A stretch of DNA of 52,167 nucleotides from Archaeoglobaceae archaeon. GTDB taxonomy: Archaea > Halobacteriota > Archaeoglobi > Archaeoglobales > Archaeoglobaceae. Under the pieces are notes generated by a model, which did not search any database, was not told the origin of the DNA, and saw only the letters and a list, made by a program, of their open reading frames with translations. The number at the start of each line of letters is the position of its first letter. The stretch's first letter is position 1. Positions 1 through 52,167 of the stretch are shown in pieces. The stretch spans positions 1-52,167 of the forward strand of contig JALSLC010000021.1 of NCBI GenBank assembly GCA_026988525.1, read 5' to 3'. Both the position numbers and the translations under genes were made by a program.

Positions 1-60
1 ATCTCAAAACAAAGAAAATATAAAATATAACTTTAATCAATAATATTAATCAATTTTAAG

Positions 61-174
61 ATGAGCGACTCGCTGATTAAGTTCGTATTGCTGGTATCTC
101 TTATTTTACAGCTTGTTTTTTGGAAATATTGGATTTTAGAAGGGATCAAATTGACACATCATAAGATTTTATAA
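61..174 (+). CDS. candidate small membrane protein (37 aa)
   Basis: An ATG-started frame of 37 codons ends in TAA just before ribL. The product has a short polar start (MSDSL), one hydrophobic segment at about residues 5-26 rich in Leu, Val, Ile and Phe, and a basic tail containing two adjacent His. An AT-rich TATA-like element at 24-31 lies about the right distance upstream for a very short leader. The end of the frame overlaps the ribL promoter. I recognise no family, and the evidence is only the promoter position and the clean membrane-helix pattern. It could be a chance frame. Confidence 0.35.
   Translation: MSDSLIKFVLLVSLILQLVFWKYWILEGIKLTHHKIL
167..174 (+). promoter_or_regulatory. TATA box of ribL
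   Basis: TTTTATAA is centred about 27 nt upstream of the ribL ATG at 198. In archaea this predicts a transcript starting at the A of the start codon, so ribL is probably leaderless. This agrees with the lack of a Shine-Dalgarno sequence before the ATG. Confidence 0.5.
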
Positions 175-197
175 ATCGAGAATTTTAAGTAAAGTTT

Positions 198-668
198 ATG
201 GTGAGAGTAATTGCTACTGGTACATTTGATATAATCCATCCCGGACACATCACATTCCTTAGAGAAGCAAAGAAGCTTGGAGATGAATTGATAGTTATTG
301 TTGCAAGGGAAAAAAACGTTAAACATAAGCCAAAACCGATAATACCTGAAGAGCAGAGAAGAAGAGTTGTTGAAGGAATAAAGTACGTGGATAAAGCTAT
401 TCTTGGGGATGAAAATGATATTTTTAAGCCAATAGTTGAGTTGAAACCGGACATAATTGCATTAGGCTATGATCAGCATTTTGATGAGGAATGGCTACAA
501 AATGAACTTAGAAAGAGAGGTATAAATGCAAAGGTTGTAAGAATAAAAGTAAAAGAAGAGTGTGAGTTATGCTCATCAAAGAAAATAATAAAAAGAATTG
601 CTGAACTTGCGAAAAAGAGAGTTGAAGAATTTGAAAAGTCTAAATTGGTCGTTAAAGGAGGTGTTTAA
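198..668 (+). CDS. ribL: FAD synthase, archaeal RibL type
   Basis: The 156-aa protein belongs to the nucleotidyltransferase alpha/beta phosphodiesterase superfamily. It carries GTFDIIHPGH at residues 8-17, with the HxGH nucleotide-binding motif at 14-17. The C-terminus has two cysteines (C122, C125) followed by SSKKI, which resembles the cysteine-containing tail of Methanocaldococcus RibL. That enzyme transfers AMP from CTP/ATP-type donors to FMN to make FAD in the cytoplasm. The ATG at 198 sits about 27 nt after a TATA box. The aminotransferase gene begins directly after its stop codon, so the two are co-transcribed. A glycerol-3-phosphate cytidylyltransferase role is the alternative annotation seen for relatives, but I favour FAD synthase. 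Confidence 0.8.
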   Translation: MVRVIATGTFDIIHPGHITFLREAKKLGDELIVIVAREKNVKHKPKPIIPEEQRRRVVEGIKYVDKAILGDENDIFKPIVELKPDIIALGYDQHFDEEWLQNELRKRGINAKVVRIKVKEECELCSSKKIIKRIAELAKKRVEEFEKSKLVVKGGV

Positions 669-1796
669 GTGGATATTGAAGATTTACTAATGATTCCCGG
701 ACCCGTACATTTGCATGGGAGAATAATAAGAGCGATGGTTAAGCAGATGATAGGACACAGAAGTAAAAAGTTCAGTGAAATAATGGAATACTGTGTAAAT
801 GGTATGAAAAAGTTGTTTGGGACATCCAAAGACGTTTATTTGATTTCTGGTTCTGGAACAGCTGGGCTTGAAGCTGCAATTTCATCATTCTCAAAAGTTA
901 AAAGAATAACTTGCATTGACAATGGTAAATTTGGAGATAGGCTTGGAAAAATAGCTTCTCGCTATACTAAAACAGATGTAGTTAGATTTGATTGGGGTAA
1001 ACCAATTTTGCTGGATGATGTGGAAAAAAGTCTTGCAGAAGGTAGTGAAGCTTTAGCTTTCGTTCACAATGAAACTTCAACTGGATTACTTAATTCAGCT
1101 GAAAAAATAGTTAAATTGGCTAAAGAATATGATTGTTTAGTTATAATGGATGCTATAACTAGTGCAGGAGGAGACGTAGTTAAAATGGATGAATGGGGGG
1201 TAGATGTAGCTATTACCGGCTCTCAGAAGTGCCTTGGAATACCACCCGGCTTATCAGCTGTTGCAGTTTCTGAAAAAGCTTGGGAATATTACAATGAGAG
1301 CTGTCCTTTCTATTTGGATCTTGCAGCCTACAAAAAGAAGGCGAAAGATAATCAAACCCCATACACACCTGCAGTATCTCTATTCTTTGCACTTGAGGAG
1401 GCATTAAAAATGATTGAAGAAGAAGGACTCGAAAACAGGATTAAAAGACACAGAACTTTATCTAAGGCTGTAAGAGCATGGGTTGAGGAAACTGGGTTAG
1501 AGATGTTTCCTCAAACTAACGAAGTGAGCATGTATTCAAACACAGTTACAGCTATAAAAATGCCAAATGGCATAAAAGATTCCGAATTAAGAGGGAATCT
1601 GATGAAAGAATATGGGATACTGGTTTCTGGTGGACAGGAGCATTTAAAGGGAAAAATATTCAGAATTGGTACAATGGGTAACGTTGGTAAGAGAGAACTT
1701 GTAACGACTCTTGCAGCTTTAGAAGATATCTTGAGTAGATATATTAACTTAAAATCTGGTTTACATTCCGCATTTGAAATATTAAGAGAAATTTAA
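669..1796 (+). CDS. class V aminotransferase (alanine/aspartate-glyoxylate type)
   Basis: The 375-aa PLP enzyme begins with the family signature IPGPV at residues 9-13. It has the SGSGTAGLEA phosphate-binding loop at 60-69 and the Schiff-base lysine K187 in GSQKCLGIPPG. Archaeal members of this clade are broad-specificity aminotransferases acting on aspartate, alanine or phosphoserine precursors. Methanocaldococcus MJ0959 is the studied example and has been linked to phosphoserine synthesis. The start is GTG at 669, immediately after the ribL stop, with a strong AAAGGAGGTG ribosome site at 654-663 inside ribL. The exact amino donor cannot be read from sequence. A T-rich stretch that could terminate transcription follows the stop. 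Confidence 0.8.
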   Translation: MDIEDLLMIPGPVHLHGRIIRAMVKQMIGHRSKKFSEIMEYCVNGMKKLFGTSKDVYLISGSGTAGLEAAISSFSKVKRITCIDNGKFGDRLGKIASRYTKTDVVRFDWGKPILLDDVEKSLAEGSEALAFVHNETSTGLLNSAEKIVKLAKEYDCLVIMDAITSAGGDVVKMDEWGVDVAITGSQKCLGIPPGLSAVAVSEKAWEYYNESCPFYLDLAAYKKKAKDNQTPYTPAVSLFFALEEALKMIEEEGLENRIKRHRTLSKAVRAWVEETGLEMFPQTNEVSMYSNTVTAIKMPNGIKDSELRGNLMKEYGILVSGGQEHLKGKIFRIGTMGNVGKRELVTTLAALEDILSRYINLKSGLHSAFEILREI

Positions 1797-2267
1797 ATAA
1801 AAATTTTTTATAAAAATTTTTAGCAACAAGTCTAATACGACTATAATCGAAGATTAATTTTACAATTAGTTGATACAACTAAGCAACTCAATAAAATTAT
1901 AAAAGCTTTAATTTTTACGTAATTATTGAAAAAAAGTTAAAATGGTTTTGTATTATCAAATTCATCAATTTTTAAACTACTTTTAAATTATAACTATTTT
2001 TACTTTAAACTAAAAATTAAATGCATAACGCTTATCGACTAATGTCTATGGTGTAGAAATGCAATATATTGGATTTCGAGAATAATTTTTCAGAAATTAT
2101 TAAATAAGATAACCATTAGCTAAAATAAAGAAAACTATAGAAGTTAATTTTGCAAATTTAGAATTATTATATTTATTTTTTATTGAACTATTATCGAAAT
2201 TTTTAAATACTAAATTCATAATGGCAAATCGTGATAGATGAGGTATTAAATATGGGGGTGTTAAATT
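1797..2267. other. AT-rich gene-free spacer with a 17-bp palindrome
   Basis: I find no convincing gene in these 471 bases. The stretch opens with T-rich tracts suited to transcription termination. It contains the perfect inverted repeat TTAGTTG-ATA-CAACTAA at 1866-1882. It ends with a BRE/TATA-like element (CGAAAT followed by TTTAAATA at 2202-2209) and a GGGGGTG ribosome site serving the transporter gene. All short frames are interrupted and very AT-rich. Confidence 0.6.
1866..1882. repeat. 17-bp perfect inverted repeat
   Basis: TTAGTTG and CAACTAA form 7-bp arms around a central ATA. It stands alone in the spacer, about 400 nt before the acetate-transporter start. The outer half-sites TTAGT/ACTAA are the same as in the 13-bp palindromes upstream of the CBS-domain gene at 38606-38671, though the internal spacing differs. 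Either an operator or chance in AT-rich DNA. Confidence 0.35.
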
Positions 2268-2834
2268 ATGAAAATTGAGGAATCTGGAGTTCTTAAGGAA
2301 TGGTGGTCAAATCCGGCAGTGGTAGGTCTAATGGGTTTTGCTCTAACTACTATGGCTACTGGCTTGTCTATTATGGGTTTTTGGGGTGCTGGCCCAACTC
2401 TCTGCTTAGCTTTGGCTTTTGGAGGTACAGCTCAATTTATTGCAGGAGTAATTGACTTGAGAAAAGGCAACATATTTGGCGGTTCTGCATTTATGTCTTA
2501 TGGAGCTTTCTGGTGGGCTGTGTTTTTGAAGGATGTTGTTTTACCGCTAATGGGTGTCAAAACATCTCCCGCAGGAAATGCAGGGTTTGCACTAATGTGG
2601 TTCCTATTCACATTTGCATTTATGATAGCTTCTTTCAAAATTGGAAAGCTTCTTGCAACACTCTTTGTATTGCTGTGGATTGCATTTGGATTGCTAATAC
2701 TGCTTCCTCTTGGAATGATCCCAGCAAAACCAGTTGGCGTGGAGGTGTTTGTAACAGGATTGGTAGCTTGGTACATTGCTATGGCAGAAGTTGTAAACAC
2801 ATTATATGGTAGAACTGTTTTACCTGTAGCATAA
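2268..2834 (+). CDS. AceTr family acetate/succinate transporter (GPR1/FUN34/SatP)
   Basis: The 188-aa protein is almost entirely hydrophobic, with about six membrane segments. It carries the family signature NPAVVGLMGFALTT near residue 15 that marks the acetate uptake transporter family (SatP/YaaH in E. coli). It should sit in the cytoplasmic membrane and exchange acetate or other short carboxylates with protons. The ATG at 2268 follows a GGGGGTG ribosome site. A TATA element at 2202-2209 predicts a leader of roughly 35 nt, unlike the leaderless genes nearby. It stands alone as a single-gene unit. Substrate choice within the family is inferred. Confidence 0.85.
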   Translation: MKIEESGVLKEWWSNPAVVGLMGFALTTMATGLSIMGFWGAGPTLCLALAFGGTAQFIAGVIDLRKGNIFGGSAFMSYGAFWWAVFLKDVVLPLMGVKTSPAGNAGFALMWFLFTFAFMIASFKIGKLLATLFVLLWIAFGLLILLPLGMIPAKPVGVEVFVTGLVAWYIAMAEVVNTLYGRTVLPVA

Positions 2835-2900
2835 TATACTATCTTTAAATTTTTTAACTCCAATAAGTGTTAAATTAAGATTTGTTTAACACCGAGAATT

Positions 2901-3944
2901 GTGGAGATAACAAAAGCATACTTACAAAAAAAGTTCGAGGAATACTATTCTAAAGCTTCTTTTAAAGTAAGAGATTTAGATAGAAGAGAATGGGCATTTG
3001 TTCCTATAAATGCAATTCCAGATTTTTTTATGCTTAGACACATAGCATTTAGCGATTTAAATGAATTAAAGGGCTATATTCTATCAAAAATTCCTCTTCA
3101 TGCTTATTATTCTTCAGCATACTACGAAAGGCCGGGAGAAGAAAAAATGGAAGAGAAAGGATGGATATGTGCGGATTTAATATTTGATATAGATGCGGAC
3201 CATATTCCAATTAAGGCAGATATGGAGAAAGCATTGGAAGTAGCAAAAAAAGAAATTGTCAGATTGTATAAAATTCTTGAAAGAGATTTTGGGATCTCCG
3301 ATATGGAAATAGTTTTTTCAGGAAATAGAGGTTACCACATTCACGTTCACGATAAAGACTTTTTAAATCTTGAATCTACTGAAAGAAGAGAAATCGTGAA
3401 TTATTTAACTTTCAACAGATTTTCAATAGATTCGCCTAACTCAACACAAAAGAGAAGGGTCTGCAGATGTACGACAAAGTTGATTTACTCAAAAATAAAA
3501 AGAGGTATAATCAAAAATAAAAGATTAAGAAAAAAAATTGAAATTAATAAAAAAAATTTATATTCCTGCGATTTATCAGTTTTAGCAAAAAAAGAGAGAA
3601 GTATATTTGAAGAGCATTTTAAATACTGTGTAAATCTTTTAAAAGTGCACATAGATGAGCCTGTCACCGCAGATATTCATAGACTTATAAGATTACCAAA
3701 TTCATTACACGGAAAAACAGGGTTTGTTGTTAAACCTCTCAGTATATACGATCTTGACGAGTTTGATCCGTTTAAAGATGCTATAGTGTTTGGAAATGAA
3801 AATGTTAAAGTTAGATGTCTGAAAAGAGCAAATTTTAAAATTGGGGATATAAATATGAAAGTTAGACCGGGTGAAAAATTAAAATTACCTGAGTATGCTG
3901 CAATATTTTTAATTTGCAGGGGGATTGCGCTGTATGGACATTGA
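2901..3944 (+). CDS. priS: DNA primase small (catalytic) subunit
   Basis: The 347-aa archaeo-eukaryotic primase catalytic subunit makes RNA/DNA primers together with PriL. The metal-binding acidic motif is in DLIFDIDADH, giving D96, D98 and D100. Later conserved motifs are SGNRGYHIHV (nucleotide-binding histidine) and RLIRLPNSLHGKTG. A cysteine-containing insert (RRVCRC) lies in the zinc-knuckle region. Translation starts at GTG 2901 (MEITKAYL), the only sensible start in frame. PriL is not in the window. The next gene, a GINS subunit, overlaps its 3' end by 11 nt, so the primase and a CMG helicase part are translated from one message, a common archaeal arrangement. Confidence 0.93.
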   Translation: MEITKAYLQKKFEEYYSKASFKVRDLDRREWAFVPINAIPDFFMLRHIAFSDLNELKGYILSKIPLHAYYSSAYYERPGEEKMEEKGWICADLIFDIDADHIPIKADMEKALEVAKKEIVRLYKILERDFGISDMEIVFSGNRGYHIHVHDKDFLNLESTERREIVNYLTFNRFSIDSPNSTQKRRVCRCTTKLIYSKIKRGIIKNKRLRKKIEINKKNLYSCDLSVLAKKERSIFEEHFKYCVNLLKVHIDEPVTADIHRLIRLPNSLHGKTGFVVKPLSIYDLDEFDPFKDAIVFGNENVKVRCLKRANFKIGDINMKVRPGEKLKLPEYAAIFLICRGIALYGH

Positions 3945-4491
3945 AGAATTAATGATAATCGTTGAAAAAAGTAGGAGAGCTATACAAGTCATTGAGGAGA
4001 CACTCTTTGAGGATATAAGAGAAAGAATAAAGGAGTTGGAAGAGCTTAGAAAGAAAACAGATTCAGATGAGGAAATATTGAGGATTGATGATGAATTACG
4101 AACTTTGAAGAGAATACAAAGAAAACTTTTTGAGGAGAGGGTTGGTAAAATTATAAGGGTGGCGTGGGCGGAAGTGTGTGGTACTGTTAGTGGTGTGGAA
4201 GGTATAGAAAATCTAACAAGCAAAGAAAAGTTGTTTTATAGGGACTTAGTTACCCTAATATCATCTTTTAGAGATGAGGTTTTATTTGGATTAAAAACGG
4301 AAGAAAAAGAAGAAAAAATTGAAGAACCAGAAAAATATAAAGTTGTTCGCATTCTTGAAGAAGTTGAATTCGAAGGAATTGACGGAAAAACATATAAATT
4401 GAAGAAAGAAGATGTGGTAGCACTCCCTTCACTTAACGCTAATGCCCTTATAAAGGGCGGCGTTGCAGAAGTAATTGAAATTAAGAGGTGA
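3934..4491 (+). CDS. gins51: DNA replication factor GINS, Gins51 type
   Basis: The protein is about 185 aa from ATG 3934, which follows the ribosome site CAGGGGGATT inside priS; an upstream TTG at 3925 is too close to that site. The N-terminal helical part is rich in Glu, Arg and Lys (A-domain). The C-terminal small beta domain begins near VRILEEVEFEGIDG and ends with NANALIKGGVAEVI, typical of archaeal Gins51/Gins15. In the replisome GINS bridges MCM and the GAN/Cdc45-like protein. Linkage with priS is a known archaeal gene pair and supports the call. Gins23 is absent here, as expected if this lineage uses a Gins51 homotetramer or has the second gene elsewhere. Confidence 0.85.
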   Translation: MDIEELMIIVEKSRRAIQVIEETLFEDIRERIKELEELRKKTDSDEEILRIDDELRTLKRIQRKLFEERVGKIIRVAWAEVCGTVSGVEGIENLTSKEKLFYRDLVTLISSFRDEVLFGLKTEEKEEKIEEPEKYKVVRILEEVEFEGIDGKTYKLKKEDVVALPSLNANALIKGGVAEVIEIKR

Positions 4492-4496
4492 GCGTA

Positions 4497-4778
4497 ATGA
4501 AGTATCCGAAAAAAGTTAAAACTTTCTGTAAATACTGTGGAAAGCATACGATCCATGAAGTTGAGAAAGTAAGTAAAGGAAAACAAAGCTCTTTGAAATG
4601 GATTAACAGGCAGAAAAAGAGGAGAGGTAAAGTTGGTAACCTTGGTAAATTCAGTAAAGTGCCGGGAGGAGATAAACCCACTAAGAGAGTGAACATAAGA
4701 TTTAGATGTACTGTCTGTAAGAAAGCCCATCATAGACCGACATGGAGAGTAAAAAGATTTGAACTTGTAGAAAAATGA
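4497..4778 (+). CDS. rpl44e: 50S ribosomal protein eL42 (L44e)
   Basis: The 93-aa basic protein of the large subunit begins [18 protein letters not shown], the normal family start. Two zinc-ribbon cysteine pairs are visible: CKYC near residue 11 and CTVC near residue 70. It sits near the E site of the ribosome. The ATG at 4497 is preceded by GAGGTGA at 4485-4491, which overlaps the gins51 stop codon. An upstream in-frame GTG (4488) lies inside that ribosome site and is rejected. eS27 follows after 16 nt, the usual archaeal pairing. Confidence 0.95.
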
Positions 4779-4794
4779 TTGCGAGGTGATAGGT

Positions 4795-4986
4795 GTGGCA
4801 AGTTTAAAGAAAAGTCATTTTATCAGAGTAAAGTGTCCGGATTGTGAGAATGTTCAAGTAATTTTTGATCATGTTTCAACAGTTGTAAAATGTCTCGTTT
4901 GTGGTAGGACTCTTGCTGAACCTACTGGAGGAAGAGCCAAAATTAAAGCTGAGGTGATTGAAGTAGTTGACAAGGATTACAGGTGA
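4795..4986 (+). CDS. rps27e: 30S ribosomal protein eS27
   Basis: The 63-aa small-subunit protein has a C4 zinc ribbon made of CPDC (near residue 15) and CLVC (near residue 34), followed by [14 protein letters not shown], a hallmark of archaeal eS27. I place the start at GTG 4795, 4 nt after the ribosome site GCGAGGTGAT (4781-4790); the in-frame GTG at 4786 lies within that site. It forms a translation unit with eL42. In many archaea aIF2-alpha follows, whereas here the next gene is metK. Confidence 0.93.
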
Positions 4987-4992
4987 ATTTAA

Positions 4993-6186
4993 ATGCCGAA
5001 CATCTTTGTCGAGGAAATAGTTCACACACCAATAGAAAAACAAGAAATAGAAATAGTAGAAAGAAAGGGCATAGGCCACCCGGATAGTCTTGCTGATGGA
5101 ATAGCAGAGGCTATGAGCAGAGCTTTAAGTCAGGAGTACATAAAAAGAGTTGGTGGAGTTTTACACCACAATACGGATGAAACACAGATTGTAGCTGGAA
5201 AAGCAAAACCTGAGTTTGGTGGTGGAGAAATTATACAACCAATATACATACTTCTTGTTGGTAGAGCAACTAAGGAGTTCGATGGAACGTATATACCCGC
5301 AGACAAAATCGCTCTAAAAGCAGCAAGAAACTATGTTAAGTGGAGTATGCACAATCTTGATGTGGATGGAGACGTAATATTCGATGTTAGGCTCGGAGAA
5401 GGTAGTACCGATTTAAAAGATGTTTTCAAAAGAGGTAAAGTTCCACTTGCCAACGACACATCTTTTGGGATTGGCTACGCTCCTCTAAGTGAAACAGAGA
5501 AACTCGTTTACAATGTTGAAAAAAGAATATACTATGAATTTAGGAAAAAGAATCCGGGAATTGGTGAAGATGTAAAAGTGATGGGCCTAAGAGAGAAAGA
5601 CAAAATAAAGCTCACAGTAGCTTGTGCATTTATTGGTGAATATATCTCAAGTTTAAGCGAGTATGATTCCTTAAAAACAGAACTGAGAGAATGGATTCAA
5701 GAGATATCAAAAGAATACACTGAGAGAGAAGTTGAAGTTTTTGTAAATACTGCAGACTGCTATGAAACTGGTTGCTATTATTTAACAGTAACTGGGACCT
5801 CAGCTGAAAATGGAGATGATGGTAGCGTTGGGAGAGGAAATAGATGTAATGGACTGATAACCCCCGGAAGACCTATGAGTATGGAGGCAACTAGTGGTAA
5901 AAATCCGATAAATCACGTTGGAAAAATATACAACTTATTGGCAAATAGAATTGCCTTTGATTGCGTTGAAAATGTTGAAGGGATTGAAGAAATTTATGTC
6001 AGAATACTCAGCCAGATAGGTAAGCCTATAAATGAACCGAGAGCTTTAAGCATACAAATACTTCCAAAGAAAGGTTATGATGTTAAAAAGATGGAGAGAG
6101 ATATATATGAAATAGCTGAAAATTGGCTCAACAATACATCTAAAATAACAGAAATGGTAATAAACGGAGAATTAAAGACGTTTTGA
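4993..6186 (+). CDS. metK: S-adenosylmethionine synthetase, archaeal type
   Basis: The 397-aa enzyme belongs to the archaeal AMAS/MAT family (AdoMet_synthase of the DUF54 lineage), which makes S-adenosylmethionine from methionine and ATP. Recognisable stretches include [18 protein letters not shown] near residue 25, HHNTDETQ near 58, and the glycine-rich [15 protein letters not shown] near 278. Length and start match the family. It begins 6 nt after the eS27 stop, with the last codons of eS27 supplying the ribosome site. Its last 15 nt overlap the convergent DNA ligase gene, leaving no intergenic terminator. Confidence 0.95.
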
Positions 6187-7842
6187 TTTAAATTGGCTTT
6201 CATATAGTTTGGCTATTCTTTCTATTGTATCTGCTTCTTCAATACTTTTATCTTCTCTCAATCTTATAAATCTCGGAAAACGTAGTGCAAAACCACTTTC
6301 ATACTTTGGGCTTTTTTGAATTTCTTGATATGCAACTTCGAAAACGTAGTAAGGTCTGAACTTTATAACTTTACCCTCCTGATATTCAATTAGTGGTTTG
6401 AAAAGCTCTGTGAGCTCTTCAAGCTCATCATCCGTAAATCCAGTAGCTACCTTTCCAACTCTAAGCAATCTGCCATATTCATCTCTACATGCAAGTTCAA
6501 AAGAACTTATCAAATGACTTCTTTTGCCTTCTCCCCACTCACCACCTACAACCACTAAATCGAGATTCTCCATGACTGGTTTAAGTTTTAACCAATTTTT
6601 GCCTCTCTTTCCCGGTATATATGGGGAATTTAGGTTCTTCATCATAACTCCTTCATGTCCAGCATCTAAGGCTTGATTATATATTTCTTCAACTTTTTCA
6701 ACACTATCTGTAACAACTTGATCAGCAACTGTTATTTTTTCAGATTTTTCTACTATTGATTCAAGAATGGCCCTTCTCTCTTTTAGAGGTTTGTCTATGA
6801 TTTCTTCTCCATTTATGTATAGTATATCGAACAAATAGACTTTTATTGGTATTTTTTCTAGCATTTTTCCAATTTCATGCTTTCTTCTAAATCTTCTAAG
6901 TATGTGTTGAAAAGGCATGGGTCTTCCATCTTTTATTGCAACTGCTTCTCCATCCAATATAACTTCTCCTTTAACTACTTTTTTTACTTCATCCACTATT
7001 TCTGGCAGAGCAGATGTAACGTTTTCTAACCTTCTCGAATATATAGTAACTTTACCATTGCCCCAATGAATTTGAACCCTTGTTCCATCAAACTTCCACT
7101 CCACACCAACTTTTTTCATCTCTCTTATTGCAGAGTCTATGCTTTCTGCAACTTGTGCCAACATCATTTTTACTGGAATGTGTAGTTGAATTTTTAGTTT
7201 CTCCAAACCCTTTCTACCCTCATTTTTTGCAACTATTGCAACTCTGCCAAAGTCGTTTGTAATCATGTATGCTCTTTCAACAAGCTCACTGCTAATACCC
7301 CAAGCTTTTGCTATGGCATCTCTTATTATTCCTTCACCGACTCCAAGCCTCATCTCACCCAATATCAATCTGGTTAGATACCTCGCCTCAATTGGAGTAG
7401 ATGCAATATACAGATCTACAAGAAGTTTGACTTTCCTTTTTTGACTACCCTCTCCTGTTAGAGAGCTTATTTCATCAAAGATTTCCCTTACTTTCCTTAT
7501 TGTTAGTTCTTCTTGAAACAGTGTAAGCTGCTTTTTCTTTCTTATGAGAGTCTCTGCAACTATGCCTAAATCACCAGTTTCCCTAAGCAAATTTTCTATT
7601 TTGCTTTTTTCCACACCGGTAGCTATTTTTAAAGCCTCATACAACAGACCAATTCCAATGCCTAACTCTCTTTCATCCCAACTTGGATAAACTTTACCCA
7701 TTAAAAACAATACTACGTTATACAAATCAGAGTCATCATCTATTTTTCTAAGAAAACTGGCAATTTTTGCAGTTATTTCAAGAGTTGATGATATTTTTTC
7801 AAGCGAACTACAAAACTCCGCAAACTCTTTGAACGTTAGCAT
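6172..7842 (-). CDS. lig: ATP-dependent DNA ligase
   Basis: The 556-aa enzyme is the usual length of archaeal replicative ligases that seal Okazaki fragments and repair nicks. The nucleotidyl-accepting lysine is K250 in EWKFDGTRVQIH (motif I, KxDG). Other motifs are LDGEAVAI (motif III), EGVMMKN (motif IV) and WLKLKP (motif V). An N-terminal DNA-binding domain covers about residues 1-220, and a C-terminal OB-fold contains RPYYVFEVAYQEIQ. The start is ATG at 7842. It lies 17 nt downstream of the infB stop on the same strand and may be transcribed with it. Its 3' end overlaps metK by 15 nt. Confidence 0.95.
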   Translation of the reverse strand: MLTFKEFAEFCSSLEKISSTLEITAKIASFLRKIDDDSDLYNVVLFLMGKVYPSWDERELGIGIGLLYEALKIATGVEKSKIENLLRETGDLGIVAETLIRKKKQLTLFQEELTIRKVREIFDEISSLTGEGSQKRKVKLLVDLYIASTPIEARYLTRLILGEMRLGVGEGIIRDAIAKAWGISSELVERAYMITNDFGRVAIVAKNEGRKGLEKLKIQLHIPVKMMLAQVAESIDSAIREMKKVGVEWKFDGTRVQIHWGNGKVTIYSRRLENVTSALPEIVDEVKKVVKGEVILDGEAVAIKDGRPMPFQHILRRFRRKHEIGKMLEKIPIKVYLFDILYINGEEIIDKPLKERRAILESIVEKSEKITVADQVVTDSVEKVEEIYNQALDAGHEGVMMKNLNSPYIPGKRGKNWLKLKPVMENLDLVVVGGEWGEGKRSHLISSFELACRDEYGRLLRVGKVATGFTDDELEELTELFKPLIEYQEGKVIKFRPYYVFEVAYQEIQKSPKYESGFALRFPRFIRLREDKSIEEADTIERIAKLYESQFKSKRL

Positions 7843-7858
7843 GTAAGGTTATACAAAT

Positions 7859-9655
7859 TCAAAAGTTATAACTTTTTTTAAAACCACTTTTTTGTTTTAT
7901 TTTTAGAAATTCGTCGAAAGCTTTCTTCGCTTCTTCACTTAAAGATTCGTACAATTCATTTTTAATAACTCTTATATGTCTTTCTGGAATGTCCACGTAA
8001 AGCACTTCATCTCCCTCTATGTTTCTACCCACGTATGCACCCTCGATTGCAACAGCGAGTTCATCCCCCTCATTAGCTACATTTACAAAATCGTTTTCTT
8101 TTTTCATACTTTTTACAGTCCCCACTACAGTTCCATCTGATTTAATTAATTTCACATCCTTTTTTAACTCTCCAGCAAGAATCTTAACACCAATTATAGC
8201 GGGTTTACACCTTCTAAAAACGTAGTTCTTTAATAGTTTGATTTTAGCAGGCATTATTAGAGACTCTACTTTCTGTCTTTCTCTTTCAAGTTTCAATTTC
8301 TCTCTCCATTCTGTAACTTTATCGATAAGGGAGTATATTACTGAATCTATAAACAATTTAACTTCGTACTTTTCCGCCTCTTCTCTTACACCCGGTAAAG
8401 TTTTTACATTAAATCCAATTATTATCCTATTTAATTCATCTCTATTTGCAGAGGCTTCAACAACATCCCTTTTATCTATATCCCCAACTTCAGCTTTCTT
8501 TATAGGGATATTGTTTTCCCTTAATTCATTTATTATAGCCTCAAGTGATCCAAGAGTATCTGTTTTGAGAACTACTCCTTCTTCATCTGTTTTAATTGTT
8601 ATTTCTTCGTATTCTTTTCTTATTCTTTCTCTAAACTTTTTAATGTCTTCTTCACTTTCAACAGCTTCGAACTCACTTCCAGCAACTACATTTTCTAAGT
8701 TGGGAGCTACTATTTTTATTCCAGCAGCAGCTGTAACTTCTTTTACACCTTTAAATTTGCTCTCTACTCTCATTTCCTTAGCAGGACGAGGTTTTAAAAT
8801 TCCTCTAATTTTTGTAACTATAACATCGTCTTTGCCAGCTATTACTATCGTATCTCCAACTCTAAGCGTTCCATCGTATAGAATGACATCACATGTAATT
8901 CCCAATCCCTTTTCTTCTTTAACTTCTAAAATAGTCCCCTTAGCTTTTCCTTCCACATGCAATTTTAGATTATCTTCAAGATACTTTTGAGCCAATCCTA
9001 CTAAGAGCATTAATAACTCAGGTATTCCTTCTCCCGTTATTGCAGATATTGGAACTATTGCCACCGTCCTTGTAAAATCTTTAATTCTATCAAATCTCTC
9101 AGCATTAAAACCATGTTCATATAACTTTGCTATTAGCTCGTATATCTTATTTTCCAATCTACTTTTTACAATATCATCTTGTTTTGCAAAAGATCTTATA
9201 AAAGGTTGATTTTCGTACTTTTGCCATCCCGGAATTCTATCTATTTTATTTGCCGCAACAACAAAAGGTGTTTTAAACGTTTTTAAAATAGATATAGCTT
9301 CTTCAGTTTGATCTTTAAAACCTTCATTTATATCAACAATTAGTATAGCCAAATCAGCGAGAGCTCCTCCTCTCTTTCTTAAGTTTGTAAAAGCCTTATG
9401 TCCTGGAGTATCTATAAACAGTAAACCCGGAATTTTTACGTTGCTCTTCCACAAATCCCCGCAAATTTCTTTTATTACTTCTACTGGTATTTCAGTTGCG
9501 CCTATGTGTTGTGTAATACCACCCGCTTCCTTAGCCGTAACTCTGCTTTTTCTTATTTTGTCAAGAAGAGTAGTCTTTCCGTGATCCACATGTCCAAGAA
9601 CAGAAACTATAGGTGTTCTCAGTTTTTTCTGTTCTTTTTTACTTTTTTTGCTCAT
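7859..9655 (-). CDS. infB: translation initiation factor aIF5B (IF2-like GTPase)
   Basis: The 598-aa GTPase promotes subunit joining and initiator tRNA placement. The G1 motif GHVDHGKT is at residues 21-28, with G3 DTPGH and G4 NKID following. After the G domain come the usual beta-barrel domains II and III and a C-terminal domain IV, with no extended bacterial-style N-terminus. No intein interrupts the P-loop. The ATG at 9655 follows a GAGGTG ribosome site. It ends the eL8-eS28-eL24-ndk-infB cluster, an order widespread in archaea. Confidence 0.96.
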   Translation of the reverse strand: MSKKSKKEQKKLRTPIVSVLGHVDHGKTTLLDKIRKSRVTAKEAGGITQHIGATEIPVEVIKEICGDLWKSNVKIPGLLFIDTPGHKAFTNLRKRGGALADLAILIVDINEGFKDQTEEAISILKTFKTPFVVAANKIDRIPGWQKYENQPFIRSFAKQDDIVKSRLENKIYELIAKLYEHGFNAERFDRIKDFTRTVAIVPISAITGEGIPELLMLLVGLAQKYLEDNLKLHVEGKAKGTILEVKEEKGLGITCDVILYDGTLRVGDTIVIAGKDDVIVTKIRGILKPRPAKEMRVESKFKGVKEVTAAAGIKIVAPNLENVVAGSEFEAVESEEDIKKFRERIRKEYEEITIKTDEEGVVLKTDTLGSLEAIINELRENNIPIKKAEVGDIDKRDVVEASANRDELNRIIIGFNVKTLPGVREEAEKYEVKLFIDSVIYSLIDKVTEWREKLKLERERQKVESLIMPAKIKLLKNYVFRRCKPAIIGVKILAGELKKDVKLIKSDGTVVGTVKSMKKENDFVNVANEGDELAVAIEGAYVGRNIEGDEVLYVDIPERHIRVIKNELYESLSEEAKKAFDEFLKIKQKSGFKKSYNF

Positions 9656-9698
9656 TTACATTGCACCTCAGAAAAAGAGTTGAAAAAAGAAATAAAAA

Positions 9699-10148
9699 TT
9701 ACTCGTAAATCCACTCTTCTCCTGATTTAGAGTACTCTATAATTTCTTCTGCATCAAAAAACAATGAAATTTCTCTCTCTGCAGACTCAAGCGAGTCTGA
9801 GGCATGAACTACGTTTCTTCCTATGTCCATACCAAAGTCTCCTCTAATAGTTCCCGGATTTGCCTCAGCCGGATTTGTGGCTCCGACTAAGGTTCTAACT
9901 ATTTTCACCGCCTCTTTTCCCTCTACAACCATTGCCACTACTGGGCCTGATGTTATATAGTCCACAAGTGCCTGAAAAAACGGTTTTTCCGAGTGTTCGG
10001 CATAGTGCTCTTTTGCAAGCTCTTCTTGTATCCATAGCATTTTCATTGCGACTATCTTGAGGCCTTTTCTTTCAAGACGTCTTATTACTTCTCCAATTAG
10101 TCCTCTTTGAACACCATCCGGTTTTATCATTATAAATGTTCTCTCCAT
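9699..10148 (-). CDS. ndk: nucleoside diphosphate kinase
   Basis: The enzyme is 149 aa from ATG 10148 ([12 protein letters not shown]) and transfers gamma-phosphates among NTPs and NDPs. The phosphorylated histidine is H115 in RNVVHASDS, and the motif [10 protein letters not shown] is intact. A GTG three codons upstream (10157) overlaps the eL24 stop, but it sits inside the AGGAAGTGA ribosome site, so I prefer the ATG, which matches the standard family start. It is embedded in the ribosomal-protein/infB operon, the usual archaeal position. Confidence 0.95.
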
Positions 10149-10153
10149 ATTCT

Positions 10154-10330
10154 TCACTTCCTATAGTATTTAGTCCACTTTAGTTTTCTTGGATTTCTCT
10201 TGAGTTCAAGCATGTTTTTCTCACATTTTCGTGAACAAAAGTAGAGTACTTTACCATCCTTTGTTACATACATTTTGCCAGTTCCTACTTCTATTTCATA
10301 CCCGCAGAATGAACATACTTTCTTTTCCAT
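10154..10330 (-). CDS. rpl24e: 50S ribosomal protein eL24
   Basis: The 58-aa zinc-ribbon protein has CSFC near residue 5 and CSRKC near residue 32, followed by the family tail [11 protein letters not shown]. The start is ATG 10330, after the ribosome site AGGTGAT; the GTG nine nt upstream is part of that site. Its stop overlaps the ndk leader region, and its start overlaps the last codons of eS28. Confidence 0.94.
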
Positions 10331-10335
10331 TGTTA

Positions 10336-10551
10336 TCACCTTACTAATAGTTTTCTAGCTTCTCTTGCTGTCTCTTTAATCATTAAAACGTCCCCTACTC
10401 TTACAGGGCCGAAAACGTTTCTTGTTATAATTCTTCCTTTGTTTTCACCTGCAAGAACTCTAACTTTTACCTGAGTAGCCTCACCATGCATTCCAGTTCT
10501 ACCTATTATTTCAATTACTTCTGCAGGCTGAATATCCTCCTCTTCAGCCAT
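10336..10551 (-). CDS. rps28e: 30S ribosomal protein eS28
   Basis: The 71-aa small-subunit protein has the eS28 core [17 protein letters not shown] and the terminal [12 protein letters not shown], which is nearly invariant in the family. The start ATG 10551 is preceded by an AGGTGATG ribosome site. It lies between eL8 and eL24 in a tightly spaced operon. Confidence 0.95.
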
Positions 10552-10568
10552 ATTACATCACCTACTAT

Positions 10569-10934
10569 TTACTTCTTCAAACCTTCAATTTTCTTGACTA
10601 TTTGACTCAATTCTTTTTTAGCTTCTCCTTCATTTACTATAGCAGCTGCGGAACAATCTACTTCTATTCCTACAGCCTGACCTATTGCACTCTTTCCATT
10701 TATATATATGTATGGTATGTTTTTCTCTTCGCAAAGCAATGGCAAATGGGCGACTATTTCTGGAGGATCTACGTCTGTTGCTATGTAAACTAACTTTGCA
10801 ATACCTCGTTCAACAGCTTTAGTTGTTTCATTTGCACCTTTCTTCACTTTTCCAGTTTCTCTCACTTTTTCAAGCAAAGCTAAAGCCTCATTCTGTAGTT
10901 CTTCAGGAACATCAAATCTGACGTACACACTCAT
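10569..10934 (-). CDS. rpl7ae: 50S ribosomal protein eL8 (L7Ae)
   Basis: The 121-aa kink-turn RNA-binding protein is shared by the ribosome, box C/D and H/ACA RNPs and RNase P in archaea. The RNA-contact motif [13 protein letters not shown] is at about residues 32-44, and the hydrophobic loop around [12 protein letters not shown] is present. The ATG 10934 follows a strong AAGGAGGTG ribosome site. It heads the eL8-eS28-eL24-ndk-infB operon. A TATA box at 10972-10980 (minus strand), flanked by CGGCT/AGCCG arms, drives it divergently from hel308. Confidence 0.95.
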
Positions 10935-10968
10935 ACACTAACACCTCCTTCCTCTCGTCATCATTCAT

Positions 10969-10989
10969 CGGCTTTTTAAATTTTAGCCG
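10969..10989. promoter_or_regulatory. inverted repeat flanking the rpl7ae-operon TATA box
   Basis: CGGCT (10969-10973) and AGCCG (10985-10989) flank an 11-base A/T core. That core contains the TATA element read on the minus strand for the eL8 operon. G/C arms on both sides of a TATA box stand out in this AT-rich spacer and could be an operator or strengthened BRE contacts. The repeat is real; its role is inferred. Confidence 0.4.
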
Positions 10990-11076
10990 AAAGTACTAAC
11001 TTGCTTATGTATGTGACTTTAAAAGTTTTCTCTGTATACCCTTTAAAACAAAAAAATAAAAAATACTTGTAAACCA

Positions 11077-11092
11077 AACACTTAAAAGTGTT
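11077..11092. promoter_or_regulatory. inverted repeat overlapping the hel308 promoter
   Basis: AACACTT-AA-AAGTGTT has 7-bp arms around AA and covers the likely TATA element (CTTAAAAG) of hel308. A protein bound here would block TBP. The preferred hel308 ATG lies 32 nt downstream of the repeat. Confidence 0.35.
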
Positions 11093-11123
11093 CAAAAGAG
11101 CTGATAAAATTGGCACCAATACT

Positions 11124-13190
11124 ATGAATGTGGAAGAGCTTGAGGACTTTGTTTCAAAGTATGTAGTGAATATACTCAAAAAAAGAGGAATTAAAGATTT
11201 ATTTCCTCCACAAGCTATAGCTGTGGAAAAAGGGCTTTTTTCAAATAAAAATATGGTAATAGCAGTTCCAACTGCCAGCGGTAAAACTTTGATAGCAGAA
11301 TTAGCTATGTTGTGGGATATAATAAGAGGTGGTAAGTGTTTATACGTAGTACCTCTAAGAGCTTTAGCAAGTGAAAAATACGAAACTTTCAAAGAATGGG
11401 AAAAAATAGGGTTAAAAATAGGGATATCAACCGGGGATTATGAATCAAAAGATGAATGGTTGGGTGAATGCGATATAATTATAACAACTGCAGAAAAGGC
11501 AGACTCCCTAATTAGAAATAAGGCAGGATGGATTAACAAAATTACAACTCTTGTTGTTGATGAAGTTCACTTACTTGATTCTGCTAAAAGAGGGCCAAAT
11601 TTAGAAATACTAATGTCAAGAATGAGGAAGAAGAGAATAATTGCACTATCTGCAACAATACCAAATGCAGATGAAATAGCAAGTTGGCTGAGGGCTGAGT
11701 TGGTTAAGAGTGAGTGGAGACCAGTTCCATTATACGAGGGTATTTTATATAGGGGTAAAGTTGAATTTTATGAAAACGGAAAAATTACGGACGTTCGAGA
11801 ATATTTTGAAGATTATACCGATTTGGTAGTAGATTGTATTAAAAAAGGAGGACAAGTTTTAGTTTTTGACTCTACTAGAAAAAATGCTGAAAGTACTGCT
11901 TTAAAATTATCTGAATTAGATTTTGGAAAAAATTTGAAAAAAATTGCTGAGAGTTTACTCGAAGAAAACGATGGAGAAATGAGTATTAAACTTTCAGAAT
12001 GCGTTAAAAAAGGTGTTGCTTTTCATCATGCTGGTTTGCTTAATTCACAGAGAAATACAATAGAGAAGGCTTTTAAATCAGGTAAAATAAAAGTAATTGT
12101 TTCAACGCCAACCTTAGCTGCTGGAGTAAATTTACCCGCAAGAATGGTTATTGTAAAAACGTACTACAGATTTTCTGGATCTTTCAACAAACCAATAAAA
12201 GTTATGGAATATAAACAAATGGTTGGTAGAGCTGGAAGACCGGGAATGGATGATAAGGGGGAGGCTGTAATAGTGGTAAAAAGTGAAAAAGCAAAAATGG
12301 ATGTATTTAATAGATATATAAATGGAGAAGTGGAGAGAGTTCAATCGAAACTTGGTACAGAAAACAGTATTAGATTTCATACCTTAGCTCTTGTATCTGA
12401 ACTAAAAAATACGGAAAAAATAGAGGAATTTTTTGAATCTACATTCTTCTTTCATCAGAATGAAGTGCCTGTTTGGTTTGAAATAGAGAGAACTATTGGA
12501 CAACTTGAGAAGTGGGGTTTTGTAGAAAGAGAAGGGATAAACGTTGGAGTAACATCTCTTGGAGAGCTAATTTCTAAGCTATACATAGATCCGCTAACTG
12601 GACACATATTTAACTTTGAGTTGGATAGATGTGAGAACTTAAGTGAAATATCAATATTGCATTTAATATGTAGATCCCCGGATATGGAAAAATTGTACAT
12701 AAAGAGAGATGACGATTGGTTAGAAGATCTTTTGTTTTCAGTTTACGATGAATTAACTTACGTTCCTCCATCCTCCTCTTTTGAGTATGATTGGTTTTTG
12801 GAAGAGTTAAAAACAGCATCTTGCTTAAAAGATTGGATAAATGAGGTAAATGAAAACACAATATGCGAAAAATATGGAATTGCACCGGGAGATCTTAGAA
12901 GAATTGTTGAAACTGCTGAGTGGTTAATGCATGCTTTGTATAGAATTGCAGAGTTTAAAGGGCATAGGTTGAGTGGTAAACTTCATTCTATGGTTTTGAG
13001 AATTAAACATGGTGTCAAAGAGGAATTGATAGATTTAGTTAAAATAAAAGGTATAGGGAGAATTAGAGCTCGAAAGTTGTATAATTCAGGTATAAAAGAC
13101 CTCGAAACTCTTTTAAAGCACAGGGATAGAGCGGGAAAAATTATTGGAAAGAAAATTGTGGAAAAAGCAATAAATGATAAAAATCTTTAA
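11124..13190 (+). CDS. hel308: Hel308/Hjm family DNA helicase
   Basis: The superfamily 2 helicase is about 688 aa and acts on stalled replication forks. Walker A is AVPTASGKT, the DEAD-box variant is DEVH in VVDEVHLLD, motif III is ALSATIPN, and motif VI is QMVGRAGRPGMD. The C-terminal ratchet and helix-hairpin-helix region (KIKGIGRIRARKLY) is present. An open frame extends upstream to GTG 11088, but ATG 11124 (MNVEELEDFV) matches the family N-terminus and lies beyond the promoter-like repeat. It precedes two more genes, an unknown helical protein and a second SF2 helicase, on the same strand. Confidence 0.93.
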   Translation: MNVEELEDFVSKYVVNILKKRGIKDLFPPQAIAVEKGLFSNKNMVIAVPTASGKTLIAELAMLWDIIRGGKCLYVVPLRALASEKYETFKEWEKIGLKIGISTGDYESKDEWLGECDIIITTAEKADSLIRNKAGWINKITTLVVDEVHLLDSAKRGPNLEILMSRMRKKRIIALSATIPNADEIASWLRAELVKSEWRPVPLYEGILYRGKVEFYENGKITDVREYFEDYTDLVVDCIKKGGQVLVFDSTRKNAESTALKLSELDFGKNLKKIAESLLEENDGEMSIKLSECVKKGVAFHHAGLLNSQRNTIEKAFKSGKIKVIVSTPTLAAGVNLPARMVIVKTYYRFSGSFNKPIKVMEYKQMVGRAGRPGMDDKGEAVIVVKSEKAKMDVFNRYINGEVERVQSKLGTENSIRFHTLALVSELKNTEKIEEFFESTFFFHQNEVPVWFEIERTIGQLEKWGFVEREGINVGVTSLGELISKLYIDPLTGHIFNFELDRCENLSEISILHLICRSPDMEKLYIKRDDDWLEDLLFSVYDELTYVPPSSSFEYDWFLEELKTASCLKDWINEVNENTICEKYGIAPGDLRRIVETAEWLMHALYRIAEFKGHRLSGKLHSMVLRIKHGVKEELIDLVKIKGIGRIRARKLYNSGIKDLETLLKHRDRAGKIIGKKIVEKAINDKNL

Positions 13191-13214
13191 ATCCACGTTG
13201 ATTTTGTTGTACAC

Positions 13215-13658
13215 ATGAGTTTAGCTTATAGAAATACATATCTTGAAAAAGTTGGAGAGCTAATGAAGTACTGTATGGAACTTTCAAAAACTGTTGATGA
13301 GGCTATGGATGATATAAAAAGAGTTTCAAAAGATTTAAGGGATCCAGAACTCGTTTTGGATATGTTCAGAAATGATGCAGAATCTATAACCCATATATTC
13401 ATGTCAGGTGAAGTTTCAGTAGATGATGCACAGGATAATTTGAAAAAGCTAAAGAGGTACGCTTTAACTCAATTGAAAGAACACTACTCCATGATAATAG
13501 ACTTGTTGAAAGATACGCAGAAAAAAATAAACGAATGTATCGAGAAAACTATAGAAGAGATAGATGAAACTTTGCCGGAATCCACTTTGGAGGAAATAAA
13601 AATTAGTATAGATAGATCCTTAGAAGAGTTAGAATTGTTATCTAAGGAAATGCGTTAA
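13215..13658 (+). CDS. unrecognised helical protein between two helicases
   Basis: The 147-aa acidic protein looks entirely alpha-helical and coiled-coil-prone, with Lys/Glu-rich heptad-like stretches and no cysteine cluster, signal or membrane segment. I recognise no family. The ATG 13215 lies about 26 nt after a TATA-like TTTAAATC (13186-13193), suggesting its own leaderless promoter. It is separated by only 2 nt from the SftH-type helicase gene downstream and by 24 nt from hel308 upstream. A helper or adaptor for one of the helicases is a reasonable guess, but nothing in the sequence proves it. Confidence 0.75.
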   Translation: MSLAYRNTYLEKVGELMKYCMELSKTVDEAMDDIKRVSKDLRDPELVLDMFRNDAESITHIFMSGEVSVDDAQDNLKKLKRYALTQLKEHYSMIIDLLKDTQKKINECIEKTIEEIDETLPESTLEEIKISIDRSLEELELLSKEMR

Positions 13659-13660
13659 AA

Positions 13661-15949
13661 ATGGACGTTAATGAATTATTCTGCCCTGTTTGTGGAATGC
13701 TCAAAAGTAGATGTAGGTGCAAAAAGAAGTCAAGGAGGATAAAAAATCTTGAATTATGTCCAAAAGAGGACCTAAGACCACTTTTTGATACAGAAGATGA
13801 AATAATTCTTTACAAATGTTTTGAACCGTACAAAAAAGAGCCTTCAGTAAGCTTAAATGATGTTGACTTGTCGGATAGCTTGAAAAATGCACTTAGGCGT
13901 AGAGGAATAGAAAAACTATATCCATTTCAGGCTGATGCAATTAGAAGCATAAAAAAAGGAGAAAATGTAGTTATAACAGCCCCAACTGGATTTGGAAAAA
14001 CTGAAGCTTTCTCTCTACCAATAATAGATGAAATAGCCAATGGTGGAATAGCCGTAATAGTTTATCCAACAAAAGCTCTTGCAAGAGATCAATTTGAGAA
14101 GATATCTTATTACTCATCTTTTCTTGGATTAAAAACTGTTAAATTTGATGGAGATTCAAATTACGAAGATAGAAGATACGTTCTTTCTGGAAAAGCAGAC
14201 ATTATTCTTACAAACCCGGACATGATTGATTATCACCTAAGGAAAAGCACGAATTTGAGAAGTGTGCTAAGAGATATGAGGTATTTTGTATTGGATGAAT
14301 TGCACTCGTATTCGGGAATACTTGGTACAAATTTATACTATCTAAATCTGAGACTTGAAAGATTTGCAGACTACAATATAGTATGCTCTTCTGCAACTAT
14401 TGCAAATCCGCGTGAGTTTGCAGAAAACTTATTTGAAAGAAAATTTAAACATATACATGGAGATCATAGGAAGGCAAGAATGCACTTTATAATGAGAATG
14501 ACACCCTCTATTTATTCTACGTTAGTTGAAATAGTTTCAGTATTGAAAGATAAAAAAATACTCATATTTGGAAACTCATACAAGTTTGTTGAAACTGCTG
14601 CGTGGATTCTAAAACAGAATGGCATACATGCAAAAGTTCACAAGGCAGGACTTACTAAGGAATTAAGAGCCAAAATTGAGAGAGCTTTTAAAATGGGTGA
14701 TCTTAAAGTATTGGTTTCAACTCCAACTCTTGAACTTGGAATAGATATAGGAGATGTTGATGTTGTCATATCTGAGCTTGTAAATTACTCAACTTTCGTT
14801 CAAAGAGCTGGAAGAGCTGGAAGAATGGGACAAGAATGTATTGGTATATTACTCATGAGAGAGGAAGATACAATAGCGCAGTACTATAAAATAAAACCGG
14901 AAGAGTACTTTAGAGATTCGATGTACTGTTACATTGAAAAATTAAATGAAGAGTTGATGAAGTACCAGCTTCTATCAATGTGTATTGAAAAACCTCTGAA
15001 TATTAGAGAAGTTAGAAAAGAATGGTTTAGTGCAATAGATTATCTTTTGAATTATGGGTACATTGATAGAATTGATTCTAAACTTGTTTCATCGAGATTG
15101 GACTTGTTTAAGGATTATAGTATCAGAGGTATTGGTGACAAAGTTAAAATGATATACAGAGGAGAGGTAATCGGAGATAGGACTCTCCCCGTGGCTATAA
15201 AAGAACTATTTCCCGGAAGTATAGTAATACATGGGGAAACAAAGTACAGATGTGTATCCTTAGATTTGAGAAGAGGAGAGGCTATTCTTGAAAAATGTTC
15301 AAAAGATGAAATTGGAAGAATTACTGAACCGCTTTACATGTCTATACCTGTAATTAAGCGAGTTGAGATACTTCTCAAAGATTCAGCTTACTGTTCTATG
15401 GATATAACAATTTCTGTTTTTGGGTACATTGTGAAAGATATTTTTACTGGAAAAAAGTTAGAAACAAACTATATAGATCCCGTTAGCTATACATTCCCTA
15501 CAAAGGGATTTATTTTATCAGTTCCATTTCCTGAAGAAAGAGATTATGAGAACTACTATTCCGGCAGTTTTCATGCTTTAGAGCATGTATTAATAGAGGC
15601 AAGTGATGCTCTTACGGGCGGTGGAAGTCAGTATATTGGTGGTATATCAACTCCTGAAGGAGATATATTTGTTTACGATGCTGTTAAAGGTGGATCAGGA
15701 TTGAGTAAACTACTCTTTGATAGATTGGAAAAAGCGTTTAAAATTGCCTACGATGTATTGAGGAGCTGTGATTGTAATAGGGTTGAGGGTTGTCCAAAGT
15801 GCACTTACAGTTATCATTGCGGAAACAACAACACACCCTTAAATAGAATCGGTGCTATGCTCTCTGCCGAAAAATGGTTAAAAGGTGAAAGAAGGGTTGT
15901 AAATCCAAACAAATATATGGATGTTGGAGAGTTTATTTACTTCCCCTAA
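13661..15949 (+). CDS. SF2 helicase of the SftH/MrfA/Hrq1 group with C-terminal zinc cluster
   Basis: The 762-aa protein has an N-terminal zinc knuckle ([13 protein letters not shown], residues 8-20). Its RecA core carries Walker [15 protein letters not shown] in [17 protein letters not shown], and motif [12 protein letters not shown]. The C-terminal DUF1998/MZB-type region carries a cysteine cluster (CDC, CPKC, then HCGNN). COG1205 proteins of this build include archaeal SftH and bacterial MrfA, a nucleotide-excision-like repair helicase for crosslinks. The N-terminal zinc knuckle is an extra element I do not associate with MrfA. It is translationally linked to the upstream helical protein (2-nt gap). 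Confidence 0.82.
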
Positions 15950-15981
15950 AGATTTTTAAATTATTTACACTTACTTTTTTC

Positions 15982-16464
15982 ATGGGTAGGGTTTGGAAGT
16001 TTGGCGATGATATCGATACGGATGTAATAATTCAGGGTAAATATTTAGTTATCAATGAACCAGAAGAATTAGCAAAACACGTTTTCGAAAATATTAGGCC
16101 AGAATTTGCAAAAAAAGTTAGAGCTGGAGATTTTATTGTTGCTGGAAACAACTTTGGATGCGGGAGTAGTAGAGAACATGCGCCTCTCGCATTAAAAGCT
16201 ACGGGAATAGAAGCTGTAATAGCTAAATCATTTGCTAGAATCTTCTTTAGGAATGCAATAAATATAGGTCTAAAAGTAATTGAGTGTGAACAGGCTGATA
16301 AAATTGACGAAGGGGACGATATAGAAATTGACTATGAAAATGGAAAAATAATCAACAAAACCAAAAATGAAGAATACCAAACAACTCCCATACCGGAGTT
16401 TTTAAGACAAATAATCGAGTGCGGAGGTTTAGTGGAATTTGGAAAGAAAATTACTCCCTTATAG
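15982..16464 (+). CDS. leuD: aconitase-family small subunit (isopropylmalate/homoaconitate isomerase)
   Basis: The 160-aa swivel-domain subunit is typical of the LeuD/HacB group. It begins [13 protein letters not shown] and carries [11 protein letters not shown], which contacts substrate carboxylates. The specificity loop reads [11 protein letters not shown], so I cannot say with certainty whether isopropylmalate or a homoaconitate-like substrate is used. A TATA sequence (TTTTTAAAT at about 15952) is ~27 nt before the ATG, predicting a leaderless mRNA. The large [4Fe-4S] subunit is not adjacent. The last 14 nt overlap the convergent nikR gene. Confidence 0.82.
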
Positions 16465-16864
16465 CTGTTATAAGTTTTACGTTGCTAACACCTTTGATTG
16501 TAGTTATTTTATCAACAAGCTTTTTTATTTTTGGCATTTCTCCTTTAACAATCACCATCTCAAGACAATTGTCACTATCGAGATGGATATGCATAGTTGT
16601 AACTATTATATCAACGGCTTCATGCTGTAGTGAAATTATGGCATCACTTGTACCTTTGTAATGGTGATTGTAAAGAATGGTTATTACTCCTACAATTTCC
16701 CCTTCTTCCTTTTCCAGCCATTTGTATTCTGCAATGTAGTTTCTTATAGCATCTCTTATGGCTTCACTTCTCGATGAGTATCCTCTCGTTTTAATAATAC
16801 TGTCAAACTCTTCAAGTAAGTTCTTAGGTAGGCTAACACCTATTCTTGTAACTCCTTCTTCCAT
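16451..16864 (-). CDS. nikR: NikR-type nickel-responsive ribbon-helix-helix repressor
   Basis: The 137-aa regulator has an N-terminal ribbon-helix-helix ([15 protein letters not shown]) and a C-terminal ACT-like metal domain. H81, H92, H94 and C100 are the square-planar nickel ligands, exactly offset by five from H76/H87/H89/C95 of E. coli NikR. It would repress nickel uptake or nickel-enzyme genes when nickel is plentiful. A TATA element at about 16884-16891 on the minus strand predicts a leaderless start at ATG 16864. The hyp operon and a hydrogenase maturation protease in this window are plausible members of the same nickel economy. Confidence 0.88.
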
Positions 16865-16906
16865 ACTTCTGGTTAAATTTAAATAAATAAAAATATTGCT
16901 AAAAAT

Positions 16907-18847
16907 TTACGTGATTTCAATTATTTCACCAGTCTTATCCCAAACCTTCATTCCAAGTTTTTTTAATTCTCTTGCAAATTCCTCGCTATTTAGAGCATTC
17001 AAAAACTTCATAACTTCTTTTTTGTTTAATCTATCTTTCCTTACTACAAAATCATATTCCTCATCTCTGACAGGTATAAAATCTAAACCATATATGTCTG
17101 CAACACTTTTTATTCCAAGACCTACATCGGCTCTTCCAGAAAGTACTGCTACTGCTACAGAAGTGTGTGTTTTTGCTTCAATTTCATAACCCTTTATTTT
17201 TTTAGTCAAATCTTCAAAGTTAATCCCTTCTTTTTTAGCTATATCTTTTAGGTGCATATCTAAAAGAATTCTCGTTCCAGAACCGGGATTTCTGTTTACA
17301 ATTCTAACGTCCTCTCTTAACAAGTCTTCAAACCACTTTATCTTTTTTGGATTACCTTTCTTAACGATCAATCCCTGCTCTCTTAAGTAACCTTTTATTA
17401 ATACAGCGTTTTTCAGTCCAAGCTTTTTTATAAATGGAATGTTGTACTCACCGCTCTCATCTAGGAGATGAGTACCAGCAATATCAGCCTCTCCTCTTTT
17501 AATAGCTATTAAACCGCCCATTGATCCAACATTAATTGTCTTTGCTTTTAACTTAGAAATTCTTAGTAAGACGTCTAAGCCTATGCAGTGACTACCAATT
17601 ATAACAAGATCTGCCGGTTTAAGAGTAGAAAATAATTTTACTTTTACTTCACTTTCCTCTAAGAATATTGCATTTTCTTCAATCTCTATGAATCCATCTG
17701 CTACTGCTAATTTTGATATCATGGCTGAATAATTACCAGTTAGTGGATAGGCAAAGTAATCTTTTTCCCCTCTTACAAGGCAGACCGGCCTCAATTCTTT
17801 TCTACCGTATGGAGATGTAATTCTATATCCTACCTTAGCTATTACATCTTTTTTTTGGTCATCCATGCCAGATAAGTATCTTAGCAAAGGTGAAACAAAT
17901 AATTCAAATATCATAAAAGCAGAAGTAGGGTATCCGGGAAGAGCAAAAACTGGTTTTCCATTGACAATTCCAAAAGCTGCAGGTTTTCCCGGTTTTATAG
18001 CTATGCCATGTACAAGTAGCTCACCAACTTCATCAAGAATTTTGTAAACGAGATCACCTTCCCCAGCAGAAGTGCCTCCTGATGTAATTACAATCTTAGC
18101 TTTTTCAGTTGCATCCAGTATAGTATTTTTGAGTTTTTCCTCCTTATCTTCTACAACCTTGTTTAATACAACTTTCCCACCATTTTCTATAACTGCTAAG
18201 GAAAGAGTGGCTGTATTTATATCGTATATTTTTCCGGGCTTAAGCTTTTCATCCCACCTACATAGTTCGTTACCTGTGGATATTATCGCCACTTCTGGCA
18301 TCTTATATACTTTGACTTTGCCTATCCCACAAGCTGCCAACAATCCTGCCTCTCTGGTGGTTATTTTACTTTTAGCTCTCACAAGTAATTCTCCCGCCAT
18401 TATATCACTGCCAGCGAATAAAACGTTCTCCCCCGGAGCTACAGCTTTATAGACTTCTAAATTCTCGTTCTCGTTGGTATATTCTACCATAACAACAGCA
18501 TTTGCACCCTCCGGCATCATAGCTCCAGTAGATATTCTAACAGCTTCACCTCTCTCAACTCTTACTTTCGGCTCTTCTCCAGTTTCAACTTCTCCAACAA
18601 CTTTTAATATGGCAGGATTGCTTTCATCAGCTCCAAACGTATCTTCAGCCTTAACTGCATAACCATCCATTGCAGCTCTATCAAATGGAGGAACATCAAT
18701 GGGAGAATAAACATCTTCAGCCAAAACTCTATTGTAACATTCTGTTAAATCCACAAGTTCGTACTCTGGTTTCACTAAATTTTTTATATGCTCTAAAACT
18801 TCTAAAGCCTCTTCGATGGAAATAAGTTTTCTAAAAATCTTCCTCAT
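16907..18847 (-). CDS. moeA: MoeA molybdopterin molybdotransferase fused to a periplasmic-binding-like domain
   Basis: The protein is about 646 aa. Residues 1-400 are MoeA (FDRAAMDGYAVKAEDT, SGGTSAGEGD, PGKPAAFG, ALPGYPTSAF), which inserts molybdate or tungstate into molybdopterin. The remainder is a PBP-like domain (ADLVIIGSHC to the C-terminus, with NPGSGTRIL), a fusion known in archaea and some bacteria. ATG 18847 follows GGTGAT and is preferred over GTG 18859. The start overlaps the end of the upstream moeA paralogue by 17 nt. Bases 18421-18691 are identical to the paralogue, pointing to gene conversion. Confidence 0.9.
   Translation of the reverse strand: MRKIFRKLISIEEALEVLEHIKNLVKPEYELVDLTECYNRVLAEDVYSPIDVPPFDRAAMDGYAVKAEDTFGADESNPAILKVVGEVETGEEPKVRVERGEAVRISTGAMMPEGANAVVMVEYTNENENLEVYKAVAPGENVLFAGSDIMAGELLVRAKSKITTREAGLLAACGIGKVKVYKMPEVAIISTGNELCRWDEKLKPGKIYDINTATLSLAVIENGGKVVLNKVVEDKEEKLKNTILDATEKAKIVITSGGTSAGEGDLVYKILDEVGELLVHGIAIKPGKPAAFGIVNGKPVFALPGYPTSAFMIFELFVSPLLRYLSGMDDQKKDVIAKVGYRITSPYGRKELRPVCLVRGEKDYFAYPLTGNYSAMISKLAVADGFIEIEENAIFLEESEVKVKLFSTLKPADLVIIGSHCIGLDVLLRISKLKAKTINVGSMGGLIAIKRGEADIAGTHLLDESGEYNIPFIKKLGLKNAVLIKGYLREQGLIVKKGNPKKIKWFEDLLREDVRIVNRNPGSGTRILLDMHLKDIAKKEGINFEDLTKKIKGYEIEAKTHTSVAVAVLSGRADVGLGIKSVADIYGLDFIPVRDEEYDFVVRKDRLNKKEVMKFLNALNSEEFARELKKLGMKVWDKTGEIIEIT
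18421..18691 (-). repeat. 271-bp identical tract, copy in moeA-PBP gene
   Basis: This tract matches 19673-19943 base for base, while the sequence on both sides diverges immediately. It encodes the MoeA segment from PPFDRAAMDGYAV to VAPGENV. Identity at silent positions shows recent gene conversion rather than protein constraint alone. Confidence 0.95.
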
Positions 18848-20087
18848 ATTTATCACCAAGATCAGATTTTACCAGATGTCTCGTAAGTTTAACTTCTACA
18901 ATTTCTCCAGCTTCTATTCCCTCTAAATTTTCAGGAATTTCAACTATGCCGTGAACTCTGGAAAAAGATGAAAGAATACCAGAACCGGAAGTCATTACGG
19001 GGATTACTTTAAAATCTTTATTTAGCCTTACCCTCGCAAAAGTTCTTGTGCCAGCGTTTGAAGGTATTCTTCTTTCAACTTCAGCTTTAATTACTTCGTT
19101 TGGATAGGCTAAAACTTCAGTATTTTGTAACTTCCAAATTGCAGGATAAACAAACAATTTAAGAGTTATTAAACACGCTACAGGCGATCCGGGAAGAGCA
19201 AAAACTGGTTTTCCATTGACAATTCCAAAAGCTAAGGGCATACCCGGTTTTATAGCTATGCCATGTACAAGTAAATCTCCGTAATCTTCTATTACCTCTG
19301 GCATAATATCTTTTTTTCCTGCAGAAGTAGCTCCAGTAAAAACTATAGCATCACAATTTAAAGCTTTATCAAATGCTTTGTGCATTTCTTTTACATCATC
19401 TTTAACTATTCCGAGATCAATGACCTCACATCCAATGCTTTTCAAACAACTTATTATATTTGGTCTGTTTGAATCTGGAATTTTAGCAACTTCTGATGAG
19501 CTTAAAACATCACAAATTTCATTTCCTGTAGAAGCTACAGCTACTTTAACTTTCTTTGCAACTTTCAACTTTCTTACTCCCGCAGAGAGAAAGTATCCTA
19601 CATCAAAAGGCTGAACAATGTTTCCAGACTTCATAATTATTTTTCCAGCTGTAAAGTCCTCTCCTTTCTTTGAAACGTTCTCCCCCGGAGCTACAGCTTT
19701 ATAGACTTCTAAATTCTCGTTCTCGTTGGTATATTCTACCATAACAACAGCATTTGCACCCTCCGGCATCATAGCTCCAGTAGATATTCTAACAGCTTCA
19801 CCTCTCTCAACTCTTACTTTCGGCTCTTCTCCAGTTTCAACTTCTCCAACAACTTTTAATATGGCAGGATTGCTTTCATCAGCTCCAAACGTATCTTCAG
19901 CCTTAACTGCATAACCATCCATTGCAGCTCTATCAAATGGAGGGATTGTCAATTTTGCAATGACATCTTCAGCCAAAACTCTACCACATGAGTCCAAAGT
20001 ATCTATGATCTCACAACCGGTTCTATGTTTTATAGCTTTTAGAAGTTTTTTCAAAGCTACATCCAATTTTTCTCTTTTCTTTATCAT
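18831..20087 (-). CDS. moeA: MoeA molybdopterin molybdotransferase
   Basis: The protein is 418 aa from ATG 20087 (MIKKREKLDVALKKL); the longer frame from TTG 20099 is unlikely. A TATA-like TTAATAAATC around 20110-20119 (minus strand) predicts a transcript start at the ATG. MoeA motifs are complete: FDRAAMDGYAV, TGATSAGKKD, PGMPLAFGI and ALPGSPVACL. It adds the metal to adenylylated molybdopterin. It overlaps the downstream MoeA-PBP gene by 17 nt, so both are made from one message. Two paralogues may serve Mo versus W, as proposed for other archaea. Confidence 0.92.
   Translation of the reverse strand: MIKKREKLDVALKKLLKAIKHRTGCEIIDTLDSCGRVLAEDVIAKLTIPPFDRAAMDGYAVKAEDTFGADESNPAILKVVGEVETGEEPKVRVERGEAVRISTGAMMPEGANAVVMVEYTNENENLEVYKAVAPGENVSKKGEDFTAGKIIMKSGNIVQPFDVGYFLSAGVRKLKVAKKVKVAVASTGNEICDVLSSSEVAKIPDSNRPNIISCLKSIGCEVIDLGIVKDDVKEMHKAFDKALNCDAIVFTGATSAGKKDIMPEVIEDYGDLLVHGIAIKPGMPLAFGIVNGKPVFALPGSPVACLITLKLFVYPAIWKLQNTEVLAYPNEVIKAEVERRIPSNAGTRTFARVRLNKDFKVIPVMTSGSGILSSFSRVHGIVEIPENLEGIEAGEIVEVKLTRHLVKSDLGDKYEEDF
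19673..19943 (-). repeat. 271-bp identical tract, copy in moeA gene
   Basis: This is the partner of 18421-18691, 1252 bp away in the same orientation. A second patch pair (17932-18018 and 19187-19273, 87 bp each) is also nearly identical, differing only in about ten central bases. The conversion was therefore patchy. Confidence 0.95.
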
Positions 20088-20171
20088 TGTTATGTACAAT
20101 TATTCAAATCGATTTATTAAGTATGTGGTAAATTTTATCTGCTTTTTAAACAACGGCTGGAGGGTGGTAAC

Positions 20172-21842
20172 TTGGAGGTAGTTGTAATAGGTGGAGGAGC
20201 AGCAGGTTTAAAAGCTGCTGCAAGAGTAAGAAGATTAAACGATGAGGCAAAAATAACAGTTGTTGAGGCTGGAAAATATCCTTCAATTTCAAGGTGTGGC
20301 CTTCCTTTTTATGTAGGTGGTATGCTTCAAGAGGCAAAAAATCTGCTTGAAACTACTTATGGTGTTGTAAGGGATGTAAATTACTTTAAAAAAGTAAAAA
20401 ACATAGACATTCTTATAGAAACAAAAGCAGTTGAAATTGATAGGGAAAGAAAAACTGTTAAAGTTGAAGGAAAAGTAAATGATGAATTAAATTACGACTA
20501 CTTGGTAATTGCTACCGGTTCAAAACCAGTTAAACCACCAATTGAAGGAATTGACGAAGATGTTGAAGGTATAACCTTCCTACACAGTTTGGAGGATGCT
20601 GAGAAAATATTTGAGATGTGGGAAGAGGATGCTGAGAAAGCTGTGATAATTGGTGCTGGTTTAATAGGAATGGAATGTGCTGAAGCATTACACAATCTTG
20701 ACTTGGAAGTTACAGTTGTAGAAATAATGGATCACATTGTCCCAACTTTGTTGGATGAAGATATAGCTAAGATGGTTGAGACACACATCAAAGAAAAAAT
20801 TAACTTGCTAACATCATCAAAGGTTGAAAAAATTTTAAACGATGGAGAAAAAGTTACTGGAGTAGTTGTAAATGGAAAGGAAATAGAGACTGATCTTGTA
20901 GTTGTTGCAGCAGGAGTTAGACCTAATGTAGATCTTGCAGTTAAATGTGGGTTAGAATTGGGTGAAACGGGAGCGATAAAAGTTAATGAAAAAATGCAAA
21001 CAAGTGATAAGAGTATATATGCTGGCGGAGATTGTGTTGAATGCACAAATATAATAACTGGAAAAAAAGTTTACACACCGATGGGTTCAGTTGCAAATAA
21101 ACAGGGTAGAGTTATTGGAGATAATATTTGTGGAATTGAATCTACTTTTCCCGGGGTTTTGGGTACAGCAATATTTAGGATATTCGGAATGAACGTTGGT
21201 AGAACTGGTTTGTGTGAAAAAGAGCTAAGTAATGCTGTAGTTGGAAGAACTGCTGGTGCGGACAGATTCCATTTTCATCCAGAGCACAAGCCAATTAGAA
21301 TTAAATTAATTGCAAGTGGAAATAAAATAGTTGGTTGTCAAGTGGCTGGTTTTGGAGCTGTAGATAAAAGATTAGATGTAGCTGTTTCTGCAATCCAAAT
21401 GGGTGCAACTGTCGATGACTTAGCTAACTTTGATTTAGCTTATGCACCACCGTTTTCAACTGCTATTGACTTAATAATAGCATCAGCCAACATGATTAGA
21501 AACAAACTTTCTGGACTTGTTAATAGCATTTCACCAGTTGAATTTGCTAAAATGCTACAAAGTGATGATAAATTTACAGTTATAGACATCAGAACAGAAA
21601 AAGAATTTAAAGCAAGGAGTGTTCTTGATGAAAGAGTTATAAACATACCTCTATCTGAAATCAGAGAAAAAGTAAACGACATACCCGATAGTGCAATTTT
21701 AATCTGTCAGGTTGGTACGAGAAGCTACGAAGCTGCGAGATTTCTAATGCAGAAAGGCAAAAATGTTAAAGTTGTAGATGGAGGTTACGCATTCTTCCAG
21801 CCAGTTCTTGAAAGCTATGGAATAGAGGTGGGTGAGAGATGA
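20172..21842 (+). CDS. cdr: CoA-disulfide reductase with C-terminal rhodanese domain
   Basis: The 556-aa flavoprotein has an FAD-binding GGGAAGLKAAARV (residues 7-19), active-site C42 in SISRCGLPFY, an NAD(P)H-binding GAGLIGMECAEAL, and a second FAD motif YAGGDCVE. Residues ~455-556 form a rhodanese domain with C512 in CQVGTRSYEAA. Such CoADR-Rhd proteins reduce CoA disulfide or CoA-persulfide and are linked to sulfur respiration or redox balance. The start is TTG 20172 (MEVVVIGGG), with GGAGGGTGGT upstream at 20158-20167. It overlaps mdh by ATGA, giving an operon with mdh and a DUF1152 gene. Confidence 0.92.
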   Translation: MEVVVIGGGAAGLKAAARVRRLNDEAKITVVEAGKYPSISRCGLPFYVGGMLQEAKNLLETTYGVVRDVNYFKKVKNIDILIETKAVEIDRERKTVKVEGKVNDELNYDYLVIATGSKPVKPPIEGIDEDVEGITFLHSLEDAEKIFEMWEEDAEKAVIIGAGLIGMECAEALHNLDLEVTVVEIMDHIVPTLLDEDIAKMVETHIKEKINLLTSSKVEKILNDGEKVTGVVVNGKEIETDLVVVAAGVRPNVDLAVKCGLELGETGAIKVNEKMQTSDKSIYAGGDCVECTNIITGKKVYTPMGSVANKQGRVIGDNICGIESTFPGVLGTAIFRIFGMNVGRTGLCEKELSNAVVGRTAGADRFHFHPEHKPIRIKLIASGNKIVGCQVAGFGAVDKRLDVAVSAIQMGATVDDLANFDLAYAPPFSTAIDLIIASANMIRNKLSGLVNSISPVEFAKMLQSDDKFTVIDIRTEKEFKARSVLDERVINIPLSEIREKVNDIPDSAILICQVGTRSYEAARFLMQKGKNVKVVDGGYAFFQPVLESYGIEVGER

Positions 21843-22726
21843 AATTGAGTAAAGTTGGGTTTGTTGGTGCCGGTAGAATTGGATCTACATCGGCTTATAC
21901 ATGTCTATTGAACATGGATATAGATATAGCAATTGTTGATATAGCTAAGGATTTGGCTGAGGGGGAGGCTGAGGATTTAGCTCATGCAGCTTCAGCTCTT
22001 GGTAAAGATGTCGATATTGTTGGAGGGGATGATTACTCTCTACTCAAAGGATGTGAAGTTGTGGTTGTTTCAGCGGGTATGGCGAGAAAGCCGGGAATGA
22101 CAAGGTTGGATTTAGCAGAAAAAAACGCTGGAATAATTAAAAGCATAGCAAGAATGATAGCCAAATATTGCTGTGATGCCAAAATTATAGTTGTTACAAA
22201 TCCAATGGATATTATGAATTATGTTATGTGGAGAGAGTTAAATGAACTGTGTAATAAAAGTAGATTTGAAGTAATAGGGATGGGTGGATTGCTTGATACA
22301 TCTCGTTTAAAGTTGATAGCAAAGAGAATGGGGGTAGAAGGGTGGGAAAAGGCAACGATTCTTGGAGAGCATGGAGACAGCATGTTTTCAGCTAAGACGT
22401 TTGTAAACGAAGATTTGCAAGAAGCTTTAAAGAAAACGAGAGAAGTAGCTGCAGAAGTTATAAAGAAAAAAGGAGCAACTATTTTTGGGCCAGCTGTTTG
22501 TATTTACAGAATGGTTAGAGCAATTTTAGAAGATACTAAGGAAGTAATTCCCGCAAGCATTGTTTTAAATGGAGAGTATGGAATAAAAGATGTCTCTATT
22601 GGAGTTCCAGTCGTATTAAGTAGAAAAGGGGCGGAAATTTTGGAAGTTGAGTTGTGCGAGGAGGATTTGGAAAATCTCAGAAATTCAGCTAAAATTTTGA
22701 AAGAATGGCTCGATAAGATAACGTAA
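21839..22726 (+). CDS. mdh: malate dehydrogenase (LDH-like family)
   Basis: The 295-aa enzyme has a Rossmann GAGRIGS at residues 10-16 and D34 at the end of beta-2, indicating NADH preference. Substrate loop MARKPGMTR with R83 and R89 points to malate/oxaloacetate rather than lactate. The catalytic histidine is H178 in GEHGDSM. The start ATG 21839 overlaps the upstream stop (ATGA). Co-transcription with a CoA-disulfide reductase is unusual and may tie NADH supply to thiol reduction. Archaeal MDHs of this size are common in Archaeoglobus-like organisms. Confidence 0.9.
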   Translation: MKLSKVGFVGAGRIGSTSAYTCLLNMDIDIAIVDIAKDLAEGEAEDLAHAASALGKDVDIVGGDDYSLLKGCEVVVVSAGMARKPGMTRLDLAEKNAGIIKSIARMIAKYCCDAKIIVVTNPMDIMNYVMWRELNELCNKSRFEVIGMGGLLDTSRLKLIAKRMGVEGWEKATILGEHGDSMFSAKTFVNEDLQEALKKTREVAAEVIKKKGATIFGPAVCIYRMVRAILEDTKEVIPASIVLNGEYGIKDVSIGVPVVLSRKGAEILEVELCEEDLENLRNSAKILKEWLDKIT

Positions 22727-22735
22727 GGTGATATT

Positions 22736-23617
22736 TTGCTCTGTAAATTTTTTACTATTGGTGCTGGGGGAGGGGGAGACGTTTTAAGTGCTTACTTTGT
22801 TGGTTTAATACTAAAAAAGGAGTTTAACTCCGACTTCATTTGCGGAGGAGCTATTTGGGAGAGATACAGATTTGATAAAAAACCGGGACCGAGAAGCATT
22901 AAAGAAATTTTAAACGCTCGCAGAATTAACGACTGTCTTGCTTGGATGAGAAATGCCTTACTGCCTAACGGTTTCAAGCCTGCTGTTGCAGAGGTAGCTG
23001 AAATTGCTGGAGATGCGGTAGGCATAGATATAACAAAGCCAAACAAAATCGCCAAGTCTATAAAGGACTTCTGTTACTCTAACGGTTTTCAACCTGTCGG
23101 AGTTGATGCTGGAGGAGATATATTAGCGAGAGGTAATGAGAGTGTGTTTAGCCCGCTATGCGACTCGATTATGCTTTGTGCCTTAGCTGAAATGAAAGCA
23201 CCAATTGCAATTACTGGTTTTGGTAGCGATGGAGAATTGAGTAGAGATGAAATAGAGAGATACTTGAGTGAATTAGCTGAATTGGATGCACTAATTGGTG
23301 TTAGGTTATTAGATAAAAGCTTAGCTAAGGACATCTTAAAGAAAGCTGAAAGAGTAAAAAGTCACGCATCGAAAATTCCCTTATTAGCTGCAATTGGTTA
23401 TTATGGAGAATACGAATCGTGGGATTTCAAAATTAATATTTCAATTTTAAACGCTTTAGTTTTCTTTGTTAAATCTGAAATTCTTTTCGAACTGAATGAG
23501 ATGGCTAAAGCAGTTAAAGGCTGTAAAAGTATAGATGAAGCTAACGAAGCTTTACACGCATTAGGTATAAAAACTGAACTTGACTTAGAAAAAGAAATGT
23601 TTGAAAAAGAAAAATAA
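22736..23617 (+). CDS. DUF1152 family protein
   Basis: The 293-aa protein starts with the glycine-rich FFTIGAGGGGDVLSAY, which resembles a nucleotide-binding loop. It also has VGVDAGGDILARGNES near residue 120, both characteristic of DUF1152. No experimental function is known to me. The start is TTG 22736, 5 nt after an AAGGTGAT ribosome site that overlaps the mdh stop. It is the last gene of the cdr-mdh unit and converges with the DUF2202 lipoprotein gene, leaving a 3-nt gap. Confidence 0.8.
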   Translation: MLCKFFTIGAGGGGDVLSAYFVGLILKKEFNSDFICGGAIWERYRFDKKPGPRSIKEILNARRINDCLAWMRNALLPNGFKPAVAEVAEIAGDAVGIDITKPNKIAKSIKDFCYSNGFQPVGVDAGGDILARGNESVFSPLCDSIMLCALAEMKAPIAITGFGSDGELSRDEIERYLSELAELDALIGVRLLDKSLAKDILKKAERVKSHASKIPLLAAIGYYGEYESWDFKINISILNALVFFVKSEILFELNEMAKAVKGCKSIDEANEALHALGIKTELDLEKEMFEKEK

Positions 23618-23620
23618 AAT

Positions 23621-24403
23621 TTACTTTGCTGGGCCTCTTTCAGTTCCACTGCTTATTATTTGTTTGAACTCCTCTTCACTTAAGTACTTAGGTTTGTACG
23701 TGTATCCCATTCTCTCCATATTGGATACAAAAGCCCTCAAGTGGTTTCTTGAACCCTTCATTAGGTTCTCGAACACTATCTTTATATCGCTCTTGTTTGT
23801 GTTGTTTAAACAATGTTGAAGATCTACGATGTCTAATTCCTCTATAAGAGCTCCAACTTTAAGTGCATCTAAGACCGATTTGTTTCCTTCTGCCACCAAT
23901 TCTCTGTAAAGCTTAGTGAAGTTCGGGTTTTCGAACTCTCCAATACCCTTTCCTTTGTCGGGATCTGTTAGGTTATACTTCTCTATCAACATTTTAACAG
24001 CATCCATGTGGGTTTGCTCACTGTTCGCTATGTTCTTGAAAATCTGAAGGTGCCACTTGTTGTACAGAGTAATGTAAACATCGTGAGCAAGTTTTTCTTC
24101 CTGTCTCATGTATAATATGTCTTTTATTTCTTGAGGCGTTAAATTTCCAGCTTTTATCCCCATTACTTCGTTCCACATTGTGTGAACACTTACACTACCG
24201 TTTTTCACCATAATCCCTTTCTGACCTTTTCTCATCATAGCTCCCTGACCATTACCCATCATAGCTCCACCCTGAGCGTTGCCATGCGTGGCGTTACCGT
24301 GCATCCGTGCTTGGTTTAACTTAACGTTATTCGAAACGTTTGTACAGCCTGCAAACGCTACAGCTATAAATAAAAGCAACATAAACACTACCAGCTTTTT
24401 CAT
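23621..24403 (-). CDS. DUF2202 ferritin-like lipoprotein with Met/His-rich linker
   Basis: The protein is about 260 aa from ATG 24403 (MKKLVVFMLL). A lipoprotein signal ends in AFAGC with the lipidated cysteine at residue 20. Residues 34-65 are rich in Met, Gly, Asn and His (MHGNATHGN, GGAMMGNGQG), suggestive of metal binding. The C-terminal half is DUF2202, with EEKLAHD and SEQTHMDAV resembling the E-x2-H motifs of a ferritin-like four-helix bundle. A TATA-like TTTTAAAA around 24424-24432 (minus strand) supports a leaderless start at 24403 rather than ATG 24415. It is presumably anchored outside the cytoplasmic membrane; the reaction is unknown. Confidence 0.85.
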   Translation of the reverse strand: MKKLVVFMLLLFIAVAFAGCTNVSNNVKLNQARMHGNATHGNAQGGAMMGNGQGAMMRKGQKGIMVKNGSVSVHTMWNEVMGIKAGNLTPQEIKDILYMRQEEKLAHDVYITLYNKWHLQIFKNIANSEQTHMDAVKMLIEKYNLTDPDKGKGIGEFENPNFTKLYRELVAEGNKSVLDALKVGALIEELDIVDLQHCLNNTNKSDIKIVFENLMKGSRNHLRAFVSNMERMGYTYKPKYLSEEEFKQIISSGTERGPAK

Positions 24404-24466
24404 AAGGCAAATCATGAAATTGTTTTTAAAATAATTTTCTGTTCGAAGATCAAACTAAGATAAAAT

Positions 24467-25225
24467 TTAAACTTTATATACTTTTTTCGCATTATCAAAA
24501 CACATCCTTTTTACTATCTTTTTTTCTATCCCCTCTCTCATAATGTATCTCACAGTTTTTGGAACGGCTAAGGGATCTGTGTCTGTTACATTTGCACAAT
24601 CGCTGTTTAGTAGGCAATCCTCAAAATCATCTAAGTTTTCTACAATCATTTCGGGAGTTACAATTCCCGGTTTTATTGAAACGCCAGCTATTGCGTTGTT
24701 TTCCTTAACAATCCCAATAGTGTCAATTGATGTGTGGTCTATCACTAAACTACCAAAATCAACTTTTGCTTTTTCAGCAATTTTAACAATTTTCTCTACT
24801 GCACTCACTCTATTTGTTGAAGGAGTATGCACGATTGCAGGAACACTGTATTCTCTTGCAAGTTCCAACTGATTCAGTAGAACATCCTCTTCTCTTTCAT
24901 TTAAAAAGTGTAAACCAACTTCCCCTATTCCCGTAGCCATATCCTCTGCTAAAAACTCTTCAACGAACTCTATAGCTTTTTTCCAGTTTTCAGGAATACA
25001 GAGAGGATGAATTCCAACAAAAACGTGTGCTTCTATTCCATACTTCTCTATTCTTTCCTTTTGAAAAGTGCAAAGTTCTTCGAAGTGGTCTTTCAGCGTT
25101 TCTGGATTTTTTGCAAGAGGTATAAAACTGCAAATTGCAACTTCTGTTATACCAGCAACGTTCATTAATTCTAAAACCGAATTTTGCATAGTGTTTGCGT
25201 GTGTATGTGAATCGAATATATCCAT
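24467..25225 (-). CDS. TatD-like metal-dependent hydrolase
   Basis: The 252-aa amidohydrolase-fold protein has the N-terminal metal site FDSHTHA (residues 4-10). Further ligands lie in GIHPL, GEVGLHF, VHTPS and VIDHTS along the barrel. It belongs to the archaeal TatD-related group (COG1099 type), whose substrate is not established; DNA or a small metabolite are both possible. ATG 25225 opens the frame. It is separated from the OsmC gene by 27 nt on the same strand. Confidence 0.78.
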   Translation of the reverse strand: MDIFDSHTHANTMQNSVLELMNVAGITEVAICSFIPLAKNPETLKDHFEELCTFQKERIEKYGIEAHVFVGIHPLCIPENWKKAIEFVEEFLAEDMATGIGEVGLHFLNEREEDVLLNQLELAREYSVPAIVHTPSTNRVSAVEKIVKIAEKAKVDFGSLVIDHTSIDTIGIVKENNAIAGVSIKPGIVTPEMIVENLDDFEDCLLNSDCANVTDTDPLAVPKTVRYIMREGIEKKIVKRMCFDNAKKVYKV

Positions 25226-25252
25226 GTTACAACTGTACTGTGTTAATTTAAA

Positions 25253-25618
25253 TTAATTACGATATACTTTTACAGAACATTTTTCCTCTAAGAATCCAGA
25301 AATTTTGCATGTTTCCTTAGCATAATTTATAATTTCATCAGTAATTTCAGCATCGGTATCAATCTTAAGATGAAATTCATTTTGTTTGATTGTAGCAGTG
25401 ATATTTAATTTGCTGAAGTTAATACCTCTAAATCTCATAATTTTAATCAAATTTGTTGCAAAACAACCTGCAAGAGAAGCTAATAAAAGTTCTGTAGGTT
25501 TAAAACCTCTATTTTCTCCACCTTCTTCCTTGGTTTGATCAATATACACGATAAAATCTCTCGCTTTAGCTTTAAACCTACTTTTACCTATCCATTCGAG
25601 ATGTACTTCGAACTTCAT
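25253..25618 (-). CDS. OsmC/Ohr family protein
   Basis: The 121-aa protein has the two redox cysteines of the OsmC fold: C52 in ASLAGCFATN and C104 in AKETCKIS. NRGFKPTELLLASLAGC is the classic core. These enzymes reduce organic hydroperoxides with thiol partners in the cytoplasm; archaeal members are little studied. ATG 25618 starts the gene and the divergent pcn gene begins 58 nt away. It may share a transcript with the TatD-like gene. Confidence 0.85.
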   Translation of the reverse strand: MKFEVHLEWIGKSRFKAKARDFIVYIDQTKEEGGENRGFKPTELLLASLAGCFATNLIKIMRFRGINFSKLNITATIKQNEFHLKIDTDAEITDEIINYAKETCKISGFLEEKCSVKVYRN

Positions 25619-25676
25619 TAAAGTTAAAGAAAAAATTAAATATTTTTATTGTTTCGCTTAATCAGGGGGTTTAGCG

Positions 25677-26405
25677 ATGATCGATGTCATTGTAACTGGT
25701 GATGTGTTGAAAACAATAGCAAAAGCACTGGTAGCTTTGGTAAGTGAGGCAAGATTTCACTTTAAAGATGAAGGTATGCACTCCAGAGCTGTTGACCCTG
25801 CAAATGTTGCAATGGTAATTGTTGATGTTCCATCAGAGAGTTTTGAGGCATATTCTGCTGAAGAAGATGTGATAGGTGTTGATGTCAATAGAATTTACGA
25901 CATATCTAAAACTATAAAAAGTAAGGAGCTTGTGGAAATAAAAGTAGAAGAATCAACTATGACTATTAAATTTGGGAGTGTTCAATATTCAGTTCAGCTC
26001 ATAGACCCATCTGCTATAAGAAAAGAACCCAAGGTTCCAAATTTAGAACTTCCAGCTAAAATAGTTATGGATGCAGGGGAATTTAAGAAAGTAATACAGG
26101 CTGCTGATAAGATAAGTGATCATGTTGTATTTAGAAGCGATGATACTGGTTTTTACATAGAAGCTGAAGGTGATGTAGATAAGATAGAGTTTCATATGAG
26201 CGAAAGTGAGTTAATTGAGTTTAACAAAGCTTCTGCGAGAAGTATGTTTTCAGTGGAATATCTCAAAGAGTTTGTAAAAATTGCTGGAAGTGGGGATATA
26301 CTAACTATATATCTCGGAACAAACTATCCCGTAAGATTAATCTTCGATGTTTGTGATGGTAAAGCTAAGGTAGAGTACATACTTGCACCAAGAATTGAAG
26401 AATAA
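25677..26405 (+). CDS. pcn: DNA polymerase sliding clamp PCNA
   Basis: The 242-aa clamp protein has two PCNA folds, with KDEGMHSRAVDPANVAMV in the first and the terminal VEYILAPRIEE in the second. It forms a ring that tethers polymerase, FEN1 and the DNA ligase encoded at 6172-7842. ATG 25677 follows an AGGGGG ribosome site. It is a single gene, divergent from the OsmC gene; an 84-nt spacer without genes separates it from the convergent pyrC. Confidence 0.95.
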   Translation: MIDVIVTGDVLKTIAKALVALVSEARFHFKDEGMHSRAVDPANVAMVIVDVPSESFEAYSAEEDVIGVDVNRIYDISKTIKSKELVEIKVEESTMTIKFGSVQYSVQLIDPSAIRKEPKVPNLELPAKIVMDAGEFKKVIQAADKISDHVVFRSDDTGFYIEAEGDVDKIEFHMSESELIEFNKASARSMFSVEYLKEFVKIAGSGDILTIYLGTNYPVRLIFDVCDGKAKVEYILAPRIEE

Positions 26406-26489
26406 ATTTTTGGTGATACAACAAAAAAGATTTGGCTCTATCTGTGTTAATATCTATGGAAAACTTAGTCTTTGCAATATAGTTGATTT

Positions 26490-27683
26490 TTAACTTTTTA
26501 ACTTAAGCACTTTTCCTAAGCATATTTCCTCAGGTATAACTCTTTCACCCCTTATCCAAACCTCAGATGGAAAAATCGCTTTAAATCCTTCGTATGGTGT
26601 CCAACCAGATTTAGAGTGTAAGTTTCTTGCGTTTATTTTACATTCTTTTGAGAAATCGAATACTACAAAGTTTGCAAGCATACCCTCATCTAAGCATCCA
26701 TATCCAAATTTGTCAAATCCAAAAATTTTAGCTGGGGATAAAGTCAACATCTCTACTGCTTTTATTCCAACTATTCCTTCCTTTATTAAATTTACAAGTA
26801 TGGGATAAGTAGTTTCTACACCTGGAAATCCGGGTAAACCATCCTTTTTTTCATCTATTGTGTGTGGAGCATGATCTGATGCTATAACATCAAAATCATT
26901 TAAATACTTTAGAAGTGGCTCGTCTCTAAGAGGTGGATTTACGTTTACCAAGTAATTTAACCTGTTGTAGTCTTTTTTTGTTAAAAGCAGGTGGTGTAAT
27001 GTCACTTCTTTTTTAAAATTTTTAGCTATTTTTAGTGCTTTTAGAGTTGAAAGATGACAGAAGTAACCTTCTTTAATATTATCGACACACTTCTTTACTG
27101 CTGTTATTTCCGCTTCTTCTGGTCTGCAGTCAAAGTTGGGTATTGAGTTACATTTAACGAGTTCAGGATCCTCAGCATGAATAGTTATGTTCAAATTACT
27201 CTTAGAAAATTCAAACAGAGTTTCGTAACTCACTTGCATTTCGTTATGTTGAAGAAAAACCTCTCCTACAGCAGGCACAAAGTACTTTTCCGAAACCTTA
27301 CTTACTTCATCAACTAATTTTTTACTATTACTTTCCACTAGCCCAAAGTTTAAGGTATAATCGCAGTAAAGTCTTTTTTCAGCTTTTTTCATTCTTTCTT
27401 CGTAAGTTTTTGCGTCTAAGATAGGTGGTTTACAGTTTGGCTGATCTACTACAAGGCACACTCCACCATATATTGCAGATAGGGATCCGGATTCAATCGT
27501 TTCTTTATGTTTTTCTTTGAAATCTCTAAAGTGGACGTGAACGTCTATAGCTGCTGGGAGTATTAAACCTCTTACTTTTCTACCTTTGATATTTTTTCCA
27601 ATTCTCTTTATTCTTCCATCCTCTACTTCTATTCCAGCTTCAACTATTCTATCTTTATAGAGTAGTTTACCGTAAAGTGACAT
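26490..27683 (-). CDS. pyrC: dihydroorotase
   Basis: The 397-aa amidohydrolase catalyses the third step of pyrimidine synthesis. Metal ligands H49 and H51 lie in DVHVHFRDF, later ligands in TIHAEDP and CHLST, and the catalytic Asp in ASDHAPH. ATG 27683 lies about 27 nt from a TATA element at 27706-27713 that is oriented to serve both this gene and ftsZ. No other pyr gene is adjacent. Confidence 0.92.
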   Translation of the reverse strand: MSLYGKLLYKDRIVEAGIEVEDGRIKRIGKNIKGRKVRGLILPAAIDVHVHFRDFKEKHKETIESGSLSAIYGGVCLVVDQPNCKPPILDAKTYEERMKKAEKRLYCDYTLNFGLVESNSKKLVDEVSKVSEKYFVPAVGEVFLQHNEMQVSYETLFEFSKSNLNITIHAEDPELVKCNSIPNFDCRPEEAEITAVKKCVDNIKEGYFCHLSTLKALKIAKNFKKEVTLHHLLLTKKDYNRLNYLVNVNPPLRDEPLLKYLNDFDVIASDHAPHTIDEKKDGLPGFPGVETTYPILVNLIKEGIVGIKAVEMLTLSPAKIFGFDKFGYGCLDEGMLANFVVFDFSKECKINARNLHSKSGWTPYEGFKAIFPSEVWIRGERVIPEEICLGKVLKLKS

Positions 27684-27705
27684 AATCTAATAAGACTAAC
27701 AAAGG

Positions 27706-27713
27706 TTTATATA
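27706..27713. promoter_or_regulatory. TATA box shared by divergent ftsZ and pyrC
   Basis: TTTATATA reads as a TATA element on the plus strand (preceded by a BRE-like ACAAAGG) and as TATATAAA on the minus strand. It is centred ~27 nt from the pyrC ATG, predicting a leaderless pyrC transcript, and ~58 nt from the ftsZ ATG, leaving a short leader with an AGGGGAT ribosome site. I see no second TATA in the 84-nt spacer. Confidence 0.45.
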
Positions 27714-27767
27714 GTATTGTAGATGTAAAAATTTTGACCTTCAGGCTCATAAAAGAGGGGATATAAA

Positions 27768-28859
27768 ATGAAATCTCTTATAAAAGAAGCATTAGAAAGA
27801 GCTGAAAGAGAAAAAATAGAAGGTTTCAGCCCAGCGGAAGATGTTGAGGATGAAATAATTGAGATGCTCGAACAACTTAGAACAAACATCAAGGTAATAG
27901 GTGTAGGAGGAGGGGGCTGCAACACTATTACCCGGATGTATGAAGAAGGTATAGCTGGTGCTGAGTTAATAGCTATAAATACAGATGTTCAGCAACTTTA
28001 CTATACTAAGGCTCATAAAAGACTGTTAATTGGTAAAAAAAGGACAAGGGGTTTAGGTGCGGGAAGTTTACCACAGGTTGGTGAAGAAGCAGCAAGAGAG
28101 AACGAAGAAGAAATAAAAAAGCTTGTAGAGGGAGCGGATCTTGTTTTTGTAACATGTGGTCTTGGTGGAGGTACGGGGACAGGAGCATCTCCCGTAGTGG
28201 CTGAGGCTGCTCAGGAAGCTGGAGCTTTAACAATTGCTACAGTAACTTTTCCATTCTCAGCTGAAGGGGCTATAAGAAGAGCAAATGCTGAAGCTGGTTT
28301 GGAAAGATTAAGGGAAGTCGCAGATACAGTAATTGTAATACCAAACGATAGGCTTCTTGAAGTAGTTCCAAATTATCCACTTCAATTAGCATTTAAAGTT
28401 GCTGATGAAGTGTTAATGAGGGCTGTTAAAGGTATAACTGAATTAATAACTAAACCAGCATTAGTAAACTTGGACTTTGCAGATGTAAGAACAGTAATGG
28501 AGAAAGGAGGAGTAGCTATGATTGGATTAGGGGAAGCCAGTGGGGAAGATAAAGCTCTTGAATCTATAAGAAAAGCTCTTAGAAGCCCACTGCTTGAAGT
28601 AGATATATCTGGCGCAAAGGCAGCTCTTGTTAATGTTACTGGAGGTCCAGATATGACTGTAGAAGAGGCTGAGAAGGTTGTAGAAGAAATATACACTAAG
28701 GTAGATCCTGATGCAAGAATAATTTGGGGTGCAATGATAGATCCGGATTTGGAGAACACAATGAGGACACTTGTAATAGTTACCGGTGTAAAATCACCAC
28801 AAATACTCGGTAGAAAAGTTAAAACGAGCAAGAGATATGGGATAGACTTAGTTAGGTAA
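27768..28859 (+). CDS. ftsZ: cell division GTPase FtsZ
   Basis: The 363-aa tubulin homologue has [13 protein letters not shown] at the N-terminal nucleotide site, the signature loop [10 protein letters not shown], and the synergy loop [11 protein letters not shown] with the GTP-hydrolysing aspartates. It polymerises at the division site. The N-terminal extension of about 40 residues before the G-box and the short basic tail match archaeal FtsZ1. It heads the ftsZ-secE-spt5-rpl11 cluster, common in euryarchaea. Confidence 0.95.
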
Positions 28860-28891
28860 TTTTTATTTAGCGTTAGTTGAAGTGAATCATT

Positions 28892-29116
28892 ATGTCTGCT
28901 GAATTTCAATTTGATTTAAGTTGGCTGACTGATAAGGAAAAGTTCAAAGCAAAGCTAAATGAATACATAAACGTACTCAAGATGACAAGAAAACCAGATA
29001 AAGAAGAATTTTTTATGACAACAAAAGTTTCAGTAGCTGTGATGTTTGTTGTTGGAATTATTGGATTTGCTATTTATCTATTAATGAGTGTACTTCCAGC
29101 ATCTCTGAAACACTGA
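28892..29116 (+). CDS. secE: protein translocase subunit SecE (Sec61 gamma)
   Basis: The 74-aa protein has an amphipathic cytoplasmic helix (KFKAKLNEYINVLKMTRKPD) and one C-terminal membrane helix (VAVMFVVGIIGFAIYLLM). Together with SecY and Sec61-beta it forms the translocon. Position between ftsZ and spt5 confirms the call. Confidence 0.92.
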   Translation: MSAEFQFDLSWLTDKEKFKAKLNEYINVLKMTRKPDKEEFFMTTKVSVAVMFVVGIIGFAIYLLMSVLPASLKH

Positions 29117-29129
29117 ACTGGTGTTGGTT

Positions 29130-29582
29130 ATGAGTGAGAACAAATTTTTTGTTATAAAAACGACAGCTAATCAGGAAAAGGTAGTAGCAAATCTAATGGA
29201 GATGGCTGTAAGAAAATACAGGCTTGGTATATATTCAATATTAGCTCCAAAAGAGTTGAAAGGTTATATTATTGTTGAAGCTGAAAAAATGGAAGATTTA
29301 CTACAAGCCATAAAAGGATTACCCCATATTAAAGGTGTCATTAGGGGGCAAGTGTCTTTCAATGAGATTGAACACTTTTTAACACCAAGGAAAGCAGCAG
29401 AACAGATAAAAGAAGGATACACTGTGGAGATAGTTTCTGGACCGTTTAAAGGTGAACTTGCTGTTGTTAAGAGAGTAGATGAATCAAGAAATGAAATTAC
29501 AGTAGAATTGATAGATGCAGTTGTGCCTATACCTGTAACTGTAAATGCTGACAATGTGAGAATAGTTGACAAGAAAGAGTGA
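29130..29582 (+). CDS. spt5: transcription elongation factor Spt5 (NusG)
   Basis: The 150-aa protein has an N-terminal NGN domain (FFVIKTTANQEKVVAN) that clamps RNA polymerase, and a C-terminal KOW domain (VEIVSGPFKGELAVVKRVD). The start is ATG 29130 (MSENKFFV), just after a GGTG-type ribosome site; GTG 29121 overlaps that site. Its partner Spt4 is not in the window. Confidence 0.94.
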   Translation: MSENKFFVIKTTANQEKVVANLMEMAVRKYRLGIYSILAPKELKGYIIVEAEKMEDLLQAIKGLPHIKGVIRGQVSFNEIEHFLTPRKAAEQIKEGYTVEIVSGPFKGELAVVKRVDESRNEITVELIDAVVPIPVTVNADNVRIVDKKE

Positions 29583-29627
29583 ACATTTTTAAAGCGATTA
29601 AAAGCTCAAGTTTGGGAGGTGAGTTGT

Positions 29628-30104
29628 ATGCCAAGGGTTGTAGAAGTTTTAGTTCCGGGAGGTAAAGCTACACCAGGTCCACCGCTTGGCCCAGTCATAG
29701 GACCTCTTGGATTAAATGTAAAACAAGTAGTTGATAAGATAAATGAAGCTACCAAGGAATTTGATGGACTATCGGTTCCAGTAAAAATAATAGTGCATGA
29801 CGATAGAAGCTTCGATATAGAGGTTGGAGTGCCACCGACATCAGCACTTATTAAAAGGGAGTTAGGAATAGAGAAGGGATCAAGTAAGACTGGTAGAGAA
29901 TTTGTAGCAGACCTAAAAATGGAGCAAGTTATAAAAATAGCAAAAATGAAAAAACCGGAAATGCTCAGTTATACTATGAAAAGTGCGGTAAAAGAAGTAT
30001 TAGGTACTTGTGTTTCAATGGGAGTTACAGTTGAAGGTAAGCATCCAAAAGAAGTACAGAAAGAAATAGACGAAGACAAAATTACAATTCCAGAAGAGGC
30101 CTGA
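29628..30104 (+). CDS. rpl11: 50S ribosomal protein uL11
   Basis: The 159-aa stalk-base protein starts [19 protein letters not shown] at ATG 29628, behind the strong ribosome site GGGAGGTGAG (29614-29623). The core [15 protein letters not shown] and the C-terminal rRNA-binding region ([17 protein letters not shown]) are standard. An upstream TATA (TTTTTAAAG near 29587) may give it its own promoter. The usual downstream L1-L10-L12 genes are absent. Confidence 0.95.
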
Positions 30105-30142
30105 TTTTTCGTTTTTTAATAATTTTGCAGGAGGTAATGAAT

Positions 30143-31072
30143 TTGTTTGATGTTAAAAAGGCTGAAAAAATACTGCCTAAGCTCTATGGTATTAAAGTTA
30201 AACTTGTAAATCCAACCAAGGAAATGAAGGATTTTGAAAAATTAAAAGAATTTGGTGCCGAAGTTGAGATAGTAGATGGAGAAAATCCCGCTATTATAAT
30301 CTCTAAGGGGGATATTGAAATAACGTACATGGCGATACCCATTCAGATGGAATTTGAGCCATTTTTAAAAACCTTGGCTATGCTTGCTAAGGATGAAGTG
30401 CATGAAAATCTAAAACTTAATTGTGAAGGTGAAATAAAAGTCTTTATAGCTCCAGTTTGCCCACATTGTGCGCAAGTGGTTGAAAGCATAAACAAAATAG
30501 CTATAGCAAATCCAAGTATAAAAGTAAAAATAATAGACGTTATGTTGTATCCGGAGCTTGGAGAAAAGTATGAAATTACTTCAGCACCTACTGTTGTTAT
30601 TAAAGATGTAAAGTTGGTGGGCGAATATACAATTGAAGAGCTTTTTGAATGGGTTAAGAAAGTTTTGTGCGGAGAAGATTACAAAACGGACTACTATGTT
30701 ATCTTACTTAAAGATGGTAAAATTGAAGAAGTTAAGAAAGATGTTGAAAAAAATGATAAAAATCTCATAGCACTCGTTAATGTTTTAGAGAAACCTGAGA
30801 TAATGGCGAGAGTAGGAGCAATAATGATTTTGGAAGAAATAGGTGAAAAAAATCCGAATAAACTAATAAAGATTAAGGATAGATTGATCGAAATGTTAAA
30901 AAGAGGAACGTCCAAAGAAGATCTTACAGTGATACAGGATGTTGTATATTTGATTGGAAAAATTGGAGATACAGAAGATATAAAATTACTGGAAAAGTTA
31001 AAAGAACTTGGAGATGAAGATATTAAAGATGCTGTAGATGAGGCTATTGAAGAAATTATGGAGAGAAAATGA
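30143..31072 (+). CDS. thioredoxin-fold protein with CPHC site and HEAT-like tail
   Basis: The protein is about 309 aa from TTG 30143 (MFDVKKAEKIL), placed 7 nt after GGAGGT; the ATG at 30137 is too close to that site. Residues 1-90 resemble a thioredoxin-like half lacking cysteines, as in the N-terminal unit of archaeal PDO proteins. A second thioredoxin fold has CPHC at 106-109 (APVCPHCAQVV) and the cis-Pro loop SAPTVVI. Residues ~215-309 look like HEAT-type helical repeats (IMARVGAIMILEEIGEKNPN). It is a thiol-disulfide oxidoreductase or a binding protein. It overlaps the regulator gene by ATGA. Confidence 0.75.
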   Translation: MFDVKKAEKILPKLYGIKVKLVNPTKEMKDFEKLKEFGAEVEIVDGENPAIIISKGDIEITYMAIPIQMEFEPFLKTLAMLAKDEVHENLKLNCEGEIKVFIAPVCPHCAQVVESINKIAIANPSIKVKIIDVMLYPELGEKYEITSAPTVVIKDVKLVGEYTIEELFEWVKKVLCGEDYKTDYYVILLKDGKIEEVKKDVEKNDKNLIALVNVLEKPEIMARVGAIMILEEIGEKNPNKLIKIKDRLIEMLKRGTSKEDLTVIQDVVYLIGKIGDTEDIKLLEKLKELGDEDIKDAVDEAIEEIMERK

Positions 31073-31674
31073 ACGAAAAATTTGGTGATAGAAAAAGAGT
31101 AGAAGATTATCTTGAAGCTATATACAATATTCAAAGTGGAGAAAGAAGATTAGTTAGAACTACAGATTTAGCCAAGTTTTTAGATGTTAAACCTTCAACT
31201 GTTACTGAAATGCTCTTAAAACTTAAAGACTTAGGATACATTGAATATACTCCTTACAGAGGCGCAATTCTAACTAAAAAAGGTACTAAAGTAGCTGAAA
31301 AGATAAAAAAATACCATGAAATATTTGAAATATTTTTCAAAGAGTACTTGGGTGTTAGTGATGATGAAGCAAAAAAACTAAGCTGTGAAATCGAACACTA
31401 TGTGAGTGAAGACGTGGCAATAAAGATTTGCGCTCTAATTTCTGGTAAGTGCGATGTTTGTGAAACGTGCTTTTTTAAATTTGAAAGATTATCTGATGTA
31501 GAATCTGGAATTTATAGAGTAGTAGCATCTCCAAAATCATTAGAAAAAGTTGGAATTTCTCCAGAAAGAACAATAGAAGTAGTAGATAAATTTACAGTCA
31601 AAGTTAATGGAGAAGAATTAAGAATTTCTGAAAAGTATGCATCTTTAATACTATTGGAAAGAATCAAGAGTTAG
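31069..31674 (+). CDS. DtxR/MntR-type metal-dependent regulator
   Basis: The 201-aa protein has an N-terminal winged helix (LVRTTDLAKFLDVKPSTVTE). The dimerisation domain carries H83 and C106-x2-E109-H110, matching the metal-binding H79/C102/E105/H106 pattern of DtxR. An extra cysteine group (CDVCETC) and a small C-terminal SH3-like segment follow. It would repress iron or manganese uptake when the metal is bound. It overlaps the thioredoxin-HEAT gene by ATGA, so the two are co-translated. Its 3' end overlaps the convergent endonuclease V gene by 24 nt. Confidence 0.85.
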   Translation: MNEKFGDRKRVEDYLEAIYNIQSGERRLVRTTDLAKFLDVKPSTVTEMLLKLKDLGYIEYTPYRGAILTKKGTKVAEKIKKYHEIFEIFFKEYLGVSDDEAKKLSCEIEHYVSEDVAIKICALISGKCDVCETCFFKFERLSDVESGIYRVVASPKSLEKVGISPERTIEVVDKFTVKVNGEELRISEKYASLILLERIKS

Positions 31675-32367
31675 ATTTCCCTTTTTTCTCGTGTATGTAG
31701 CCAGTTCATGAGCCAATCTTATAGGTTCGGGTAGTTTGTAACCTTTAAGACATTTAATAACTGCCATTAAAGACTCTTTTGCTGAAATTAGATGGCCGGG
31801 AGATACAAATATAGGTTTGCAATTTTTACAAGTCTTAAGAACGTACCCAATTATCTCACCTTTTTCATCGTACATTTCAGTATATTCCATAACTTCAGTG
31901 GGCTCTTTCGTAAAAAAACCATAAAGTTTTGACTTTGTAACTCCAATACTTTGAACATTTAAAGCTAATCCAAGATATGTAGCCAGTCCACATTTTCTTG
32001 GATGAGCTGCACCGCTACCGTCAACCATTAAACAAACTTTTGAGTTCAACTTATCTATAATCTTTTTAACGGCATGTAATGCAGGATTTCCCTCTCTAAA
32101 CATGAGATACGTTGGTATGTATGGGACATCTGTTTTTTCAATATTAACGAGTTTACATACGATATCGAGTTCAGGTAATTTTAAAGCTACACAAGCAGAG
32201 ATTACGGTATCTCCAGCAAAAGCTTGATCTACTCCTACAACATACTTTGCATCAAATTTTCCTTTTAAAATTACATATTTTGATAAAATTTGTTGAAGTT
32301 TTTTCATTTCTTTAAGCGTTTTTGGAGGATTATTTTCAATTTTTTTGAGAATATTTTCAATAGTCAT
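31651..32367 (-). CDS. nfi: endonuclease V
   Basis: The 238-aa nuclease cleaves near deoxyinosine (or inosine in RNA). The active-site acidic residues lie in VGVDQAFAG, in YLMFREGNP (glutamate) and in VDGSGAAHPRKCGLA (aspartate). The DNA-wedge motif PYIPTYL corresponds to PYIP in Thermotoga EndoV. Archaeoglobus encodes a well-studied homologue. The start is ATG 32367. The first 24 nt of the 3' end overlap the DtxR-type gene. Confidence 0.93.
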   Translation of the reverse strand: MTIENILKKIENNPPKTLKEMKKLQQILSKYVILKGKFDAKYVVGVDQAFAGDTVISACVALKLPELDIVCKLVNIEKTDVPYIPTYLMFREGNPALHAVKKIIDKLNSKVCLMVDGSGAAHPRKCGLATYLGLALNVQSIGVTKSKLYGFFTKEPTEVMEYTEMYDEKGEIIGYVLKTCKNCKPIFVSPGHLISAKESLMAVIKCLKGYKLPEPIRLAHELATYTRKKGNLTLDSFQ

Positions 32368-32624
32368 AACTGTATTTCCAAAATTTTTAGTAGTAATGTG
32401 TTTTGGTTATTTAGTTTTTAGTTATGATTAAATGATTTTGTGTAATTTAAAATTTTATATTAAAAATTAATTAATAAAACAATCAAAAACGCCAAAACAA
32501 TCCTAAAGCATATAAAATATCTACTAAACTTAAAGATATTTTCAATATAGTAATCTATAATTTAGATATTTTAGCAGTTGATATTGGAGTTTTTAACCTT
32601 TTGTTAGATTCCCATTAGTATTCA

Positions 32625-32654
32625 CTTTCAATCCTTTCAAGGTCTGATTTCAAC
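32625..32654 (-). CRISPR. orphan CRISPR repeat (single copy)
   Basis: A 30-nt unit starts CTTTCAAT on the plus strand and ends GATTTCAAC. Read on the minus strand it starts GTTGAAATC and ends ATTGAAAG, the usual 8-nt crRNA 5' handle of archaeal type I systems. Length, both ends and the central GACC/GGTC stretch resemble 30-nt repeats known from Archaeoglobus. No second copy and no cas gene is in the window, so this is a relic, an array reduced to one repeat, or a chance fragment. If it was an array, its leader would lie on the 32655 side. Confidence 0.65.
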
Positions 32655-32735
32655 TTATGTACTATCTCAAATATTGTAGATATCTTTTATCTTACAGCTT
32701 ACTAAAAAGATCTACAAAGAAGACTACTAAATTCT

Positions 32736-32985
32736 ATGGTTAAAATTATTATTCAAATAGAAGTTCCTGAAGAAATTCCAATAGTTTGGAAAGGGATGAA
32801 ATGCTGAAGAAATAGCAAAATACTTCGACTACAAGAAGTAGCTCTTCATCGCATTAGCTTCAAAATTAAACATTCCAATCTGGACTAATGACAAGGCTAT
32901 AATTATTTACGGGTTAAAATATGGGATGTATTTAGCTTTAGATACTCAAGCTTTAGAAGATTTATTGAAAGAAAGGAGTCTATGA
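32736..32985 (+). pseudogene. remnant of an antitoxin/PIN-domain (VapBC-like) pair
   Basis: The first 23 codons from ATG 32736 (MVKIIIQIEVPEEIP) resemble the start of small archaeal antitoxins and run into a stop at 32805. The overlapping next frame (32791-32985) gives AEEIAKYFDYKK, a TAG stop, then LFIALASKLNIPIWTND and GLKYGMYLALDTQALEDLL. ALASKL-PIWTND is typical of the C-terminal part of VapC-type PIN nucleases. A deletion seems to have joined antitoxin start and toxin end, followed by a stop mutation. No functional toxin remains. Confidence 0.55.
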
Positions 32986-33205
32986 GATTAAAGAAGATCT
33001 AAATAGAGGATATTTATAATCTCTCAATTACCAAATTTTGTGGAAGGTTCTAGACGAGGTTGAAGTTTTGATAAAGATAAACCCACTAATAAGCTAAGGA
33101 TTTAATTGTCCTAAAACGTAAATCAACTCATCTTAACATTACTATTCAACTCATATTTATAAGTACAAAAAAGCTTATATTTATTTGGAAGACTTTAACT
33201 ACAGT

Positions 33206-34825
33206 ATGACTCTAAAACCAGGTTTTTTCTTTCCACTTCTGGAGAAGTATGTAGGAGATCTGAGTAAATTTAATCTTATAGAAGACTGGAAAGTAAAGGA
33301 AAATGAAGAAATACTAAAGGAGTACTGGATATACAAACCTTTTTTGAAAGTTGTAATAACTTTCAATAAGATAAATGCTGAAAAAATGTACATAGCTATA
33401 GAACCTATGTTGGTTGACGAAGAAGTTAAGTTATTGGATGAGATATATAAAGATCTCGAAGATGTATTAATTCTCAAAGATATATCTGTAAGTCCTGAAA
33501 CTAAGGCTGAAATATTGGTAAGTACATATAACGAAATTGTAAGAGAGTATGGTGTTATTATATCTAAAAAGTTAAATGCAAAGTATATGTACTATCTCTT
33601 TAGAGATTTTTTGGGCATTGGTGTGATAGAACCAATAATGGATGATCCATACATAGAGGATATACATTGCGATGGATATGACATTCCTGTTTATGTATAT
33701 CACAAAGAATTTGGAAATATCAAAACATATCTTAAGTTTGATCAAGATGCGCTTGATAGATACATTCAGGCATTAGTTCAAATTTGTAACAAACATATTA
33801 GTCATGGTAACCCAATAGTAGATGCAACTTTGCCTGATGGCAGTAGATTGCAAGCTACGTATGGTAAAGATGTTACTCCAAGAGGTTCCTCCTTTACAAT
33901 AAGAAAGTTCAGCGAGGATCCACTAACACCAATAGATTTACTAAGACTTGGTACTTACACAGCTGAACAGTTAGCTTATTTCTGGATGGTAATTGAGAGC
34001 AAAATGAGTATGCTTATAATAGGTGAGACTGCCAGTGGTAAAACCACTACTTTAAACTCTCTGCTAATGTTCATACCACCTGAAGCTAAAATAGTATCGA
34101 TAGAGGATACAAGAGAGATAGCACTTATGCATGAAAATTGGGTGGCTGAGGTAACAAGACAAGCGATTGGTGAAGAAGAAAAAGAAATTGACATGTACGA
34201 TTTACTAAAAACATCCCTTAGACAAAGACCAGACTATATAGTTGTAGGAGAAGTAAGAGGTAAAGAGGCGCAAACTCTCTTTCAAGCTATGAGTACTGGT
34301 CACGCTTGTTACGCAACTCTACATGCGGGAGATATTCAACAAGCAATATACAGACTCGAAAATGAACCATTAAACGTTCCAAGAAGTATGATTCAGTTTC
34401 TTGATTTAATTCTCGTTCAAATACAGTGGACAAAAGGAGGCGTAAAAAAGAGGAGAGCAAGAGGGGTTTACGAGGTCTTAGGAATAGATCCAGCTGATAA
34501 AAACTTGTTAATAAATGAAGTTTATATATGGGATCCATATAGGGATTCATACATTTTAACTGGTGTAATTAAAAAACTTGAAAAAATAGCAATGATAAAA
34601 GGAGAGGAAATAGAAGATACAATGATGGAATTAGAGAGAAGAAAAGAATTTTTAAGCAGATTAAACGAAATAGGAATTAGAAATTTCAAAGATGTAACGA
34701 GCATGATTCATGCATACTATAGAAATCCGGAAATGGAAATAGATGAAATTATAGAAGATACACTCAAGAAAATTAGCTGGAAAAAAGAAGAACACAAAAT
34801 AGACGTTTACAGTAGCCTTGTATAA
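33206..34825 (+). CDS. type II/IV secretion (archaellum/pilus-type) ATPase
   Basis: The protein is about 539 aa from ATG 33206; a TTG 21 nt upstream (33185) is also open. Walker A is [11 protein letters not shown], the Asp box [11 protein letters not shown], Walker [13 protein letters not shown], and the His box [14 protein letters not shown], which places it in the GspE/FlaI/TadA family that powers pilin or archaellin export. TATA-like CTTATATTTA near 33174 would start a transcript at the ATG, while TTTATAA near 33155 would fit the TTG. A GspF/FlaJ-like membrane platform is missing: the next gene is tbp. Confidence 0.85.
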
Positions 34826-34850
34826 CAATTTGCTACATGCATGCAAAGGT

Positions 34851-34860
34851 ATTTATATAC
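34851..34860 (+). promoter_or_regulatory. TATA/BRE promoter of tbp
   Basis: ATTTATATAC preceded by the purine-rich BRE-like GCAAAGGT is a near-ideal archaeal promoter. It lies 30-39 nt before the tbp ATG and predicts a leader of about 8-14 nt holding the AGGGGG ribosome site. Confidence 0.55.
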
Positions 34861-34889
34861 TATTTAAATACTTTCAGAGGGGGTTTAAA

Positions 34890-35444
34890 ATGGAGAAAGA
34901 CTATAAAATAAAAATAGAGAACGTTGTTGCCTCAACCCAAATTGGTGAAAATATAGATTTGAATAAAATTGCAAGAGAAGTTCCTGACGCTGAATATAAG
35001 CCAAAACAATTTCCCGGACTTGTTTTAAGAACGAAAGAACCTAAGGCTGCAGCACTAATTTTTAGAAGTGGTAAAGTTGTTTGTACTGGTTCCAAATCTG
35101 TTGAAGATGCAAATAGAGCTGTCAGGCAAGTTGTGAAAATCATAAAAAAGCTTGGAATCCCTGTTATAGATGAGCCTGAAGTTAAAGTCCAGAATATAGT
35201 TGCTTCGGCTGATCTTGGTGTTGATTTAAACTTAAATGCGATAGCAATTGGTCTTGGTCTTGAAAATATAGAGTATGAACCAGAGCAATTTCCCGGATTG
35301 GTTTATAGACTCGACAAACCAAGAGTTGTTGTATTAATATTTGGTTCAGGAAAAATGGTTGTTACAGGTGGTAAAAATCCAGAAGATGCTGTAAAAGCTG
35401 TTGAAAGAATTGCAGAGGAACTATCTGTTCTCGGATTGATGTGA
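34890..35444 (+). CDS. tbp: TATA-box-binding protein
   Basis: The 184-aa protein has two direct TBP repeats, with [18 protein letters not shown] and [18 protein letters not shown] at the start of each, and [16 protein letters not shown] plus [16 protein letters not shown] in both. It recruits TFB and RNA polymerase. I start it at ATG 34890 ([12 protein letters not shown]), preceded by AGGGGG; an open frame upstream to 34818 adds residues foreign to TBP and crosses the promoter. Confidence 0.95.
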
Positions 35445-35523
35445 AGGCTTTTTTAAAATTTATTAGATTGTTTAATTAAAATCGGTTTTGAACAATTTTG
35501 TAAAAACCAGTAAATTTATATAC

Positions 35524-35535
35524 CACTTCTAAGTG
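35524..35535. promoter_or_regulatory. inverted repeat in thioredoxin promoter
   Basis: CACTT-CT-AAGTG lies between the TATA-like AATTTATAT (35513-35521) and the ATG at 35546. Its position would let a repressor stop transcription initiation. The co-translated HTH protein downstream is an obvious candidate, but nothing shows binding. Confidence 0.3.
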
Positions 35536-35545
35536 TTGTAGAAAC

Positions 35546-35863
35546 ATGATGGAATTAAATGCAAAAACATTTGAGGATGCAATAAATGATGACTGCTTAG
35601 TCGTAATAGACTTCTACGCAGATTGGTGTGGCCCTTGCAGGTTTTTGTCGCCCATCTTGGAGAAGCTTGAAGAAGAGTATAAGGGTAGGGTTAGATTTTA
35701 TAAAGTTAATGTGGATGAGAATTCGGAACTTGCAAACTACTTTGGAATAACAAGTATACCTACAGTTTTAATGTTTAAGAAGGGGAGGCTTGTTAATGGA
35801 TTCATAGGCGCTCTGCCGGAATCTAATATCAGAGAAGAAATAGAAAAAGCCCTTAGAGCATGA
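35546..35863 (+). CDS. thioredoxin
   Basis: The 105-aa classical thioredoxin has WCGPC (C28 and C31), the cis-Pro loop SIPTVLMF and the terminal glycine segment FIGALPE. It reduces disulfides in the cytoplasm with electrons from a thioredoxin reductase not found here. Two adjacent ATG codons (35546 and 35549) follow a TATA element at 35513-35521. It overlaps the next gene by ATGA. Confidence 0.93.
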   Translation: MMELNAKTFEDAINDDCLVVIDFYADWCGPCRFLSPILEKLEEEYKGRVRFYKVNVDENSELANYFGITSIPTVLMFKKGRLVNGFIGALPESNIREEIEKALRA

Positions 35864-36228
35864 CTATCAGATCAATTAGAGAAGCTATACACACTATAAA
35901 ATGCGATAATATTTTAGAATGTTTTTTTGGACTTAATGAACTGGATGTTCTCATTTACAAATGTTTAATAAATAAACCTATGAGAAGTCAGGAAATAGCC
36001 CGTATTGTTAAAAGAGGTGAAAATGCTGTTTACAAATCACTACAAAAACTAATTATATGCAAACTTGTTTTAAGAGAAAAGAGATGTTACGAAAATGGTG
36101 GATACTACTACGTATATGTGGCAGTAGATCCTAAAAAAGTTGCTGAAAATATGGAGAGGGAAGTAAGAGAGTTAGAAGAAAAACTAATAAAAGCCATAGA
36201 AGAATTTAAAAATAGTTATATTCTGTAA
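35860..36228 (+). CDS. winged-helix transcriptional regulator (TrmB/MarR-like)
   Basis: The 122-aa protein has a winged helix at about residues 22-75: LNELDVLIYKCLINKPMRSQEIA, then RGENAVYKSLQKLI, then a wing with ENGGYYYVYV. A C-terminal coiled coil (AENMEREVRELEEKLIKAIEE) probably mediates dimerisation. ATG 35860 overlaps the thioredoxin stop, so both come from one message. This suggests redox-linked control, perhaps of its own promoter. The last 13 nt overlap the convergent hypD gene. Specific family assignment is uncertain. Confidence 0.75.
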   Translation: MTIRSIREAIHTIKCDNILECFFGLNELDVLIYKCLINKPMRSQEIARIVKRGENAVYKSLQKLIICKLVLREKRCYENGGYYYVYVAVDPKKVAENMEREVRELEEKLIKAIEEFKNSYIL

Positions 36229-37298
36229 CCTCCGTACTTAGCCCAAATACTACAAGTACCCTCATAACTGACCATACATGGTCCCACAGGGTCTTTGGGT
36301 GTGCAACTCTTCATAAATAAAGGACATTTTTCTGGAGTTATTAAACCTCTTAACACATCTCCACATCTGCAAGCCTTTTTTTTAGGATCTATTTTTGGTT
36401 CAAAATCTTCAAATACATCTTCAAATACTTTACAAGCGTCAAATTCTGCATGATTGTCTTTAATAATAGCACCAGAGTTAGGTATTACTCCTAATCCTCT
36501 CCACTCCCAATTATCTCTATCAAAAACATAACTCATGATTTTCTGAGCTTTAATGTTCCCTTCGTAGCTTACAGCTCTTTTATATTCATTAAACAATAGA
36601 TTTTCTGGTTTTTCTCCACTTCTAATTGCTTTTATAATTTTTACAAGAATAAAAATAGCTGTTAACACGTCTAATGGTTCAAAACCAGCAATTACTTGTG
36701 GAATCTTGTATTTCTTTACTAAGGGTTCATAAGCTTTAACTCCAACTATGGTGGATACATGTCCCGGATTTATTAAGCCGTCTATTTTTAAATCTCCAAG
36801 AGAAAGTAAATAATCCATTGCTGGAATAAAATATCTGTGAGATGAGAATACATAGAAGTTTTCGGGTTTATCCAAGATTGCTAAGGCTGTTGATGGCATA
36901 GTAGTTTCAAATCCTATGCCAAAGTGAACCACTTTTTTACCTTTTTTTGCTATTTTAACAGCATCAAATATACTGTAAACTATTCTAATGTCTCTTTTTC
37001 CTCTAAAACTTAATAGGGATTTACCCATATATGGAACTCTTGCCATATCTCCAAAAGTTGTCAAAACTATATCATCTCTTTTTTCTATTAAATGAAAAAC
37101 TTTTTGTAAATCAACATCGGGAGTTATGCAAACTGGACATCCCGGCCCACTTAGTAGTTTTACATTCTCAGGTAAGAACGATCTCAGAGCATATTTAGTT
37201 ATTGTGTCCTCATGTGTACCGCAGAGATGCATTAGTCTTATTTCCTCTTCTCCTTTCGCCTCTTTCTCAATTAACTCAGCTAATTCTTTTGCTCTCAT
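36216..37298 (-). CDS. hypD: hydrogenase maturation factor HypD
   Basis: The 360-aa iron-sulfur protein on which the Fe(CN)2CO moiety of NiFe-hydrogenase is assembled, with HypC. Conserved cysteine motifs are MHLCGTHEDT (near 25), GPGCPVC (near 53), HFGIGFETT, and the C-terminal [4Fe-4S] cluster cysteines in ACRCGDVLRG, KCPLFMKSC and GPCMVSYEGTC. It is the last gene of the hypABCD cassette, directly after hypC. The hypE and hypF genes that supply cyanide are elsewhere. Confidence 0.95.
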   Translation of the reverse strand: MRAKELAELIEKEAKGEEEIRLMHLCGTHEDTITKYALRSFLPENVKLLSGPGCPVCITPDVDLQKVFHLIEKRDDIVLTTFGDMARVPYMGKSLLSFRGKRDIRIVYSIFDAVKIAKKGKKVVHFGIGFETTMPSTALAILDKPENFYVFSSHRYFIPAMDYLLSLGDLKIDGLINPGHVSTIVGVKAYEPLVKKYKIPQVIAGFEPLDVLTAIFILVKIIKAIRSGEKPENLLFNEYKRAVSYEGNIKAQKIMSYVFDRDNWEWRGLGVIPNSGAIIKDNHAEFDACKVFEDVFEDFEPKIDPKKKACRCGDVLRGLITPEKCPLFMKSCTPKDPVGPCMVSYEGTCSIWAKYGGYRI

Positions 37299-37514
37299 CT
37301 AAACACCAACAAATTGACTTAAGACTTCTTCTATTTGCTTTGCCTCTTTTTCCTCCACTTTCTGTATTGCAAACCCTACGTGAACTAAAACAAAATCACC
37401 CGGTTTAACATCCTCAAGCAAATCTATCCTAACTTCTCTTCTTGCTCCTTTAAATTCCACAGTTGCAACTGGGTAATTTACTTCAATAACTTTACCGGGA
37501 ATTGCAAGACACAT
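37299..37514 (-). CDS. hypC: hydrogenase maturation chaperone HypC
   Basis: The 71-aa protein starts MCLAIPGKVIEV, in which the second-position cysteine binds the iron centre. It has LVHVGFAIQKV, another family motif. It shuttles the Fe(CN)2CO unit with HypD to the hydrogenase large subunit. It abuts hypD with no gap and follows hypB by 2 nt. Confidence 0.95.
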   Translation of the reverse strand: MCLAIPGKVIEVNYPVATVEFKGARREVRIDLLEDVKPGDFVLVHVGFAIQKVEEKEAKQIEEVLSQFVGV

Positions 37515-37516
37515 AT

Positions 37517-38188
37517 TTATACACCTTTTAACTTTTTAGCTCTTTCAACAGCATCAACAAACCATTCTATCCACTCTTCAATACCTATTTCTTTTTTTAA
37601 GTCCATCTTTATAATTGGTGCTCGTGCATTAAGTCTTTTAGCGTCTCTTATCATTGTATCAACGTCGCATTCAACAGCATCAGCAAGAGAAATTTTATTT
37701 ATTATTATGGCATCAGCTAACCTAAATATTTCTGGGTGTTTTCTAATTACATCGTCTCCTTCTGTAACACTCACCATAACAATTCTGTAATCTTCACCGA
37801 GATCAAAATCAACTGGGCAAACAAGATTTCCAACATTCTCCATAAATAAAACATCAACATCGGCAAAATCCTCAATAGCGTGATGAATGAAGTGTGCATC
37901 AAGGTGGCACTCTTTTCCAGTATTAACCATTTTTGCTTTAACACCATGCTTTTTTACCCTCTTAAAATCATCATCTCCCGCAACATCACCTAATATAGCA
38001 CCTATTCTGTATTTTTCTCCAATTTTATCTGCAGTTTTTTCTATTAACATAGTCTTACCACTACCAGTAGCACCCATTAAGTTAAAGGATACTACACCAT
38101 GTTCTCTAAGAAATTCTCTATTTTCTCCAGCATATTTTCTATTTTCTTCAAGCAAACTAATTTGTACATCCGCCTCTATTTTATGCAT
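37517..38188 (-). CDS. hypB: hydrogenase nickel incorporation GTPase HypB
   Basis: The 223-aa GTPase has the P-loop GATGSGKT at residues 39-46 and the metal site NTGKECHLDAHF with C94 and H95, which binds zinc or nickel between subunits. There is no histidine-rich N-terminal nickel store. It delivers nickel with HypA. ATG 38188 follows a strong AGGAGGTG ribosome site. Confidence 0.95.
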   Translation of the reverse strand: MHKIEADVQISLLEENRKYAGENREFLREHGVVSFNLMGATGSGKTMLIEKTADKIGEKYRIGAILGDVAGDDDFKRVKKHGVKAKMVNTGKECHLDAHFIHHAIEDFADVDVLFMENVGNLVCPVDFDLGEDYRIVMVSVTEGDDVIRKHPEIFRLADAIIINKISLADAVECDVDTMIRDAKRLNARAPIIKMDLKKEIGIEEWIEWFVDAVERAKKLKGV

Positions 38189-38199
38189 AAGAACACCTC

Positions 38200-38532
38200 C
38201 TAAATTTCCATTTCAATTTTTTTTATTACTGCATCTTTCCCACCTTCAACTGTTAAAACTCCACCACAATCACAAATTGCAAAAGGCGTATCGTATTCTT
38301 TTCCGCAAATAGAACATTTTATTATGGGTTTTACTTCTATTAATTCAAGTTCTGAATTTTCAGCTATTGTACCCTTAGAAACAACTTCATAACAGAATTT
38401 AAGCTGTTCAGGATTGAGCATAAGTAACTTACCTATTTCAACTACAACTTTGCTTACTTTTTTTGCTCCTTTTTCTTCCGCAATTCTAACAACATTATCG
38501 ATTAGTGATTGCGCAAAGCTCATTTCGTGCAC
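38200..38532 (-). CDS. hypA: hydrogenase/urease nickel chaperone HypA
   Basis: The 110-aa protein starts at GTG 38532, which gives the conserved N-terminus MHEMSFAQSL; H2 is the nickel ligand, so the downstream ATG would remove it. Zinc cysteines are C73 and C76 (CSIC) and then C87 and C89 as CDC rather than the usual CPxC, an oddity. A TATA-like GATATATAC about 26 nt upstream predicts a leaderless transcript, and a perfect 16-bp palindrome covers the start site. It heads hypABCD. Confidence 0.92.
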   Translation of the reverse strand: MHEMSFAQSLIDNVVRIAEEKGAKKVSKVVVEIGKLLMLNPEQLKFCYEVVSKGTIAENSELELIEVKPIIKCSICGKEYDTPFAICDCGGVLTVEGGKDAVIKKIEMEI

Positions 38533-38546
38533 ATAAGTACTTATGT
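38531..38546. promoter_or_regulatory. 16-bp perfect palindrome at the hypA transcription start
   Basis: ACATAAGTACTTATGT is a perfect palindrome. It lies between the TATA box of hypA (minus strand, about 38554-38563) and the GTG start codon at 38532, overlapping that codon. A protein bound there would block transcription of hypABCD. NikR is a tempting ligand given the nickel theme, but the sequence does not match the bacterial NikR sites I know. Confidence 0.5.
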
Positions 38547-38605
38547 TGAAAGTGTATATATCTTCATCGCTGATTAGCTAAGAAGGTTAAAAAATGGCTA
38601 AATAT

Positions 38606-38671
38606 TTAGTATTACTAATTTCGATATTTACCTATACTGAGTAATACTAAATTAAAAATTAGTGTTACTAA
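38606..38671. promoter_or_regulatory. three spaced 13-bp palindromes between hypA and the CBS gene
   Basis: TTAGTATTACTAA (38606-38618, perfect odd palindrome), TGAGTAATACTAA (38638-38650, one mismatch) and TTAGTGTTACTAA (38659-38671, variant centre) lie in one spacer. Start-to-start distances are 32 and 21 nt, close to three and two helical turns, so bound proteins would lie on one face of the DNA. They sit upstream of both divergent genes. Confidence 0.55.
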
Positions 38672-38722
38672 CTTGATTAAAAATCGAAAATTGTTTATTT
38701 TAATAAAATTAAAACAAAAATC

Positions 38723-39112
38723 ATGAAAATTGGTGATGTAATGGTTAAAGATGTTATAACAGTTGATTGTAAAACACCAGTAATAGAGGTTTGTAAAATA
38801 ATGGGTGAAAAAAAGATTGGATGTGTCTTAGTTACAAAAGAAGGTAAACCCTACGGAATATTTACTGAAAGAGATCTATTGTCCAAAGTTCTATTAGAAG
38901 GAAATTTAGAGGATGAAGTTGAAAGATACTGCTCAACACCGTTGATAGTTGTAACACCAGACTATGATATAGTAGAATCTGCCAGAATAATGGCAGAAAT
39001 GAAAATAAAAAGGCTTGTAGTAGTGGATGAAGAGAACGAAGAAGTCAAAGGCATCTTTACAGCTTCTGACCTTGCGAGAGTAATTGCGGAAAAAGGTATT
39101 CAGTTTGAGTGA
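38723..39112 (+). CDS. tandem CBS-domain protein
   Basis: The 129-aa protein consists of one Bateman pair: the first CBS domain (MVKDVITVDCKTPVIEVCKIM) and the second (YCSTPLIVVTPDYDIVESARIM). GIFTERDLL and GIFTASDLA are the usual adenine-nucleotide-binding ends. Such stand-alone pairs sense AMP/ATP or similar ligands. A TATA-like TTTATTTTAAT around 38696 predicts a leaderless start at ATG 38723. It is followed on the same strand by a zinc-ribbon gene and trmY. Confidence 0.88.
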   Translation: MKIGDVMVKDVITVDCKTPVIEVCKIMGEKKIGCVLVTKEGKPYGIFTERDLLSKVLLEGNLEDEVERYCSTPLIVVTPDYDIVESARIMAEMKIKRLVVVDEENEEVKGIFTASDLARVIAEKGIQFE

Positions 39113-39123
39113 AGGTGATAACA

Positions 39124-39342
39124 ATGGTGGAGGAAATTAAGTGTGGTATATGTGGTAAAGAGTTAAAAGCTAAGGATGAAGGTAAAACTTGGAGAAAATG
39201 CTCGATATGTAAAAAACCAACATGCTTTGAACACCTGCACTACATGGGAGTTTGGAGAAGAGGTATGTACAAAAACTACGTAGAAGTAGTTCCAGTATGC
39301 GAAAAATGTATGCCTAAGAAGAGAAGAAGACCTGTAGAATAA
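39124..39342 (+). CDS. small zinc-binding protein, unrecognised family
   Basis: The 72-aa protein has four metal-type motifs: CGIC (near 7), CSIC (near 30), CFEH (near 38) and CEKC (near 63), then a basic tail KKRRRP. This looks like a cross-brace or double zinc-binding fold. The start ATG 39124 follows AAGGTGAT; GTG 39109 is further upstream and overlaps the CBS stop. It sits between the CBS gene and trmY, 5 nt before trmY. A nucleic-acid-binding role is a guess from the basic tail. Confidence 0.75.
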   Translation: MVEEIKCGICGKELKAKDEGKTWRKCSICKKPTCFEHLHYMGVWRRGMYKNYVEVVPVCEKCMPKKRRRPVE

Positions 39343-39347
39343 AATAC

Positions 39348-39944
39348 ATGTTACCACCAAAAATTTTTGTAGTGGTTGGTAATAAAGCCAAAACAGAGCC
39401 TTTTAACTTAAACGATTTGCCGGGTAGTGCTGGGAGAATGGATATTCTATGTAGGTGTGTGGCTCAAACTCTTTTTATTTCTCATGGCATAAGAAGGGAT
39501 TCTGGCATAATATTAATTTTAAAAGGTGAGCCGAACCCTCCTAAGTCAATACTTGTATTGGGTAGTAAAGTTAAGTACATGTCTCCAGATGAAAGAAACA
39601 TTGGTGGGTTGATTAGAAAAGCATTAGAGTTGAAGTTGAGAAACTTGGATTGGGTAGAAAGTACACCCGGTATTTATGTATCTAAAAAAGGCTTAAAAGA
39701 AATAATAGAAGAGTTAAAAAACTATGAGAAAGTTTATTTAAAAGAGAATGGAGAAGATATAAGAAAAGTCAAATTTGGAGAAAGAGTTGCTTTTTTTATG
39801 GGTGATCACTTGGGTTTAAGTAAAGAAGATGAGGAACTCATTTGTTCAAAAGCAAATAAAATAGTGAGTGTAGGTCCAATAAGTCTTCAAGCCGATCAAT
39901 GTATAGTAATCGTGCAAAATGAACTTGACAGAAGAATTAGGTAA
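39348..39944 (+). CDS. trmY: tRNA pseudouridine(54)-N1-methyltransferase TrmY
   Basis: The 198-aa SPOUT-fold enzyme methylates pseudouridine 54 in the tRNA T-loop to m1-psi in archaea. The signature NLNDLPGSAGRMDILCRCV is at about residues 21-39, with the SAM-binding knot region FFMGDHLGLSKEDEE and the terminal SLQADQCIVIVQNELD. ATG 39348 follows the zinc protein gene after 5 nt. Confidence 0.92.
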   Translation: MLPPKIFVVVGNKAKTEPFNLNDLPGSAGRMDILCRCVAQTLFISHGIRRDSGIILILKGEPNPPKSILVLGSKVKYMSPDERNIGGLIRKALELKLRNLDWVESTPGIYVSKKGLKEIIEELKNYEKVYLKENGEDIRKVKFGERVAFFMGDHLGLSKEDEELICSKANKIVSVGPISLQADQCIVIVQNELDRRIR

Positions 39945-39945
39945 A

Positions 39946-39968
39946 GCATCAAATTTTTGAATTGATGC
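39946..39968. terminator. inverted repeat between trmY and serS
   Basis: GCATCAA and TTGATGC form 7-bp arms around ATTTTTGAA, right after the trmY stop and 15 nt before the serS start. A hairpin with T residues could end trmY transcription, or the repeat could act as an operator for serS. Confidence 0.3.
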
Positions 39969-39983
39969 TTCAAAAACTCTAAT

Positions 39984-41339
39984 ATGTGGAGTGTGCTTAA
40001 AGCTCTCAGAGAAAATCCTGAGATTCTTATCGAATCTCAGAAAAAAAGGGGAGAAAGTATTGATATCGTAAAAAAAGCAATAGAGCTCGATATAGTGTGG
40101 AGAAAAAAATATCACGAAATAAATAAACTCAGACATGAAAGAAATAAACTTTCAATTGAAATAAAAAATGCAAGTAAAGAGAAGAAAGAGGAGTTAGTAA
40201 AAAAAGCAAAAGAACTTTCAAAAATTATTAAAAAAGAAGAGGAAGAGTTGAAAAAATTGGAGGACGAGTTGAAAAAAATACTACTTTCAATACCAAACAT
40301 TGTTCACGACTCAGTACCCATAGGAGAAGATGAAAACGATAATGTTCCAATAAAATTCTGGGGAAAGCCAAAAGTCTTCAAAGAAGATGTTGAAATATTT
40401 AAAAACCAAATCAGGGGATTTGAAGTTGAGTTTGAAGTATTGGATTGGAAGCCTGTAGGTCATGCTGATGCTGTAGAAAAGTTTGGATGGGCAGACTTAA
40501 ACAGAGCGGCAAAAGTAGCTGGATCGAGATTTTACTACTTACTTAGCGACTTAGTTTGGCTGGATTTTGCATTAACAGCTTATGCTCTCGATGTTTTAAC
40601 AAAAAAAGGTTTCACAATTGTTAATCCACCATACATGATGAGGAAAAAGGCTTACGAAGGCGTAACGGCCTTATCTGATTTTGAAGATGTAATTTACAGG
40701 GTTGAAGGGGAAGATTTGTACTTAATTGCAACGTCTGAGCACCCATTAGCAGCTATGCACATGAACGAAGTAATACCTGAAAAAGAGTTACCTATGCTTT
40801 ATGCAGGAGTTAGTCCCTGCTTTAGGAAAGAAGCTGGAGCTCACGGCAAAGATACAAAAGGAATATTTAGAGTGCACCAATTCAATAAAGTTGAACAATT
40901 TGTCTTTTGTCTGCCAGAACAAAGCTGGGAATGGCATGAAAAGCTATTAAGCAACGTAGAAGAAATATGGAAAAAACTTGAGATACCGTATAGGATAGTC
41001 AATATATGTACTGGAGATCTCGGAGTTGTAGCAGCAAAAAAGTACGATCTTGAAGCTTGGATGCCTGCTCAAGGAAAGTATAGAGAGATGGTTTCTTGTA
41101 GCAATTGTACAGATTGGCAGAGTTACAGACTAAACATTAGGTATGCTGAAGAAAAAGGAAAACCAAGTAAAGGATTCGTACATACTTTAAATTCAACTGC
41201 AATAGCTACAACAAGGGCTATAACAGCCATAATAGAGAACTTTCAATTAAAGGATGGAAGAGTGAAAATACCAAACGTTCTGAAAAAATACTTAGAACCC
41301 TTTGAAAAAGCACCGAAAGATTATTTAATTCCGAGGTGA
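39984..41339 (+). CDS. serS: seryl-tRNA synthetase, canonical type
   Basis: The 451-aa class II synthetase has a long N-terminal coiled-coil tRNA arm (residues ~30-105, Lys/Glu-rich). Motif 2 is FRKEAGAHGKDTKGIFRVHQF and motif 3 NSTAIATTRAITAIIE. It is the common bacterial/eukaryal-like form, not the divergent methanogen type with an active-site zinc. ATG 39984 begins the protein. It lies in the same direction as the trmY cluster. Confidence 0.95.
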   Translation: MWSVLKALRENPEILIESQKKRGESIDIVKKAIELDIVWRKKYHEINKLRHERNKLSIEIKNASKEKKEELVKKAKELSKIIKKEEEELKKLEDELKKILLSIPNIVHDSVPIGEDENDNVPIKFWGKPKVFKEDVEIFKNQIRGFEVEFEVLDWKPVGHADAVEKFGWADLNRAAKVAGSRFYYLLSDLVWLDFALTAYALDVLTKKGFTIVNPPYMMRKKAYEGVTALSDFEDVIYRVEGEDLYLIATSEHPLAAMHMNEVIPEKELPMLYAGVSPCFRKEAGAHGKDTKGIFRVHQFNKVEQFVFCLPEQSWEWHEKLLSNVEEIWKKLEIPYRIVNICTGDLGVVAAKKYDLEAWMPAQGKYREMVSCSNCTDWQSYRLNIRYAEEKGKPSKGFVHTLNSTAIATTRAITAIIENFQLKDGRVKIPNVLKKYLEPFEKAPKDYLIPR

Positions 41340-41351
41340 GGTGCAAAAATT

Positions 41352-42767
41352 ATGAAAAAAATAATTATTTTTGTAATATTGTTACTAACCTTATCAATTA
41401 CCTTATCTAATGCTACAAATATATACATTACTACAGTTCCAGAACATCCTACTACAGGCAATTTTGTTCTCTCAATCAATATTGTTTCAAATACAAAAAT
41501 TAAAAATGCAAATCTAATTCTTTCAGGTTTGGTTAATAAAGCTATAGATATAGGAGATTTTTCTGGAAATACAGATGTTCAATTTAATGTTAATGTAAGC
41601 AATCCTGGAATATATACTCAAACTGCAATTTTAACTTATGTAGAAGTAATAAATAGAACAATTGAAAACGGAAGTGTAAGCGAAATTTATGAAAATGGAT
41701 ATATTAAATGTAGAAAAGAAATTGTTGTAATTGAAAAACCTCAGTTTAAAATACTATACGTAAAAGACAATCTATACCCCGGTAAAAGTGGAAATGTTAC
41801 TATAAAACTGATCAATTCAGGTGGGACAGCAAAAAATGTGAATATAGAACTTAAAGGATTTGTAGTCAAAAAAGCAAATAGATTCTTTAAGTCTTGGAAA
41901 AAGGGCGAAGTAAAAACATTAAAATTTAAAGTTTTTGCAAACAATAGCTTGGAAGTTGGGGACTACTCTGCAATTTTAGAACTTTCGTGTAAAGATAAAT
42001 TCGAGAACAATTATAAGTTTACGTTACCTTTTAGCATATCTGTTAAAGGTAAACCCCTACTTGTAATTTCAAACTATTCAACTCCAAAACTATACCCCGA
42101 TATGAGCTTCACTATGAAAATTTCAGTTGAAAATACGGGAAAAGATAAAGCAAAAGACGTTAAATTAAAACTAACACTTCCAAAAGGATTTATTGGGGAA
42201 AATTTAGCTCTTTTGGGAGACATATGCAGAAATGAAATGAAAACAGCTACTTTTTATCTTAAAACTAGTAAAAATGTGTCTGGAAATGTAAAATTACCAG
42301 TAATTATTTCGTGTTTAAGCGGGAGTTGGAAAGATAATCTAACGCTCTATGTTTTTCCATTAAAGTTACCACACATTGACATATCTGGTGTATATACAAT
42401 TCCGGAAAGGCCTACTACTGGTAAGTTAACTCTTAATTTAGCTGTAGAAAACAGTGGAAAAGGAAATGCAAAAGGCGTTGAAGTTAAATTAATTCTTCCA
42501 AAAGAATTGATAGGCAGAAATACTTATTTTATAGGTTCTTTAACGAGTGGCGACTCAGCAACATCTACTTTTGAACTTTCAGCTAAAAAAGCTGGAGAAT
42601 ACAACATAACGGCTGAAATAACTTATCTTGATTCAGCTATGCAAAAACATACAGTATATCAATCTTTTACAATATACGTGTTTAGTTCTATGAATTACAT
42701 TCCAATGTTAGTAATTCTAATTTTGATAGCAGTTGCACTATTGGTCGTGAAAAAATGGAGATTCTAA
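41352..42767 (+). CDS. secreted COG1361/CARDB-like repeat protein with C-terminal anchor
   Basis: The 471-aa protein has a signal peptide (MKKIIIFVILLLTLSITLS). About four beta-sandwich repeats follow, with recurring PEHPTTG, LYPGKSG, LYPDMSF and PERPTTG and NTGK/NSGK-type turns. A C-terminal membrane helix ([19 protein letters not shown]) ends the chain. It resembles archaeal S-layer-like COG1361 proteins that often accompany MacB-type ABC exporters. The gene overlaps the ATPase gene by 13 nt and follows GAGGTGAGGTG. It is probably the extracytoplasmic partner of the exporter. Confidence 0.8.
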   Translation: MKKIIIFVILLLTLSITLSNATNIYITTVPEHPTTGNFVLSINIVSNTKIKNANLILSGLVNKAIDIGDFSGNTDVQFNVNVSNPGIYTQTAILTYVEVINRTIENGSVSEIYENGYIKCRKEIVVIEKPQFKILYVKDNLYPGKSGNVTIKLINSGGTAKNVNIELKGFVVKKANRFFKSWKKGEVKTLKFKVFANNSLEVGDYSAILELSCKDKFENNYKFTLPFSISVKGKPLLVISNYSTPKLYPDMSFTMKISVENTGKDKAKDVKLKLTLPKGFIGENLALLGDICRNEMKTATFYLKTSKNVSGNVKLPVIISCLSGSWKDNLTLYVFPLKLPHIDISGVYTIPERPTTGKLTLNLAVENSGKGNAKGVEVKLILPKELIGRNTYFIGSLTSGDSATSTFELSAKKAGEYNITAEITYLDSAMQKHTVYQSFTIYVFSSMNYIPMLVILILIAVALLVVKKWRF

Positions 42768-43456
42768 AGTTCTTAGATGTCTGGAAAATATACAAAATCG
42801 GAAGTGTTGAAGTTAAAGCATTGAGGGGCGTCAATCTTAGTATAAACAAAGGGGAGTTTATAGTAGTTCTCGGCCCCTCGGGTAGTGGGAAAACTACGAT
42901 GTTAAATATAGCCGGGGGTATAGATAAACCAACGAAGGGTAAAGTTTTCTTTAAAGATTTAGATCTATCAACTTTTAATGACAAAGAACTAACATTATTC
43001 AGAAGAAAACACATCGGGTTTGTATTTCAATTTTTCAACTTGATTCCAACTTTAACAGCAAGAGAGAATGTACAACTTGCTGCAGAGTTGATTGACAATC
43101 CAAGAGATGTTGATGAAGTGCTTGAAATAGTTGGAATTGCTAAAAGGGCAAATCATTTACCTTTTGAAATGAGTGGCGGAGAGCAACAAAGAGTTGCTAT
43201 AGCAAGGGCTCTGGTAAAAAAACCTGAATTAATACTGGCTGATGAACCAACTGGAAATCTTGACTTTGAAACTGGAAAAAGAGTTCTTAAAGTCATGAGA
43301 GAAATTAATATTGAGGAAAAAACAACATTCCTCATTGTTACACACAACGCAGCTATAGCAAAAATAGCCGATAGAGTTATTCATTTTGGGGATGGTAGGG
43401 TATTAAGGATTGAGGAAGTATCCGAACCCTTAGACCCGGAGGAGTTGAGTTGGTGA
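42755..43456 (+). CDS. LolD/MacB-type ABC transporter ATPase
   Basis: The 233-aa ATPase has Walker A GPSGSGKT (residues 40-47), the signature [15 protein letters not shown] and Walker [13 protein letters not shown]. Its similarity pattern is that of ATPases pairing with FtsX-fold permeases, which perform mechanical work or export rather than bulk uptake. The start ATG overlaps the upstream repeat-protein gene, and its stop overlaps the permease start. Confidence 0.93.
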
Positions 43457-45714
43457 TGAAGACTTTAACTTTAAAAGTTTTCAAGGATATTAAAGCCAGA
43501 AAATGGCAATTTTTAGCAGTATCTTTTCTTGTTTTTCTTGGAATTTCTCTTTTTAGTGGTTTGTACTCCTCATATCTAAACATAGGCTCAACATATAAAA
43601 AATTTTATACTCAAACTGATTTTGAAGATATAGGTGCAACTTTCAATTTAGCTCCAATAACTGTATTGAATAAGATAAATAGTATATCTGGTGTTAAAGC
43701 TGTTGGAAGGTTAACTGCCTATGCAACAATGGAAATAAATGGAAGGGAAGTACACTTAAAACTGGTATCAATACCAAAGAAAAATTCTATAGTAGATAAA
43801 GTTTACATTGTAAAAGGAAAATATCCAAAAAACAGTGGTGTTCTCGTATTAGATAAGTTTGCTGAACTAAATAAACTCTGCATTGGACAAATAATAAAAA
43901 TCAAAGTTAATGGAAAAATTTATTCTCTTAGAATCTACGGTACAGCGTGCAGTCCAGAATATGTTTTGATAACAGAGGGTTATTTTTCAACTCCAAAGGA
44001 TTTTGGGATTATATTTGTACCTTATCCTACAATGGAAAAAATTACAGGAAAATATGGAAAAATAAATGAAGTTCATGTAAAAGTTTATACTAACAATATT
44101 AATGAAATTTTAAATAAAATAAAAGAAATTTTAAAACCATACGGTATAAAAGATATCTACAAAAAAGAGAATCAGCCCAGTTATAAGCTTTTAAAAATGG
44201 ACTTACACGGTTTTGAGGAGACAGCAATAATGTTTCCGGGTATGCTATTAATAGTAGCAACATTATCTGCATACGTATTACTTTCACGAACTGTTACGGA
44301 GCAGAGAGGAATTATAGCTGTATTAAGAGCAATGGGATATCCAAAAAAAGACGTAATAATTCATTATCTAAGCTACTCTATTTTAATAGGTATTGTGGGT
44401 ACAATTCCCGCGATTGTTGCTGGATACTACATTTCCTCAGTTATGACAAAATCTTACATTGAATACATAAACGTACCCTACTATGTATCAAACATTTACC
44501 CTTCTGTTATGATTATATCCCTTATTGCAGGAATACTAACTCCAGCTATTGCTGGAGGTTTAACAGCAAAAAAAGCTGCTGAAATTGATCCTGCAGTAGC
44601 TATAAGAGGAGTTACAACAGAATGCAAAGTAATTAACTTGGATAGATTTATTTTAAAATTTTCATCTATAACTAAAATGGCTATAAAAAATACTTTTAGA
44701 AATCCAAAAAGATCTATTTATACGTTTTTTGGTGTGGCTATGGCTGTAGTACTCATTGCTACATCCTTGGCTTTACTCGATTCTACTGAAAACATGATAA
44801 ACACTCAATTCAATAAGATACAAACTTTTGATTACGAAGTAAAAACAACAAACATTTCAGCTATAAAGTCTTTGAAGGACGTTAAAGAAGCTTACCCATT
44901 AATTGATACGTGGATAGTTTTCAACAGAAATGACATATCCAAAAAAAGCACACTCATAGGTTTGACTAATCAAAATCTCTATAGAATTTATGATATAAAT
45001 GGTAAAAGGTACTTCCCACCACCAAAAGGGTTGATAATACCTGAATCTCTTGCAAAAAATTTAAGCATATCTAAGGGTGAAACTGTAAAAGTCTTAACTA
45101 AAATAGGGGAAGAACACTTCAAAATTTATGATATTATTCCTCAACCACTCACACCAGTTTGCTATGCAAATTTAAACGAGTTAAAAAAACTTGGATTTAA
45201 GCCAAACTACGTCATAGTTAAAGGCGGAAACGAATTTGAATTAAAGAATTTTGGTCCTGTCATATCGATGAAGAGGGCTAAGAAAAGCGTAGAAGAAATG
45301 ATGAATATGATGTACACATTCTTTTTGTTTTCAGTCTTTTTTGGTGTTTCACTATCTTTTGCAGAAATATTCAATACAACAACTGCAAACGTTTTTGAAA
45401 GGAGAAGAGAGATAGCAACTCTCCTTATGCTTGGATACTCTATTAGAGAAATAACCAGTTCAATATTGATTGAAACTTACATGATAGGTATTCCCGGAAT
45501 TATTGCCGGTTTTCCTATTGCAAAAATCATTCTTCAAATCTTCAAAATGACGTACAAAAACGATATATTCCACATGCCCTTTGTTATGTATCCGGATACT
45601 TACATTATAACGACAATCATTGTAGCAGTAACTTTACTAATATCTCTGATACCAGCTATAAATTATATAAGTAACATGGATATAGCAGAAGTTACAAGAG
45701 AAACTCCAGAATGA
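43456..45714 (+). CDS. FtsX/MacB-family ABC permease
   Basis: The protein is about 752 aa from ATG 43456; TTG 43450 and GTG 43453 are also open. Membrane segments lie near the N-terminus (FLAVSFLVFLGISLFSG), in the middle (MLLIVATLSAYVLLS, SILIGIVGTIPAIVAGYY, IISLIAGILTPAIAGG) and at the end (FFLFSVFFGVSLSF, ITTIIVAVTLLISLIP). Two large soluble domains lie between them. It contains two FtsX-like modules, as in large MacB-group permeases. A GGAGGAG ribosome site (43439-43445) precedes the start. It completes a three-gene unit; cargo is unknown. Confidence 0.88.
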   Translation: MKTLTLKVFKDIKARKWQFLAVSFLVFLGISLFSGLYSSYLNIGSTYKKFYTQTDFEDIGATFNLAPITVLNKINSISGVKAVGRLTAYATMEINGREVHLKLVSIPKKNSIVDKVYIVKGKYPKNSGVLVLDKFAELNKLCIGQIIKIKVNGKIYSLRIYGTACSPEYVLITEGYFSTPKDFGIIFVPYPTMEKITGKYGKINEVHVKVYTNNINEILNKIKEILKPYGIKDIYKKENQPSYKLLKMDLHGFEETAIMFPGMLLIVATLSAYVLLSRTVTEQRGIIAVLRAMGYPKKDVIIHYLSYSILIGIVGTIPAIVAGYYISSVMTKSYIEYINVPYYVSNIYPSVMIISLIAGILTPAIAGGLTAKKAAEIDPAVAIRGVTTECKVINLDRFILKFSSITKMAIKNTFRNPKRSIYTFFGVAMAVVLIATSLALLDSTENMINTQFNKIQTFDYEVKTTNISAIKSLKDVKEAYPLIDTWIVFNRNDISKKSTLIGLTNQNLYRIYDINGKRYFPPPKGLIIPESLAKNLSISKGETVKVLTKIGEEHFKIYDIIPQPLTPVCYANLNELKKLGFKPNYVIVKGGNEFELKNFGPVISMKRAKKSVEEMMNMMYTFFLFSVFFGVSLSFAEIFNTTTANVFERRREIATLLMLGYSIREITSSILIETYMIGIPGIIAGFPIAKIILQIFKMTYKNDIFHMPFVMYPDTYIITTIIVAVTLLISLIPAINYISNMDIAEVTRETPE

Positions 45715-45760
45715 AACTAACCAAAAACTTCATAAATTGAGAATTCGACTAAAAAGTGGA

Positions 45761-45835
45761 GGGCCCGTGGCTCAGCCTGGTTAGAGCGCTCGCCTGATAA
45801 GCGAGAGGTCCGGGGTTCAAACCCCCGCGGGCCCA
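45761..45835 (+). tRNA. tRNA-Ile (GAT anticodon)
   Basis: A 75-nt cloverleaf: acceptor arms GGGCCCG/CGGGCCC and anticodon stem CTCGC/GCGAG around loop CTGATAA with anticodon GAT. The T-arm is CGGGG-TTCAAAC-CCCCG and the discriminator base is A at 45835. No CCA is encoded and no intron interrupts the anticodon loop. Its G/C content contrasts with the surroundings, as expected for a thermophile. Confidence 0.95.
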
Positions 45836-45856
45836 CTTTTCTTGAGGTGTATTTGA

Positions 45857-46336
45857 ATGAAAGTCTGCATTATAGGAATTGGAAACGTCTTAATGAGCGA
45901 TGAAGGTATAGGGATTAGAGTTGCTGAAAAAATTGCAAAAATAAAAGAAGAATTAGAAAACCTGTTTGATGTTAAATTAGAGGTTTACGATGGTGGTAAC
46001 TTGAATTTTCAATTATTGGAGTATATGGACGGTGCAGATATTGTAATTTTTGTTGATGCCGTAGATTTTGATGGAAATGCAGGAGAAGTTAGAATATTTG
46101 AAGTATCCAAGATAGAGGGGCCAGAATTTTTTGGTATTCATGATCTCGATTATACAAAAGTTATAAGCGTAGCTAAAACTTGTGGTATCAAAGTTCCAGA
46201 AAAAATTTATGTTGTAGGAATTAAACCAGAAAAAGTAAAAGAAGGATTAGAATTATCAGAAAAAGTGTCTGAAAGCGTAGATAAGGCAATTAAATTAATT
46301 TTTGATTTTATAAAAAAAATTAATCAAGAAAGTTGA
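45857..46336 (+). CDS. hydrogenase maturation protease (HycI/HyaD family)
   Basis: The 159-aa endopeptidase trims the C-terminus of a NiFe-hydrogenase large subunit after metal insertion. The N-terminal GIGNVLMSDEGIGIRVAE has the metal-binding glutamate/aspartate region, the second acidic ligand is in VDAVDFDG, and the histidine is in FFGIHDLD. ATG 45857 follows GAGGTG after the tRNA-Ile gene. Its target hydrogenase is not in the window. It complements the hypABCD cassette. Confidence 0.9.
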   Translation: MKVCIIGIGNVLMSDEGIGIRVAEKIAKIKEELENLFDVKLEVYDGGNLNFQLLEYMDGADIVIFVDAVDFDGNAGEVRIFEVSKIEGPEFFGIHDLDYTKVISVAKTCGIKVPEKIYVVGIKPEKVKEGLELSEKVSESVDKAIKLIFDFIKKINQES

Positions 46337-46395
46337 AGAGATATCCACGTCAAAGCATATAAAACTACGGCTATTCCAAATAATAAGTCTGCCAT
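46324..46395 (-). CDS. candidate 23-aa membrane miniprotein
   Basis: A complete frame begins ATG at 46395 and stops at 46324. The product starts MADLLFGIAVVLYALTW and is one hydrophobic helix. A TATA-like AAATTTAAG (about 46421-46429, minus strand) is centred ~27-30 nt upstream, the usual distance for a leaderless transcript here. The 3' end overlaps the convergent hydrogenase-protease gene by 13 nt. I recognise no family; it could be a small subunit of a membrane complex. Confidence 0.4.
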   Translation of the reverse strand: MADLLFGIAVVLYALTWISLQLS

Positions 46396-46562
46396 AATTG
46401 GGCTTTTGTATTAAGTAAACTTAAATTTATTGCTTAAAACATAGTAACAAAATTTACCAAATAGTTGTTATATATGATCTTAAGTTAATTTAAGTATAAA
46501 AAATATTTTTGACGTTATATGCATAAGTTAAGCTAATATATCCCTTTAATGCTATACTTGCC

Positions 46563-46703
46563 ATGCCAGTTTATATCTGTGCTATATGTGGTTCCGAAGT
46601 GGATATTGAGCCGGGTGAAAGAGTTCAATGTACAAAGTGTGGTAGTAGAATTCTCCTAAAACCAAGACCTCCTGCTATGAAAAAGAAAGTAAAGGCGATT
46701 TAG
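46563..46703 (+). CDS. rpoP: RNA polymerase subunit P (Rpb12/Rpo12)
   Basis: A 46-aa zinc-ribbon protein: YICAICGSEV (CxxC at residues 6 and 9) and VQCTKCGSRILLKPRPP (CxxC at 23 and 26). This is the exact layout of archaeal Rpo12, which joins the Rpo3/10/11 platform. A TATA-like TAATATAT at 46534-46541 predicts a transcript start at the ATG, hence leaderless. The cbi/cfb amidase gene starts 1 nt after its stop. Confidence 0.92.
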   Translation: MPVYICAICGSEVDIEPGERVQCTKCGSRILLKPRPPAMKKKVKAI

Positions 46704-46704
46704 G

Positions 46705-49636
<2,932 letters not shown>

Positions 49637-49777
49637 GTAACCACCGAGGAATTATGAAAAATTATGGGTTTTTAAATTTTTTTCATTAACTACTATTATT
49701 CCTTCATAAATTTTCACAAAAAGTAGGAGTTACCTAAAAGTAATAAATAGCAAAATAGTTTTAAAAACTACAAAGGT

Positions 49778-49793
49778 CTCTCATTTGTGAGAG
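49778..49793. promoter_or_regulatory. 6-bp-arm inverted repeat spanning the nadM start codon
   Basis: CTCTCA-TTTG-TGAGAG surrounds the GTG start at 49787. A TATA-like TTTTAAAAAC near 49760 would put the transcription start at about 49787. If so, most of the repeat would act as DNA, as an operator, rather than as an RNA hairpin. Confidence 0.35.
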
Positions 49794-50329
49794 CTTTCTT
49801 CATAGGTAGATTTCAACCGTGTCACAACGGACATATAGAAGTAGTTAGAGAGATTCTAAAGGAAGTAGATGAACTAATAATAGGAATAGGTAGTGCTCAG
49901 GAAAGTCATACCTTAGAAAATCCGTTTACAGCTGGTGAAAGGATACTTATGGTATCTAAAGCAATAGACGAACTAATGGTTAAAATGGTAGGAAATAAAG
50001 AAATTTTAACGCCGAAAAAAGTTTATATAATACCACTTGAGGATATATATAGAAATTCACTTTGGGTGAGTCATGTAGTCTCTATGGTACCTCCATTCAA
50101 CATTGTTTACTCAAACAACCCACTTGTAATAAGATTGTTTAAAGAAGCTGGTATAAGGGTGAAAAGTACGAAGTTCTATAGAAGAGTGGATTATCAGGGT
50201 ACTGAAATAAGGAAAAAAATGATTGAGGGCGAAGAATGGAAGAAATTTGTACCAAAGTGTGTTGCAAAAATAATAGAAGAGATAAACGGTGTAGAAAGAA
50301 TAAGAGAAATAGCAAATAAAGATGTATGA
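49787..50329 (+). CDS. nadM: nicotinamide-nucleotide adenylyltransferase, archaeal
   Basis: The 180-aa enzyme makes NAD+ from NMN and ATP. The nucleotidyl-transfer motif GRFQPCHNGH is at residues 7-16 (H13 and H16), and FTAGERI and GTEIRKKM complete the site. GTG 49787 is the start. It overlaps ogt by 8 nt, so the two are co-translated. Confidence 0.94.
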   Translation: MRAFFIGRFQPCHNGHIEVVREILKEVDELIIGIGSAQESHTLENPFTAGERILMVSKAIDELMVKMVGNKEILTPKKVYIIPLEDIYRNSLWVSHVVSMVPPFNIVYSNNPLVIRLFKEAGIRVKSTKFYRRVDYQGTEIRKKMIEGEEWKKFVPKCVAKIIEEINGVERIREIANKDV

Positions 50330-50777
50330 GGAATTTACTGTAAAATGGATATACCCTCTCAAAGTAGTTTTACGCGATGAAAAAATAATTAAGACTGAAT
50401 TTTTGAGAGAATACACCATAGGCTATAGAGCGAATGTTTCAGAATTTTCTTTAAGGTTGAAAAAAGATTTAGAATTGTACTTTTCAGGTAAAAAAATAGA
50501 TTTTTCAAATTATGAGGTAGAAATAAAAAGACCTTTCTTATCCAAGGTTTTGAAAAAAGTTAGAGAAATTGAATACGGAAAAACAACAACTTACAGCGAA
50601 ATTGCAAAGGAATTAAAAACTTCACCAAGAGCCGTAGGTCAAGCCTTAAAAGCAAATCCAGCTCCAGTAATAATACCTTGCCATAGAGTAGTTTCAAAAA
50701 ATGGAATTGGCGGTTTTAGTCAGGGTTTAGACATAAAATTCGAATTGCTTAAATTAGAAAAGTCGAAACTGAAATAA
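50322..50777 (+). CDS. ogt: methylated-DNA-protein cysteine methyltransferase
   Basis: The 151-aa suicide repair protein removes O6-alkyl groups from guanine. The acceptor cysteine is C120 in VIIPCHRVV; the helix-turn-helix recognition helix reads SPRAVGQALKANP. Its start overlaps nadM, and its 3' 58 nt lie antisense to the anchored protein gene. Confidence 0.94.
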   Translation: MYEEFTVKWIYPLKVVLRDEKIIKTEFLREYTIGYRANVSEFSLRLKKDLELYFSGKKIDFSNYEVEIKRPFLSKVLKKVREIEYGKTTTYSEIAKELKTSPRAVGQALKANPAPVIIPCHRVVSKNGIGGFSQGLDIKFELLKLEKSKLK

Positions 50778-51358
50778 AGAACTTTTTTAGTTAAATAGTG
50801 AATTGCCATTTTAGGATTTCTAACATTCTCAAACTTCTTCCAACTGCCATCGTAAGCAATTACTTCAAATTTTTTATCTACTTTTTTTACAATTACTACC
50901 AAGGGTTTGTTTGCATAAGGACAGTAATTTTTATTTAATACATATATATAAACTGCCCTTTCTAAATTTTCGTTTCCAATATTAAGTTTTTTAAGATAAG
51001 CGTACATATTGTTTCCAGATAAAACATCTTTTACAAGCTTTTTAACCGAAGATTCATTGCCTATTACAATAAATCCATTGAATAGAGCTTCAGTCCTATC
51101 ATTTAACTTAAAAATTTTTACGCCCATATAATTTTCTTCCTTTCCAATAGGTATTTTATAATTAGGTACAATATAAACTTTGTCTTTACCATAAATTACT
51201 AAAGCATGATTATTTTCTAAAAGAAAGCTATCTGCTTTACTGTCAGCTATTTTCAAAAAGTCAATAGTATTTTCTGATGAACACAGAGTTGCTACACTAA
51301 AACTTAAGTATGTCAGCGTAATTAGTATGATAAGTATAATTACAGAAGATACTCTCAT
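50720..51358 (-). CDS. secreted or membrane-anchored protein, unrecognised
   Basis: The protein is about 212 aa from ATG 51358 (MRVSSVIILII). An N-terminal hydrophobic helix works as signal or anchor, followed by a soluble Lys-rich domain with two cysteines outside the signal region. A TATA-like TTTATATAG on the minus strand (about 51380-51389) places the transcript start at this ATG, against the alternatives at 51364 and 51376. I recognise no family. The overlap with ogt of 58 nt is unusually long. Confidence 0.7.
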   Translation of the reverse strand: MRVSSVIILIILITLTYLSFSVATLCSSENTIDFLKIADSKADSFLLENNHALVIYGKDKVYIVPNYKIPIGKEENYMGVKIFKLNDRTEALFNGFIVIGNESSVKKLVKDVLSGNNMYAYLKKLNIGNENLERAVYIYVLNKNYCPYANKPLVVIVKKVDKKFEVIAYDGSWKKFENVRNPKMAIHYLTKKVLYFSFDFSNLSNSNFMSKP

Positions 51359-51449
51359 AATCATGAGTATTACCAACTACTATATAAACTTATAGGTGTA
51401 GATAAGGATTAGGGTCTTCTTTTTAACCCCACTACAATAATAATTCAAC

Positions 51450-52167
51450 AGACCTCAGAGTTTAGAAATTCAAGACTTTGAAGAAAACGGTTAAAAACTT
51501 GAGAAGGATGGAATAAAAGAATCTCTGGCAAGAAATGGAGTAACTCCGGTCGACAAAACAGTTGTTATGCTGAAAATCCTGATAGCATCTCTATTTTTTA
51601 GACTGGAACTTTCTTACTTCGTTGAAGAGCTTAAAAAGAGAAAAAAGCACAGAAAACTTCTGAATGTATCTGAAGTACCAGATATTAAAGAACTGTATGA
51701 TTTCTTGGCAAAATTCAAAGAAAAGCAATTTAGAAAAGCAATGGAGCAGACTATCAACTCTTTATTTGGCAAGACTGGTAGAAGATGCTTTAAGATCGTA
51801 GTGGATACTTCAGGAATAGATTTAGATTTGAACAAGCAGAAGCACAGGAAATCAAACGAGGAGCTGGAAGATAAGGAATATAAGTGGAGATTTGATGGCA
51901 ATGAATTCTTTATAAATTAGCTTTTGTAATGGACTATAAGACTAAAAGACCTCTTCTATTTTTAATCTTTCCTGCTTGAAAACCTAAAAAAGAAAAGGTT
52001 TTCTCAAGTCAGAAACTATTATAATGGCCGATAAGGGATTCTGCTCATATTACAACTACAGCATAGCTTTAAAGAAGTATAAAAAGAAGAACATAAGCAA
52101 GCTTTTAAACATGATCTCAACTCTTCTAAGCTGTTTTCTGAAGAATAATATGAAAGAACTGTTGTTC
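51450..52167 (+). pseudogene. decayed IS4-like transposase, cut by the window end
   Basis: The first frame (from about 51450) gives LEIQDFEENG, a stop, then KTVVMLKILIASLFFRLE and VVDTSGIDLDLN, the first catalytic Asp region of a DDE transposase. It breaks at 51920; another frame continues LAFVMDYKTKRPLLFLIF, and a third gives MADKGFCSYYNY, the second Asp region (usually ADKGY). Several stops and frameshifts show it is inactive. I see no inverted terminal repeat at its left edge. Confidence 0.75.

Follow-up and report, generated by a model that had tools for sequence, protein, structure and literature searches.

A single CRISPR repeat standing by itself in an archaeal chromosome raises the question of whether it is left over from an array, could be the starting point of a new one, or has a role of its own. 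Such a copy lies at 32625-32654 of the window analysed here, a stretch of 52,167 bp corresponding to contig C21 in the draft genome of an archaeon (39 contigs, 1.43 Mb). The initial annotation described it as an orphan repeat with archaeal type I features and a handle on the minus strand, located next to a broken toxin-antitoxin remnant, and proposed either a solo repeat left after array loss or a target for de novo spacer acquisition. The locus comprises the following features.

31651..32367, minus strand: endonuclease V (PF04493), left border of the gap
32586..32624, minus strand: spacer-side flank of the lone repeat, starting with TGAATACTAATGGGAATC; matches no virus, plasmid, or genome, and no repeat follows
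32625..32654, minus strand: lone CRISPR repeat GTTGAAATCAGACCTTGAAAGGATTGAAAG; ATTGAAAG handle intact, predicted small stem as in array repeats
32655..32736, minus strand: leader side of the lone repeat, unlike array leaders; its vapB-adjacent part corresponds to vapB upstream sequence
32736..32783, plus strand: start of a vapB-like antitoxin (MVKIIIQIEVPEE...), soon broken; paralog on contig C32
32809..32982, plus strand: C-terminal half of a vapC toxin (PIN_2 family, PIN domain) with an in-frame stop; N-terminal half missing, relatives intact
33005..33105, plus strand: second vapB remnant, upstream region plus EVEVLIKINPLIS
33185..34825, plus strand: type II/IV secretion or archaellum-type ATPase (PF00437), right border of the gap

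Read directly as the reverse complement of 32625-32654, GTTGAAATCAGACCTTGAAAGGATTGAAAG is a full CRISPR repeat of 30 bases, which is intergenic and overlaps no intact gene. It has 1 copy in the window and a match in 0 of 100 shuffled windows, and the array repeats of the host genome share 27 of its 30 bases (26 if their last base is A). For 1.43 Mb and both strands, the number of chance matches expected within 3 mismatches is 1.5e-6. The orphan repeat is thus real, with array repeats 3 mismatches away in the same genome, and its minus-strand handle is indeed intact. The type I assignment, however, goes too far, since a repeat alone cannot give the type; the effector genes found in the genome (cmr1, cmr3, cmr5, cmr6, and a cas10 piece, all at contig ends) belong to type III-B/C (Cmr). 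With the few models used on this draft genome no type I effector (Cascade) was detected. Cas7-DevR and Cas3 gave nothing above cut-offs, which is a weak negative for a draft genome and Pfam models that can miss them, and the same is true of Cas6 with two Pfam models, which may miss it as well. Both cas1 and cas4 were found. The effector genes are scattered over the ends of contigs C20, C29, and C31, and the cas4-cas1 pair (C36:1070-3009, L075) adjoins another broken vapBC-like remnant.

No second repeat, intact or decayed, was found on either side of the copy, and the locus therefore lacks the two or more repeats with a spacer that make an array. In the 100-bp flanks the best ungapped 30-mer reaches 14/30, below the >70% identity applied to partial repeats around solitary repeat units (SRUs), and local alignment for a degenerate second repeat downstream gives p = 0.55 against shuffles. 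The motif GTTAAAA, located 27 nt downstream, was considered as a decayed second repeat and rejected, being not above shuffles. A protospacer search with the flank TGAATACTAATGGGAATC... in viral contigs, phages, and plasmids returned no match beyond chance.

Arrays with a similar repeat, without which the orphan-repeat claim would fall, are present both in the same genome and in relatives; those in the host's family include records named Archaeoglobus and Geoglobus. In the host, six array pieces contain the other 41 intact repeats, in the forms GTTAAAATCAGACCTTTAAGGGATTGAAAG or GTTAAAATCAGACCTTGATGGGATTGAAAG, and the copy at 32625-32654 is the sole repeat outside arrays. Except for those ending in A, the host repeats are three mismatches from the lone one. 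One array is mostly A-ending: located on contig C29 (L037:2673-3155), it has repeats with the handle ATTGAAAA except near the trailer end, and its leader is nearly identical to those of the other host arrays. A second solo repeat suspected on C29 was rejected, as it belongs to this very array, the other repeats of which were missed at first because the A ending pushed them past the mismatch limit. A candidate repeat beside the C32 vapBC paralog was rejected as chance (21/30 only, inside the vapB coding sequence).

An array repeat in another genus of the same family comes within a single mismatch of the lone repeat (up to 29/30). No array carrying exactly GTTGAAATCAGACCTTGAAAGGATTGAAAG was found in GTDB, and the exact 29-mer is in no other GTDB r220 genome scanned, so that these genomes offer no donor. 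Compared with the commonest host repeat, the differences fall at positions 4, 17, and 20, which are among the nine positions variable in family arrays, and each of the three states is seen in some family array. The chance of three random changes all being family-like is about 0.002 when judged by state and about 0.02 when judged by position, and the predicted strength of the stem is unchanged relative to the commonest host repeat. Differences confined to family-variable positions, together with the preserved stem, argue that the lone repeat did not arise by drift from the repeat the host has today. Judging by its sequence, it looks like a valid repeat variant, either derived from another array (gone or elsewhere) or under constraint; the former is preferred because nothing else at the site looks functional.

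Array leaders are strongly alike across genera of the family, with scores between genomes of 71-226 and at most 33 for shuffles. For the lone repeat's upstream region (135 bases), the best local score against an array leader is 20 vs a shuffle mean of 22.3 (p = 0.89). Comparison of the 32655 side with the array leaders, proposed by the initial annotation, thus reveals no conserved family leader, and the locus lacks the leader expected next to the repeat of a spacer-acquiring array. The best match to a TATA-like box upstream of the repeat does not exceed what shuffles give (p = 0.63); the same scan detects a perfect TTTATATA in two array leaders. As for the leader side itself (32655..32736), a promoter-like GGTATTTATAATCTC stretch, present in the C32 copy, has apparently been lost from the vapB upstream region.

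The 817 bp separating endonuclease V from the ATPase are taken up by the lone repeat and the vapBC remnant. This gap is longer than in the same-genus genomes G005 and G002, in which endonuclease V and a similar ATPase frame are divergent neighbours about 100-150 bp apart; in two others endonuclease V has a different neighbour. The extra DNA is very AT-rich (80% left of the lone repeat), and a 14-nt inverted repeat flanking the gap was set aside, as by our estimate it is about what AT-rich DNA would yield. The broken toxin-antitoxin neighbour was correctly recognised from the start: it consists of the vapB start, a second vapB fragment, and between them the C-terminal half of vapC, which an in-frame stop interrupts. 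Relatives of the remnant are found in G012 and, at 82% DNA identity, on the host's own contig C32; its vapC part has 74% amino acid identity to the genome paralog and 67% to a relative. Having gained stops, the vapC remnant adjoining the repeat is no longer intact, and the vapBC genes are dead. Elsewhere in the window, at 16907-20099, a long stretch (RAAMDGYAVKAEDTFGADESNP...) is identical between two MoeA-like genes in tandem, which suggests recent gene conversion or an assembly effect.

These observations are best accommodated if the lone repeat is a stranded leftover of a lost or imported array fragment, inert and situated in a dying toxin-antitoxin island, and we consider this explanation probable. 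One repeat of a variant slightly unlike the present arrays would have been left in, or carried into, decaying non-essential DNA, namely a vapBC island with a conserved gene on either side. Lacking a leader, the repeat would offer no preferred site for new spacers, and without a following repeat it would yield no normal two-handled crRNA. Its descent from a lost array or fragment, whether of its own lineage or received by DNA transfer, and its present inactivity are what we infer from this setting. Of the two fates proposed initially, the data agree with a solo repeat after array loss, which remains the leading reading. Given the missing leader and the different repeat variant, however, this was not the plain collapse of an array that the host has today. 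A dead repeat should also drift, yet the changes are family-like and the stem is kept while vapC has decayed, so the repeat either arrived late or is constrained.

Alternatively, it might act as RNA, although neither a decoy role nor a CreA-like guide is positively supported. One such reading makes it a Racr relic or working copy, that is, the solitary repeat unit of a virus or plasmid, whose putative RNA mimics the repeat and occupies Cas6 or effector subunits. The copy is solitary and intergenic, with stem and handle kept, of the host repeat type, and in apparently acquired DNA, and viruses often carry SRUs, which are also known from archaeal hosts (PMC10651486). However, no viral gene was found around it, viral contigs match neither the repeat family pattern nor the flank, similarity to phages and plasmids does not go beyond chance, no clear promoter is present, and no Cas6 was recovered with the two Pfam models, which may miss it; we therefore regard a Racr origin as unlikely. 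A host-side solitary repeat RNA under selection, which would bind Cas6 or Cmr subunits and tune crRNA production, is quite improbable; the only argument for it is that the differences fall solely at array-variable positions while the neighbours decay. The toxin-antitoxin remnant nearby and the existence of one-repeat creA genes (PMC8501985) would fit a CreA-like guide, in which the repeat would provide the 5' handle and the flank a short guide directing the effector to repress the neighbouring toxin gene. At 32755 on the minus strand, where the broken vapB starts, the flank's seed (positions 1-5 and 7-11) does match 9/10 bases, but two 9/10 sites in 2.4 kb of AT-rich DNA are not clearly above chance (0.4 expected by rough estimate). 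Moreover, the toxin gene is dead, creA repeats are heavily degenerated (PMC9458426) whereas this one is not, and CreTA requires type I Cascade, while the genes found here are only type III-B/C. Neither the degenerate repeat nor the guide seed-matching a toxin promoter that characterise CreTA was found, the seed matches being at chance level, and such a guide is very unlikely.

Archaeal adaptation is generally taken to require a leader. With cas1 and cas4 in the genome and the repeat intact, the copy might still be a landing site for Cas4-Cas1-Cas2 spacer insertion, i.e., a zero-spacer array waiting to start, but it has neither a leader nor a spacer. The proposed target for de novo acquisition is thus not supported, as the family leader is absent on the 32655 side despite the presence of cas1 and cas4. 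For want of a leader, naive spacer acquisition is unlikely at this site, and we give the landing site a minimal probability. An array collapsed into one repeat by metagenome assembly is equally hard to credit: although this is a 39-contig draft in which several contigs end within arrays, a leader would survive the collapse, the flanks continue into endonuclease V and the ATPase with the gene order of congeners, and the variant is unlike every assembled array.

Intact lone CRISPR repeats exist in archaeal chromosomes and can lack a leader, an array, and a virus. Counting them as arrays or as sites of acquisition would be a mistake, which as things stand is a small footnote. If archaeal lone repeats proved to be expressed and conserved, RNA-decoy regulation of CRISPR would extend from viruses to hosts.

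Regarding known kinds, ectopic repeats are a class already named (PMC9458426), as are solitary repeat units, many viral ones of which act as RNA anti-CRISPRs (PMC10651486), and the 32625-32654 copy belongs to this kind. Like the SRUs/Racrs (PMC10651486), it is one intergenic CRISPR repeat without an array within 100 bp that resembles host repeats, giving a full match to a known repeat (27/30 to its own arrays). In contrast to them, it is in no recognisable virus, provirus, or plasmid, its neighbours being chromosomal and without viral, phage, or plasmid matches, and neither a promoter nor an acr gene was recognised nearby. With CreTA ectopic repeats (PMC8501985, PMC9458426) it shares the position outside an array and near a toxin-antitoxin remnant; it differs in being not degenerated, in lacking both a second repeat and a convincing target, in that no type I effector was found, and in that the neighbouring toxin is a dead protein-type vapC. 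Trailer-end and remnant repeats of decayed arrays also lack a functional leader, but in the same genome trailer-end repeats are truncated or degenerate, whereas the lone repeat is complete with all other units gone.

A repeat-pattern scan over GTDB genomes gave at least 13 single-match loci, and among the matches listed at least 7 have no near repeat and lie away from a contig edge (Geoglobus, Methanocellales, Methanosarcinaceae, Archaeoglobales, Aenigmatarchaeota, Methanococcoides, and ANME-2). Intact lone repeats of the same repeat family on non-Geoglobus contigs are L166, L182, L184, L189, L193, and L194. Among the matches listed no neighbour gene common to the other lone repeats is obvious, and a general tie to toxin-antitoxin genes was therefore rejected. 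Because the lone loci appear in unrelated contexts, such repeats are a recurring, mostly unremarked by-product in archaea. The copy in Geoglobus sp. S009_8 (WAJY01000011.1:322-350, L131) has a broken transposase-like frame on one side and, on the other, a Hel308-like helicase gene, whose 3' end faces it. Although identical to its own genome's array repeat and without a vapBC flank, it resembles the one described here in being single, intact, intergenic, leaderless, and of the same family.
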